Positions 1 through 64,000 of a stretch of 64,000 nt of DNA are shown one piece after another (the first letter of the stretch is position 1; each line of letters opens with the position of its first letter). Below the pieces are notes generated by a model that saw only the letters and a list, made by a program, of their open reading frames with translations, did no database searches and had not been told where the DNA came from. The DNA lies in contig OZ022581.1 in NCBI GenBank assembly GCA_963669155.1, positions 165,157 through 229,156 on the forward strand, in the 5' to 3' direction. This stretch comes from Arbacia lixula. Its lineage: Eukaryota; Echinodermata; Echinoidea; Arbacioida; Arbaciidae. The position numbers and the translations under genes were made by a program.

Positions 1-229
1 GGTCAAAGGTCATCATGAGGCCGTGTGCATCATTTTTCTCAAAGTTTTTGTTTGACTTACTCTCAATTCTTTATCTCTGCATCAATTGTGACATTTGGTA
101 CAAATGATCCTTAGGTAATACCACTGTATTGATGAGGATGATAAGGTCAAAAGTCGTCTCAGCACCATTTTAAAAATTTGAAGAAAAAAACTTAGCACTG
201 TTTATCAATTGCGAAATCAGGCGAGACTC
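1..229 (-). repeat. Dispersed TIR element, truncated by window edge
   Basis: Read on the minus strand, this begins GTCTCGCCTGATTTCGCAAT at position 229 and follows the same order of motifs as the element at 24401-24848: the shared phrase about AAACAGTGCTAAG, a TTGACC block, a GTGGTATTACC block and a CACAATTGATGC block. Only one end is in the window. It opens with GGTCAAAGGTCA, a direct AGGTCA-type repeat. It is non-coding and lies downstream of UBA2. Confidence 0.7.
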
Positions 230-901
230 ATGGTTCACGAACCACCTTGCTAAGGACTTATGTTGAGTTGTTTAGGGAAGATTTTTTGTGTTTCTTACAT
301 AAATATGAATACTGGCTGTTTGAGATTCAAAACATCATTGATATTTCAATCATTTTACACAATTAAGCTATCTAAGTGATTGTTCACAAAGTTTACCTTA
401 TTCCATTAACAAATTTTTGCTTTAGGAAATTCTGGAATAATGGCTAAACAACACCAAAATCTGCCATTTCACTTCCTCCTTGTCATCAGAAGACACTAGC
501 ATCTTCAGACTACAAATACAATTCAATCTTTACAAGGAACACTAAGCAGTGGGATAAATGTAGATTTTCTAATGACAAAAACATGGGTAAATATTGAGAA
601 TATTTCCAGATATTGGCTTTCAACTTAAAAGCTCATTAAAAAACATTTTGCTATACGTTCTGTTTTACTCACTACAAAATTAAAACGGTTCTTATCAATG
701 CTTTATCTCATCACATGCTTTTAATGAAAAACAACTATCAAATGCAATTATACATACCGTTAACCTTGAAATAAAAGGAAGATGCCTCCATGATGTAAAC
801 AAGAGTGCATTCATCAACTTTTGAAAGTTACAATCAATGTTTCTAATCACGTTATCATGTGATTTTCATTCTGTAATGCCGCGTTTATCAATTCTCTGAT
901 A
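230..901. other. Non-coding, AT-rich intergenic DNA
   Basis: No frame with codon structure, splice-bounded exon or recognisable RNA gene is visible here. It is AT-rich sequence downstream of UBA2 and may include part of its 3' flank. Confidence 0.5.
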
Positions 902-1091
902 CAGGGAAACCCCGTTATAACGAGCTTGGGTATAAGGAGATACCTACCGCTTATAACAAGGATGTTTTCCCAGTCCCATTTTCATTTGCACATCTTAAAT
1001 AGTAAAAACATGCATACGTTTATAATAAGGTACTGGTAATAACGAGGAAAAGTAATAGTCCCACCAACCTTGTTATGACAGGGTTTCCTTG
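902..1091. mobile_element. pogo/Tigger-like MITE (190 bp)
   Basis: The left end CAGGGAAACCCCGTTATAAC and the right end, which reads inverted as CAAGGAAACCCTGTCATAAC, form imperfect terminal inverted repeats. TA dinucleotides at 900-901 and 1092-1093 fit the TA target duplication of Tc1/mariner/pogo elements. The GTTATAACGAG phrase recurs inside and also in the larger element at 57366-58270, so both belong to one family. There is no coding capacity. Confidence 0.8.
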
Positions 1092-1093
1092 TA

Positions 1094-1911
1094 CATGATT
1101 CTGGATCAAGCATGTTTCACAATGCACATTTTCTACATTTTTAAAAAACAATGCTAATCACATAAGAAAATGCAGTTGCATTTGATCAACTCTAATTGTT
1201 AGCCTAAATCACATTTCAAAAGTGATTCTGGGCATGAAAAGAATTGATAAAAGCACCCATCTCAAATCAATCTGAGATGTGATCAAATAAGGCAAATGAA
1301 TTCTGGAAAGTACATGTGCAAATATTCTCCATGTGACCAACAAAAAATAAATAACACAGCTGTGCTTGGAGCAACCACAGTGAAGACATTCTCTTGGTTC
1401 ACAATTTCTTTTCCAAAAGCTCACAATTTCAAACTCATGGTGGTTGCAGATGAATTTCAACTCCAAATAACATGCAAACTCACATCATTGATTACGAGTG
1501 ATCTCTATCAACAATCCTAATGCTTTGACAAAGAAATAGCACTAAAAACAGAGGACTTTACAAAAGATATAAAGCAGACCTGATTACACAGCTTTCATGC
1601 AACTCTGTTCAACTGCTCAGCAGTTTTGAAGAACCTTTCCAATCTGGATAATTTGCAGTAAGTCTAAAGAGGGCATCTCTTTGGTCTGGAGACTAGTTAT
1701 CAACCTGGGTAAGATGCAGTCTCCATAATGTCTCCAGAAGAATAAAACATGTTCAAGTTTCAGAGACGTTTTCCAGTCTCCAGCAGGTTGCAGAAACGTC
1801 CCTGCTAATGAGATAGGCCCTTAAGAATACGACTTTCATCTGATGATAACCGGTCACGTGGTGCTTCTCAACTCCACCATGAAGTATTCCTCTTCATCCA
1901 ACCTTGCAATC
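1094..1911 (-). other. 3' flank / probable 3' UTR of UBA2
   Basis: This follows the UBA2 stop codon on the minus strand. Short open frames on both strands here have no family resemblance. I could not identify a convincing minus-strand AATAAA, so the transcript end is not placed. Confidence 0.4.
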
Positions 1912-4900
1912 TCAATCGTCAAGGACAACGATCTCCGCTTGCTCACTGGTCCCATTGTCTCTCTGCTCCTGGTGTGCATCATTTAGGTCATCTTCGATCA
2001 CGACGTCATCATCCTCAATCATGATGTCATCATCATCTACTGCTTGGGCTATCCTAGCTTTCTTGCTGATTGTTGGCTCATCGCCCGTCGATGTAGATAC
2101 CTGGTCGACGTCCGAGGAGAGTTTCCGTTTTCTGGAAATGGCAGGCTCATCCCGTTTCCGGTCTTGGGCGTTGGCTTCCATTTCTGTGTCATCCTTGGTC
2201 CCTTCTTCCTCCTTGACATCCTCCTCCTCAATGATCATGAAATCGTCATCATCATCGACATCATTTGTTGACTCTGCAATTCATGAAATAAGATATAAAA
2301 TGCATAAATGTGATACACAAAAAGGGAACATCACTCATGCAGAAATATAAATTCAGTGTGCTGGTATATTTCCCAATTTCCTCCATGAAGTAAAAGTATG
2401 AGATCCCTTTTACAAAAATCATGAGCCCCCTGAATCGTTAGCAGAGGATGGCTTCATATCAATCAGGTTTTTGTTTCCCTGACAAGATTAGGATGAAAAG
2501 ACAACCTTTTGAACATCCCCTCAAAGAAAAAAAAAATGGTCAACATAATTGGCTGAAAGCCAGGGTCCAGTTCTCATATAGTCATGGGAGCTTTAAAACA
2601 TGATTTGTTGCAAGTTAACTTGGTACTTTTGTAACTTTTTAACTCTCTCTTTGTTTTGACAATATGTGCACCCTAATCTCTGCCTGTTTGACCCCTTTTA
2701 GGGGTTTAGCAGTAACCTACGAGACTGAGATTGAATGAAACTACCCTAGTCTAGTGATCCAAGGAAGAAGCATCCATTAAATTCTTAAAACATATTAAAT
2801 ATGGTCTGGGCCCTTCACATCCTAACCAGACCATCGGATACCCTTCCCAACATGACACTGCTCCTACTAGACAATGACAGGTATTTGAGTTTATACCCTG
2901 AGAAGTTCCAGCTGCATCTCCAGTCCCATTGGTTGACGAGACCTGGTCATGTGACTCAGCCTGGGTTGCTGATTGGTTCTCCTCTACCTTGGAGTCTGAC
3001 TTAGCTTCTGCTTCCTTGTGGACGACCGGTAGCTTGCCAACCACTTCAAACTCTGCCTCCTCTTCAAGACTCTCTCTGCAGATTACCAAATGATAACGTC
3101 AACTTGAGTAAGGATTAAGTTCTATCGGATTATTCATTTGAGTGATTGATGATTAACAATTCTTGTGGCTTATACCCACATTCAGCTCTTCACGATGTTA
3201 ACTGAATGCAATTGAGACATAGCCCTTTCATGACTGGTAATGTGTAAATGTCCTTCGTGAAGTGCACTATGTAAGTTGGATTTTAAGGATATCAGTAGGC
3301 CCTTTTTATTGTTGCTATTTGCTTGGAAATCTAGGCCAGGAGGTGAACAAAGCAAACCAACAACTATACCAATGTCCTAAAAAGCACATAAATATCAGTT
3401 CTCTATACGAAATAACAACTAATGCTTAAATAGGGTCAAACAGTGCTAGATATGAAGAAGTATTTCAAGCATTCAGCAATTATTTCTACTCACTCAAACT
3501 GGATGTTGACAACAAGCTCATAGTTCTGCAGGAAGTCGTCTGCCTTGAGCCGGCTGCCTCCAATGATGTTAAACTCACTCAGCATCTTGGCCATATTCTC
3601 TGTACACATTGTCAAGCAAAGGAAATATGCTGCAAACTCATCAAATGTGACGGGGAAAAATGCCAGCACAAACACAACAAGAAAATCCCTTTAAAAGTGT
3701 AGCAGAACACAAAGATTTGGATGACGGCTTACTTCAGACAGTGTGATCCAGCCTCTCATGAGCATAACTTGTTGCATCATTTTGTTGCATTCAATCATTC
3801 ATTTTACACAATTTGCATAATCCATCATACCAGTAAAAACTCTCTTTCAAAGTGCAATATGTGAGACTTAAAGAAGAAATCATATGGTAACATAGCAAGT
3901 TCAGAATCTCACGTGTCTTTGAGATTGCATTGTTTTTCTTACCCCTTCTGCAAACGGCAAAAATAAAAATTAGGAAAGGGGGAAATTACATCCATTACAA
4001 CTTTTTACTAATATGACACTGCAAACTATATGCTCTTCATTTGGTAACTGGTCACAAGTACCCTTACTCAATGCTTTCACAACATGGCTTCCTTCTGTTT
4101 TCACTCACCCTCTGTCTCTCCCTCCTCACTTGAGATGAGAATAGTTCCTAGAAAGATAAAAGAGAAAAGACTTCAATCAATCCCACTGTATAGAGAAAGG
4201 CCTTGCAACATGTATCTCATCCTTGAACCACATGTCTTTCTTTGCAATTGAAAATGTAACATTAATTCAAGCTATTGTTGTTGCTTTTTACAAACCCACC
4301 TCTCACAAAAATGTTCTGACTTTCAAGACACCTTGCCATGAAATGCTGCTTGGAAGTCAGCCTACCATAAATTGATCAATCAAAGGGTAAATTGATTATT
4401 AAAATATAAAATATCAATCTTCATTCAATAATAAGCTTAAAATGATTGATGTCAAAAGCATGAATGCATCATCAACCTACAAACGTAACAAAATATAAAA
4501 TATCAATCTTTATTCAATAACAAGCTTTAGATTATTGTTAAAAAGTATCAATGCATCATCAACCTACAGAAATAACAAAATGGTTTTTAAAACTACATTG
4601 AGAACTGAAGTTTACCGGAGTAAAAACTGTCCAAAATATGTGCACATAAATACATATTGTAATGAATATTTAACATCAAGGGGGGAAAGGGATTGATCTA
4701 TTTCACTTGTTTTAACCTTTGCCATCCTGGATCTCAACATCTGGAGCTATCATTCCAAGAGCAGACTTCATGATCTACAAAGCACAGAGAAAGAAAAGTG
4801 AACAGAGTTAAGAGTAAAATGATAGAATAGGTAGATATGGGAGAAAGTGGGACAGAGAGAGAGTACAGGAAAGAAAGTGAGAGAACATGTAGATATTCAA

Positions 4901-6764
4901 TTCGATTAAATTCATTTATTTCTCCTCTATCAATTTTTACAATGATGGTATAGTTTACTTCACAGATTAACATACATATAAATAAACTTGCATAATACAA
5001 TGAATTAGATAATACAAATTGAAAGGGAAGAAGGGAGAGAGGACAGAGAGAGAGAGTACAGGGAAGAAAGTGATAGAATAGGTGGAGATGGGAGAGAGTG
5101 GGACAGAGAGAGAGAGTACAGGAAAGAAAGTGAGAGAATAGGTAGATATGGGAGAAAGTGAGACAGAGAGAAATTACAGAAAAGAGAGAGAATAGGTAGA
5201 TATGGGAGAAAGTGGGACAGAGAGAGAGAGTACAGGAAAGAAAGTGAGAGAACAGGTAGATATGGGAGAAAGTGGGACAGAGAGAGAGAGTACAGGAAAG
5301 AAAGTGAGAGAACAGGTAGAGATGGGAGAGAGTGGGACAGAGAGAGAGAGTACAGGAAAGAAAGTGAGAGAACAGGTAGAGATGGGAGAGAGTGAGACAG
5401 AATGGAATGGAAAGAAATGGGGACAGCAAGAGGCATGGCAAACATGTTAATAGATATAGTGGAGTATTATATTGAGAAAATTGTATGCATTTACTTACAA
5501 TAAATCTTTTAAGGCTTTTAAACCTAATGGGACAGGCCAAAAATAAAGAGGAATAAAAGAGCATATATCTACCTTGTCTTGCAGAGTCCTTATCGTTGTT
5601 GTGTTGGTATTCAGCTTGACTGTCACCTGTCACAGGAAAGATCATTCAAAGGATCAACATGAGGCATAATTGTCCTACACAGTCAGGGAACATATATTGC
5701 TTTTTGCTTCTTCTATAGGTCTAGGTATTTGCCAAATAAAAATATGAATGCTTTGAAATGAAATCAGTGATGAAATTCAACTCTGTTGTTCTGTTTTAAG
5801 AAACAATTACTTACCTCTGGTTTATCTGCACACACATAGCAGTTGGGGTTGGGTTTGATCAGTGTACAAGGGGCCAACAGCTTCTTTCTGCTATTGGGAA
5901 ATCTTGTCAGATATACCTGGAAAGACACAACATACAAAAAGACTGGTAAAAGTAACTAGTATCTTTTGAGAGAACCATTATATACCAGAAACTAGTATCT
6001 TTTGAGAGAACCAATATAAACCAGAAACTTTGCATCTAACAGAGATATACTTCAGATCAGAGATATATCAGATACATACTTCAGAGAGATTCATCATATA
6101 GAGAAACAGATAGAAATAAACCTGTACATCAGACACATCAAGACTTCTCACAGAGTTATCATCAATTGTAAAAGCTGAATAAAAAATATAATGTACTACA
6201 ACCTGTAATACATCTAGGAGTCCTCCTTCGCCTCAGCAATTAGCAGCACTAACTAACTAGCAACAGCAGTGAATATCAAAGAACAACATACAGTACACAA
6301 CAATAGGTGCAAGGAATATGTAGCAAGTCAATGAATGTATCTTGAATTGATACTGAGAGGTTTAACATGCCATGGTAATTGCATTTGGATGGGATTGTGA
6401 GCATCTACAGTGATTTCAAAAGCTAATGAATAAGAAGTATCCTCCTCAAAGACTTTAATGGAAACTGCTCCAATGAACAAAGATAATTACAATAATATTA
6501 CATTTAAATTAACAGTATACACCTAGTATATTTCATCTCAGGAAGGAATTACATCAGTAGATAAATCACTTTAAATCCTGACAAGAGCTTTTCATGTAAA
6601 CAAGGACTTAGATTGCACATTGAAACAATGTGATTAAAATACAGTAATACATAATAAAAGAAAAAGTAGGATACATAGAAGATCACAATAAAAAAGAAGA
6701 AATGGAAGTACAAGGAGAAAAAACAAAGAGTTAAGTACAAGATCAAAAAGAAGAAGAAAACAAA

Positions 6765-6799
<35 letters not shown>

Positions 6800-9611
6800 A
6801 GAAGAAGATCTAACAAAATCTAGACACAAAGGAGAAGCGACACAAGGGAAGCATACCGTTTTGCACTTGTCCATTCTGCCTGCCAGCACCTTGAGGGCTT
6901 CAATGACGATGAGGCCTGCGATGACGGCATTGGTGGTCGCAATCGCTGGAATGATATTTCCTGCCATGGCTGTGATAATGAACGACATTACAAGATTCAA
7001 AGGACAACCAGCTAACCATTTGAATGACCACACACCACTGGCTGCCAATGCTTGAAATACCCTCGAAGTTTAGATGCGCACAAGATTAATACACACAAAT
7101 CTTCAGTTGGGGAAAAAGGAAAGAACTAGAGCAATTCGACTGCCACGCAGTCGATGAATATGCCTCCGCCTCTTTGCTATTCTCAGAAAATGTGTATGTT
7201 TGGTGGGCAATGTACCATTGCTCCTATGTGAAATGAAAGTATCACATTTTCTTTTTTCAAGTTTAGCTAAGTTTGGCAATGTTCATTGACTTTTGACCTC
7301 TTACTTCTTTGACTTCCAATCTAGCCAGTCTGTCTAAATCCATCCTTGCTTCAAGTTTGTTTAAAATTAGCCAATTTTGGGTGAAGTTTATTGATCTTTG
7401 ACCTTTCAGGAATTTTACCCAAACTTCACCAGTCTACCTCCATGAAGTGATACATCTCTATACTATGTTTGGTTTGAATTGAATCATTAGTATTGGATTT
7501 AATGTGAAAAATATCTATTTGGGGGCAATTTTTAGCCAATTTTGGCAAAGTTTATTGACCTTTGATCCCTGACCTTTGAGAAATTTCACCAAAAATGTCA
7601 TCAGTCTAGTAGTGATCCATCATTGCACCATGTTTGGTTGGTATTGCTCCATTGGATTTGGATATATTTTGAAAATTATCACTTTGGGGGCAATTTTTAG
7701 CTAATTTTTGGCAAAGTTCATTGACCTTTGACCTTTGAACTCTCAGGAGTTTTACCTAAACTTTCACCAGTCTACCTCCATGAAGTGATACATCTCTGTG
7801 CCATATTTAGTTAGAGTTGCGACATTGGATTTGGATTTCGGTTTATTGTGAAAAATATCAATTTTTGCAAAGTTCATTGACCTCTGACCTTCCAGGAATT
7901 TCACCAACAATGTCACCAGTCTATCCCCAAGTAATGATCCATCGTTTCACTATGTTTGGTTGGAATTGCACCATTGGATTTGGATTTGTTGTGAAAAACT
8001 TAAAGTTTGGGGCAATTTCTAGCCAATTTTGGCAAAGTTCATTAACCTTTGACCTCTGAACTTTCAGGAATTTTACCAAAATTGTCACCAGTCTATCCCC
8101 AAGAAGTGATCTATCATTGTACCATATTTAATGAGAATTGCATCCTTGGATTTGGATTTATTGTGGAAAAGGTCATTTTTGGGCAATTTCTACAAAGTTC
8201 ATTGACCTTTGACCTCAATCAGATTTGACCCCAATTTTACACACTTCATTAGTTTTATGCAATACATACATGTACCAAGTTTGAAGCAAATCTGCTTGAC
8301 GGTTCTCAAGATATTGCCTAAACGGATTCGGGACGGACGGACGGACGGACGGACGGACGGACGGACGGACGGACGGACGGACGGACAACCCGAAAACATA
8401 ATGCCTCCGGCCACTTCGTGGCGGAGGCATAAAAATTACACCTTGATCTTACATTATTTACCAAACAGAACTTCTTACTAAGCAAAACTTCTTCATCCCC
8501 ATATCATATGGCGCTATTAATGCCTGGTTGATACTGCTTGTAGGCTGAACAGCCTTCTGGGCTGAACCCCGAGGGGTCAGCATCTTTCAGCCGTTTTTCA
8601 CAAATCCTCCAATTGTTCGGGCCGAACATTTAGAGGATTCGTTGTTTGTTATTTGAGGCAAATAACTTTCAGCAAGCTTCTAAAATAGACGATACATGAA
8701 TTAAAGACCATTGGCAAGAAGACTGCTCACGGTCACCTTTTGAAGGTTTTTTGTCTTCCCAGTACAGTACAGTATATCTCCCTAGCAAACACTCTGATTA
8801 CAAAGTAGGAAAAAGAAATAGCCCAGTAAAGAACCTAGGCTACGCCATAACAAGCTCATTGATCCTCAGGATGAGCTAACTATTAGAATAAGGAGATATT
8901 CCACAAGACTTACATTTGATGTCAAACCTGGTCTTCATGGGAATGCCAAAGATATGGGATCTGATGTTGGCTGTGCTGGCCACAAAATCCATGGCTGCTG
9001 TGTCATCCTAGGAAGGAGAGATGAAGACAAGATAAGATGAATTAACATATAGCTACATCTTCCTGAAACAAAATCAGCCAACATTTTTTTTGCTTCTGCC
9101 ACCTTATGACCAATTTTTAAAACATTGCATTAATCTTAGTTTCCAAGATTGAAAGCTATTTTAACAAATTTTGTGAATTGCTGTAGAGTCGTGACTTAAA
9201 CAACACATGAATATATTGCCACATAACCTTGAGTGCATGCACCACACACTGCACACATAATACATAATACACTATTGATCTCATGATGTGGTACCGGCCG
9301 GCACTGTGTACTACAGGCAGTACATACAGTTTTCTAGCTTGCAGAGCATGCCATGCCATGCACAATCAAGCGTCGCAATAACATGTGAAAGAACAGTTTG
9401 CTTTCACTCATTGCATGTATATATCATAGCGGGCCAGGGAGCAATGCATGCACTTTATAGCCAAGATTGTCATTCGCGAAAACAGCAGCCTGCAAAAATG
9501 CCTGCGACTCCTTCATTCGTGAAAATATCTGGAGGCGAAATATAGGCTTATACAGAATTTAGGTCATAACACCTTTGACCTTTGAAGAAGACAAAGTACA
9601 AGATAGAGAAA

Positions 9612-9663
<52 letters not shown>

Positions 9664-9761
9664 CAATGAAGATGATGGTGATAGTGATGGTGATGGTGAT
9701 GATGATGGTGATGATGGTTATGGTAATGATGATGGTGATGATGATGGTAATGAGGATGGTA

Positions 9762-9818
<57 letters not shown>

Positions 9819-9833
9819 GTAATGATGATGGTA

Positions 9834-9864
<31 letters not shown>

Positions 9865-12800
9865 CGACGATGATGGTGATGAAGAAGAAGGAGAAGAAGA
9901 GGAAGAACTACCTTATCCCAGGCCAACTCTCCCCTGTCCTTGGCTTGCATGTGTAGATCAGCCAGACTCTCCTCAAAGACTCTCACACACTCCTTGAGGT
10001 CCCACTGCCTCTGGTCTCTTAACACATTGGAGTCATTGGTGCTAGAGCCTACAGCAATGGAGAGAGGAATACAGGACATTTGAAACACAAAACATTCCTT
10101 CTCACCTTCAGTGAAACAGTATTTAAATGCAATGTCTTGCTCCTCTCAGTACCAAACCTTGAAAAGCACATTGAGTTGTTACACATTCTATGCTCCCATG
10201 AGATTGAGAAGGTTGATTAATCCAATTCACAAATGAAGAAATTCAGAGTCTAACACTTCATAATCAGGTCATAAATATTACATAGGTCTGAGAAAGTTAA
10301 TCTGATAGAATTACCACATTATAAACTAATGTATTCAGAGGACTTCTTCTGAACTTGTACAAAATGAACAATATCAAATGATTTATAATGTTGTTGTATC
10401 AAGATTCTACAGAAACATTACCTCCAGTGTCAGGCAAGTTATTCCAGTCTAGGGGAGTTGGTGGTCGTCTCTTTGTCCAGAGTTTCTCCATGGACAAAAG
10501 GTACTTAATGTCTTCATGGAAAAACTGTTCAAAAGAAAACAATTGAAAGATATTCAATGAATGTACATATTTATACAATTATTTAAATAATGTTGCTATG
10601 CTTAACTGAAGTGACACACAATGTAACTTGGGCAAATCATAGATTAAAATCTACAAGGCTCTCAATAGTTTATGATTTGCGCGATGTATAAAAAAAATAG
10701 TTGGCACACATAGGGCTGGTTTGCCCACATTTTTGTGAGATATTTGCACAAAAAACATATTTTCCTTCAAAAATAGAAATTTCCTTAAAAGTTTACAGAT
10801 TGGTTTATTTTTGGAAAAAAATCTTGACAAGCTGTTTCTTCCTATAATAGCCATTTTTATTATAATCATTTTTTTTTTTTTTTTTGGGGGGGGGGGGTTA
10901 TTGAAAAAAAAAACAGACTTTGATAAGGATGATACCTTCCTGAAGAGTTTCTCAGCGTTGAATCCACTGTCCTGTGCCCACTTTCGTGTTGACTCCCTGG
11001 CCACGTTGCCCTCTATAGTTGGGATCTGGCCAACCGCAGCCTGCTGGCCTGCATCCCCCGCGGCCTCTGGGTCTGCCGTGTCAGGGGATACGTCTTGGTC
11101 CGGGTCATCCTCGCCGAACAGTTGACTGCAAATGGGCAACCCAATATGAACATTCCGCACTTAACTTTACAGCATCAACATCTTCTCTATAAAACGATCA
11201 CAACCACTTGGGATTATCGTAATTCTTTAGAGGACATTCAGGAAGTCAATGGCTTGGAACAACTATACCAGTACAAGTTCATATCTGACACAAAACCAAA
11301 GTTGTATTCAATATGTATGACTCCTGATTTGCTCCCATAAAGCCGTGGCACTGTTTAATGATAAAAGATGAGTCTTAGCCCTCCTATTCCCCAATCGTTT
11401 ACTTTGCTTTATGACACACAAACAGAACCTACTTGAATAAATGCTTGCCCCATACAATACAGTGAATAGGCTCGGAGGGGGTGTTGCGAATGGTGCATCC
11501 TGGGAAGGATTTCTGGGCTGGTGCTGGCTGGCACTCGTAGCACTCCGTCAGCCCCTAGAGGGTTGGACCAAAGAAAATAGATGTTTGAAACATGAACATC
11601 ACTTGGTTTGATGACAATCTTCTTTAATTTCTGAACTTAACATAAACAGAGGAGAAATTGAGATTTAAATTCATAAATCCATAATGTCAAAACCACTGAA
11701 TCATTGTTTCTATAGGCTTTTCAATCTTCAGATACAATTGGCAAGTCAGGCTGTCATGTAGCGTCGCTGTTGAATCTTGTTGTCAGTATCAAGTAGAACA
11801 CATAGGCATGATAAATATGGAACATATGAACGTAAATAATTTTTAGAATTTAGAGAAATGTCAGGAAATGATAACCAACATTAAGGGGCCCATTTAGAGC
11901 CCCATTACTGACCTTCTTGATAACCGTGACCTGGCCCAGGTACCCCGCTGTACCACTCTCCACCAGGGGCACATCAGCAGCCAAACACATGCGGTTCACA
12001 TGGTTCCTGGCAGCTGCAGGGAGATAAGGAGGGGAACAGGGATGAAAGGAAGCAGAGGGAGGTGGAGAGGGAGGAGGCAAAGCAGAGAGAGAGAGGCAGG
12101 AAAGAGAGGAGAGGGAGGAAGGAGGAAAGGGAAGTGTGGACGAGGGAGAGGGAGTTACAAGGGAGAGGGGGAAGTGGATGGACAGTGAGACAGCAGCGAA
12201 ATAGTGAGTAGAAAAGAGATGGGGATGGGGAGTGGAGGGATAGAGGGGGGAGTGGATGGAGAGTGAGACAGCAGAGAGAGAGTGAGTGGAAAAGAAGTGG
12301 GGATGGGGAGCGGAGGGATAGAGACCAAAATATGAGAGCCACATCTGCACTACATGTACCACATTCCACGAGTAAGTACATCTTGTATTCCAAAGGTTAC
12401 CAATTGTGCAAACAAAAGGTTGAACAAGATCAATTCTAAACATTCTGTCAGATCCATATGACTTTTAACCATTTCAAAATTATAAACATTCAAAGTTGCT
12501 ATGTTCAACTGTAATTATTAATACTTCTATTAATCTTTTCACAGTTAGATGCTAAAATCATGACAGTTTGAAAATCTTCACTTTCAAGAGTGGAAAAGTG
12601 TTAAAGTATCGTGACTAAAAATGTGTATACTGCACTCACCTCGGTTATCCAGTGCATTAAGAACAATAGTGAACTGCTTGAAGAAATCTCTGTTGTACTC
12701 TGGGCTGTAAGGCAAGAAGAAAGCAATAAGAAACACAGTGAATAGATCACCACAGCTAAAAAGACATGCTAAGCTAAAGAGCTATTTTCCATGGAAAAAC

Positions 12801-15800
12801 AAAATCCCATTTTTCTCATTGTAGTATAAATATTCAGTCACATCCATTGTCCATGAAAATTTGAAAGTTACATTGCTTGATTTTTCCTACCCTCTAACCA
12901 CCTTATTACTAATAAAAAAATAATGTTCTTTCCCTTAAAATAAATGGAGCACGCAATTTGTTGTTCAAAATATATATTCTAAATCATGATTTCAGCATGT
13001 GATTAATATCAAACGATACAAGGAGCTATTATAACAATGTCAACACAATTATTATTCTATTCTGATTGCAGGACAACATACTTCCATATTAACTAAAACT
13101 ATCAATTTGCAACCCATTAATGATAGAATCCCAAAACAGCTCCTGAAATTGCATACTTGCTAATAGAACTCACTCTCATTCATCAATTACAAGAATTTGA
13201 ATGGAAGCTAGTCCTTTGTAAACATATTCTGATCAAAGAATATTTGAAATGTTGATTATTAGAGGGAGCTGAGTGACTAATACAGTGGCAAGGATTTTAA
13301 TCAAGCTAGTGTTTTCATAAATAAGCCATTATAATACAAAATATCGGGGGAGTTTGGTGACTGAAGTATACAACGGTGATGTTGAGTGCAATGTAGGATA
13401 CATCAATATCTTACTTCATGATGCTGTCATGCTTGGCTTCTATGGACACATCAGGGTTGAATGTTAGCACACTCTCCTTTGCCACCTGGAAAACATGCAC
13501 AATGAAGATATTGATACTGATATGGCTTATGAGTACTCATTCAACAAGAACATCAACATATTAACAATATTTAAATGATCATTTAAATCATATAGTATAC
13601 AAATATTTCATGATCATGAGGAATCTTGTGGAATTTATTTGCTCCCGAGGTGAAGTAGAGGCGTGCAGTACTATTTTCCCCCAAGACCTCAGGGAAAATG
13701 GTACCGCACGCCCTCCAATTCACAGAGGGGCCCAATACTGAATAGATTCCACAAAGATCCCAAATTAAGATCATTAAACATTTGCTTTATATCCTTCATT
13801 GATATATTCTTTGTTTAATAATTGTATCCTACCATGGACCTAATTGGAGTAGTGCCCATGCTCTAAGCTCTAAACATTAGATATAAATACAGAAGAGCCT
13901 GATTCATTTGGTTTTGATTTCCTGTTGCTTGTGCAAACCAACAGAAATTCAAGTTGCCCCTCAGCCGCAACACACTGTGGGAGTTCCCCGAGTGTGCCCA
14001 ATGATTTTCCACTAAAACACAAAAAGCAGCTGGCAAGAAATGAATCGCGTAGATTTTGCATATTGCGCATTTGAAGAAAAAGGGCGACTATGTAATACAG
14101 TAGTATCTTTTTTCCCTCTGACGTCACGAAATAGTCTTTTTCTTCCCTCTAAGCTTCTTTGATCTCTCTTCTTCTTCCAAATAGTTAACTATTTGTGGTC
14201 ATGTGCCACACTTTAAACTAATCAATGAACTGAAATATATCAGTAGGATTTAAATGTGTTTGTATGAGAAATATTACTAATTATGACCAGAAAAAAAGTA
14301 CAGGTGCTAATCGAGCCTGTCCCTCGGGATTTAAAAAAAAAAAGTTGCAACATTTCATTATCATTTCATTATCATTTGGTGTTTGCTAAAAAACAATTTT
14401 GTTTGGAAACAATTGGATAAACATGTTTCTATTAATAAAGGAAGAATTTTAAAGCAAGCTGGAACTCACAAATATGTGTCATAGTGGATGACCTCATCTC
14501 TGTGATATTAAACTTTTTGCTTAATGTAAGATGTGAAAATAGAATATATGCCCCTTCACAATTTCAGTGACTGCTATTGCAATAAACATGTTAAATACAT
14601 CACTGGACAGATTTAAGACTTGATAATCCTTCTCAACTATATAACAACAGAACAAGAAAAGGGTATTTTACACTTCATCGGACAGTGATTTTCCTAATTT
14701 TTATAATTTCTTCTTTACCTCAATAAAATTAGCGAGGGTACGCACGAAGATGGGATTACGGTTGGGCTATGGTAGGGTATAGTGAGGCAAATGCATGATT
14801 TTCGGGCAACGTTGTGACCCAATCATTGTATAAACCAATCTTTTTGATCGTGCAGTGTAAGTCTCAGCTGAAACATGGGATTCAACAGCTTTCCATTGTG
14901 CGCACACAGACTTATACTTACACCTGTCCAATTAAGTATATATTCCCCCAGAAAATTAAATAAAATGGTGCATTGTAAATGTCTTAGTGTAAAGAACATG
15001 GACAAAGAGATAAATGACTCATAAATAGGTATTTCAATTAGAAATTACCTGAGCCTTTGATTTTCCAACATGCTTCCTCTGAAACAGGAACTGTCGATTC
15101 AGGTTGCTGACATCAATTGTATCCAAGTCAATCTGTGGGGAATAAAATGGATGAAAGTACAAGCATGACAGGGGGATTGAAAGATTGTGGTTCTCTTTTG
15201 CAAATAGAATATAATTCTGTACCAGCACATCTTACTTCATACAGGTCCAGTTAATGAAATACAGCATGAAAAATAATTTATTCTATCATCATTATGTCAG
15301 GAGTCTCAGGACAACCTGAGTAGCGGGCTCATGAGTCAGCCCTTGGTAGGGCCAGGACCTTGTTCAGCCGTCATAATCAGACAATATTGCACATTAATAA
15401 ACTCTTTTTGTAACAGCAATTCTCAAACAGTGAAACCATAGGCATAAAGTATTAAAGTGTGACATTATTTGAGCATAATTGTCAAGACAACCTGTTCTTA
15501 ACTATGCGGGTAGAGCGAGGAGCGGTGATGACAGCAGGAACTCAGACTAATTGGCATTGACAATTGGCAATAGACAATATCGGACCGGTAAAATTATTTT
15601 CGTTAAAACAAGTTTTAATAGCATGTCTTGTTCTAACAACATGCTCATATCACGACACGACTTTGGTACTCTATAGCAAAGTAGCAAATACATGTATTTA
15701 GAGCATGTTACAGCTTCCCAAATCCTTTTGGCCTATGTCAATGGCATGCCACGACTCAATTCAATCACATCAGGCATACTTAAAGAAAATTTGTGTACTC

Positions 15801-16543
15801 AATATTCAATTTGCACAAACTCGACTGTGTCTCCGATATTTCACGCACCATCATGATCAAGGACTACCACCTGAGCTGAGAGCATAACCAACAGCAACAC
15901 TTTTTTTAAACTGCATGCAAGTTTGCAACTTACTTTTTTTGTCATCAAGACACATGCAACAAGTTGAACAAGGACTAATTGACCTGCATTGCGCACTCCC
16001 CCATCCTCCTTGTTAGGTCCCGAATGGAATGGGAGGAGTATCCTTATTTTAAGAAGAAAAAAGAATTTTGCTTTCCTTTGTTTACATGTACTCATCATGC
16101 AAACAACCTTGTCCCTGTCCTGATCCTGATGAGGTTTTCTTTGAACCTGCCTCCCCCCCCCCCCCCAAAAAAAAAAAAAAAAAACTGTTTTTGGGCCCAA
16201 GAGATGTTCCATCCTGTACAGAATCCATCATGAACATAGCCAGGGCAGGGGGCCCACGTACATCCACACAGCATATTTCCTTCCTTTTAATTTGGTTATT
16301 ACCCTACATGATTTAATATACGCGGGACAATGTCTGGCATAGCGAACAATGAATCAATAGATCACTCATATTTTCATAACGTGACCTCCAATAACTCACC
16401 ACAATAATACTTCTAAAACCGGTCAGGACCAAATTTTTTAGTAGTTCACATCCTATTCCACCAGCTCCTACTACTAATATTTTACAATCCGATACAGCAT
16501 TTGCAAGATTCCCCGGCAAAATCCCATCGATTGTCGCCGCCAT
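1912..16543 (-). CDS. UBA2: SUMO-activating enzyme subunit 2 (18 coding exons, complete)
   Basis: Catalytic E1 subunit that pairs with SAE1 to adenylate SUMO, carry it as a thioester and pass it to UBC9 in the nucleus. Coding exons, 5' to 3' on the minus strand: 16543-16400, 15132-15049, 13485-13415, 12704-12640, 12013-11913, 11554-11433, 11125-10936, 10524-10422, 10048-9912, 9007-8914, 6969-6857, 5916-5815, 5626-5573, 4774-4717, 4147-4109, 3599-3494, 3075-2897, 2273-1912. All junctions are GT-AG, phases match, and the total is 2124 nt (707 aa plus stop). The nucleotide-binding loop is GAGGIG at residues 26-31. Zinc cysteines are CYEC at 160-163 and CYVC at 434-437; the catalytic Cys is about 175, in [10 protein letters not shown]. 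The ubiquitin-fold part contains [12 protein letters not shown]. The tail has a basic RKRK/SKKAR nuclear signal, acidic runs and hydrophobic SIM-like IVVLDD. It is longer than human UBA2 (640 aa), mainly in exon 7 and the tail. The start at 16543 gives an N-terminus like other UBA2 proteins. No breaks were seen. Confidence 0.95.
4830..5445. repeat. 60-bp purine-rich minisatellite in UBA2 intron 13
   Basis: A 60-bp unit rich in GAGAGA/GGAAAGAAAG and containing GGTAGATATGGGAGA is repeated about six times between 5040 and 5445. A partial copy lies at 4830-4895, separated by about 140 bp of unrelated sequence. The unit length is a multiple of three, which explains long spurious open frames on both strands. 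It is intronic. Confidence 0.85.
6640..6830. repeat. (GAA)n-rich tract in UBA2 intron 11
   Basis: Degenerate purine tract that becomes a near-perfect GAA repeat at about 6748-6808. It sits 30-50 bp downstream (in gene direction) of UBA2 exon 11, close to its 5' splice site. Confidence 0.85.
8330..8386. repeat. (GACG)n tetranucleotide tract
   Basis: An uninterrupted run of about 14 GACG units inside the element at 7160-8430, just before its terminal hairpin. A related GTCCGTCC tract sits just inside the left end of the element at 34240-35265. Confidence 0.95.
8401..8430. repeat. Terminal hairpin of the 7160-8430 element
   Basis: ATGCCTCC pairs with GGAGGCAT, and GCCAC pairs with GTGGC around a TTC loop, with one bulged G. 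This makes a compact stem at the element's right end. Confidence 0.8.
8603..8639. repeat. Short inverted repeat in UBA2 intron 10
   Basis: AATCCTC pairs with GAGGATT around the palindrome TGTTCGGGCCGAACA. It may be the core of a small foldback insertion. No function is evident. Confidence 0.6.
9613..9880. repeat. (GAT)n triplet repeat in UBA2 intron 9
   Basis: Long GAT/ATG triplet repeat with scattered GGT and AAT variants. It lies about 30 bp downstream (in gene direction) of exon 9, which ends at 9912. Poly-Asp, poly-Met and poly-His frames across it are artefacts of the repeat. Confidence 0.95.
10869..10897. repeat. T17-G12 homopolymer junction in UBA2 intron 7
   Basis: Seventeen T followed directly by twelve G, about 40 bp downstream (in gene direction) of the exon 7 donor. 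A reciprocal C14-A18 junction is at 16153-16184. Confidence 0.9.
12020..12325. repeat. Purine-rich (GA/GGAG) low-complexity tract in UBA2 intron 4
   Basis: Strand-asymmetric G/A-rich tract immediately upstream (in gene direction) of exon 5. The 3' splice site of intron 4 therefore follows a long C/T-rich stretch on the sense strand, an unusually long polypyrimidine run. Confidence 0.85.
13569..13588. repeat. Perfect 20-bp palindrome
   Basis: ATTTAAATGATCATTTAAAT is identical to its own reverse complement. It lies in UBA2 intron 2, just before the foldback element at 13621-13760. Confidence 0.9.
13621..13760. mobile_element. 140-bp foldback MITE in UBA2 intron 2
   Basis: The two halves are imperfect reverse complements. 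GAATCTTGTGGAAT at the left matches the inverse of GATTCCACAAAGATCC at the right, and the arms continue inward through GGCGTGCAGTAC / GTACCGCACGCC to the centre near 13685. The whole element can fold as one hairpin. No coding capacity. Confidence 0.8.
13880..14130. repeat. Dispersed repeat shared with DHX35 intron 15
   Basis: The segment with AGCCGCAACAC, CAATGATTTTCCACTAAAAC, CAAAAAGCAGCTGGCAAGAAA and ATCGCGTA is a diverged copy of 43195-43385, in the same orientation. Ends are not defined. No coding capacity. Confidence 0.65.
16153..16184. repeat. C14-A18 homopolymer junction in UBA2 intron 1
   Basis: Fourteen C followed directly by eighteen A. This is the reverse complement type of the junction at 10869-10897. 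Confidence 0.9.
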
Positions 16544-17652
16544 TTTCGCATCAAGTGTGAATACGCTACATTGAATAATGCAAGCAACGCGAACATGAGT
16601 TAAATTTGGGGACCATTCAAAGTTATAGATGAGGATGGTATCCGTGAAAAGTAAATCTGTGAAGCACCCTTATCATCATCATGAGATGGCCACCTTTGTT
16701 CTTGATGGAACGGGTTGGTGGATGTATAACTATGGGGTTTCCTTCTATTTCATGTTTGCTATCTAGGGGTCGGCATTAATGATTCAAGACCCGGTTACAG
16801 TTTGCTGACGGCCAGTTTGTGTATGTTTGCTACTTGATTTGATCACTGGAATTTATTAGTTTGGTATTGGGAGGATGTTCCTTATTGAGCGCAGCATTGG
16901 TAGGCTAGTAGGTGTAAACACTTTTTTTTACTTTGATTACTTGATTAAATTAATTAAAAATTTGAACTCACATCAAGCTAAAATTTGCACGTCATGAAGT
17001 CAAAGAATATAAATTCTTTAGATATATGTTGTGACAATCCGTTGATTAGGCCCACTTTTCCTGTCATAATCTTTGGAAAAATTAAGTTTTTCACTTCTGG
17101 ACAAATTTGGTGATTCAGAACACACGAATGGTCACTATGCATCACACTACCCGCAACTTCTTTCTAGCTGCCATGCAGTCGCATCCACCGAACTTAAATT
17201 TTATTTTTAGTTCAGTGGTGTAGCACCATGCATGCATTATTAATGACTCTGTGATGGCAATCGCTAGTGGATTAACAGGTGTGATACACAATGGTCATGC
17301 TTGTGCTCTGAATCCATTATCATACACACAAAATGTTGAGATCCAATTTTGTCCAAAAAATACAAATCTCATTAAATATTGCAAGGTTTATTGCAAAAGT
17401 GTTTAATATGAAATGTCACGAAATCTGTCTCTAAAAATGACATCATTTGACTTCATGATATGTTAGTTTTATCTTGATTTGAGTTGAAAATTATTTTTAA
17501 TCATTTTTCAAAAGTGTCTACAGTTTGTTTGTTTTTGTAATACCTATCTACGTCGAAATGATTACTGTTGTTTCAAGCTCTGATGCACATCGTATATGAT
17601 CGCCAACTTCAATCAGTATATCATGCCTTACCGTAAAAATACAATGAACTGA
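16544..17652. other. Intergenic, 5' of UBA2
   Basis: It starts at the UBA2 initiator codon and must contain its 5' UTR and promoter. No TATA box or CpG-rich island is obvious. No open frame or RNA gene is supported. The foldback element begins at its far side. Confidence 0.5.
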
Positions 17653-17833
17653 TGCGAAGTCGGTAGGCAATGTTTTGGAACATCTAGGGGTATGCACACG
17701 ACCCTGTACGTGACACGCTGACGATAAGTTACTCCCCTCTAATGAATATGCATTATACCACGGCATGTGTGTACAATGCTGTACCGATACAGAGCACTCA
17801 TACTGTATTGACAAACGGACTCGCATCCATTGA

Positions 17834-20560
17834 TGTAGTGCATTCTACATGTTCCAATCTGCATGCTACATGTTCCAAAATTTCAATTTCTTTATATATC
17901 GTATTGTTTTAGCTGTCATACGCGCCAATACTCGCATCTATTGATGTAGTGCATTCTAGATGTTCCAAGCTGCATACTACATGTTCCAAAATTTCAATTT
18001 CTTTATATATCGTATTGTTTTAGCTGTCATACGCGCCAATACTCGCATCTATTGATGTAGTGCATTCTAGATGTTCCAAGCTGCATGCTACATGTTCCAA
18101 AATTTCAATTTCTTTATATATCGTATTGTTCTAGCTGCGTACGCGCCAATACTCGCATCTATTGATGTAGTGCATTCTAGATGTTCCAAGCTGCATGCTA
18201 CATGTTCCAAAATTTCAATTTCTTTATATCTCGTATTGTTTTAGCTGTCATACGCGCCAATACTCGCATCTATTGATGTAGTGCATTCTAGATGTTCCAA
18301 GCTGCATGCTACATGTTCCAAAATTTCAATTTCTTTATATCTCGTATTGTTTTAGCTGCGTACGCGCCAATACTCGCATCTATTGATGTAGTGCATTCTA
18401 GATGTTCCAAGCTGCATGCTACATGTTCCAAAATTTCAATTTCTTTATATCTCGTATTGTTTTAGCTGTCATACGCGCCAATACTCGCATCTATTGATGT
18501 AGTGCATTCTAGATGTTCCAAGCTGCATGCTACATGTTCCAAAATTTCAATTTCTTTATATCTCGTATTGTTTTAGCTGTCATACGCGCCAATACTCGCA
18601 TCTATTGATGTAGTGCATTCTAGATGTTCCAAGCTGCATGCTACATGTTCCAAAATTTCAATTTCTTTATATATCGTATTGTTTTAGCTGCGTACGCGCC
18701 AATACTCGCATCTATTGATGTAGTGCATTCTACATGTTCCAAGCTGCATGCTACATGTTCCAAAATTTCAATTTCTTTATATATCGTATTGTTTTAGCTG
18801 TCATACGCGCCAATACTCGCATCTATTGATGTAGTGCATTCTAGATGTTCCAAGCTGCATGCTAAATGTTCCAAAATTTCAATTTCTTTATATATCGTAT
18901 TGTTTTAGCTGTCATACGCGCCAATACTCGCATCTATTGATGTAGTGCATTCTAGATGTTCCAAGCTGCATGCTACATGTTCCAAAATTTCAATTTCTTT
19001 ATAAATTATCAAATTGTTTTAGCTGACGTACGCGCCAATCGTTGCATTTATTGATGTAGTGCATTCTAGATGTTCCAAGCTGCATGCTACATGTTCCAAA
19101 ATTTCAATTTCTTTATATATCGTATTGTTTTAGCTGTCATACGCGCCAATACTCGCATCTATTGATGTAGTGCATTCTAGATGTTCCAAGCTGCATGCTA
19201 CAGGTTCCAAAATTTCAATTTCTTTATATATCGTATTGTTTTAGCTGCGTACGCGCCAATACTCGCATCTATTGATGTAGTGCATTCTAGATGTTCCAAG
19301 CTGCATGCTACATGTTCCAAAATTTCAATTTCTTTATATATCGTATTGTTTTAGCTGTCATACGCGCCAATACTCGCATCTATTGATGTAGTGCATTCTA
19401 GATGTTCCAAGCTGCATGCTACATGTTCCAAAATTTCAATTTCTTTATATCTCGTATTGTTTTAGCTGTCATACGCGCCAATACTCGCATCTATTGATGT
19501 AGTGCATTCTACATGTTCCAAGCTGCATGCTACATGTTCCAAAATTTCAATTTCTTTATATATCGTATTGTTTTAGCTGTCATACGCGCCAATACTCGCA
19601 TCTATTGATGGAGTGCATTCTAGATGTTCCAAGCTGCATGCTACATGTTCCAAAATTTCAATTTCTTTATATATCGTATTGTTTTAGCTGTCATACGCGC
19701 CAATACTCGCATCTATTGATGTAGTGCATTCTAGATGTTCCAAGCTGCATGCTACAGGTTCCAAAATTTCAATTTCTTTATATATCGTATTGTTTTAGCT
19801 GCGTACGCGCCAATACTCGCATCTATTGATGTAGTGCATTCTAGATGTTCCAAGCTGCATGCTACATGTTCCAAAATTTCAATTTCTTTATATATCGTAT
19901 TGTTTTAGCTGTCATACGCGCCAATACTCGCATCTATTGATGTAGTGCATTCTAGATGTTCCAAGCTGCATGCTACATGTTCCAAAATTTCAATTTCTTT
20001 ATATCTCGTATTGTTTTAGCTGTCATACGCGCCAATACTCGCATCTATTGATGTAGTGCATTCTACATGTTCCAAGCTGCATGCTACATGTTCCAAAATT
20101 TCAATTTCTTTATATATCGTATTGTTTTAGCTGTCATACGCGCCAATACTCGCATCTATTGATGGAGTGCATTCTAGATGTTCCAAGCTGCATGCTACAT
20201 GTTCCAAAATTTCAATTTCTTTATATATCGTATTGTTTTAGCTGTCATACGCGCCAATACTCGCATCTATTGATGTAGTGCATTCTAGATGTTCCAAGCT
20301 GCATGCTAAATGTTCCAAAATTTCAATTTCTTTATATATCGTATTGTTTTAGCTGTCATACGCGCCAATACTCCATCTATTGACGTAGTGCATTCTAGAT
20401 GTTCCAAGCTGCATGCTACATGTTCCAAAATTTCAATTTCTTTATAAATTATCAAATTGTTTTAGCTGACGTACGCGCCAATCGTTGCATTTATTGATGT
20501 AGTGCATTCTAGATGTTCCAAGCTTCATGCCACATGTTCCAAAATTTCAATTTCTTTATA
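17834..20560 (+). repeat. Left-arm satellite array, about 24 units of 110-112 bp
   Basis: Each unit contains CATCTATTGATGTAGTGCAT, a TCTAGATGTTCCAAGCTGCA phrase, AAATTTCAATTTCTTTATAT and CGTATTGTTTTAGCTG followed by an ACGCGCC box. Unit length varies with GCGTACGCGCC versus GTCATACGCGCC spacers. Units near 19003 and 20444 share a diverged ATAAATTATCAAATTG variant. Confidence 0.97.
19141..20270 (+). repeat. Higher-order repeat inside the left array (period 554 bp)
   Basis: Rare unit variants recur exactly 554 bp apart: CAGGTTCC in place of CATGTTCC at 19201 and 19755, and the GATGGAGTG variant in the following units. A block of five units has therefore been duplicated as a whole. Confidence 0.85.
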
Positions 20561-20811
20561 TCTCTCCATTTATCTTTTCGTCTCCCTGCTCATTCTTTTT
20601 GTATGGGTAATTATATGTGACAAGTCAAAACAAAATATGATATATTACATGGAATTGTGATTAAAGCGTATTTATCGCATGTATCAGGGCATTCAAAGTC
20701 CACATACCCGAAACACTAAAAAAAAACAATTTCTTTTTTAACTAGATTCCTTCAAATATACACTGGCTCACAATTCATTTTTTTTTTGCAACTAAAATAC
20801 ATAACTGTCGT
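20561..20811. other. Foldback element interior, left spacer
   Basis: AT-rich sequence between the satellite array and the nested inverted repeat. No feature was recognised. Confidence 0.4.
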
Positions 20812-22291
20812 GGTGTATTGTATTTTGACCATGTTCTCTCAGATCACGTCTTGATATCTATCTTAAGAATTTGTGTTGTATTTATCGATTATAATGTACA
20901 TACATTATGTTATAAGTATAATGTTATTTTGTCAATAGCAATATCAGACTAAGCGCATTTTATAGGTCCTTAACCAAAATGATATTGATCATTTTTGTTG
21001 TTGCTTTCATCCTTATGTTTTGAATCAAGGATATCTTTGAATTTGGAAAACATGTCTGCCAAAGTGAGATTCGTGAGGATAGTTTGTCTGTTGGTGGCCT
21101 AGATTCGAGTCTTTGGGATGCATGAGCAAAACTCAGTGTGTAAAGATCTAATTCTGGCAATAAGGACTAAGCCTACTTCCCTGCCTGCTCTCTGCAAGGG
21201 GGCACATAGGGCAGAGACCTTAATCTTTATTGCCAGACGTAAATGTTCACAGTCTCGGTTGCATCCATGTACTCCACAGTCTAGAAAGTGTAGGCTAACA
21301 TCTTAGTAGAAACTAAAAGTTGTTCCTATTGTTCATGTAGTGATGGACATAATTCTGCATACATTTGTTTTACAATACCATCGTCAAAACACAGTCATCT
21401 AGTTTGTAAGTAAATTGTCCTAGTATGAAAGTTGGGAGCCATGTTCTGGTTGCATAGTCAAGATTATACTCACTGTTTTAGCTGGTTAGGTAGCAGGATG
21501 ATCAGTAATCACCATGGATATTTTCAAGCTATACATGTTGGTCTCCTCAAATGCAAAGTTTAGTGAGTTATACGCTTTGGCGTACAGCTGGAAAACAAAT
21601 AGGGATGGTACGAGCTTGGAGGTGAAGAAATGGTGCTAATGTGATCAGAAATAATGCTACTAATATGCCAGTATAATTACGAGATGGTAAAAATGGCTCA
21701 TTTTATGTTGTACCAGTTAATATATTAAAAAGTGCTTCATGTAACACTGTTGATAATGTGTATATACTCCACTACAGACATCTAATATAAACAGTACAGG
21801 CATATTCCTTAGAAGTTGGTAATCTAGATATAATAAGGTGGTTTCTTTAAATATGTAAATAAAGAAATTTACAAGGGAAGTATTAAATTGATACAAGGAC
21901 AGTTTGGCTCTAATGCTAATGTTCTCTTTGTAGAAGTGTGTGTGTATATATCTACAGGGAAGAAGGCTTAGTCCTTATTGCCAGACTTATTAAATCCAAA
22001 GACTTGCAACTTGGCCACCAACATACAAACTATCCTCACGAATCTCTGTTTGACAAATCCAAAGATATCATTGATTGAAAGCATGAAGATGAAAACAACA
22101 ACAAAAATGATCTGTATCATTTTGGTAAAGGGCCTATAGAAATGCCTTCATGCGCTTACTATGATATTGACATGGACAAAATAACATTATACTTATAACA
22201 TAATGTTTGAAGATTTTGATAGATACAACACAAATTCTTAACATAGTTATCAAGAAACGATCTAAGAGAACATGGTCAAAATACAACACAC
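20812..22291. repeat. Nested inverted repeat inside the foldback element
   Basis: The arm at 20812-21184 and the arm at 21953-22291 are imperfect reverse complements. GTATTGTATTTTGACCATG and GGCAATAAGGACTAAGCC on the left are matched by CATGGTCAAAATACAACAC and GGCTTAGTCCTTATTGCC on the right. A loop of about 770 bp separates them. It resembles an independent foldback element inserted in the larger one. The loop has no gene-like frame. Confidence 0.8.
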
Positions 22292-22294
22292 TCC

Positions 22295-23800
22295 TATTCA
22301 TCAGACATTGTTCAACCATTGTTGGTTGAAGCCCTCCTCAATCAGTTTCCATTTGCTTCTATTTGCTGTCATTCTGTTCCATGTTGCTGTGTTTGTGTAT
22401 GATGATATTTCGTCCCTCCACCTTCTTTTGGTCGACCTCTTCTTCGCTTGCATTTTCTTGGTTGCCATTCTGTGAGTTTCTTGGTCTATCTGCTGTCTTG
22501 TGTTCTAAAGTGTCCTGCCCATCTCAATTTCATCTCTTTATATGTTTACTACAATATTTTTGACCTTCTTTTTCTGCCGTATGTGTAAGTGTGCTTCACT
22601 TTGTCAAGTAACGTTAAATTGAGCATTCTTCTTTCCACAGCTCTTTGTGTTCTCAATTTCTGTTCCGTTTCTTTAGTTGTAGACCAGGGGCCATATTCAT
22701 GAAACCTTACTAAGCCTAGTAAATTACTAAAGCACATTCAGCTACATGCAATTTTAGTAACTGACTAGGCTAGTATGCACTGGTCAAATATCCTTCTCCT
22801 CATTGCGAGTGATATTTTCAAGTCAGTTTAAAGTTATCTATACTTATTAAAACATCTCCACCCTCCTTTTATCCTTGCCAATACCCCTTCTCTTGCATTA
22901 TCCTCCATTTTTAAGATTTGGCCCAAGTACTTGTAACTGCTGACTTTCTCTAACTGGTGATGGTATATTCTTATGTCCTCTGCTGTTTCAAAGTTAGTCA
23001 TTATGCATTTGCAAGCCAACTCAATTGCTTTGAATGTTCAGACTTCGCAACTTCCATATCTCGCACAGAGGTTAAAATCAGTTCCTTTTCCTTAAAGGTT
23101 GGACTTTATAAACACGTCATGGAATGCTGCTGTGAAAATGTTGGGTGATAATGTGTCCCCCTGTCTGACACCTCTATTTATTTTAACTTCTGTGTATATA
23201 TGTCTTCCAAGATACGAATGTACCTTCTTCAATTCCTATATCTCTTAGAGCATCGATCATGTCCTAATGTTCTATGGAGTCGAATGCTTTTTGGAAGTCT
23301 ACGAAGCATAGACAAAGCTTGAGCTGCCTGGTACTCGTTGGACTTTCCAATGAGCTGATTGATTGATTGATTGATTGTAGATGATCTGTTTTTGAAAATC
23401 CTCCTCTAAATCACGTTTGCCCCTCGGTTGGTTCTGGTCTAATACCATCTTAAGCCGGTTTTGAATTACTTTGGTGAAGATTTTATACGTATGAGATAGT
23501 AGGCTGATCGGTCGGTAGTTTTTTTTTTTTTTTTTATGTCTGCCTTCTCTTTCGTGTGCAGAAGAATAATCTTTGCTTTCTTCCATTTGCTTGTGATTTT
23601 CGTTTCCTACAGTATCTGGCTGAACAGGTTTGTCGATTGTCCAACTGTTTCCTCCCCGCCAGCTTTAATAATGTCACTTGTTACTTCATCAGGCCCTAGT
23701 GCTCTATTTCCTTCATTTGTTTTATTGCCTCTCTTACTTCTATTGGTAAAATTGGTAATTCTCCCTTTTACACAGTATTTAGAACAGGACAACGATTGAT
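22295..23800 (-). pseudogene. Decayed non-LTR retrotransposon reverse transcriptase
   Basis: Minus-strand fragments appear in the order of an endonuclease/reverse-transcriptase polyprotein: GPDEVTSDIIKAGGE near 23700; NYRPISLLSHTYKIFTKVI and NRLKMVLDQNQP near 23520-23430; VDFQKAFDSIEH near 23275; SYKYLGQILKMEDNA near 22925; then QRAVERRMLNLTLLDKVK near 22640; WAGHF and a KRRRGRP box near 22530-22420; and an EEGFNQQW-like end near 22310. Stops and frameshifts separate the blocks, and the catalytic YADD region is not recognisable. The C-terminal blocks are typical of RTE-like or related LINEs common in invertebrates. It is dead and lies inside the foldback element. Confidence 0.8.
22682..22785. 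mobile_element. Small insertion in the RT pseudogene
   Basis: A sequence beginning CCAGGGGCCATATTCATGAA interrupts the RT reading order between the YLGQIL block and the QRAVERRML block. The same phrase occurs inverted at about 24112-24134 as CATGAATATGGCCCCAGG. The left and right limits are approximate. Confidence 0.45.
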
Positions 23801-24400
23801 GTTTTTCGTATTATAAAAAGAGAGCTACCTGGGCAGCTATTTTGTGCACATTTAAAATAAAACACTGAATATGTCCAATGGGTTCCTCCTCTTCCTCTAA
23901 TCCAAAAAAGGAAAAAAAAAACACGTTTTCTACGCACTGCAACCATAAGTTTCTCCAATTCAGCCGTTCTTCTCACAATACTGGCACATCGGCAGTCACT
24001 GAGAGGATGAGAGAAGTGCTTACTAGTGACTTAGAGTAGCCATGTATCAACTCTAAAGTAAGGAAAGAATTTAGAATGTAACTAGTGCTCGTAAGTTTTC
24101 GTGAATACCAGCTCCATGAATATGGCCCCAGGTCATTTGTGCAGATGGATATGGTGAATTTGTACTCTTTTGTGGATTGGTATAATCAGTACAGTATGCA
24201 TAAACAACTGACTGTACACCAAGTCCTAATTTATTGGATGTACACTGATGGCAAGAGTAACTGGAAAAGAAGAAAGTAGTCCTGTTCATTATGTAATAAT
24301 TATTGACCGATCCAAAGAAAAGTCACTTAGTTTAAAGGTATTGTGTAAAGAGAGGTCGGGATGACAAAATGTACAAGGTGGTTCGTGATCCACGAGTCTC

Positions 24401-24848
24401 GCCTGATTTCGCAATCAATAAACAGTGCTAAGTTTTTTTTAAAGATTTTTTTCAAAATTTTTCACCCATAGATGATCTTTGACCCCATCAGCTTCATGAA
24501 GAGACACATGTGGTATTACCCTAATATAATTTGTACCAAGTGTGATCACAATTGATGCGGAAATAAAGAAATGAAAGCAAGTCAAACGAAAATTTTGAGA
24601 AAAAAGGATGCACATGGCCTCATATCATTTGACCTTTTGACCACGAGATGACCTTTGACCCCATCATCCTCATAATGACACATGTGGTATTACCCAAGGA
24701 TCATTTGTACAAAGTTTGATCACAATTGATACAGAAATAAAGAAATGAGAGCAAGTTAAAGAAAAACGTTAACATGTTTGTAACAGACCAACAGACTAAC
24801 AGGAAAAGTGATTACTAGGTCTCTACCGAACTTCGTTCAGGCGAGACA
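24401..24848 (+). mobile_element. Dispersed element with GTCTCGCCTGA ends
   Basis: GTCTCGCCTGA at the left is matched by its inverse TCAGGCGAGAC at the right. The body has TTTGACCCCATCA, GTGGTATTACCC and CACAATTGATGC motifs repeated twice, in the same order as the copy at 1-229. It is non-coding and inserted in the foldback element interior. Confidence 0.75.
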
Positions 24849-25039
24849 ATGGTAATAATTACCAAAACTCACGAATCCACTCTTTCATTGCAGCCGCTAA
24901 AAATTGTGAGAGTCTATCAAATGTGTGGACTTCACATAAAGGAAGAGATACGTGCAATAAATACACTTTCATCATGATTTCATGTAATATTTTTGTTTTG
25001 ACAAATATACATATAATGTCCCATACAAAAAGAATGATT

Positions 25040-25405
25040 AGAGAGACAAATAAATGGAGGGGCCAGAGAGCAGGGGAGAGAGAGAAAGTGAGGGGGATGC
25101 GTAGGGGAGAAGAGGAGGACTGTCAGAAGAGGAGGAAAGAGGAAAGAAAGTAGAAAGCTACATGTATTAGAAGAAAAGGGAAAGGTGACAGAGCGACAGA
25201 GACTGAAGGAGAGGGGTAAGAAAAAGAATGGGGAAGGGGAGAGTGGAGTAAGGAAAAGGAAAGAATAGAGAATGGAAATACGGATGGGGAGGAGAGGGAG
25301 AGAAAGGTGGAGTGAGGAATGGTAGGAGACAAAACAGAGACAAGGGGAGAAGAACAGAGGGGGAGGTGAATGGAAAGGAGGGAGAAAGGAAAGAAAAGGT
25401 GACAT
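25040..25405. repeat. Purine-rich low-complexity tract
   Basis: G/A-only or nearly G/A-only sequence with GGAGAGAGAG and GGAAAGGA themes, abutting the inner edge of the right satellite array. Frames across it are compositional. Confidence 0.85.
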
Positions 25406-25409
25406 TTAA

Positions 25410-27650
25410 ATGAACTTAACATGCAGCTTGGAACATGTAGAATGCACTACATCATTGGAAGCACTTATCTGCTTATTGGTACGTATGCCAGCTAAAACAA
25501 TAAGATACAATTGGTACATATGTCAGCTACATCAACGATTGGCGCGTGCGTCAGCTAAAACAATACGATATAAAGAAATTAAATTTTTGGAACATGTAGC
25601 ATGCAGCTTGGAACATGTAGAATGCACTACATCAACTTGGATGCACGTATTGGTACATATGTCAGCTAAAACAATACGACATAAAGAAATTAAATTTTTG
25701 GAAGCATGCAGCTTGGAATATGTAGAATGCACTACATCAATAGATGCAAGATTGGCGCGTACGTCAGCTAAAACAATAAGATATAAAGAAATTGAAATTT
25801 TGGAACACGTAGCATGCAGCGTGGAACAGAAAGAATGCATTACATCATTGGATGCAAGTGTTGGTACCTATGTGTTAGCTAAAACAATAAAACAATATGA
25901 TATGAAGAAATTGAAATTTTGGAACATATGTAGCATGCAGCTTGGAACATCTAGAATGCACTACATCAATAGATGCGAGTATTGGCGCGTACGTCAGCTA
26001 AAACAATTTGATAATTTATAAAGAAATTGAAATTTTGGAACATGTAGCATGCAGCTTGGAACATCTAGAATGCACTACATCAATAGATGCGAGTATTGGC
26101 GCGTATGACAGCTAAAACAATACGATATATAAAGAAATTGAAATTTTGGAACATGTAGCATGCAGCTTGGAACATCTAGAATGCACTACATCAATAGATG
26201 CGAGTATTGGCGTGTATGACAGCTAAAACAATACGATATATAAAGAAATTGAAATTTTGGAACATGTAGCATGCAGCTTGGAACATCTAGAATGCACTAC
26301 ATCAGTAGATGCGAGTATTGGCGCGTATGACAGCTAAAACAATACGATATATAAAGAAATTGAAATTTTGGAACATGTAGCATGCAGCTTGGAACATCTA
26401 GAATGCACTACATCAATAGATGCGAGTATTGGCGCATACGCAGCTAAAACAATACGATATATAAAGAAATTGAAATTTTGGAACATGTAGCATGCAGCTT
26501 GGAACATCTAGAATGCACTACATCAATAGATGCGAGTATTGGCGCGTACGCAGCTAAAACAATACGATATATAAAGAAATTGAAATTTTGGAACCTGTAG
26601 CATGCAGCTTGGAACATCTAGAATGCACTACATCAATAGATGCGAGTATTGGCGCGTATGACAGCTAAAACAATACGATATATAAAGAAATTGAAATTTT
26701 GGAACATGTAGCATGCAGCTTGGAACATCTAGAATGCACTACATCAATAAATGCAACGATTGGCGCGTACGTCAGCTAAAACAATTTGATAATTTATAAA
26801 GAAATTGAAATTTTGGAACATGTAGCATGCAGCTTGGAACATCTAGAATGCACTACATCAATAGATGCGAGTATTGGCGCGTATGACAGCTAAAACAATA
26901 CGATATATAAAGAAATTGAAATTTTGGAACATTTAGCATGCAGCTTGGAACATCTAGAATGCACTACATCAATAGATGCGAGTATTGGCGCGTATGACAG
27001 CTAAAACAATACGATATATAAAGAAATTGAAATTTTGGAACATGTAGCATGCAGCTTGGAACATGTAGAATGCACTACATCAATAGATGCGAGTATTGGC
27101 GCGTACGCAGCTAAAACAATACGATATATAAAGAAATTGAAATTTTGGAACATGTAGCATGCAGCTTGGAACATCTAGAATGCACTACATCAATAGATGC
27201 GAGTATTGGCGCGTATAGACAGCTAAAACAATACGATATATAAAGAAATTGAAATTTTGGAACATGTAGCATGCAGCTTGGAACATCTAGAATGCACTAC
27301 ATCAATAGATGCGGGTATTGGCGCGTACGCAGCTAGAACAATACGATATATAAAGAAATTGAAATTTTGGAACATGTAGCATGCAGCTTGGAACATCTAG
27401 AATGCACTACATCAATAGATGCGAGTTTTGGCGCGTATGACAGCTAAAACAATACGATATATAAAGAAATTGAAATTTTGGAACATGTAGCATGCAGCTT
27501 GGAACATCTAGAATGCACTACATCAATAGATGCGAGTATTGGCGCGTATGACAGCTAAAACAATACGATATACACTGTATAAAGAAATTGAAATTTTGGA
27601 ACATGTAGCATGCAGATTGGAACATGTAGAATGCACTACATCAATGGATG
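25410..27650 (-). repeat. Right-arm satellite array, about 20 units
   Basis: Reverse complement of the left-array unit. The inner-most four or five units (25410-25900) are the most diverged and carry deletions, while the outer units are nearly uniform. The ATAATTTATAAAG-type variant occurs at about 26004 and 26786, mirroring the left array's variants at 19003 and 20444. Confidence 0.97.
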
Positions 27651-27822
27651 CGAGTCCGTTTGTCAATACAGTATGAGTGCTCTGTATCGGTACAGCATTG
27701 TACACACATGCCTTGGTATAATGCATATTCATTAGAGGGGAGGAACTTATCGTCAGCGTGTCATCGTACAGGGTCGTGTGCATACCCCTAGATGTTCCAA
27801 AACATTGCCTACCTGCGAAGTC

Positions 27823-28575
27823 TCGCGCGAGTTTCGTCGGGGGAAACGATTAAAAGTGGTGAGAAATTCCTTTTATAATAGATTTATTGTAAACAACTTT
27901 CAAGCATTGACAAAGGTAAAAGAGATGATTGACCAAAAAATATGGGTCCTTCATTCTGTCATCGTTGCATTGGTGTTGCCTTGTTTGTTGTGTTTAGCTC
28001 AGCTGCAGCTGCTCAGCCTCGGTAGTGAGCCAACTTGCCTCGCGGCGGCTAGCCGGCTGGGCTGGGAGGCAATGTGCTCGTCGAAGGGTAGCCTCAGGAT
28101 AGCTCCGGGACTCAGTCACTCACTGCGTGAGCGGGCTGATCGCAGTAAGCCTCAGGACTGCTCCCGCGAAGCGCGAAGCAGGAGCATCCTGATCCAGAGT
28201 GCTCGACATAATTTTTCTTGCATGACGGGTCCGACGATTCCGACCCGACCCATGCACATAAATGAATTACTCATTTCAAGTACATTTATCACATATGAAT
28301 GGCTAAAGGTATTGAATGTTCACCTGAACTATAAATATGATCGAAAATATTGAGCAACGTTACAATTCCTCTTCACTTTGTTTCACCTAACAATATGCCT
28401 AAACACAACAAAACAAGTAAGTCCCCCCCCCCCTCTAAGCAAAATACCATATATTTTGATCGAAAAGGTTTTGAGCAAAGTAATTTGACAGGATTATTTC
28501 TTGACTTGTTGACTAACGTCCGTGTGAAAATCACAGTAATCCAATCAGTCATGCTTGAGTGAGCACACATTGAAG
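27823..28575. other. Intergenic, includes a GC-rich block
   Basis: A GC-richer stretch at about 27990-28210, with repeated GCCTCAGGA and CTCGCG-type words, interrupts AT-rich DNA. Two copies of a CCTCAGGA-centred phrase occur. A long frame through it lacks any family resemblance and starts in the foldback terminus, so I do not call a gene. Confidence 0.4.
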
Positions 28576-28989
28576 GCAAAATTGTCACTTTTCAAAAGTC
28601 ACAAGGGTGATTCATTGATTGTTTATGCCTTGTTAACAGTACATTTTGGCATTTTTTGTACAATTTTTAGTGTATTCACTCTGACTCGAAAATGACTTAT
28701 GTTCAAATAATAGGTCATGTTCATGTTACATCTTTGTCAAAATATCTAGTTTTATTATTTCACAAAAATAGAGGGGTTTTAACAAACTCAAGAGCGATGA
28801 GTATTTTTGAAATGTGCTCACTTAACCAGAACAATAGATTAAGTGTCGGGATAGGTGTAAGTGCATCCAGAGATGGATGATAAACAAATGAAAGGACATA
28901 AATTATGCACCAGAAATGGAATTCATTAAAAGTTCATATGACAGAATCCCAAAATTACCCTTGTGACTTTTGAAAAGTGACAAAATTGC
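28576..28989. mobile_element. MITE with about 35-bp TIRs (414 bp)
   Basis: GCAAAATTGTCACTTTTCAA at the left is matched by the inverse of the right end, which finishes TTTTGAAAAGTGACAAAATTGC. The terminal repeat itself contains the near-palindrome GTGACTTTTGAAAAGTGAC. No coding capacity. Confidence 0.8.
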
Positions 28990-28994
28990 ATCCA

Positions 28995-29290
28995 CTATCA
29001 ATATCAGGCACCTGAATATATTTTGTATGGGGCTTGAAATAGCAAAGGGGCTTAATATCGATTACGAATGAGATTGTTTTCAAACCAGCAAAAGTTAGCA
29101 TGTGAAGATAGACCTTACCTATCTTCATCAGTCACTAATTTTGGCACAGAAAGCAACCTGAGAAAGACATAAAAAATGCCTGTCACACTGGTTAAAGGAT
29201 TATACTAACTTGGTAAGAATATATTTGTGATTTCTACCGAGCCTTTTCCCTTGTAGAGCTAGTCATAGGGCTGAAAGCCCGGCGCGGTGC
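28995..29290 (+). repeat. Partial copy of the 62300-62772 repeat family
   Basis: GGCACAGAAAGCAACCTGAG, AAAAATGCCTGTCACACTGG, AAAGGATTATACTAACTTGG and TTGTGATTTCTACCGAGCC match, in order, the right half of the repeat at 62300-62772. The left half is degenerate. Confidence 0.65.
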
Positions 29291-29463
29291 TCCTGAAGAA
29301 TGAATGGAAAAGATGAATTATATTTAAAGCTACAGTAGAAGAAGCAAACGAAGTAGTCAAAAATCAACCTCAGCTTATTTTGCTTAAGAAGATATTTTAT
29401 TGCTCAAGTAAAGAGTTATTCTCCTTCCATCTGTCAAAAGGAAGCAACTGCACATTTCTGGTA

Positions 29464-31130
29464 TACAGTTGTCCTCAAAATTATTCATACCCTTGTTAAT
29501 TTTTATGATTTTTTATTTTTGTGATGAAATGAATGCATTTTGTCAAGTGTGTATATCAGTTATATATGACCAACATGTGAAAGAATAACAACAATACACA
29601 ATTCAAGAAATTCATCATTTCAGGGGTATTTTATTCATGGATTTTCAAAAAATGCCATGTTCAAAATTATTCATACCCTAGGTTTACTGAGTCCAATGTC
29701 TTTCTTTAATAGTCAATACCATAGCCTTCGTTTCTTATGACTGCTTCTAGACGGTTCTTGTACGTGTCCACAAGCTTCCTGCATGTCTTCTGGGGGATGT
29801 TGGCCCACTCTTCCTTGGCAAAAGCCTCAAGCTGGGACAGGTTGGTCGGTTTCCTAGCCAACACTCTGGTCTTCAAGTCTCGCCACAAGTTCTCAATTGG
29901 ATTCAGGTCAGGACTCTGACTTGGTCATTCGAGGACGTTGACATCATTGTCCTTGAACCATTTCTTCACTACCTTGGCGGTATGTTTTGGATCATTGTCC
30001 TGCTGGTACTTCCAATTAGGGCCAAGCTGGAGTTTCTCAGCGGATTCCTTCACATTTTCATCAAGGATCGTGATGTAATCCTCCTTTCTCATGATTCCTT
30101 GGACCTTGACGAGGTTGCCTGTGCCACTGGAAGAGAAGCACAGTGTTCTTTGGAGTGTATGCTTCTCCTTTTTTCCTCCAGACGTATTCAACATCCATAT
30201 GGCCAAATAACTCCAATTTTGTCTCATCAGACCACAGGATGGTTGACCAAAAGCTGGAATCTTGCTTTAGATGACCTTTAGCAAAGGCTAGGCGAGCCTC
30301 CAGATGCTTCTTCCTGAGCAGCGGGGTCTTCCGAGGCCTACGTCCATGGAGACCTCCTCTGTGCAAGACTCGCTCAATAGTGGACCGTGACACCTTCGTC
30401 CCTGCCTGGTCAAGCGTTCGAAGTAGGGCCTTGGTCACTGTTGGTTGTGGTCCGGGGGTTGTTGTTGACCTCTCGGCGGATTTTCCTGGCAAGTTTGGGG
30501 GACACCTTTCTCTTCCTGCCACGCCCACAGAGGTTTTTAACAGTATTGAACTTCTTGTGCTTGTTGATAATGCTCTGCACGGTTGTGACAAGGACATCAT
30601 ATTGCTTCGAAATGGCCTTATAACCCTTTCCTTCAATGTGGGCACGCACAAGACGTTGCCGTAGGTCCTCACTGAGCTCCTTCTTCTTGGCCATGATGAT
30701 CAGAAACTGAGAATGACCAGAACACGTTTCCTCTATTTAAAGTCTTATGGAAAGATGCTATGTGTTTGACAATAGTTTAACATTTGGTCAACAAAAAAGG
30801 TATTTAATCCATTGGAACATCTTGAAATAACTATAGGACAAAGATTAACACATTCTCAGGAAAGGAAAACAATGGATACTATGAAGAAAGAACATTTTTG
30901 TTGAGGTATTGTCAGGGGTATGAATAATTCTGAACATGAGGGAAAAATAACTTTTGGACTTATCTATTATTATGCAAATGAAGTTTAGCCAACTCATATG
31001 TGGATTTGTGCATAGCAATAAGTAGACAAAAGATACACAGGAAGTACCAACATAATAGCTTTTACAAAGGAAGAATCTAACAAAGACTGTTATTTTCAAT
31101 GGGGTATGGATAATTTTGAGGACAACTGTA
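29464..31130 (-). mobile_element. Tc1-family transposon (1663 bp), full length but inactive
   Basis: CAGTTGTCCTCAAAATTATT at the left is matched by the inverse of the right end, AATTTTGAGGACAACTG. TA flanks both sides (29464-29465 and 31129-31130). The transposase pseudogene lies between on the minus strand. It is intergenic, 1 kb upstream of DHX35. Confidence 0.92.
29706..30694 (-). pseudogene. Tc1 transposase pseudogene (DD34E)
   Basis: It starts with MAKKKELSEDLR and a paired-type helix-turn-helix (KAISKQYDVLVTTVQSII), then a GRGRKRKV hook. The first catalytic Asp is in WSDETKLELFG, the second in QQDNDPKH, and the Glu in SPDLNPIENLW; the spacing between the last two is 34 residues, typical of Tc1. 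Frame changes near 30450 and between about 30200 and 30090, plus a stop in place of the usual Trp just before PSQSPDLNP near 29923, show that this copy cannot make an intact enzyme. Confidence 0.9.
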
Positions 31131-31134
31131 TATG

Positions 31135-31889
31135 TACAGTTGAGGCCAAAAGTTTACATACACCCATGGAATTTATCAAAATTTGTTTGCTTGCCAAACA
31201 TCTTCAAATTTACTATATCTTCAGAAATATAAATACTACCATGACAAATTTGGTATCAAATAAAAGAGCGTATTAAGCTCTTTCACATATTTGGATGCCA
31301 TTGAGATTAAATGATATTTCAGGTGGAATTTTCTTTGAAGAAAAAAGAGTAATATTCATGCCAAATGTATTCTACTGTTTGTTATAACATTTTCAAACAT
31401 CGTTTCATAGGAACATATAAATGTCAAATCTATGATTTATATTACATTTTCTATAATGATATGTCACCACTGAACAAAAATGTGTAATTGAAATGTTTGT
31501 CTTGAGAAGTAACTAGCAGAAATATGAAATGTTTTTGTCAAGTTTTTATATTTAATTTGTTTAAAATATGCAGATTTTGGGGGGAACAATGACACCTAAA
31601 TATTTGTCTTGAGAAGTAACTAGCAGAAATATGAAATGTTTTTGTCAAGTTTTTATATTTAATTTGTTTAAAATATGCAGATTTTGGGGGGAACAATGAC
31701 ACCTAAATATTTTTCAGCTCCTGATGACAATGCAATGTGATGAAGGGGCATGTCATACATATTTGTTTGATATCAAATTCATCATAATAGCACAAATATA
31801 ATATAAGATACAGTAAATTTCATAATGTTTGGCAAGTGTCAACTTTTCTTCGAATTTCATGGGTGTATGTAAACTTCTGGCCTCATGTA
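31135..31889. mobile_element. Non-autonomous Tc1-like element (Sleeping-Beauty-type ends)
   Basis: It begins TACAGTTGAGGCCAAAAGTT and continues TTACATACACCCATG. The right end is the inverse, CATGGGTGTATGTAAACTTC then TGGCCTCATGTA. This resembles the terminal repeats of Sleeping-Beauty/Tc1 elements known from fish. It lies only a few bases from the preceding Tc1 copy. There is no transposase. The interior carries a 107-bp tandem duplication. Confidence 0.85.
31497..31710 (+). repeat. 107-bp exact tandem duplication
   Basis: The stretch beginning TTGTCTTGAGAAGTAACTAG and ending ACAATGACACCTAAATATTT occurs twice head to tail with a 107-bp offset and practically no differences, inside the non-autonomous Tc1-like element. 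Confidence 0.9.
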
Positions 31890-32168
31890 AATGAACAAAT
31901 TTTGTCTGTCAGTTGAAAATTTGCATTGACATGTGTGCAATATGATGTATTAGATTACCATCAATCTTTTTAATATATTGATAGTTACTCTAACTTGAAT
32001 GTTTTTTTTGTTTCCATTTGTGGAAGTGATATTTTTAAATAATATTTACATTTGTCATTTTATCCTTTTATCTCACCTGATTGCCATTGTTGTAGGGTTG
32101 TGATCGAGTCCATCCAGCTCCAGGGTAATGAAAAGACTGCATCGTTACAGTTACTGACGCAAGATACA
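31890..32168 (+). promoter_or_regulatory. 5' flank and probable 5' UTR of DHX35
   Basis: The frame upstream of the ATG is open back to about 32052, and a CATTGTTGTAG acceptor-like site at about 32085-32095 could be the 3' splice site of a 5' UTR intron. No core promoter motif was identified. Confidence 0.4.
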
Positions 32169-35100
32169 ATGGCCATTCCAGTACCCAAATTTTGGAAACC
32201 AGGTAAGTATACCTTAATTACAGAAAAGGGAAAGTTATAACATTCCAGGTTACCTGCTGTGAGAAATCTTTGCCTGCGGCATGATTTTGGCACTAAGTTT
32301 CTGATTTTGGCACTAGGCGTAGATCATTCACATATTCATCCACCTCGTACCAGGTATCCATTTATACTCCAGGGTGGAGAGCAGCACTTTGAATAAAGTG
32401 TCTTACGGAAGGATACCAATGCCATGGTTGAGCATGAATCTGGGACCTCAAGATCTTCAGTCACGGGTCACATCCACTATACCGCGACACGTCAGGTATG
32501 CCCAACTCTTCAATGCCACACTGGTATTGCACGTGAATCCTATAGAGTGTGCTGAGCAGTCTCTTTAATTAAATTTTCCCCTTCACTTCTTCCCACATGC
32601 ACAGGTACTGCGGCACCCGGTGAGGGACTGAAGGAAGAGAGAACGACAGGGAGTGGGGAGGGAGAGAGTCAGTGTGTGGTGTACAACCGCAATGTCTCAC
32701 TCTCCATTGAACAACAGCGACAGAGGCTTCCAGTCTTCAAGGTACAGTTACCTTGAAAACTTTTAAAATAACATTCTCATTACCATTATCATGAAGCTGG
32801 GTAGAAGGCCAATGGGGTTTTCAAGGCCTGGAGATGTAAGGCTGAGTTAAATATTCATTGAATGGAAATATGGTCATATTTCACAATAGTGTAAAGTTTA
32901 TGATATGTTTATCACTGAGAAAGAGATCCCAAAGTTACAGAGCTCTACCCTCAAAAAACATTGCGAATAATGAAACTGAACATTCTTCTTGGAATATTTT
33001 CAAAATCCTTTAAATCATTTTATGTAGCACGAGCATTGCTGCATGTGCCACCTTCAAAAAAAATGAAATGATCATCTTCCCCTTGCCACTCTTGCCTCTT
33101 CTTACCAACAATGTCATCATTTTATTTTAAACACCCATTATAACTGGATTTCTCTGATTCCCATAGCGTAAACAAAGGGTTTATACATGGATTTGTTCCT
33201 CCTCTCCCGCCTCCAGATTTTAGCATTGCAACCACATCCTTTACGTACTCGAGACAAATATTCAAAATTACTTTCTTCTTCCTCTTCTTTGCCGCCTCCT
33301 ACCATCACTATCATCACTTACAACTAACCATATGAACCGATTGGCTCTGGAATTGAATGATTCCCATGGACTAAACACTGGTAATGAGAGAGCTTCCCAT
33401 CTCCACCTTACAGCATCGGAACCACATCCTGTACATGGTGGAGAGGTACCAGACTCTGGTGGTGGTGGGTGAGACAGGGAGCGGGAAGAGCACCCAGCTA
33501 CCCCAGTACCTCCTGGAGGCTGGCTGGGGTGCAGAAGGTCATGTGATCGGGGTCACTCAGCCCAGGAGGGTCGCAGCTGTCACAGTAAGTTTGAGTCATC
33601 ATAAAATATGACAATACACTGGCTAACCCTCTCTTGCTCTCTCTCTCTGCACTAGCATTTAGGGTGGATACACACTACAAGGCATTTCATGGAGCACGCT
33701 GACGTGTACTTGAAGAATGTCTCATGTACAAACTAGCTGCCAAGAGGACAAATGTGAATTCAGCCACCCGAGATCTGACTCTAGACAATGTACCCAGACT
33801 GTGAGAGGAATTCATTAATGACCAAATCCATCCCAAACATTGCTTTCCTTGTGTTTCATTATCAAACCAGGCCAATATCCAGTGATTACATTTTTATTTA
33901 TTTATTGGACATTTCAAAGTTAGCTGTTAGAAAGCAGCTTAAAAAGAGTGAGGAAAATGGGAAAAATAAGATCCGGATTATAGATGTATAAAAGGGATAT
34001 TCGAATCAGCCCAATATCATTCGGCATTGTCACTTTTTATGGGCAAAAGGATGTGGGGCATTATTTTTTGTCACTTGACTGCGAATTAATGTCATTTGTA
34101 TCAATGTAATCATGTTGAAAAATTGCAAACTGCTGTATAAAGAATCTGTATTTTAAAGGATATTCCCTGAGGCGTGAACTTCCTTGGACTCTCAGCATGA
34201 TGAACAAAGAATGCATCTTTAACTGAACATTCATTTTATTGTCTCGCCCACCGGAGGTGAAGGCGAGACTAAGGGATCCAAATGGCGTCCGTCTGTCGTC
34301 CGTCCGTCGTCCGTCCGTCGTCCGTCACAAATGTTAAAGTTTACCTGCAAGACTCTCTTATGATCCATAACTTGGCAACTGTTACAGCAATGGCAGCCAC
34401 ACTTGGTTGATAGAAGCACTAGGGGTATCTTCATGTTATGGTGTTGTCAGAGGTCATGTGATGATGTCAAAGGTCATTTGAGGTCATATATTAAAGAGTA
34501 TGTGCAAGACTCTTTTTTTCTATGTTAAAGTTTACCTGCAAGACTCTCTTTTGACGAATAACTTCACATAGGTTGCTTGGATTACAACCTAACTTGGGTC
34601 ATAGATGCACTGGGGGTACCTTCATGTTATGGTACCGTTGGAGGTCACAGGATAAGGTCAAAGGTCATTTGAGGTCATACGTTAAAGTTTACCCGCAAGA
34701 CTCTCTTTTGACAAATAACTTCACATGGGTTGCTTGGATTACAACCTAACTTGGGTCATAGATGCACTGGGGGTACCTTCGTGTTATGGTGCCGTTGGAG
34801 GTCACAGGATAAGGTCAAAGGTCATTTGAGGTCATACATTAAAGTTTACCCGCAAGACTCTCTTTTGACAAATAACTTCACATAGGTTGCTTGGATTACA
34901 ACCTAACTTGGGTCATAGATGCACTGGGGGTACCTTCATGTTATGGTACCGTTGGAGGTCACAGGATAAGGTCAAAGGTCATTTGAGGTCATATGTTAAA
35001 GTTTACTTGCAAGACTCTCTTATCACACATAACTCATCACATGTTGCTACAATGGCAATCAAACTTAAATGATGGATGCACTGGGGGCACCTGCATGTTA

Positions 35101-38100
35101 TTGTGCTGTAAGAGGTAACATGATAAGGTCAAAGGTCATTTGAGGTCATACATTAAAGTTTACTTGCAAGACTCTTGGTGAAGGCTTCAGCCAGGGATAC
35201 AATTCTTTTGCGTAGCAATGGAGATCGCGATATTTCTGGTTATTTTCACAAGTGGGCGAGACACAATATTGCTAATGCCTTGTGTTTGTTTTTTGCCTTG
35301 TTATTTCCAATAAACATCTTGCTTTTTTATATTTCCTTCCCAACATTTTTGGAAATGAATTGAATTATATTGCATCTTAATCAGCTCAAGAACTATTTTT
35401 GATGAAGTTTATCATTGTAGAAAACTATGGATGACATTAGTGTGAGTACCCCATAAGAATTCTGAGAATGTCAGTTAGTTTATTTTCCTTGTGTAGGTTG
35501 CCCAGCGAGTTGCAGAAGAGAGAGGAGCTATTGTGGGACAAGAAGTAGGTTATGCCATCCGCTTTGAAGACTGCACAGATCCGCACAATACACGAGTCAA
35601 GGTACAGCAAACCTTTAATCCTTTCTCATCCTATGGTATATAAGGAAAAATTAAAGTTTGGACTTGAAATGACCCAAAGTAATTGCTTTTGCTTGAAATT
35701 TACATTTTCATTTTGATAATGTTAGCTTCCTTAAGGTAAATCATGGTATAATACTGTAAACTTGTTTTTTGTAAGAATTTAGTAAGAAGAACAGTCATTT
35801 GGCTGGCAGCAAATTCTATATAGCAGTCAGTGTGCTAGTGTGTCTAGAGTCAATGGTGGACCCCGTCCCTCTTCCTAGTTTGGCAGCAACACATAATGCT
35901 CCAATTAGATGGGTTTGTGTTGTTCATTCACATTGTCTTATATTGTTTTCTCAAATGTCCATGGATCCATCCTGGATCCATCGCTGATAGAACATGATCA
36001 TGTGTGTTCAAGTTAATGCTTGTTTTATCTTGTGCAGTTCATGACTGATGGGTATCTGCTCCGAGAAATGATGAGAGACCCACTCTTATCCAGATATAGG
36101 TGAGATTCACTTCTGACTTTAATTGTGTCAAATACAAATACTGCTCTACGGGAGTTGTGTACATAATTGGTGACAACATACACACATGGTACATTAAGAG
36201 TTCAACGTGAGGGTTGTCAAAAATAGAAAATGGAGATATGAAACAGTTGCAATTGAGAAGGAAAAAAAATCAGACCTAGAAAAGACACCAGAGCAGTGTA
36301 GCGAAAATGTCTCTTGTGCAGTCTGACACGATGGTCATTTAATGTGACAGCATCTTTACAGATGATTAATAATACAATTTCCCTAAATAGTCTTTGACCT
36401 ATTAAGCTGTTTTTGTAATTAATGTATTCACGACTTTCCCCCTAACTGCTTAGTAGCATGTTATTTCTTTTACCTGTATTTAGTGATTGAATTCAATAAG
36501 GTAGGTGGAACGCACTCTAAATCTGTTATCTGTTATTGCTAGTCAGACAAACCTGGGACAAGCTTTGGGGTTACCATTAGCAACATATTGTTTGAACGAG
36601 TGAATGGTTTATGGCAGCGTGCTAATGCTGGATGAAGCTCATGAGAGAACACTCTTCACCGACATCATCGTTGGCTTGCTCAAGAAGATCCAGAAGAAGA
36701 GACCAGAGCTCAGAATCATCATCGCCTCGGCAACCCTAGATGCAGAAGCCTTCAGGGACTTCTTCAATCAGAACACCAAGAAAGATGCCAAGTAAGATTC
36801 CATGGGCAAGAAAGATGTAGAATTGTAAAAGCATATGAATTAATATCCTGTCTGTACCAATTAAAGGCATGTATAATTTGTCTTTGAAATCTTTTCATTC
36901 ACTGCATTGATTGCAAATATTTCCTACTAAGAATTTAAAATGATTTTGTTTATGAATACAATTTGTACAATGTATTTTAAAGGGAAGTTTACCATTAGAA
37001 AAATATTGTTTGAAGGACATTAATGCCATGGACCCACATCTGTCAAGCCTATGGCAGCATTCATGTGAGCCACCAATGCAAAATTCCTAAATTGTTGATA
37101 CATTTTTTAAAGAATGATTCATCAATGCATTTTAGATTGGCCTCTATCAGGTTAACCCAAGTTGTATTTTGACCAAAGTATCCCTTTATGCGTTTACTTC
37201 TATTGTCCTATATAATGTTTATACTTCTGAACATTCACATCTTTACAAACGATTATAAAAGATTCATGCCACAAATACACCAATGGGAAGCAAAGTAATA
37301 CACAAAGAAGTACTGTACCTTCTTTCCCTCTGGGCACTTTTTTCCATGGCTCCAAAAATGTGGGCTATCACATTCCTGTCAGGGGCAACTATTTCAAAAT
37401 GAAACTTGGTCATTGTATAATGGACAGAGTAATTACCCCCCCCCCCCCCCCCAATCATAAATTGTTTAGTTGTCCTTATTCAGGCTGTTTTGGAGGCTAC
37501 TTGATCTAGTATTAGAGGTGCAATTGCCCTCAATCTGTAGTGTAAAAAGTGTACTACATGATTTCCCTTACACTTTGCCCCTTCTGTGTTATTCCTATAG
37601 GGAGGACACTGCAGCCATCCTGACAGTCGAGGGCAGAACCTATCCAGTGGATGTGTTCTATTCAACAAGGTCAGTCAGAGTAGCGTAGGAGTATTCTATA
37701 CCAATAATAGTTTTTTAAATATTTCACATCTGCTATTCCTATCAGTGAAAAAAATATATACTGGACTCGGGGCGATTTAGCCCAATGCTTAAAAGAGCCC
37801 TGGAAAATGTTAACAGAGCCCCCAATATTCCCATAGACACAATGTAAAATTGTAGCCAAACTGGCCAATGTACTCAAAATGTCCCTTCTCAGACTAAGTG
37901 ACAGACTGACAAAGGGAATCTTTTTCAATCTGTCAGTCCTTCCATCAGTCAGTACACCATTAGCTTTCATGTAGTGTGTAAGAGCTGTATGGACAGATCT
38001 TCTTTAAGCTCATTACCTGTGTGTAATCCATTTTACCAATGAACTGTGAAGAAATTTGCTGTAATATGTTAACGTTCATTGTTTTATGAGCACAAAACAT

Positions 38101-41100
38101 TGCATGAAATTATTTTCAAAATTTGGGCAGACTGTTCTGTATACAGTTTTTATATAGAGTGAAATTAATCTCAATTTCATGTAATATGATGATGTAGCTT
38201 TATGTGTTCATGTTTGCTTTTAGCCCCATCCCAGATTACTTGAGGGCAATGGTGGACACTATCATGAAGATTCACAAGTCAGAGCCACCAGGAGATATCT
38301 TAGCTTTCCTGCCCGGGCAGGATGAGGTGGAGAATGTGCTGAGAATGGTCATGTGAGTAGAAATTTGGCTGGGTTATTTCATTGGGCTGATGAATAACAC
38401 AAGATTAATTATTTATCCATGTTATGATGTAAAAAGAAATTATATAATGTATATAGTGGGTTGTTGTAGAAGGACTGATGTTTCAGAGGAGATAGTGGCA
38501 TAGTTGTGACATAGTCATATTCATCTGTTTTAAATATCATGTTCCCAATTTGACCTATTTGCTAAAGGGCAATTCCATGGGTTGGGTTAAAGTCATGTAA
38601 CGTGAGTAACCAAAGCTTCTTCATTTGTTTTCAAAAGAAATTTCTGTGCTGAGGATATGATTGCATGTCATGGAAAGGTGGACTGTTTGCTTCCTAAATA
38701 ATTATTTACATAATTTGCAAAACTATAACAGAATATAAGAAGCTTTTGTTACTCATGTTACATGACTTTAACCAAACCTGTGGAATTGCCCTAAAGATGA
38801 AGTAAATATTTTCAGGTGTATCGATTGGTGTATGCATGTATGCATGGTTAAGGAGAGAGAGAGGGGGTATGGAAAACAATTATGCTGGGAAATGAGAAAA
38901 GAAAGAAGGAGGGACTGACTGTAGAGTGTCTGAAGCATTGTCTGTGCTTCCTCTTCATTTAAAGACCAAATCTGAACAAGAATAGGGCAGGCAGTTGGAG
39001 AGGGAGGATAAGGAAACCAAAATATGAAGGAAAAATAGAGAAGAAAGAAGAAGAAGAGAGGGACTACGAGGATAGTATCTAAGGAATTTTTTCCCCATCC
39101 TGTCTCCATGTAGAGATCAGATCCGAGCCCTGCGGGACTCTATGCCCATGAAGATGATGGCTCTGCCCATGTATGGCAGTCTGCCGGCCCAGGACCAGAT
39201 GAGGGTCTTTGATAGGGTGGGCAAGAACACTAGGAAGGTGGTCATCGCTACCAACATCGCAGAGACATCCATCACCATCAACGGAATAGTGTATGGTATG
39301 TATCACCATTAACAGTATCATTAACGGAATACTAGTAGTGTACCAAATGAAAGTTCTGCAAGAGACTACTATCATGAGAATTACTATCATTAATGTTTCA
39401 CTCCACGCAGTGATTGACGGTGGGTTTCTCAGGATGAAGGCCTACAACCCTCAGACCAGTATTGAAGGGCTGGTGACAGTCCCTGTGTCTCAGATCTCCT
39501 TCTCTGTCTCTTTATCTCATTCTAATTGGAACTATCATCATCATTGTTTCTCTCCACCCAGTGATTGACGGTGGGTTTCTAAGGATGAAAGCCTACAACC
39601 CTCAGAATAGTATTGAGGGGCTTGTGACAGTCCCTGTGTCTCAGGCTTCGGCCCAGCAGCGAGCTGGTAGGGCAGGGAGGGTCAGATCAGGCAAGGCCTA
39701 CCGGCTCTACACCGAGGAAGATTTCAAGAAGCTACCCAAGACAACTGTCCCAGAAATGCAGAGGTATGTTCATTATTATTACTGTTTACATTGTATATAT
39801 TTTTAGTAGTAGAAGGAGAAGGGGCAGGGGGAGAGGGAGGAGGATTTTTTTTCTCCTTTCTGTCCGATCCCTCAGCCAAGGCCATGGCCAGGAGCCTGTA
39901 ACTGTCATAGAGCCTTCATGTATTCCTCTCTTACCTCTTGCTTCCTAGGAGTAACCTAGGAACCCCCATCCTACAGTTGAAGTGCCTAGGGATCGACAAC
40001 GTACTGCGCTTTCCCTTCCTGTCCGATCCCTCAGCCAAGACCATGGTTAGGAGCCTCTAACTATCATAGAGCCTTCATGTATTCCTCTCTTACCTCTTGC
40101 TTCCTAGGAGTAACCTGGGAACCCCCATCCTACAGTTGAAGTGCCTAGGGATCGACAACGTACTGCGCTTTCCCTTCCTGTCCCCTCCGTCAGCCAAGGC
40201 CATGGTCAGGGGTTTGGAGCTGCTCTATGCCCTAGGCGGCCTGACTGACCATGCCAAGCTGGCCGAACCCCTAGGGGTCAGGATGGCCGAGCTACCAGTC
40301 ACTCCCATGCTAGCCAAGATGCTGCTGGTGTCAGGTGGGTTCACGTCTAGGCCTGACATTCTGATAACACAAAACTATCTACCTATGTTAAAATGTCCTT
40401 GAAGTATTGAATCTCTTGTAGTTTGAAACACATTTTACAACAATATTAATGAGTGAATGATCTGTGCATCTTTCACAGAGACAACCAGTAATGAATGTCT
40501 TTTCATGTCTCTTGCATACTCTAACATCATCAAGCTGATGGTGTGACGTCATGACACTGACAATGACAGTGACAATGTACATCAATGTCCACTAGTGCAC
40601 ATTATTGCATTTGGTAAGATTATCTAAGAAAAGGCTGATTGGGGGAATGATTTTCACAAGTAATGCAATGCAATATTATGGCTATACACACTTTTGTCTG
40701 GAGATAAAATTGCCCTGGAGCAGTTTCATATTTCTTCTTCCAATTTATCTTTAGTTCATTTCAGAATACGACTAAACTCATTTGTATAAAAAAAAATTCT
40801 TACAGTGCAGTTCCACACATTTAACCAAGGTCATAGAAATAAAGGTCCACTCAAATCTTTGTGGGAAGGCCTAGAAAGTATCTAGCATATAAGAAGTATT
40901 GAATTAAATTTTGTTTTTATTTAGGTGAATATGGCTGTTCTGAGGAGATTGTCACCATTGCGGCTATGCTTCAAGTCAACAATGTCTTCCAGTGTCCACA
41001 AGATCAAAGGAATGCATCTGTGAGTATGAATAGAAACTGATGTGATGAAAGCCATACAGATTTTACTGTATTAGGATAATCTTAACCAGTCATCAACAAG

Positions 41101-44100
41101 TTTTGTACTCTATGCCACTTTATATTTTCCAGCATAACCTTATAAGACTTTAATTGCTTTTCAACTTTAGCTCCTGTAATGGAAAGAATGATTTAATTCT
41201 TTGGTCACCACTTTGGTAATATTTGCATTAAGGAACATGTTTGGTAAGACATGCAGAGTATGTAATGTCCATTTAAAGGCAAGTCTACATAGCCATGTCA
41301 GAATAATGGTACTTGGGCTGTGTCGCATAAAGTTTGGTAACAGAGGGACTTGTACTGGACTCTACATGAATTGCTGAGAGCTCATTGGCTTTCCACCTAT
41401 GTGGTTACATTAATGAAGAACAGTGTGAAACATGGTTGTGATGTGTTGATGAATGCCTTTTCATACAGAGCTAACATAGTTGTGGTGCGTAACAATTGCC
41501 TTCAAGATTGTCCTTGTTTGTTTGCAGACAAATAGTAAATCGATTTACATTTTTCATACAGGAACGAGCGAAAAGGAGATTTGGAGCTAAGGAGGGAGAC
41601 CACTTAACTCTGTTGAATGCCTATGAAGCATTCCTCAAGGTAACAGTTTAACTCTTCGTGTGGCTGCTGTTTTGTCAGCAAAAATGCACACATATTACAT
41701 TGGGCAGCAAGGGGCAGAAAGGGTCCATAAAAAGAAATTAAACTTAAAATGAAAGATGCATTTTTGACTAAATGCTAGATGTTTTTTTTTTTAATGAGGG
41801 AAGAAAATTGCAGCTATGGGCCGTGTAAGGTATTTGAGAGTTTACAGATTTTAAACTGCAAAGGTAAATAGAGAAGTTAGATGGATCAGGAGAAGCTTTA
41901 TAATATGCTGACTAATGTGTGAGTAGAAAAAATCTGAGCTCTTTCTGTGATAGGCAACATGTGTGCTTCTTTATAGAAATTGTTGACCTTGTTTTGTTCA
42001 TTGCATCAATCTTGAAGTACCGTAAGTATTACAATTGATGTGCCAAAATATATTGAACATTTTTATATGATTTTCAGATCTTATTTAATGGTGGTACCTA
42101 CCTTTGAATGACTGTAGTAAATTATAATTTTGCTTGTATTTTCATCCTCTTCAGTACAAGAAGAATTCAAAGTGGTGTCGTCAGAACTTCTTGAATTATA
42201 AAGGTAAAGTCATGTTTCATTTTTCTCAGCAATAGTAGATACAAAATCAATCATCACTGAAAATTTAGTACAAACTCTAGCTGTCCATGAAATGATTACC
42301 AAGTCACCTGTTATTGTTGTTTGAAAGTTGGGCCTGCCCCAATACTCTGAAAGAAAGAAATATGCTCTTTAAGATAATTAGTGATTTTGCATGATTTACA
42401 TCACAAACAAGAACTGGAACAGGAAAAGAAAGGGAAGACGGGGAAATAACAAAAATGGAGATCAGTTTATTTCATGCTATTTATTTCATGTATTTAGGGC
42501 AGACCATGAAATTGCTTTCAAGCAATCCTGCATAGAGTACCGTAATTGTGAGTTCATATGTGCATGTTGTCAAGACAATTGGTTCTCAACCATGTAGGAC
42601 GAGCAGACAGAGATGTTCACGTTCACAGCGAGGACTCATAGGTGAAGTGCCTGACACTAGCATGCTAGACCATGTCAGATGAGTGAAACTCTACCTTCAG
42701 TAATGTTGTTTAGAACCAGAAACCTGCATAATGATGGATACAGTGACTTTGGTACTCCATGATACACCAAACCTGTGCAGACATTGTACTATGACAAAAA
42801 CTCTGCTTTCCATCCAGGTCTGTGTCGAGCGGTGGCCGTCCGGGAGCAGCTCAAAAAGCTCCTTAAGAAGTTCAAGGTCAAGATGGTGTCAAGCGAGGGC
42901 GACATAGACATCATCCTTCGCTGCATTGTTGCTGGCTTCTTTCCCAATGCAGCCAAGTACCACCCGAGCGGGGAGTATCGCACTGTCCGTGACAACCACC
43001 CACTCCACATCCACCCCTCCTCCATCTTGTACACCGAGTTCCCACCAAAGTGGTGAGCTGTAGTTCCTTTAAGATTAGGCAGTAGGGTTGCCCTTTACTA
43101 TGTCAAACAAATCAGATTGTGTCATTACCATAGGAAATGGAGGAACATAATGTATAAGAACTTCCCTCACAATATTGATCCTGGGCACCGACTATATTGC
43201 TCGCTAGATTTTAAGTGGGCTTTGGGCGACCAGTCCAAAATCTTGCGGTTCCTGGGCAAATCAACAGAAGTTTGTTGCGCGTCGGCCGCAACACCGCTCA
43301 ATGATTTTCCGCTAAAACGCAAAAAAACAGCTGGAAAGAAATTATCGCGTACTGCTCGCAGTCAAACAAAATTTGTTACCAGGTAGAGAGCATGCGCAGT
43401 AGCGCCAAGGGATAAAATAGTAAATAGAGCATGCGCAGTGCTCCCCAGGAAAAAATAGTAAAAACTATGCGGAACTGAGGCAGAGATAGTGAAATTATTT
43501 CGTATTCTGCGAGCATCAATTGACCAATCACGTTGCTAGAATACTCATGAATATTCATAGAAGGGATATAATAATAATTGCTATAGCACACCTCATGACT
43601 CTTTGTGAACCAGTGATGTGTTGAGGCAAGTGGATCCCTGCTGACTGGTGCTACAAGGTATAGGAATATAGACAATGATCGCTATGAAATGGGGTGTTAA
43701 AACGTAAACAAGGGTTGTTTTTCACTGAGCCTGCAAGGTTCATGCAGCTGTAACTGAGATTTCATACATGTTGCCGTTAACAGTCTGGCCGCAGCGTGCG
43801 CTATAATGAGCTCAGCGGTGCGCATTTATACATATTCTCGATCCAGACTTCCGGGACAAAATCCATGGCGAGATGTCGCGATATATTGCGAGGTTTTGAC
43901 AGGGCAATTTTTAAAGTGCCTTGCATCAAGGCTAATTCAGTGGACATGGCGAAATGACGCGGTAAGTGAATCTACGATTTTTCCTCTAAATTTTGGTATA
44001 TAGATCGTCATATTTCCGGATATTTTTGTTTATCAAAATTGAGGCAAGATATTATGCCATTTTCGGTGATTATTTCCTCGTATTTTGAAGTAGTTTTGCA

Positions 44101-47100
44101 TTTTGCTAGCTCCTGACTGGTATAAAAACCGTTTTGTATTGAAATTTCTTACGTGAAAAGATGAAATGTCGCTTTGTGATGCCATCGGGGATTTTGATCG
44201 AATCACCAGTTCTTTTGTCTTAAAAATCAGTTTGAAAATGACTTAAATATCCTATTTGACCGGAAGTAGCCTTCGTTAGCTTTGTAGAATTGGTGAAACC
44301 GCGCGAAAATTGTGAACGAAATAACTAGTGTCTAGTCCCGTACGTGTATTTCCGTGTTATGTTTTTGGTATAGTAATGGGGTTATGTGTGGTCGACATGT
44401 CTTTTAAAAACATTTAGACTGCTTTGATTACCTTCGACTCGTCCTTTTAAAAATTGTAGACTGCTTTGATTACGTTAAATCTAACTTACTTGAGGTATTT
44501 GTACTGTACTTGATCCCCGAGCCGCTGAGCTGATTTAACTTTTGAAATTGAGAGTGGAGAGAGTGAGAGACTAGATCATGTCATAGGCATATAGCCTATA
44601 GGTAACACTACTTTTTCTGTTCACATGATTTACAGGCTGCCACAGTGCTCATCCTTAAAAATTACTGGATTTGGCGATTCTATTTTACGTGGTGTCCAGG
44701 AGCATCTTCCCTCTCTTTCACACTTTCTAGAACTTAGTTTGTATTTGGATTGGGATATCAATTTTTTTCCTGGAGCATCTATCTCATCCTTACGTAATCA
44801 CATTTCAAACTTTGAAGATAATTCTCATTCACATATCATATTAATACACATAGGAACAAATAATCTTCAGAATAGCATCTGGGAGATAGATAATAAATCA
44901 TTTGCGGAGCTGTATTACACTGCGCGAGAGAAGTTTCCCACAGCTGATATTATTTTCAGTGTTATTTTACCCCGTTGGGATTCAGAAGATTTATACACGA
45001 AGTCGAGATACTATAATAATAATTTACACAAATTGTGCTCAAGTTTTTTCAATTGCTATGTGGTAGATGCCACTTCCCCCTTTTTGTGCAGTGATAGGTT
45101 TTTTCATTTTGATGGTGTTCATTTAACTCTTGAAGGGAAGTCAGCACTTGCTTCTGAATTCACAAATTTGATATCTCAATTTGTTTACTACCAAAACTTC
45201 AAACCCAAGCAAACAATTAGAATACCTAAAGAATTGAAAATTTTGATTAATATTTCCCGAAGTTCCCGTTCAAAATCAGCTGTTCAACAACCAATCCTCT
45301 CAGAAAAGGAAAAAGCCCTCATAAAATACAGAAAAAGGGAACGATATGGAAAACCTTACATTAAACCGAAGGTGGAACAACCAAAGAGAAAAAAAAAGAA
45401 AGTTGTAAAAAAACGAGATCCAGTGTTGCTCCCTCCTCCCCCTAAATATCACGAGCCATCATTTCAGAACCTTAGCCTCATTCCATATACAACATTCCCA
45501 ACACAATTATCATGCCCCCACACATACTCCTGTTCCCCACTCCCCAAGTCACCTACTCCATATATAACTTCACGAAAGAAGGCCAGAGAAAGGAAGAGGA
45601 GGCGGCAGAGGATCAAGAAGCACCGGAACAGGAAGAAGGTGTGTAGGTCTACTAACTTTGGTGGCTGTGCATGATTATATTTTGTGGTCTTGGGGCAGGG
45701 TGTTTTAAATGATAGGGTAGTAAAATACATGACCATAATTTTTTTTTTACATTTCTCTAACTTCTTTCATGGATGCAGTTTGGACTGGCCTTAATGTTTG
45801 ACTGAGAAATTGGTAAAGTCCTTTTTCGTCATTTTAGTTGTGATTAAAGTGATCTTGCTCTGCGAAAAAAACACACATTTAATTTGACTTAATTAAGAAA
45901 TGTTCTGTATGTAATATTGACATTTTTGTAAGGAACATTTTTTTCTTTCAGTTTTACTAATGTTTTGCCTAAATGTTTTTTTTTCACCTTAACCACAGAT
46001 CAAATATGAGGATGTCCACTTGTGTGATTCTCCACAAGTAAGATCCTCTCCTCTTCATGTCACTCATCCAGTCGCACCTGTAGCTCCAGATCCTCATCCA
46101 CCAGCAGTTCCACTTTCTCCTCTTCATGTCACTCGTCCAGTCGCACCTGTAGCTCCAGATCCTCATCCACCAGCAGTTCCACTTTCTCCTCTTCATGTCA
46201 CTCGTCCAGTCGCACCTGTAGCTCCTGATCCTCATCCACCAGCAGTTCCACTTTCTCCTCTTCATGTCACTCGTCCAGTCGCACCTGTAGCTCCTGATCC
46301 TCATCCACCAGCAGTTCCACTTTCTCCTCTTCATGTCACTCGTCCAGTCGCACCTGTAGCTCCTGATCCTCATCCACCAGCAGTTCCACTTTCTCCTCTT
46401 CATGTCACTCGTCCAGTCGCACCTGTAGCTCCTGATCCTCATCCACCAGCAGTTCCACTTTCTCCTCTTCATGTCACTCGTCCAGTCGCACCTGTAGCTC
46501 CTGATCCTCATCCACCAGCAGTTCCACTTTCTCCTCTTCATGTCACTCGTCCAGTCGCACCTGTAGCTCCTGATCCTCATCCACCAGCAGTTCCACTTTC
46601 TCCTCTTCATGTCACTCGTCCAGTCGCACCTGTAGCTCCTGATCCTCATCCACCAGCAGTTCCACTTTCTCCTCTTCATGTCACTCGTCCAGTCGCACCT
46701 GTAGCTCCTGATCCTCATCCACCAGCAGTTCCACTTTCTCCTCTTCATGTCACTCGTCCAGTCGCACCTGTAGCTCCTGATCCTCATCCACCAGCAGTTC
46801 CACTTTCTCCTCTTCATGTCACTCGTCCAGTCGCACCTGTAGCTCCTGATCCTCATCCACCACCAGTTCCACCATCAATCGCACCTCTAGCTCCAGATCC
46901 CCATCCACCACCAGTTCCACCTTCAATCGCACCTCTAGCTCCTGATCCTCATCCGCCACCAGTTCCACCTTCAATCGCACCTCTAGCTCCTGATCCTCAT
47001 CCACCACCAGTTCCACCTTCAATCGCACCTCTAGCTCCTGATCCCCATCTGCCACCAGTTCCACCTTCAATCGCACCTCGTGCAATATTGTTCAACAAAA

Positions 47101-50100
47101 ACACAAATGTTTCGTTGGGGTGAAAGAAAAGCTTACCAAACATAAGCAGCCCTGTGGGAATTTTTCATGCGGACCATGTCGCCTTTGTCAAAAAACATCT
47201 CACAAATACACCCATTTTAATTTAATTAAGTCTGAAATGCTAAAAGATTTAATCAAATCAAAGTTTACAGACATTTCAGATTTTTCTTGTATATGTAACA
47301 GTTGCAGGCAAAAATATTCAAAAAAGTTGAAGAATGAGTCCTATACACCAGAAAAAAGTAGAAGAAAAATGAAGGATTCCCCATGCTTTTTGTCAGTATA
47401 TTTAGATTGTGATTTAGCTGGTGCAGTTCAGACACAAGGCAATGTCTCTCAGTTTAATGAAATATTTTCATTGCAACTTGAAAACATACCTGAAACTATA
47501 TATCTTTGTAAGTTTCACAGGGCACGCTTTTTGAATTTTTCTGTGAAGAAGAACAACATTTGTGCTGCCTGTGATTGTCAGCTAAGTGGTAAGAAATATA
47601 TAATCACTTGTTTATCCACAGAAGGCATTGCCAAATTAAGCCAGATTAATGAAAATCTGTCTATAAAAGAACATAACTTTATTTGTTCTTCATGTTATTG
47701 TTTTGCAAATCGTAAAGGCCAACAAATAAAATCACTTGATGATGTTAAAAATGAACTTCAGAGGATATCAATGCAATATGAAGAAGATTCTGAAGAAACA
47801 GATATAAAAGATATCATTTCAAAATGTGTAAGTGCTACTTTAATATTTGTAAGTGAAATATGCAAAGCTGAAAATGGCTTCTTATTATCAGATGCATTTG
47901 ATTTTTATAATGTTTCTGTGAAGAAAGCATGCAAGAGTGATCTTCTCTATGGTAGGGCATTAAGGTCGAAACCGTGGTTATTATCAAAAATTCTTGATAG
48001 ATTTTCAGACATTTTGTGTGTTCACACATTAGCACTAAAAAAGGGAACCTTTTTGTATGTGCGTGATATTTCAGTGCCTGACATGATTAGGTCATGGCAT
48101 AATTCTTGTGCCAAGATAAGAGCTCAAAGAAAAAAATATGAATTGCAAACAGATTCATCTCTTGATACTGCAGATGACAGACCTAAAGAAGAAAGTTCTT
48201 CTGTTGTTTCTCAATTTAATGAAATTTGTTCAACTTTTAATACTCACCTTCATAAGCAAGCTAAGGATATAAATGAAATTTTTTTGTCAAATCCTCTCTC
48301 ACTTCAAACTTTTGAATTCGGGGCTGCTGATATTCTGTTTCACCCCTATGTTTGGAATTGTGTATGTCTTCTAACAGCTAGTACTGACGAATTGAAATAT
48401 TTTAATAATACAATGATGTATTCTACTCTTGATAAACATTTGGATTTCCCTAGTGATAAAAGTGCAGCTGGTCAAAAAAGAAAAATAAGGAGAATAGCTT
48501 TAATTTTTGTAATGCAATTTGTTCTTAATGATGAAAACAACTATCCATTCCACATCATTATTGCTAATGTAATTAAACGTATATCACATTCAACAAAGTT
48601 GGTTGAAATATTTAATAGATTAGGATTGTCATGCTCTGATGACACTTTATCAAGATTTTTGCAAAGGATTCAAGATATCCGAGAGGGCTCAGGTGTTTTA
48701 TCCAATCTTGACCTTTCTTATTTAACATGTGTGTCAATAGACAATATCGATAAATTAGCTTCCTTTGCTGCAGTAGTAGCAGATTCCTCGCGAAGTTATC
48801 ATGGCACTTCCATTATGGCTCAGCAGCCAAAACCAGTTTCTGAGGAATTGAATTCATCTGAAGTATGGAGTTATGATAAAGATGATAGTAGTAAGATTTC
48901 ATCAAAAAATAAACAATTAAAAAAACCAAGTGTTCGCAGGAAATTGCCCACTTTTCAAGATAGTAATATTCCTAGTAAAAGTGACTTTTCTATTCCTCAA
49001 TATAAAACATATATAAGGAACCAGTTATGTGAGGATACTTTCTTTTTATCTGATTCTGAGGGCAAATCTGCAAATGATATTCTCTTGAATTTAGTGATGT
49101 ATGTTGCACAGAGATATGTATTTGTAAAATCAGGAAAGAACACTATAATACCTAGTTTTAAATCTAAATTAGCATTACAAGGTGACAAATACACTGAGCA
49201 ATCAAAATTTTCATATTTGTATGTTTTGAATGAGAAAGCTGACTGTCCATCTACCATCAAGAAGGCCTTATTCCACCTCCAGAAATCATTTTGTATAAAT
49301 GAAAAAATGAATCATTTAATTGTTGCTGGGGATGGTGCTACTGTTAGATTACTGTATGATCTTAAGCATGAGTGTGGCCAATCACTAGATTGGGTTATTC
49401 CTTTTCTTGGAGACTGGCATGTTCTCAAAAACTTCCAGGAAGTGATAGTTAAAGTATTTTGGGAAGCTGGCTTAAAAGATTTTGCCAAAGCATCTCATAA
49501 AAAAATGACATTACAAAGCTTAGCCTCGTGTTCAAACTTCAAAAGAACCCATAGGTTTTTAATGCAAGTATATGAAGCAATTTTTATGAATCAATTATCA
49601 TGCTTTTTGGAGTATCGAGCTGGGAAGGAAATTGATATTTCCAATGACAAGTTTATTTCAGATATTAATGATTGTGTATTAAAGTTATCTTTCAATAAAG
49701 GCCAGTTTAGTGGGGTGGATGAATTTGTAGATGCACAAAATAACCTTAAACAAGTGACAATGATTCCTTTCATGGAAGAACTTTCCACTTTTTGCAGTGA
49801 TATGTCTGAAAAATATGAAACTTTCAGATTTTGGAATGGTTTTTTACGAAAAGACATGTTATCATATATTAGTTTGTATATAGCCATGAGGGAAAGAAAT
49901 TGGGACTTACGAATGGCTGCCCTTAAGAGTATGGCTCCCCTTTTTCATGCCTTCGATCGGCAAAATTATTCACGTTTAATACCATTACATATAAGTACTT
50001 TGCATGCCTTGCCTTGTTATGTTTTAGACCATTTCAAGAATGGTTCTTTTGTGTCAAATATCAAGGGAACAAATTATTCATCTGTAGCATTAGATGAGGC

Positions 50101-53100
50101 ACACGAGATGCTAATTAATAAGGATTGTAAGATGGCACTGTCAAGTGGTCTTCCAACACACATGGAACAGTTAGTAGGTAGTATAGAATACCAAGCCCAA
50201 TTATTGCGAACATTTGAAGATCAATTGGGGATTAATAATAGTGAAACCTTACATAGGGATTTACATTGGTCAGTTTTTCAGTCTGAATTCAGCAATGTTA
50301 AATTATATTTTGATTCAATATGCAAAACATCCATGTTTCATTCTGTTCAAGATGCCAGTTTATACCATGTTGTCTCAAATGTTCAAGCTACCCCTGCACA
50401 ACAAAAAAGTCTTATGTCATATAGGGAAATAGGTAAAGATTCATATGAATCTTACTGTAAGACCAGAATTCTAAATGATACATCAGTTAAAAAACCTGTA
50501 AAAAGAAAATTCCAATTAAAGACATTTGCTAAAGAGAAATTACGGCGGAAAAAAGTAACTGATCTTGAAAAGGAGAAGAAACTTATTACCCGCTGTTACA
50601 AAAGATCAATCGCCTTTTCTCGAGAAACTAAAACGCCAATTTCTGAACTTTGTCAATATGCTGAATACCCAAGGGCTATTTGTAACCAGGATGGTTTACC
50701 ACACAAAGGTACAAAATCAGTTATTTATGACTTTTTTAACAAAAGATATTCATCAAGTTATGAAATAGTGTCCCCATCTTTCAAGTTTGTGTCTTATACG
50801 TGCGTGATTGTAGAAGGCATGAATATAATATATAGTTCTCCCCTGAAAAATCTAAAAACATTTGAAGAATATGCACAATTTCTGGTAGCTAGATGGGTGT
50901 TTTCTTTTTTCAAGAAAAATGTAAAAGAAGTCAGGATCCTCTTTGATCAAGTAGGAACACAGGGTATTTCTCCAAAAGATGTAGAACGCAGCAGAAGGGA
51001 TAAAACTGAAGGAGAATGTTATTATTATGAGTCACTTGATGACAAAGTCCCTCTTCCAAACCAATGGAATAATTTTCTTAAAGTTCGCCAGAACAAACAC
51101 ACCTTATGTCGTTACTTGTCAAATAAATTTATTGAGCTTGTAAAAAATGATATTGAAATAAACAGTGGTAAAGTTTTTATTACTTCTGGAGGATTTCATG
51201 TCGGAATTGAGAGTTCTAGTCAATGGACAGGTGTTTCAATAAGTGAGCAAGGCATTGATCATCATAATATTGTCCATAATCACGAGGAAAGTGATACACA
51301 AATATGGTTACATGTTAATGATACTCCATGCAATAATATTTTAATATATTCTATTGATCGAGATATCGGTGTGATAGGACTTCCCTTGAACTTTGGTAAT
51401 AAACATGTCACAGTGCAATATAGTGCCCGAGCGGGGGATGAAAAATATCTAAATCTCAATTCATTACAGTCTGCATGTGACCATGATTCTGATTTGGCAA
51501 GTTTGATAAATAAGCAGTTAAATGTTAGGAAGATTCTTCAGGTTTTATATATCACGTCAGGTTGTGATTTTGTTTCATACTTTGCGCATATAGGGAAGCC
51601 TACCTTTTTTAAATTATTTTTCCAACATGCACATTTCATTACTGGATGCTACAGTAATACACAAGGTCACTTAGCTCAAACTGAATTGAATGTTAATTCA
51701 GATGATGGTTTAATGTCTTTTTATCGCCTTATTATGTGCATATATTACCATGTTAACCGTTCTTGTCTTCATAATTACAATTCGATTATTGATCTATACA
51801 ATAGTATAGAAGATTCTGATATTATGTCACGGCATCATAAGGCTCTGGATATAGTACGTTTAGCTTCATGGAAAGGTGAATATGAAGATGATCTGCTCCC
51901 TTCTAATTCTGCTTTGAACCTTCACTGGTTAAGGAGTTGTTGGGTATCAACAGTATGGGATGAAGTTAACTCTCCAATTTTTACATATCCAAACATTTCT
52001 TTTTATGGATATAATGTAACAAATCAAGATGATAAGAACAAGGTCAGCATTATTTGGGATACAGAAGAAAATATTAATCGCATTAGAGAAAATGTTATAT
52101 ACCTTACACGAGGCTGTGCTTGTTCTAAGAGCAAATGTACAAATAGGCGTTGTAAATGTGTTAAAGATAAAAGAAAATGTGGCCCTGGTTGTAGATGCAA
52201 ACACTGTGAAAATGTTCCTAATGTAACTATGCCAATGCAATTTACATCGACATGTGACACCACAACAGAGTATTCAGCTGATCTTGATAATGATGGTGAT
52301 GATGCTAGTGATGCTAGTGATGATGATGATGATGACGATGATGATGATGATGTTGAGGATGATGATGATTCTATTGTAAGCAGTACTTTAAGTATCCTTT
52401 ATGATGAAGACATTGAAAGTGGCTTGGAAGTTGATATCCTGTCAAAAGAATATGACAGAGAAAGCACAGACTCTGAATATGAAGATATGGAAATATGATG
52501 CTTGATGTTTTATATTTAACCATCGTTTGGTTTTGTGGCTTAAGTTTAATTCTATATTTTATAGAATGTGCATCACGGTCATTTTATTTTCAATCTTTTG
52601 TGTTATTGTTCAAGCCTCACATGATGTTCAAATTGTGTTTCATGTGTGACTTACAAAGAGACGCATGCATGTATAACTCATTCACTGCACAACAACATAT
52701 TTATTATTTTTTGTATCTAAAAGTTTGCCAAAAGACATTCTAAGATTACTTTTTTATCAGGAAATATTCTCGCAAATATTCTCAGACATGTGTGTGAATC
52801 AAAAAGGGAATATGTGAGTAACATCTCTTCTTTCAAGTTAAGTATTTTTGTTACATAATTTATTTCAGAGAAAAAAATATATGTTATCTTCTTTTATGTA
52901 GTTTTCACTTCACATTCAAGTTGTTCTTAATTTAGTTTGTACATGTACTTGAAAGAAATTGCCAAAGAAAGTGCAAGAATTCTTGCTTTTAAGAATGTAA
53001 ATGCAATTATAAGAGATATCTTGCCATGTACAGTATCAATAAAGTTTGTACTTAGAAGGTAGACATTGTGACATGAAGAAATAATACTTTGGATACATTA

Positions 53101-56100
53101 TATTCTCAGTCACAGTTATGAAGTGTACAAGTGTACCTCCTGGGACACTGTAAAATATAAATGTAGGCAACTTTGTGATTTGTACTACAGTGTGTGATGT
53201 AGTTACCATGGGCCATGTTGTAGGGCCCATACGATAACATTGCCAGCATTTCAATACCTCATGTAAATTGTGACAAGTCAGGTATTCAAACAAGAGATGT
53301 ACAGAAGTTTTAAATGTTTTTGCATGCTCATCCACTGTCAGCTGTTAATAAAACTTGTCTTGCCATTTGCAGCACTATTTAATTCCATCTAGTACACCGC
53401 TCTTTTTTGTGCCCGATTTACCAATTACTTTTCAATGGATAGGCCTATGTGCTGTTGAGAATTGAGTAATAGTATGTGTGTAAGGGAAGAAAAATTACAG
53501 AAATATTAGAGGTGAGAGTGAGAAAGAGATACTAGAAAAAGAAGAGAAGAGTTAGGAGAGAAAGGAGAAAAGGAGTGAAAGAAACATGTTCAGAGAGAGG
53601 TGGGGGGGGGGGGGTTAAATGATTTTCTTAATGATACTTTAGAAATATTATTTACAATGCAAGGATGCTTTTTCAGAATACCAAGAGTGCATTGTGTGCA
53701 TGTTGGAGGGTGGGGTGTAAGTTTTCAATTTTGGTTTTATTTTTTACTGTCGAGCCCCCCCTCCCCCCCCCCCCCCCCACACACACACAATAAAAAAATT
53801 CTTTGGGGTTTTGGAGGGGGAACTTGTGCCCTTTCGTTGGGATCTATCACTTTATACCCTCATCTAGCGTGGATGAAAGTTTTAATTTACCAAAGAGATT
53901 TAATAATTTCATGCCAATACATGTAGTATTATATTATCGGTTAAAGTTCGATATTCCGAAGGCTTGGAAAACAAAATAAAGTTCATTTTTTCCAAGGGTT
54001 CGTTAATTCAAAAACGAAATAAAGTTAGTTTTTCCAAAAACGAAATAAAGTTCGTTTTTTCGAAGGTTCGTTAATCTGAAAACAAAGATTTGTTTTTTCG
54101 AAGGTTCATTAAAAGGGTTCAAACCTTATTTCATTTTTGGATTAACGAACCTTCGGAAAAACAAACTTTTTTTCGTTTTCAGAATAACGAACCTTATTTT
54201 GTTTTCGGACTAATGAACCTTCGGAATAACGCACCTTCGGAATAAACGAACCTTCGGAATAACAAAGCTTTCGAGTACATGTATTCGAACCTTCGTACTA
54301 AATGAACCTTCGGAATAAGAAGTGCTTCCCATACCATCATGGGTAAAATAAAATTGCTTAAACTACATTCGTCAGTTTGTGGTGTTAAACTTTGATTTTC
54401 ATTTCTTTATCACTTTATGGAGTATAAAAATAACAGTATCAAACATCGATCAGTACATGTTATACCAAGAACAGGAAGATGGCAATACAAACAGACAAAT
54501 ATCATAACTTCTAAAACGCCCTGCTAAACGACCCCGAGACAACGAACCACTTCCAAAAGTGATACACACACAATAGTCAACGAGTGGTGCAATAATGCAA
54601 GTCGGAGGGCTTTTGGTACCGGGGGTGCACTCGCTATTAAATATACCGTACGATTAATCACGATGGACAACAGGCGCGCGCGCAATGTTTACCTCGAGCA
54701 GTTATATGCGGAACTCGTGTGAAGCATTGTGGGGGACCCCCGGGCGAGATTCCGATCAAAGCATCGCGTTCGTACGGCGAGCAACTTTTCCTTCAGCCTT
54801 TTGGAACACTGGTTATATTTTGCTAGCTCCTGACTGGTATAGATTGTAGAATATTACATTTTGGCTACTTTTTACTAGAAAGAAGGTTTCTTGAGACTCT
54901 GAAGCAGTTATTTCGGTGAATCATGTTTAAAGAACTTAATTTTTAAGATGTTTTGTAAACGAGTAACAATACACATTTTCCTCCGATAAATCTCTTAGAT
55001 TTTCAAATATTTCTATGATTCACCTAAGATTTTCCTTAAGACAAACGAAATTTCATAGTTTTATCTCCATAACCCCGAAGATTTCATGGAAATGTGTCGT
55101 TTCTTTCCAGAGTTATTCTCTTGTGAATTTAGGTCTGTCATTGCTCATTACATATGCAGCGACAAAAGTTTCGTGCATACGACTTGTATAAATACGTGCG
55201 ATTGTGCAGGCGCTGCGGCTAGACTGTTAAGCTGTGTTTTTGCAAACATTTTCATTACCACCATTGAACCATGATGGGTGAACATTATAGCCAAATTATT
55301 GTTTCAGAATTCTTTATTGTATTAATAAACATTTCTTTTTAAACCTCTCAGTACAAAGCTAGGAAAAGCCTATTGACATATTACAATTTCCTACACCTAT
55401 GGTACTGAGGGGGATAGTCAAAAGATCTCTAATTTCCTACTGCAGGGTTGTGTACAATGAGGTCCTGCAGTCGAGTCGGGACTACATGAGAGATGTGACT
55501 GCTGTGGACTCTTCCTGGCTGTATGAGCTGGCTCCACACTTCTACCAGTTTGGAACGGTGAGTACAAGCAGGCAATCAAACATGGAGTTTCAGGGGCGAC
55601 TTTTCAAGCCTGTCATGTGAGAGCTACACCAAACAATGTTTTGTAATATTCCTGAAGGGGAACAAGGTTCTTCACAAAGGTTCTTTAGTTATTTGTGGAG
55701 GCTTTCTTTTACATTACAGGGAGTAATTTACCCCAAGTTCACTTCATTGTAGAACAAATACTCATCTGCTTCTTTCACTTGCTAACAAACTATCATATCT
55801 GTTTAATGAAGAGTTCCTGAAAACACTTTAAAAGGTACCAGAGACAGACTATCAGAGAACTCTGAAATATAAAGAGCAGCTTCCTAGGGACTTGTGAACA
55901 CATATCATTACCAGGGTTGCCAGGTCGCGTCTAGTCTTGACGCTCCTTGGTCTCCACGTTTGTCACGGTTGAGAAGATTCTCTCTACAGCAGCGTGGCTC
56001 AAGTAAACATTGCCAACTCCTTGAATGGTTGTTGGCCCGACTTGCTCTTGTAATGGAGTACTCCAGACTAGAAGGTGGCTGTATCAGATGGAACTTTTCC

Positions 56101-56652
56101 ATCAAACATGGACTTCTCAGCCCATAGAATATACAGAATCTTTCTGTATTTTTGCTCAATCAGTGGATTATATTTTGTTCTTAGATGAAGCAGTTGGTAG
56201 ATTTTTAAGAGCTGCCAACCTCACCTGACCAAAAATCCTATTTTCAGACAAAAATCCTATTCTAAACTGTTGTGTACTTTCCTACACAGTATCTCAAGGA
56301 TTGCAAACTTTGTTTATATTGTAGTAATTTATATGTGTAGTGTAGGAGTATATGTAGTGTAGGAGTATGTGTAGTGTAGGAGTATGTGTAGTGTAGGAGT
56401 ATGTGTAGTGTAGGAGTATGTGTAGTGTAGGAGTATGTGTAGTGTAGGAGTATGTGTAGTGTAGGAGTATGTGTAGTGTAGGAGTATGTGTAGTGTAGGA
56501 GTATGTGTAGTGTAGGAGTATGTGGGCAAACCTGTGTACACACAGGCAAGCCCTTGTAATAATCATCCAGAGGCTTGATGTGGCTTCTTCGCTTTTTCCT
56601 TCCTCTCCAGGATAGTGAAATTGCCATCAAGAGACGGAAGACAGAGAGGTGA
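32169..56652 (+). CDS. DHX35: DEAH-box RNA helicase DHX35 (17 coding exons, complete)
   Basis: ATP-dependent RNA helicase found with spliceosomes. Coding exons: 32169-32202, 32605-32741, 33414-33584, 35497-35601, 36038-36099, 36618-36791, 37601-37669, 38224-38352, 39114-39295, 39562-39763, 40108-40334, 40925-41019, 41562-41639, 42155-42203, 42818-43052, 55446-55557, 56611-56652. All are GT-AG with matching phases; total 2103 nt, 700 aa, close to human DHX35 (703). The start [12 protein letters not shown] matches the orthologue N-terminus. Walker [10 protein letters not shown] is at residues 76-84, DEAH at 175-178, SAT at 207-209, and motif [10 protein letters not shown] is in exon 10. The winged-helix/OB region ends [19 protein letters not shown], and the last exon encodes a short basic KRRK tail. 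Intron 15 is 12.4 kb and hosts another mobile element. Degenerate partial copies of exons 3, 10 and 11 sit next to the real exons. Confidence 0.95.
33140..33250 (+). pseudogene. Degenerate duplicate of DHX35 exon 3 5' region
   Basis: AGCATTGCAACCACATCCTT near 33222 mirrors AGCATCGGAACCACATCCTG at the true exon 3 start (33412). An upstream phrase, GATTCCCATAGCGTAAACA, mirrors GATTCCCATGGACTAAACA before the real exon. Offset is about 190-200 bp. The copy lacks the rest of the exon. Confidence 0.65.
34240..35265 (+). mobile_element. Non-autonomous element with TGTCTCGCCCAC ends in DHX35 intron 3
   Basis: TGTCTCGCCCAC at the left is matched by GTGGGCGAGACA at the right. Just inside the left end is a GTCCGTCC-type tract. 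The body consists of about five units of 150 bp containing GGTCAAAGGTCATTTGAGGT, CGCAAGACTCTCTTTTGACA and GATGCACTGGGGGTACC. No coding capacity. The ends resemble those of 24401-24848. Confidence 0.8.
37437..37452. repeat. Poly-C run in DHX35 intron 6
   Basis: Sixteen consecutive C (on the plus strand), about 150 bp upstream of exon 7. Confidence 0.9.
38563..38795. mobile_element. Foldback MITE in DHX35 intron 8
   Basis: GGGCAATTCCATGGGTTGGG at the left is matched by the inverse of CCAAACCTGTGGAATTGCCC at the right. The pairing continues inward through GTTAAAGTCATGTAAC and AAAGCTTCTT, giving arms of about 60 bp. TAAA flanks both ends (38563-38566 and 38792-38795) and may be the target duplication. 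Confidence 0.85.
39411..39493 (+). pseudogene. Partial duplicate of DHX35 exon 10
   Basis: Starting right after a consensus CACGCAG acceptor, this reads like the first 83 nt of exon 10 ([14 protein letters not shown] then GLVTVPVSQ) with a few silent or conservative changes. It then runs into intron-like CT-rich sequence without a GT donor. The complete exon follows 151 bp later. If the upstream acceptor were used the frame would not rejoin the real exon normally. Confidence 0.85.
39858..40107 (+). pseudogene. Serial partial duplicates of DHX35 exon 11
   Basis: A block containing an acceptor (TTGCTTCCTAG at 39938-39948) and the first half of exon 11 is present at 39949-40060, followed by GTTAGGAGCCTCTAA, which ends in an in-frame stop. 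A still shorter copy of the same exon/stop junction (CCGATCCCTCAGCCAAGGCC, GAGCCTGTAACTGTCATAG) precedes it at about 39865-39930. The functional exon starts at 40108, 159 bp after the first acceptor. Confidence 0.85.
43195..43385. repeat. Dispersed repeat copy in DHX35 intron 15
   Basis: Diverged copy of the 13880-14130 repeat: GGCCGCAACACCGCTCAATG, TTTTCCGCTAAAACGCAAAA, CAGCTGGAAAGAAATTATCG. It lies upstream of the Academ-like element. Confidence 0.65.
43954..47123 (+). CDS. SGNH-hydrolase / proline-repeat protein of the large element (3 exons, 711 aa)
   Basis: Exons 43954-43961, 44636-45638 and 45999-47123 join in frame through CG|gtaagt...tacag|G and AAG|gtgtgt...cacag|A sites. Residues 10-180 look like an SGNH/GDSL esterase: GFGDS with Ser18 (block I), IGTNN at 75-79 (block III), and DGVH with Asp162 and His165 (block V). 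A lysine/arginine-rich region (about 205-335, likely nuclear or nucleic-acid binding) follows. Exon 3 encodes about 12 near-identical 23-residue proline repeats (core [19 protein letters not shown]) and about five 16-residue repeats (core [16 protein letters not shown]), ending at TGA 47121. SGNH domains are known in some LINE ORF1 proteins; here the neighbour is a DNA-transposon-like protein. The ATG at 44625 would be the alternative if the first intron is not spliced. The function in transposition is unknown. Confidence 0.75.
44100..44124 (+). repeat. 25-bp direct repeat, left copy
   Basis: ATTTTGCTAGCTCCTGACTG plus GTATA is identical to 54817-54841, 10.7 kb away in the same orientation. 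This copy lies in intron 1 of the SGNH gene; the other lies beyond the transposase-like frame. Confidence 0.9.
46050..47080 (+). repeat. Coding tandem repeats, 69 bp x about 12 then 48 bp x about 5
   Basis: The 69-bp unit (CCTCTTCATGTCACTCGTCC, AGTCGCACCTGTAGCTCCTG, ATCCTCATCCACCAGCAGTT) is almost identical between copies, with one T/A difference in the first two. The 48-bp unit is a shortened relative with more variation. Both are multiples of three, so the frame is preserved, and the reverse strand is also fully open. Confidence 0.95.
47042..52498 (+). CDS. Academ-like transposon protein: zinc clusters, transposase-like core, XPG-like nuclease, CXC domain
   Basis: One open frame of more than 1,790 codons. 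It is in the -1 frame relative to the proline-repeat gene and overlaps it by about 80 nt. No ATG precedes the conserved N-terminal part (first Met codon at 47237), so it is probably reached by frameshift, splicing, or a 1-nt assembly or mutation difference. Numbering from 47120: Cys-rich [12 protein letters not shown] at 12-23 and further CxxC pairs to about 200; GDGAT (Asp738) and [11 protein letters not shown] (Asp765), typical of a large family of animal transposon proteins with an RNase-H-like core; XPG/FEN-like signatures HEESDTQ (1388-1394), [10 protein letters not shown] (1411-1420) and TSGCDF (1479-1484) followed by an HIGK turn; CXC/tesmin-like domain with nine Cys at 1666-1696; long poly-Asp tail. 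XPG plus Cys-rich domains point to the Academ superfamily (AcademX), from memory. The frame is intact, so the copy may be young. Confidence 0.8.
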   Translation, partial: SPSATSSTFNRTSCNIVQQKHKCFVGVKEKLTKHKQPCGNFSCGPCRLCQKTSHKYTHFNLIKSEMLKDLIKSKFTDISDFSCICNSCRQKYSKKLKNESYTPEKSRRKMKDSPCFLSVYLDCDLAGAVQTQGNVSQFNEIFSLQLENIPETIYLCKFHRARFLNFSVKKNNICAACDCQLSGKKYIITCLSTEGIAKLSQINENLSIKEHNFICSSCYCFANRKGQQIKSLDDVKNELQRISMQYEEDSEETDIKDIISKCVSATLIFVSEICKAENGFLLSDAFDFYNVSVKKACKSDLLYGRALRSKPWLLSKILDRFSDILCVHTLALKKGTFLYVRDISVPDMIRSWHNSCAKIRAQRKKYELQTDSSLDTADDRPKEESSSVVSQFNEICSTFNTHLHKQAKDINEIFLSNPLSLQTFEFGAADILFHPYVWNCVCLLTASTDELKYFNNTMMYSTLDKHLDFPSDKSAAGQKRKIRRIALIFVMQFVLNDENNYPFHIIIANVIKRISHSTKLVEIFNRLGLSCSDDTLSRFLQRIQDIREGSGVLSNLDLSYLTCVSIDNIDKLASFAAVVADSSRSYHGTSIMAQQPKPVSEELNSSEVWSYDKDDSSKISSKNKQLKKPSVRRKLPTFQDSNIPSKSDFSIPQYKTYIRNQLCEDTFFLSDSEGKSANDILLNLVMYVAQRYVFVKSGKNTIIPSFKSKLALQGDKYTEQSKFSYLYVLNEKADCPSTIKKALFHLQKSFCINEKMNHLIVAGDGATVRLLYDLKHECGQSLDWVIPFLGDWHVLKNFQEVIVKVFWEAGLKDFAKASHKKMTLQSLASCSNFKRTHRFLMQVYEAIFMNQLSCFLEYRAGKEIDISNDKFISDINDCVLKLSFNKGQFSGVDEFVDAQNNLKQVTMIPFMEELSTFCSDMSEKYETFRFWNGFLRKDMLSYISLYIAMRERNWDLRMAALKSMAPLFHAFDRQNYSRLIPLHISTLHALPCYVLDHFKNGSFVSNIKGTNYSSVALDEAHEMLINKDCKMALSSGLPTHMEQLVGSIEYQAQLLRTFEDQLGINNSETLHRDLHWSVFQSEFSNVKLYFDSICKTSMFHSVQDASLYHVVSNVQATPAQQKSLMSYREIGKDSYESYCKTRILNDTSVKKPVKRKFQLKTFAKEKLRRKKVTDLEKEKKLITRCYKRSIAFSRETKTPISELCQYAEYPRAICNQDGLPHKGTKSVIYDFFNKRYSSSYEIVSPSFKFVSYTCVIVEGMNIIYSSPLKNLKTFEEYAQFLVARWVFSFFKKNVKEVRILFDQVGTQGISPKDVERSRRDKTEGECYYYESLDDKVPLPNQWNNFLKVRQNKHTLCRYLSNKFIELVKNDIEINSGKVFITSGGFHVGIESSSQWTGVSISEQGIDHHNIVHNHEESDTQIWLHVNDTPCNNILIYSIDRDIGVIGLPLNFGNKHVTVQYSARAGDEKYLNLNSLQSACDHDSDLASLINKQLNVRKILQVLYITSGCDFVSYFAHIGKPTFFKLFFQHAHFITGCYSNTQGHLAQTELNVNSDDGLMSFYRLIMCIYYHVNRSCLHNYNSIIDLYNSIEDSDIMSRHHKALDIVRLASWKGEYEDDLLPSNSALNLHWLRSCWVSTVWDEVNSPIFTYPNISFYGYNVTNQDDKNKVSIIWDTEENINRIRENVIYLTRGCACSKSKCTNRRCKCVKDKRKCGPGCRCKHCENVPNVTMPMQFTSTCDTTTEYSADLDNDGDDASDASDDDDDDDDDDDVEDDDDSIVSSTLSILYDEDIESGLEVDILSKEYDRESTDSEYEDMEI
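52499..53929 (+). other. 3' region of the large element, no gene
   Basis: AT-rich DNA with two AATAAA motifs, a G-run near 53600-53613 and a C-rich run at 53757-53778. No gene-like frame. The right boundary of the element was not located. Confidence 0.4.
53038..53043 (+). terminator. Candidate polyadenylation signal
   Basis: AATAAA, 540 bp after the stop of the transposase-like frame, within AT-rich sequence. A second AATAAA is at about 53346. Either could end the element's transcript. Confidence 0.4.
53930..54335. repeat. Palindromic cluster of TTCGAAGGTTCGTTA-type motifs
   Basis: The left half repeats TTTTTTCGAAGGTTCGTTAA and AAAACGAAATAAAGTT. The right half repeats the inverse, AACGAACCTTCGGAATAA, at least seven times. 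The halves can pair over most of the region, with a centre near 54115. It looks like a heavily internally duplicated foldback repeat. Confidence 0.8.
54336..55445. other. End of DHX35 intron 15
   Basis: It contains a CpG-richer block at 54660-54790 (CAGGCGCGCGCGCAATG, CCCCCGGGCGAG, CGTTCGTACGGCGAG), the 25-bp repeat, then AT-rich intron up to the exon 16 acceptor. The GC-rich block resembles a 5' end but no exon could be supported. Confidence 0.4.
54817..54841 (+). repeat. 25-bp direct repeat, right copy
   Basis: Second copy of the repeat at 44100-44124. It directly follows a GC-rich stretch (54660-54790) that itself resembles a promoter region. Confidence 0.9.
55558..56610 (+). other. DHX35 intron 16
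   Basis: Contains a 17-bp minisatellite at 56331-56523 close to its 3' end. The remainder has no recognisable feature. Confidence 0.7.
56331..56523 (+). repeat. 17-bp minisatellite GTAGTGTAGGAGTATGT
   Basis: About eleven near-perfect head-to-tail copies in DHX35 intron 16, about 90 bp before the last exon. Because 17 is not a multiple of three but stops are avoided, all three minus-strand frames stay open, producing spurious [14 protein letters not shown] frames. Confidence 0.95.
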
Positions 56653-57140
56653 CAGTAGACGACTCTGACACTGGGCTTCTCTTGGAACAATGATTGGAAA
56701 TGTTGGCAGTCTACATCTAGACCAGTCAACTTGCCCAGTGTGTTGTGTGAAGCAGACAGAGGCAACAAATGATGACTTTGGAGCTCAGTTACTGCCACAA
56801 ATGATGATTAAGATGTGTCAATCTGGTCAACTTTACTGCATGAAGCCAAGACAGGCTGCTGTGGACTACCTTGAAGCTGGCCCTGCCATAGAGAATAGTT
56901 GCAACATGTCAGTCTACATAACCTGTGAACTTGCCCAGTGTGTTGTGTGGAGCAGAGGTGACAAAAGACTACTGAAGAGCTGACCCCCTTCCACAAATGA
57001 TGATTAGCATGTGGCAGTCAGTGCTATAACCGTGAAACTTGTTTATGTTCTGTAAAGCCAAAGAGAGGTGACAATCGACTATTTGAAGCTAACCGACTGC
57101 CACAAAAGATGATGTACATGTAGCAGCCTGTTTCTATGAA
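56640..57140 (+). repeat. Degenerate tandem repeats in the DHX35 3' region
   Basis: A unit starting in the last coding codons (AGAGAGGTGACAGTAGACGA) recurs as AGAGGTGACAAAAGACTACT near 56953 and AGAGAGGTGACAATCGACTA near 57062. Each is followed by a CTGCCACAAATGATGATTA-like phrase; GTGAACTTGCCCAGTGTGTT also recurs. They probably form part of the 3' UTR. Confidence 0.65.
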
Positions 57141-57363
57141 GCCTATAAGAAAATACATTGGACTTTGCTGAATGTTACCTCCTGTTAAATCAAGACCAGT
57201 TACAAGATGGAAAGTGTTAGGTTAAGAGCAGAGACAGTGGATCCTTTTTTCCTTGTTCACCCCTGCCCCAAAACAATAGGTGGTCATTATGATATAGCGT
57301 TCTTATCCATCGGAAGTGGACTGTGTAAGGCTGCACAAAGACAACCCTCAGTAAGCACCATAA

Positions 57364-58272
57364 TACAGGCAAACCTTGTTATAACGAGGGGGTCGGGACC
57401 CAAACTTTTTACCCGTTATATAACGAGAGGGTCGGGACCCAAACTTTTTCCTCGCTATAGCCAATTACTCGCTATACCAGTACATGATCAAAACATACAG
57501 AAACAAATGCATATACACATGTATAGGACTATACAAACAATAATATATTTACCGCTGGGACTGCAATCTTTAAATGGCTTTGTAAGCATTCTAAATGGAT
57601 TCACTAGCTAAAATATCTCTGAAATATCTAACAGCACAATTGAAAATGTAAATAAATGACACTTCCAACATCTCCGTTTACCGACAAATGAAGCAGCGGG
57701 GAGGCTCAGTTACCTGGCCGCGCCTGCTGGCATGACCACGTGTGGCAATGAATAATCATTGAACGCAATCTCCAGGCACGGACGGTCGTACACCCGTATA
57801 TACATGTATGAAGAGGTTCTGTTTGCCATGTGCATGCGTGACTGTGTTGATGGTTGGGCGTGGAGGCATGCAGTACCCAGAGCCATATAGAGATGTGGCT
57901 CTGGCAGTACCGCACGCACGTAGTGTGGACTTACGCATGTGTGGTTGTGTGTGTGTGTGGATTCTTGCATGGTGTGTGTGATCAGTGTTTAACGGCGCGA
58001 AGAAAATTGTTTGTTCTGTTGTTGCGTTTCCTTTGCTGAGTGGCGTGGCTGTAAGGGAGTGCTCGTAATAACGGGGTCAATTTCCTTTCTTTCTCCTTAT
58101 TCTTGGGCTGGGAATTTGCCTCGCTTTAGCAGAATTTCGCTATAGCCGATCTCGTTATATGAAAACAGAATACACGGAGGTCTATCGAAGAAAAATCGGG
58201 ACCCGTGTCCTTGTACATGTAATAACAGGGTTCTCGCTAGACCCGTGCTCGTTATAATGGGGTTTGCCTGTA
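57364..58272. mobile_element. pogo/Tigger-like non-autonomous element (905 bp)
   Basis: CAGGCAAACCTTGTTATAAC at the left (from 57366) is matched by the inverse of GTTATAATGGGGTTTGCCTG at the right (to 58270), with TA on both sides. The left end contains a tandem repetition of GAGGGTCGGGACCCAAACTT. It has no transposase. Same family as the 190-bp element at 902-1091. Confidence 0.92.
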
Positions 58273-59394
58273 TGACTTTGTTACGTTAACTCTGGGTGCA
58301 GAATCACCTAGGGAGGCTTCAAGCTTCTGCTCAGTATATTGAAGAACATCATTTGTATAGTTTGGTAGTGATGCTACATGTATTTCAATCTGTGTTAGAA
58401 TATGTCTTGTGCCTAGTCAAACACATATTGCAGTCTCCTCAGGATTGGGCTTTGTTTTATCAAGAGTTATAATTGATTTGAATCAACCACAAGTCCAATT
58501 CACTCTCTGCATGTATTTCATAAAACGCAGAAAAGCATATAATGAAGATTGTTGAAACTTGGATGAAAATCAGACGGACCATAAAGATTTCAAAACAAAA
58601 AAAAATATTGTCAGTAGCTCTCGAGATATGCCAACACATTACACTAGACTCTTGCTGAACTGCCCTTGTGACATATTGTGCTGACTTACTACTGTTCTTC
58701 AACAAAGTGTATGATTATGCTATATACATGTACAATGATGAATGCATCACCAGTTGATTAGTGAGATCAGCAGTGAATTATATCAGAGTTCATGTTTTGT
58801 ACATTAAATCTGGAACAGAGCATGTGCTAGGTGCACATTTTCATCTGTTCACATTTTCTATGATTGTTTGTGTATGGAATGGGCACAAAGATATTTAGTG
58901 TCCTTTTATACCAAGATGTGAATAAATACACCAGAAAGTGACCATAATCATTGTGTATATTTCCTGATTTTGTCAATGTAAAATCATTGATGAAGTAAAT
59001 CAAGTATTTCAAATCAATTTCATAACATTCTTTGAGACAGGGTGGTCCCCGGTGTAGAAACACTACATGTTGGGTTCAGAAAGTGATTTTGAGCCACACA
59101 TTCATTTACTGCACCACCCGTTAACTCAATATCAGTCTGAGGCTATTATTCTTGTATAGCCACGTGTTCCATTATTGTGTACCACACATCCAGCATAGAT
59201 ATCTGACAAAAAGTGACAGTGTGCCTTTTTGAAGTATGCCTAGATTTTCTGGTGACCACCTTGCTTTGAGGTTTATTTACCATATAAAAATTGAGAAAAA
59301 GATCTACAAGGGGAATTGCATTTCAGTGAAAATCTTTGGATTTGTCACAGGTGTGGTAGGGACAACCCTCCTTCCAAGTTGTCCTAATATGAGG
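58273..59394. other. Intergenic, no feature recognised
   Basis: AT-rich sequence between DHX35 and the next gene. Short frames on both strands show no family resemblance or splice-bounded structure. Confidence 0.5.
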
Positions 59395-59890
59395 CAATAC
59401 CCTTACAAAAAAGTATTATACTATTATCATGATATTATCATGATATTCACCAAAATATTATGATTTTATCATGATATTCGCAAAAGTATCATGATAGTTG
59501 CAGAAATACTATGATATTATCATGATATTTACCAAAATATTATGATTGTATCATGATATTCGCCAAAGTATCACGATAGTTGCAGAAATACTATGATATT
59601 ATCATGATATTTACCAAAATATTATGATTTTACCATGATATTCGCAAAAGTATCATGACAGTTGCAGAAATACTATGATATTTTCATGATATGCGCAGGA
59701 CCATGATGTTATCATGATATTAACAGAAGTATTATCATGTTACCATGATATTTGTTAGAATACTATATGATATTGGCAGTTATATCATGATATTTCCAAA
59801 GATACCATTTACAGAAGAACCAAGATATCATGATATTATCAGATTATGATGTGATCATGATATTTTCACAATACCATGCATGATGCTAGC
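59395..59890. repeat. AT-rich repeats of the palindromic word ATCATGATATT
   Basis: ATTATCATGATATT and its variants with ACCAAAATATTATGATTTTA and TATCATGATAGTTGCAGAAA recur about every 55-115 bp. TATCATGATA is self-complementary, so both strands carry it. Confidence 0.85.
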
Positions 59891-59924
59891 ATTTGTCATG
59901 ACATTTACATTTACTAAGTTGTGT

Positions 59925-60770
59925 GTGTGTGTGTCTGTGTGTATGTGTTTGTGTGTTTCCATCATGATAAAATTCAGCAAATATCATGATATGAATGATG
60001 ATACTTGATAAATATTGTGATATGTGTCTGTCTGTGTGTCTGTATGTCTGTCTGCGCGTATGTGTGTGTCTGTCTGTGTGTTTGTGTGTGCATATATGTG
60101 TGTTTGTATGTGTGTGTTTGTATGTGTGTGTTTGTGTGTAGGCCTACGTGTGTGTACGTCTGTGTGTGTGTGTGAGTAGGTGCGTGAGCGGATGTGTGTG
60201 TGCGTGCGTATGTGTGAGTGTGTTTACGTGTGTGTATGTGTGCGTGTGTGTGATTGTGTGTGTGTGGGTGTGTGTGTAAGTGTGTGTTAGTGTGTGTATG
60301 TGCGTGTATGTGTAAATGTGTGTGTGCGTGTGTGTGTGAGTGTGTGTGTGAGTGTGTGTGTGAGTGTGTGCGTGAGTGTGTGTGTGTGTGCGTGTGTGTG
60401 TATGTGCGTGTGTGTGCGTGTGTGTGTATGTGCGTGTGTGTGTGATTGTGCGTGTGTGTGTGTGTGTGTGTGTAAGTGTGTGTGAGTGTGTTTGTATGTT
60501 CGTGTGTGTGTGTGTGTGTGATTGTGTGTGTGCGTGTGGGTGTGAGTGTAAGTGCATGTGTGTGAGTGTGTGTGTGTGTGTGTGTATGTGTAAGTGTGTG
60601 TGTGTGTGTGTGATTATTTGTGTGTGTGTGAGTGTGTGTGTGCGTGTGTGTGATAAAAAATAATAAAAAAATATATATATATTTTTTTTAAAGTGTGATG
60701 TGCGTGTATGTGTGAGTGTGTGTGTGCGTATGTGTGTGTGTGTGTGTGTGGTGTGTGTGTGTGTCCGTCC
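59925..60770. repeat. Long (TG)n-rich microsatellite
   Basis: GT dinucleotide repeat interrupted by GCGTG, GAGTG and TATG variants for about 850 bp. It contains a short A/T block at 60654-60692. Long poly-Cys-Val and poly-His-Thr frames across it are artefacts. Confidence 0.97.
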
Positions 60771-60779
60771 GTTGAGCTA

Positions 60780-60935
60780 TTGTTGGCGTCCAATCAGAGC
60801 GCGAGCCACGCAGCTTGAATTGAGCGCCAGTTCATTTTGAGCGGCTGCAGTGTTGAGCGGTTGGGGCATGAAGGATCAGAATAGCAGTTAATTTTGGGGC
60901 AAAATGTGTCATCATCATCATCTCTGTCACATCAG
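60780..60935 (+). other. Probable first, non-coding exon and promoter of the downstream gene
   Basis: GC-richer sequence (CCAATCAGAGCGCGAGCC contains a CCAAT box) leads to a consensus donor ATCAG|gtaaga at 60935/60936. The match to a downstream exon at 63110 is inferred. Confidence 0.45.
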
Positions 60936-61410
60936 GTAAGACCTTATGGTATTTACTGTAGGATTTGTGAAGTTGAAGATACCATGTTTCTTACATAATT
61001 ATTGTCACATTCACACTCACATTACTAGTTAGCTGTACATAAGCATACATACTGTTCCCATGTATAAACAATGGTGTTAGTATTAGTAATATACCTGCAA
61101 GTTTTCCTGTCGTTAGTGTCGACGTTTCTCTACTCTTTGAATTTGTATGTACTGTTTTAGGTGCTAATTAATCTACTCTTCCGTGATATTCTAATGTAAA
61201 TTGCTATTCAAGTAAGTTTTATGAGACTCTAGATCCTAATTTATAAGATAAAAATCAAACTGTTCTTGACTCAAGTTAATTTGGGGAGAGGTGCTGGCCT
61301 GAATCTTGTCTTACTGGGAATAAGGTAGCCCTTTCGCTCCTGCCTAGCGTGGGGTCCTACATAGTATGGGCGCTAGTTCATAAGTGTATCCATATACTTT
61401 GGCAATTATT

Positions 61411-61500
61411 TTATGAATTTGAACCCTAAACCTAACCCTGAACATAATCCTGGTAAGAGACCTAACCCTATAGATCTACACCTAACCCTGACCCTGGCTT
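61411..61500. repeat. Degenerate CCCTAA-type repeats
   Basis: GAACCCTAAACCTAACCCTG, then GACCTAACCCTATAG and CCTAACCCTGACCCTGG, resembles interstitial telomere-like repeat. It is too degenerate to call a telomeric tract. Confidence 0.4.
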
Positions 61501-61511
61501 ACTGCGACCAG

Positions 61512-61590
61512 TGGTTTGGTAAGTGTTTGGTAAAACGGCTCGGTAGCAATCACAAAAATTCTCTTACCAAGTCACGCAGTGAGTGGGCTT
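61512..61590 (+). repeat. Partial copy of the 62300-62772 repeat, left end
   Basis: GGTTTGGTAAGTGTTTGGTA and AAACGGCTCGGTAGCAATCA then CTCTTACCAAGTCA match the left end of the repeat at 62300. A CACGCAGTGAGTGGGCTTCG phrase that follows recurs at 61741. Confidence 0.7.
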
Positions 61591-62299
61591 CGTAGTACTG
61601 AGCTTTGGAGCCCGGTGCGGTCACTCAATGTGAATTAGGGACTGCATGATCGTTACCAAAAACAAGGAAAAAGGGGTCAATTTCAAGCAATGTCCGCGGA
61701 CAACTGCGGACAAAATAATCCTCGAAATATAGAAAATAGTCACGCAGTGAGCGGGCTTCGTAGCACTGAGCTTTGGAGGCTTTGGAGCAACAAAGTCGTG
61801 ATTAGATCAGTAAATTTTAACAATTCTCTTTGCTCAAAACTTACATTTACGCAGAATATATACCTGAATTGTCTCGTGGCTGGTTTAAAGATGATATTTA
61901 TCCATGTTGTATTTTTTTTTAGTGTTTACAAACTAAAGTGGTTGATAATTTCATTGCGCGACGGCAGCTGTGATGGTGAAGATTAAAGCTTATGCACATG
62001 CATCAATTCCCATTTATTCGTGTACATTCTCGAACAGCCAAGATGGCAGCCTTGACAGAACGTATAATTTATTAGAAATATGAAGAGGGAATATCTAACA
62101 TTGATAAAAATTTCAAACATATAGTGCAATTATACATTCAATACATTTAGCCATTCACATGTGATCAATGTACTTGAATGCATTCATGTGTACGGGTCGA
62201 TTTATTAGTAGTCGAACCCAACATTCAAGGAAATTGGTGGCTGGATACACTAATGAACTAGCGCCACATGTATGTTGAACTATTGAAAACGCATCAACA

Positions 62300-62772
62300 T
62301 TTTGGTTTGGTAAGCGTTTGGTAAAACGGCTCGGTAGAAGTCACAAAAATACTCTTACCAAGTCAGGCCAAGTTAGTAGGGTTAGTATCTTTTTGAGGTT
62401 GCTTTCTGTGCCTAAATCAGTGATATTTTTGCACGCTATCTTTTGCTAGTTTCAAAACATCAATTATCGATATGAAGCCCATTGCTCTCGATATTAAGCC
62501 CAGTTGGTATCAATATCAAGCCTCATTGAAAATGTATTACGAGCGTCTGATGTCGATAAAGGATGCAATTTTTTGAAGCCGGCAAGAGTAACCGTGCTGC
62601 GTCCAAAAATATACCCTATCCGTCTAAATCACTGATTTTGACACAGAAAGCAACGTCAACTAGACATAAAAATGCCTGTCATGCTGGCTTAAGGATTATA
62701 CTTTAAAACTCAGTAAGAGGATTTTTGTGATTTCTATGCAGCCGTTTTTCCAAGCAGCTTAGCAAACCAAAA
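62300..62772. mobile_element. MITE-like element with long imperfect TIRs
   Basis: GGTTTGGTAAGCGTTTGGTA, AAACGGCTCGGTAGAAGTCA and CAAAAATACTCTTACC at the left are matched by the inverse of the right end (GAGGATTTTTGTGATTTC, AGCCGTTTTTCCAAGCAG, CTTAGCAAACCAAAA). Partial copies are at 28995-29290 and 61512-61590. The interior has repeated TCGATATNAAGCCC motifs. No coding capacity. Confidence 0.8.
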
Positions 62773-63197
62773 CGATGCGATTTTTAAAAGCTTGATGTAG
62801 TACCCTATGCCATAGCCGTGGGGTTCCTCATAGGGCTAGGACTAGGAGTAAGGAGTCTGCTGTGAGAATCGGCTGCTGACCGATGGTGGTTATACGATTC
62901 ACCTCGTACAGTTATAACTGTTATTGAGTTGTAGTTACGCATGATAGGCAAGAACTAAGATTAACCCCAAACTTCTTCAACATGGAAAGCCATTTCATAT
63001 GTGATGTGACTCGTTTAACTACATGTAACTTATTGCGAATACATCAAATTGTGCTGTGACTGCTGTCCAAAATACTGATATAATTTTATTCCCTTTTTAA
63101 TTTCTTCAGATTTGTGCGAGGAGGGAGGCTAGACACTACCAAGACAAATGAAGCATGCCTGTACTATTACCCCCTGGAATGTCCATAGCAGTCTGGC

Positions 63198-64000
63198 ATG
63201 GATGCCCTGGATGAACACAGGTTTGTAATTTAATATAATTTATAGTTCACTTTCCATACTTGATGCTTTGTCAAAGATATGAAATCATAATTTAAAGCTA
63301 CTAAATTAAAGAGCTCGTAAGCAATCGGTTTGAGATCAGGTCTTTAAAAGTTTGTTGAATTGTTACCATATGATAATTACATTGTTTTAACATATTGAGG
63401 GCAATTGAAAGAATGAATGACTGAAAATTACAAACGTAGTAAGCATGCATGGCCCCTTGGCCAGATCATCATTAATTTTAGTCCCAATCATGATTAATTG
63501 AAGAATTCTTACGTATGCAATGCTTATTAATGTAGCAATTACACCTACGTATGAAAATCATGTATGTATTAATAGATAGTACCGTATACCTGATCATCTG
63601 GCTTTGGTGGTAATCAGAACTCGAGTTTATATCTTTATTTGATGTACTGTCTACTTTTAAATGAAATAACAATTGACTAGACTATTAAAGGTTATAAAAA
63701 AATATTCATGCTTAAAAATAAATGGTATTTTTAGCATCTGCGTGCCAGAAAAGTAAGAATACATGTACACTATATCTTTGGACTTTTATAGGACACGCAA
63801 CTATGTACATAGTAATTTAGACTATTTTGATTTAAAAGTAGATTCCCATGACTTCCAAGCATATTTGTGATACTTTATTTTCTTTTTAGGATTTCAGAGC
63901 TACATACTCTTCTTGTCCAAATGAAGGAAGGCGTAGGAAGGCAGGCCTACTTGTGTTCCTGTATGCTACAATTGGCATCAAACAACACATCAAGAGAGTA
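63198..64000 (+). CDS. Unidentified protein, 5' end only (partial gene)
   Basis: Exon 63110-63220 has a TTTCTTCAG acceptor and an ACACAG|gtttgt donor. Its ATG at 63198 starts MDALDEHR, which continues in frame through the acceptor TCTTTTTAG at 63889 into exon 63890-64000 (RISELHTLLVQMKEG, then YLCSCMLQLASNN) and off the window. I do not recognise the family. The coding call rests on in-frame splicing, a clean open frame and an amphipathic, helix-like composition. The non-coding exon ending at 60935 is the likely 5' exon. The alternative is that this is an inner exon pair with the true start upstream. Confidence 0.55.

What the first reader, a model, noticed from the sequence alone, without database searches (positions are those of the whole stretch)
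43954..52498. Two-gene Academ-like element: SGNH esterase/proline-repeat gene plus a giant DDE-like/XPG-like/CXC protein
Seen: two intact same-strand coding units in DHX35 intron 15, one with GDS, GTNN and DxxH esterase blocks, the other with GDGAT and GDWH motifs, ExxDxQ / DRD / GCDF nuclease signatures and a nine-Cys CXC domain. Known: Academ transposons combine a transposase with an XPG nuclease (AcademX) or a helicase (AcademH). Inference: pairing with an SGNH hydrolase is unusual for a DNA transposon and may define an undescribed lineage or an auxiliary function.
Basis: partly seen in the sequence, partly recalled or inferred. Interest (0 to 1): 0.85.

Follow-up and report, generated by a model that had tools for sequence, protein, structure and literature searches.

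The report
DNA transposon with esterase-transposase gene fusion
A recently active animal DNA transposon carries an esterase-like gene usually seen in retrotransposons, and that gene runs into the giant transposase gene through a conserved one-base frame overlap, suggesting that the two are made as one fused protein by a ribosome slip or by splicing.

Summary
The features are real, but the element is larger than reported: window 43781-55226 (11,446 bp), in the DHX35 gene, with 16-bp inverted ends (one mismatch) and a TTAA duplication. Eight of eight window-family copies with both ends readable have a 4-bp duplication; seven copies with intact frames differ by 1-5 nt over 5.4 kb, so it moved recently. 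All 17 long copies that the large-protein search returned have the SGNH gene beside them, across families about 50% identical; 14 other DUF6589 places show none. The stated refutation (SGNH absent beside other copies) is rejected. New: these are not two independent genes. The SGNH exon is predicted to splice in frame to a Pro-rich tandem-repeat exon ending YTG GGG TRA; the large frame continues at -1 from that GGGG, and its first Met lies 19-90 codons inside conserved sequence. The junction Gly is the only one of 35 invariant Gly columns with one codon in all five families. I favour -1 slippage at GGGG-stop making an ORF1-ORF2 fusion; splicing is the rival. DUF6589 and CXC are confirmed; XPG and RNase H folds are not (poor models, no profile hit). 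Academ membership is plausible, not shown.

The parts
43781..55226 (+). whole transposon, 11,446 bp
   Evidence: eight other copies start matching at 43780/43781; seven of them end at 55226/55227 and one (C8) ten bases short; inverted ends
43777..43780 (.). left target-site duplication TTAA
55227..55230 (.). right target-site duplication TTAA
43781..43796 (+). left terminal inverted repeat CAGTCTGGCCGCAGCG
   Evidence: blastn of the left end against the window, one mismatch
55211..55226 (-). right terminal inverted repeat CGCTGCGGCTAGACTG
44595..45638 (+). ORF1 exon 1: SGNH/GDSL hydrolase plus Lys/Arg-rich tail (true start not determined; first ATG 44625)
   Evidence: PF13472 over cut-off; five-family alignment keeps GDS, GTNN and DxxH
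45639..45998 (+). predicted phase-0 intron AAG|GTGTGT...CCACAG|ATC
   Evidence: sequence; AAG|GTR donors near the end of this frame in the five families, acceptors read in the window family, C16c/C10a and the C16a group
45999..47123 (+). ORF1 exon 2: Pro-rich tandem repeats (69-bp and 48-bp units), ends TTG GGG TGA
   Evidence: TRF; length 849-1491 nt, always a multiple of 3, in the 8 of 9 copies where it could be measured
47117..47120 (+). GGGG run directly before the ORF1 stop: proposed -1 slip site
   Evidence: YTG GGG TRA in 5 of 5 families; unique synonymous conservation
47117..52498 (+). ORF2, 1793 codons from the junction Gly (open frame starts 47042)
   Evidence: similarity between families begins at the Gly-Val of the junction
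47121..47239 (+). ORF2 start with conserved GPCxxC motif, up to the first Met codon (47237-47239)
49304..50245 (+). DUF6589 region (GDGAT, GDWH; DEAHE at residues 1018-1022)
50813..51601 (+). XPG-like motif series (EGMN, FDQ, HEESDTQ, SIDRDI, SGCDF)
   Evidence: key residues in invariant columns of alignment A2; no profile or fold match
52109..52213 (+). Tesmin/TSO1-like CXC domain
   Evidence: PF03638, 24.5 bits, cut-off 23.5

Best explanation
This is an autonomous DNA transposon (shown by ends, target duplications and copies) whose genes form one composite unit. A transcript has an SGNH-hydrolase exon spliced to a Pro-rich tandem-repeat exon (splice sites inferred). Ribosomes that stop at YTG GGG TRA make ORF1, an SGNH-basic-repeat protein. 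A minority, stalled with Gly-tRNA on GGG and a stop codon in the A site, slip back one base on GGGG (GGG to GGG) and continue into ORF2, giving an SGNH-repeat-transposase fusion (inferred). ORF2 carries Cys clusters, a DUF6589 core that I take to be the DDD/E transposase, XPG-like nuclease motifs and a CXC domain that I take to bind DNA; these would cut and join the CAGTC ends with 4-bp staggered target cuts (inferred). ORF1 would act as an abundant Gag-like partner that self-associates or brings the fused transposase to a target, with the esterase as auxiliary activity (speculative). The nearest known kind is Academ, subgroup AcademX.
For: Sharp shared left and right ends, TIR, 4-bp TSD in 8 of 8 window-family copies with both ends readable, of 9 examined. 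SGNH beside ORF2 in 17 of 17 long copies and beside the 9 of 9 ORF2 fragment places that the same search returned, plus an 18th pair from the DUF6589 search. ORF2 and SGNH trees share the 100%-supported C16c/C10a + C16a-group split. ORF1 stop at YTG GGG TRA in 5 of 5 families with all three stop codons used (TGA, TAG, TAA), ORF2 homology starting at that Gly-Val, first Met 19-90 codons later. Of 35 invariant Gly columns in ORF2 only the junction keeps one codon (GGG) in all five families, and of 18 invariant Val columns only the junction is GTR in all five.
Against: No RNA or protein data. The 121 bases at and 3' of the junction fold no better than shuffles in 5 of 5 families (z -0.34 to 1.09), so the usual frameshift stimulator was not seen. 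YTG GGG is not a canonical X_XXY_YYZ heptamer. In the E. coli survey six tetramers were clearly shift-prone and G_GGG is not among them; G_GGG constructs gave signal above background, which the authors put down to initiation, not frameshifting (PMC4066793, section read). GGGGTRA also resembles a weak splice donor. In family C1b the ORF1 repeat exon(s) were not resolved (35 open codons upstream of the junction). Among the seven near-identical copies the 10 variable ORF2 sites are 4 synonymous and 6 nonsynonymous, too few to show selection. Nuclease and transposase folds were not confirmed.
Confidence: 0.6

Rival explanations
1. ORF2 is reached by alternative splicing: exon 1 (or another exon) joins an acceptor just upstream of the junction in the ORF2 frame, so fusion occurs without frameshifting; GGGGTRA may itself be a weak donor.
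For: The element has at least one predicted intron. The ORF2 frame is open for 9-75 nt upstream of the junction, and AG dinucleotides stand at its start in C16a and C16c. GGG|GTRA fits a loose donor.
Against: It does not explain why the ORF1 stop sits exactly at GGG TRA in all five families, nor why TAG (a poor donor, GTAGG) is tolerated. The C16a acceptor candidate follows a purine-rich stretch. Donor use would remove the conserved start of ORF2. No splice-site scoring was run.
Confidence: 0.22
2. Two separate proteins: ORF2 starts independently by non-AUG initiation, reinitiation or its own promoter.
For: The two frames are separate and the first Met is not far away in C16b (19 codons).
Against: Conserved GPCxxC residues precede the first Met in 5 of 5 families, up to 90 codons in C16c/C10a. 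GTA at the junction in two families is not a usual start. It does not explain the synonymous conservation.
Confidence: 0.13
3. The element is not an Academ but an undescribed DDD/E superfamily with DUF6589, a PIN-like nuclease and CXC domains (a rival on classification, independent of the expression rivals).
For: No test here linked DUF6589 to Academ; no paper held both words (which ranks papers with both first; 20 of 352 listed); no fold or profile match.
Against: 4-bp TSDs fit AcademX (3-4 bp TSD as quoted in PMC10045372), and the motif order fits the nuclease that the finding assigns to AcademX.
Confidence: 0.3
4. SGNH is a passenger host gene caught by chance, or part of a neighbouring retrotransposon.
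For: SGNH capture by a Helitron is reported in platyfish (PMC4021074, search listing); the best PDB match is a LINE ORF1 esterase (4c1b).
Against: 17 of 17 linkage in long copies across families about 50% identical, purifying selection, shared intron and repeat-exon layout, frame overlap with ORF2.
Confidence: 0.03

Closest known systems
Academ DNA transposons, AcademX lineage
   Same: giant protein with a putative DDD/E core and an XPG-like motif series; 4-bp TSD (3-4 bp quoted for AcademX, PMC10045372, passages)
   Different: SGNH-repeat ORF1 in a conserved -1 overlap with the large frame; the papers listed (titles and abstract starts only) and the passages of three of them mention no SGNH or frameshift in Academ; Kojima 2020 itself is not held
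Esterase-bearing LINE ORF1 proteins (CR1/L2/RTEX, e.g. zebrafish ZfL2-1, PDB 4c1b)
   Same: SGNH hydrolase in the first frame upstream of the main enzyme frame; best PDB match E 1.4e-4
   Different: here in a TIR/TSD DNA transposon; no reverse transcriptase family among the Pfam hits of its frames; tandem-repeat exon instead of the coiled coil described for ZfL2-1
Bdelloid Vesta LTR elements and Penelope-like Athena with GDSL ORFs
   Same: mobile elements that recruited SGNH/GDSL genes (PMC5408684, passages)
   Different: retroelements; in Vesta the GDSL is a third ORF, not fused to a transposase
Bacterial IS1/IS3 -1 frameshift transposases
   Different: those use mostly A- or U-rich slip sites; here GGGG-stop without a detected structure, in an animal
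Kolobok lineages with accessory enzymes (KolobokE, H, P, D)
   Same: a DNA-transposon superfamily diversified by added enzymes (PMC9587614, passages)
   Different: no SGNH named in those passages ('esterase' 0 occurrences in that paper)

Membership tests
SGNH/GDSL hydrolase | profile match above cut-off | tested here: met
   PF13472 40.5 bits vs 32.9
SGNH/GDSL hydrolase | catalytic Ser (GDS), Gly, Asn (GTNN), Asp/His (DxxH) | tested here: met
   GDS, PGA, GTNN and DxxH conserved in the five-family alignment
SGNH/GDSL hydrolase | esterase activity | not testable with these tools
   no assay
DNA transposon (cut-and-paste) | terminal inverted repeats | tested here: met
   16 bp, one mismatch; 15/16 in C1b and C16b; only CAGTC clearly shared by both ends in the C16a group; ends of C16c/C10a not reached
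DNA transposon (cut-and-paste) | target-site duplication of fixed length | tested here: met
   4 bp in 8 of 8 window-family copies with both ends (9 examined); other families, 5 copies with both ends read: 3 have 4 bp, C18a 5 bp, C16b none
Academ (AcademX) | 3-4 bp TSD | tested here: met
   feature as quoted in PMC10045372
Academ (AcademX) | Academ-type DDD/E transposase core | tested here: inconclusive
   DUF6589 match; model pLDDT 41, no Foldseek hit at E<1; no Academ reference sequence available
Academ (AcademX) | XPG nuclease | tested here: inconclusive
   motif order present and conserved; no Pfam/PDB/fold match; hhalign to T5 flap endonuclease P 0.59, worse than an unrelated control at P 0.29
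Academ (AcademH) | helicase domain and 9-10 bp TSD | tested here: not met
   no helicase family among Pfam hits of the three frames; 4-bp TSD
Programmed -1 ribosomal frameshift | conserved overlap with re-pairing slip site | tested here: met
   GGGG before the stop in 5 of 5 families; not a canonical heptamer
Programmed -1 ribosomal frameshift | 3' stimulatory structure | tested here: not met
   z-scores -0.34 to 1.09 (pseudoknots not modelled)
Programmed -1 ribosomal frameshift | fusion protein observed | not testable with these tools
   no RNA or proteomics

The most novel reading that the evidence does not exclude
An undescribed lineage of animal DNA transposons that works with a Gag-Pol-like logic: an SGNH-esterase/repeat protein is the major product, and a -1 slip at a stop-adjacent GGGG (a 'shifty stop' in the minus direction, without RNA structure) appends the giant DDE/XPG/CXC transposase. 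This would be a new kind of recoding signal and a first case of a DNA transposon built on a retroelement-type ORF1.
Probability: 0.5. Interest if true: 0.88.

Novelty: new variant of a known kind. Interest (0 to 1): 0.74.

Why it matters
SGNH esterases have been discussed as helpers of retrotransposons that move as RNA-protein particles (PMC3905857, PMC5408684; passages). A constant SGNH partner in a DNA transposon argues that its role is not tied to RNA packaging. The conserved GGGG-stop overlap is a compact, directly testable candidate for a new -1 recoding signal in animals, and seven near-identical copies with intact frames make the element a realistic candidate for a transposition assay.

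Tried and rejected
Rejected: SGNH as a chance neighbour (17 of 17 long copies). ORF2 start codon at the junction itself (GTA in two families). [quoted passage not shown]). AcademH (no helicase hit, 4-bp TSD). A downstream stem as stimulator (pseudoknots not modelled).

Led nowhere: AlphaFold models of ORF2 residues 480-1135 and 1180-1690 (mean pLDDT 41.3 and 44.6) and Foldseek on both; PDB searches with ORF2 and its profiles; NCBIfam; viral contigs; hhalign to the T5 flap endonuclease, worse than control. The T5-like protein search was not used further. The host flap-nuclease search (PF00867) and a look at three DUF6589 loci without SGNH (C15, C6, C3) did not complete because the genome server was busy, so whether those elements carry a diverged SGNH is open. 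Paper searches 10 of 10 used.
Full report
WHAT IS THERE. The window holds an 11,446-bp transposon at 43781-55226 on the + strand, in the DHX35 gene: the frame at 42763-43056 just upstream matches DHX35 in PDB 9s2f (E 2.7e-32), and further DEAH-helicase exon-like frames lie near 33374, 36603 and 39476 (motif reading). The left end was found because eight other copies of this family all start matching at 43780 or 43781, and the right end because seven of them stop at 55226 or 55227 and one (C8) ten bases short. The ends are CAGTCTGGCCGCAGCG and CGCTGCGGCTAGACTG, an inverted pair with one mismatch. Of nine window-family copies examined, eight have both ends and all eight show a 4-bp duplication: TTAA, TACA, TGTC, TAGT, GAGG, TGTT, TGTA, AATA. 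The C8 copy lacks a recognisable right end.

COPIES. The large protein has seven copies with an open frame in the host genome, the window's included; they differ by 1-5 bases over 5382, at 10 variable sites (4 synonymous, 6 nonsynonymous). One more copy has a stop (C6:6025036) and one is decayed (C17). Eight further long copies fall in four other families 49-51% identical to the window's by the genome search; two of them (C20a, C18a) end earlier than their sister copies. The same search also returned ORF2 fragments at nine places. In the other families the ends are also CAGTC...GACTG where I could read both: five copies, of which C1b, C16a and C1a have 4-bp duplications, C18a a 5-bp one and C16b none. 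In the C16a group only CAGTC is clearly shared between the two ends; the ends of C16c and C10a were not reached. The genome search scores only the best candidates (26 of 1737), so counts are lower bounds.

SGNH LINKAGE. The SGNH query hits beside every one of the 17 long copies and beside the nine fragment places; an eighteenth pair is C6:2695762 (SGNH) with C6:2700012 (DUF6589). The genome search gave 36 DUF6589 matches: 18 lie in SGNH-bearing copies, and the other 18 fall at 14 places (13 if two neighbouring C6 matches are one) with no SGNH hit nearby at this sensitivity. Those 14 were not read, so a more diverged SGNH there is not excluded. SGNH is less conserved than ORF2 (30-46% against 48-55% between families) but the two trees agree on the deep split that both support at 100%. 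Within close pairs dN/dS is 0.17-0.22 for SGNH (three of four pairs; the fourth, C16a/C1a, has no synonymous change and two nonsynonymous) and 0.24-0.34 for ORF2 (four of four pairs); between families synonymous sites are at or near saturation.

ONE COMPOSITE GENE. The SGNH frame ends in a basic tail with an AAG|GTR donor in each of the five families, and where I could read the acceptor (window family, C16c/C10a, C16a group) it leads in frame, at phase 0, to a Pro-rich tandem-repeat exon. The acceptor in C16b was not pinned down. The repeat unit differs between the four families whose exon was resolved (69 and 48 bp in the window family). In the eight window-family copies where it could be measured the exon is 849-1491 nt long, always a multiple of three; the ninth (C17, decayed) could not be measured. 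In C1b the repeat part is broken into several short frames and I did not resolve its exons; the zero frame there is open for 35 codons up to the junction. The exon ends YTG GGG followed by a stop: TGA in the window family, C1b and C16b, TAG in the C16a group, TAA in C16c/C10a. ORF2 lies one frame back, and its similarity between families starts at the Gly-Val encoded by the same GGGGTR. The first Met comes 40, 32, 19, 90 and 63 codons later (window, C1b, C16b, C16c, C16a), beyond a conserved GPCxxC motif.

IS THE JUNCTION UNDER SELECTION AT THE DNA LEVEL? Yes, by this test: across the five families ORF2 has 35 invariant Gly columns and only one uses the same codon in all five, the junction GGG; it has 18 invariant Val columns and only one is GTR in all five, the junction Val. 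GGG makes up 14-21% of Gly codons in these frames. Fourteen other Gly-Val pairs exist in the five frames, one of them GGG-GTR. The five families are related by descent, so they are not fully independent, but synonymous sites between them are near saturation.

HOW IT MAY WORK. With GGG in the P site and a stop in the A site, a one-base slip back re-pairs GGG on GGG and the next codon is GTR in the ORF2 frame. [quoted passage not shown] Against it: no downstream structure better than shuffles, and in the E. coli survey G_GGG is not among the six clearly shift-prone tetramers; its signal was put down to initiation (PMC4066793, section read). Splicing remains the main rival. Frameshifts have been proposed for ciliate DNA elements (Oxytricha TBE, passage; Euplotes Tec2, a reference title seen); I saw none for an animal DNA transposon in the listings (15 of 21 papers listed; 10 of 32).

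WHAT THE LARGE PROTEIN IS. DUF6589 and CXC are above their Pfam cut-offs. Both models rest on five sequences and are poor, so this is lack of evidence, not evidence of absence. No paper in the library holds both 'Academ' and 'DUF6589' by the ranking (20 of 352 listed). Academ is therefore the nearest name, not a proven membership.

LITERATURE. SGNH/GDSL genes are reported in CR1, L2 and RTEX LINEs, Penelope-like elements and bdelloid LTR elements (PMC3905857, PMC5408684; passages), and one host SGNH gene was mobilised by a Helitron (PMC4021074; listing). The listings (20 of 252; 12 of 27; 10 of 280; 12 of 126) showed no DNA transposon that carries SGNH as its own gene; I saw titles and abstract starts only, apart from the passages cited. 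The library lacks most subscription papers and Kojima 2020, and I could not consult Repbase, so prior mention there is possible.

Noticed in passing
44124-46000 and 52500-55227 (host places): At least 28 decayed relatives (about 90-94% identical at the right end) do not match the first 340 bases of the element; in the nine places seen most of ORF2 is missing.
   Followed up: partly
L051, L052 (C2:23419500-23427420); L050: In two decayed relatives (C2, C15) the right end is followed by TAGGCACCTTCACCGCAG and an outer ...CCGACAGGCGAGACTG; in C2 the matching inverted copy was read on the left, as if the element lay inside a larger one with its own CAGTCT ends.
   Followed up: partly
46047-47079: The tandem-repeat exon differs in copy number (6-17 exact matches of the 23-aa unit in eight copies) between copies that are otherwise nearly identical, always in frame: very fast repeat turnover.
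   Followed up: partly
C13:7282702-7283168 and C4:5388143-5388609: Two solo matches to the first 468 bases of the element (91%), possibly non-autonomous derivatives.
   Followed up: no
53943-54321: AT-rich palindromic repeats (AACGAACCTTCGGAAT-like) in the 3' part of the element.
   Followed up: no
C15:15031240 and C17:12759128: DUF6589 in 1891-aa open frames without a detected SGNH: other giant relatives in the same genome.
   Followed up: no
59001-62000: Strong GC skew (about 0.36-0.39) outside the element.
   Followed up: no
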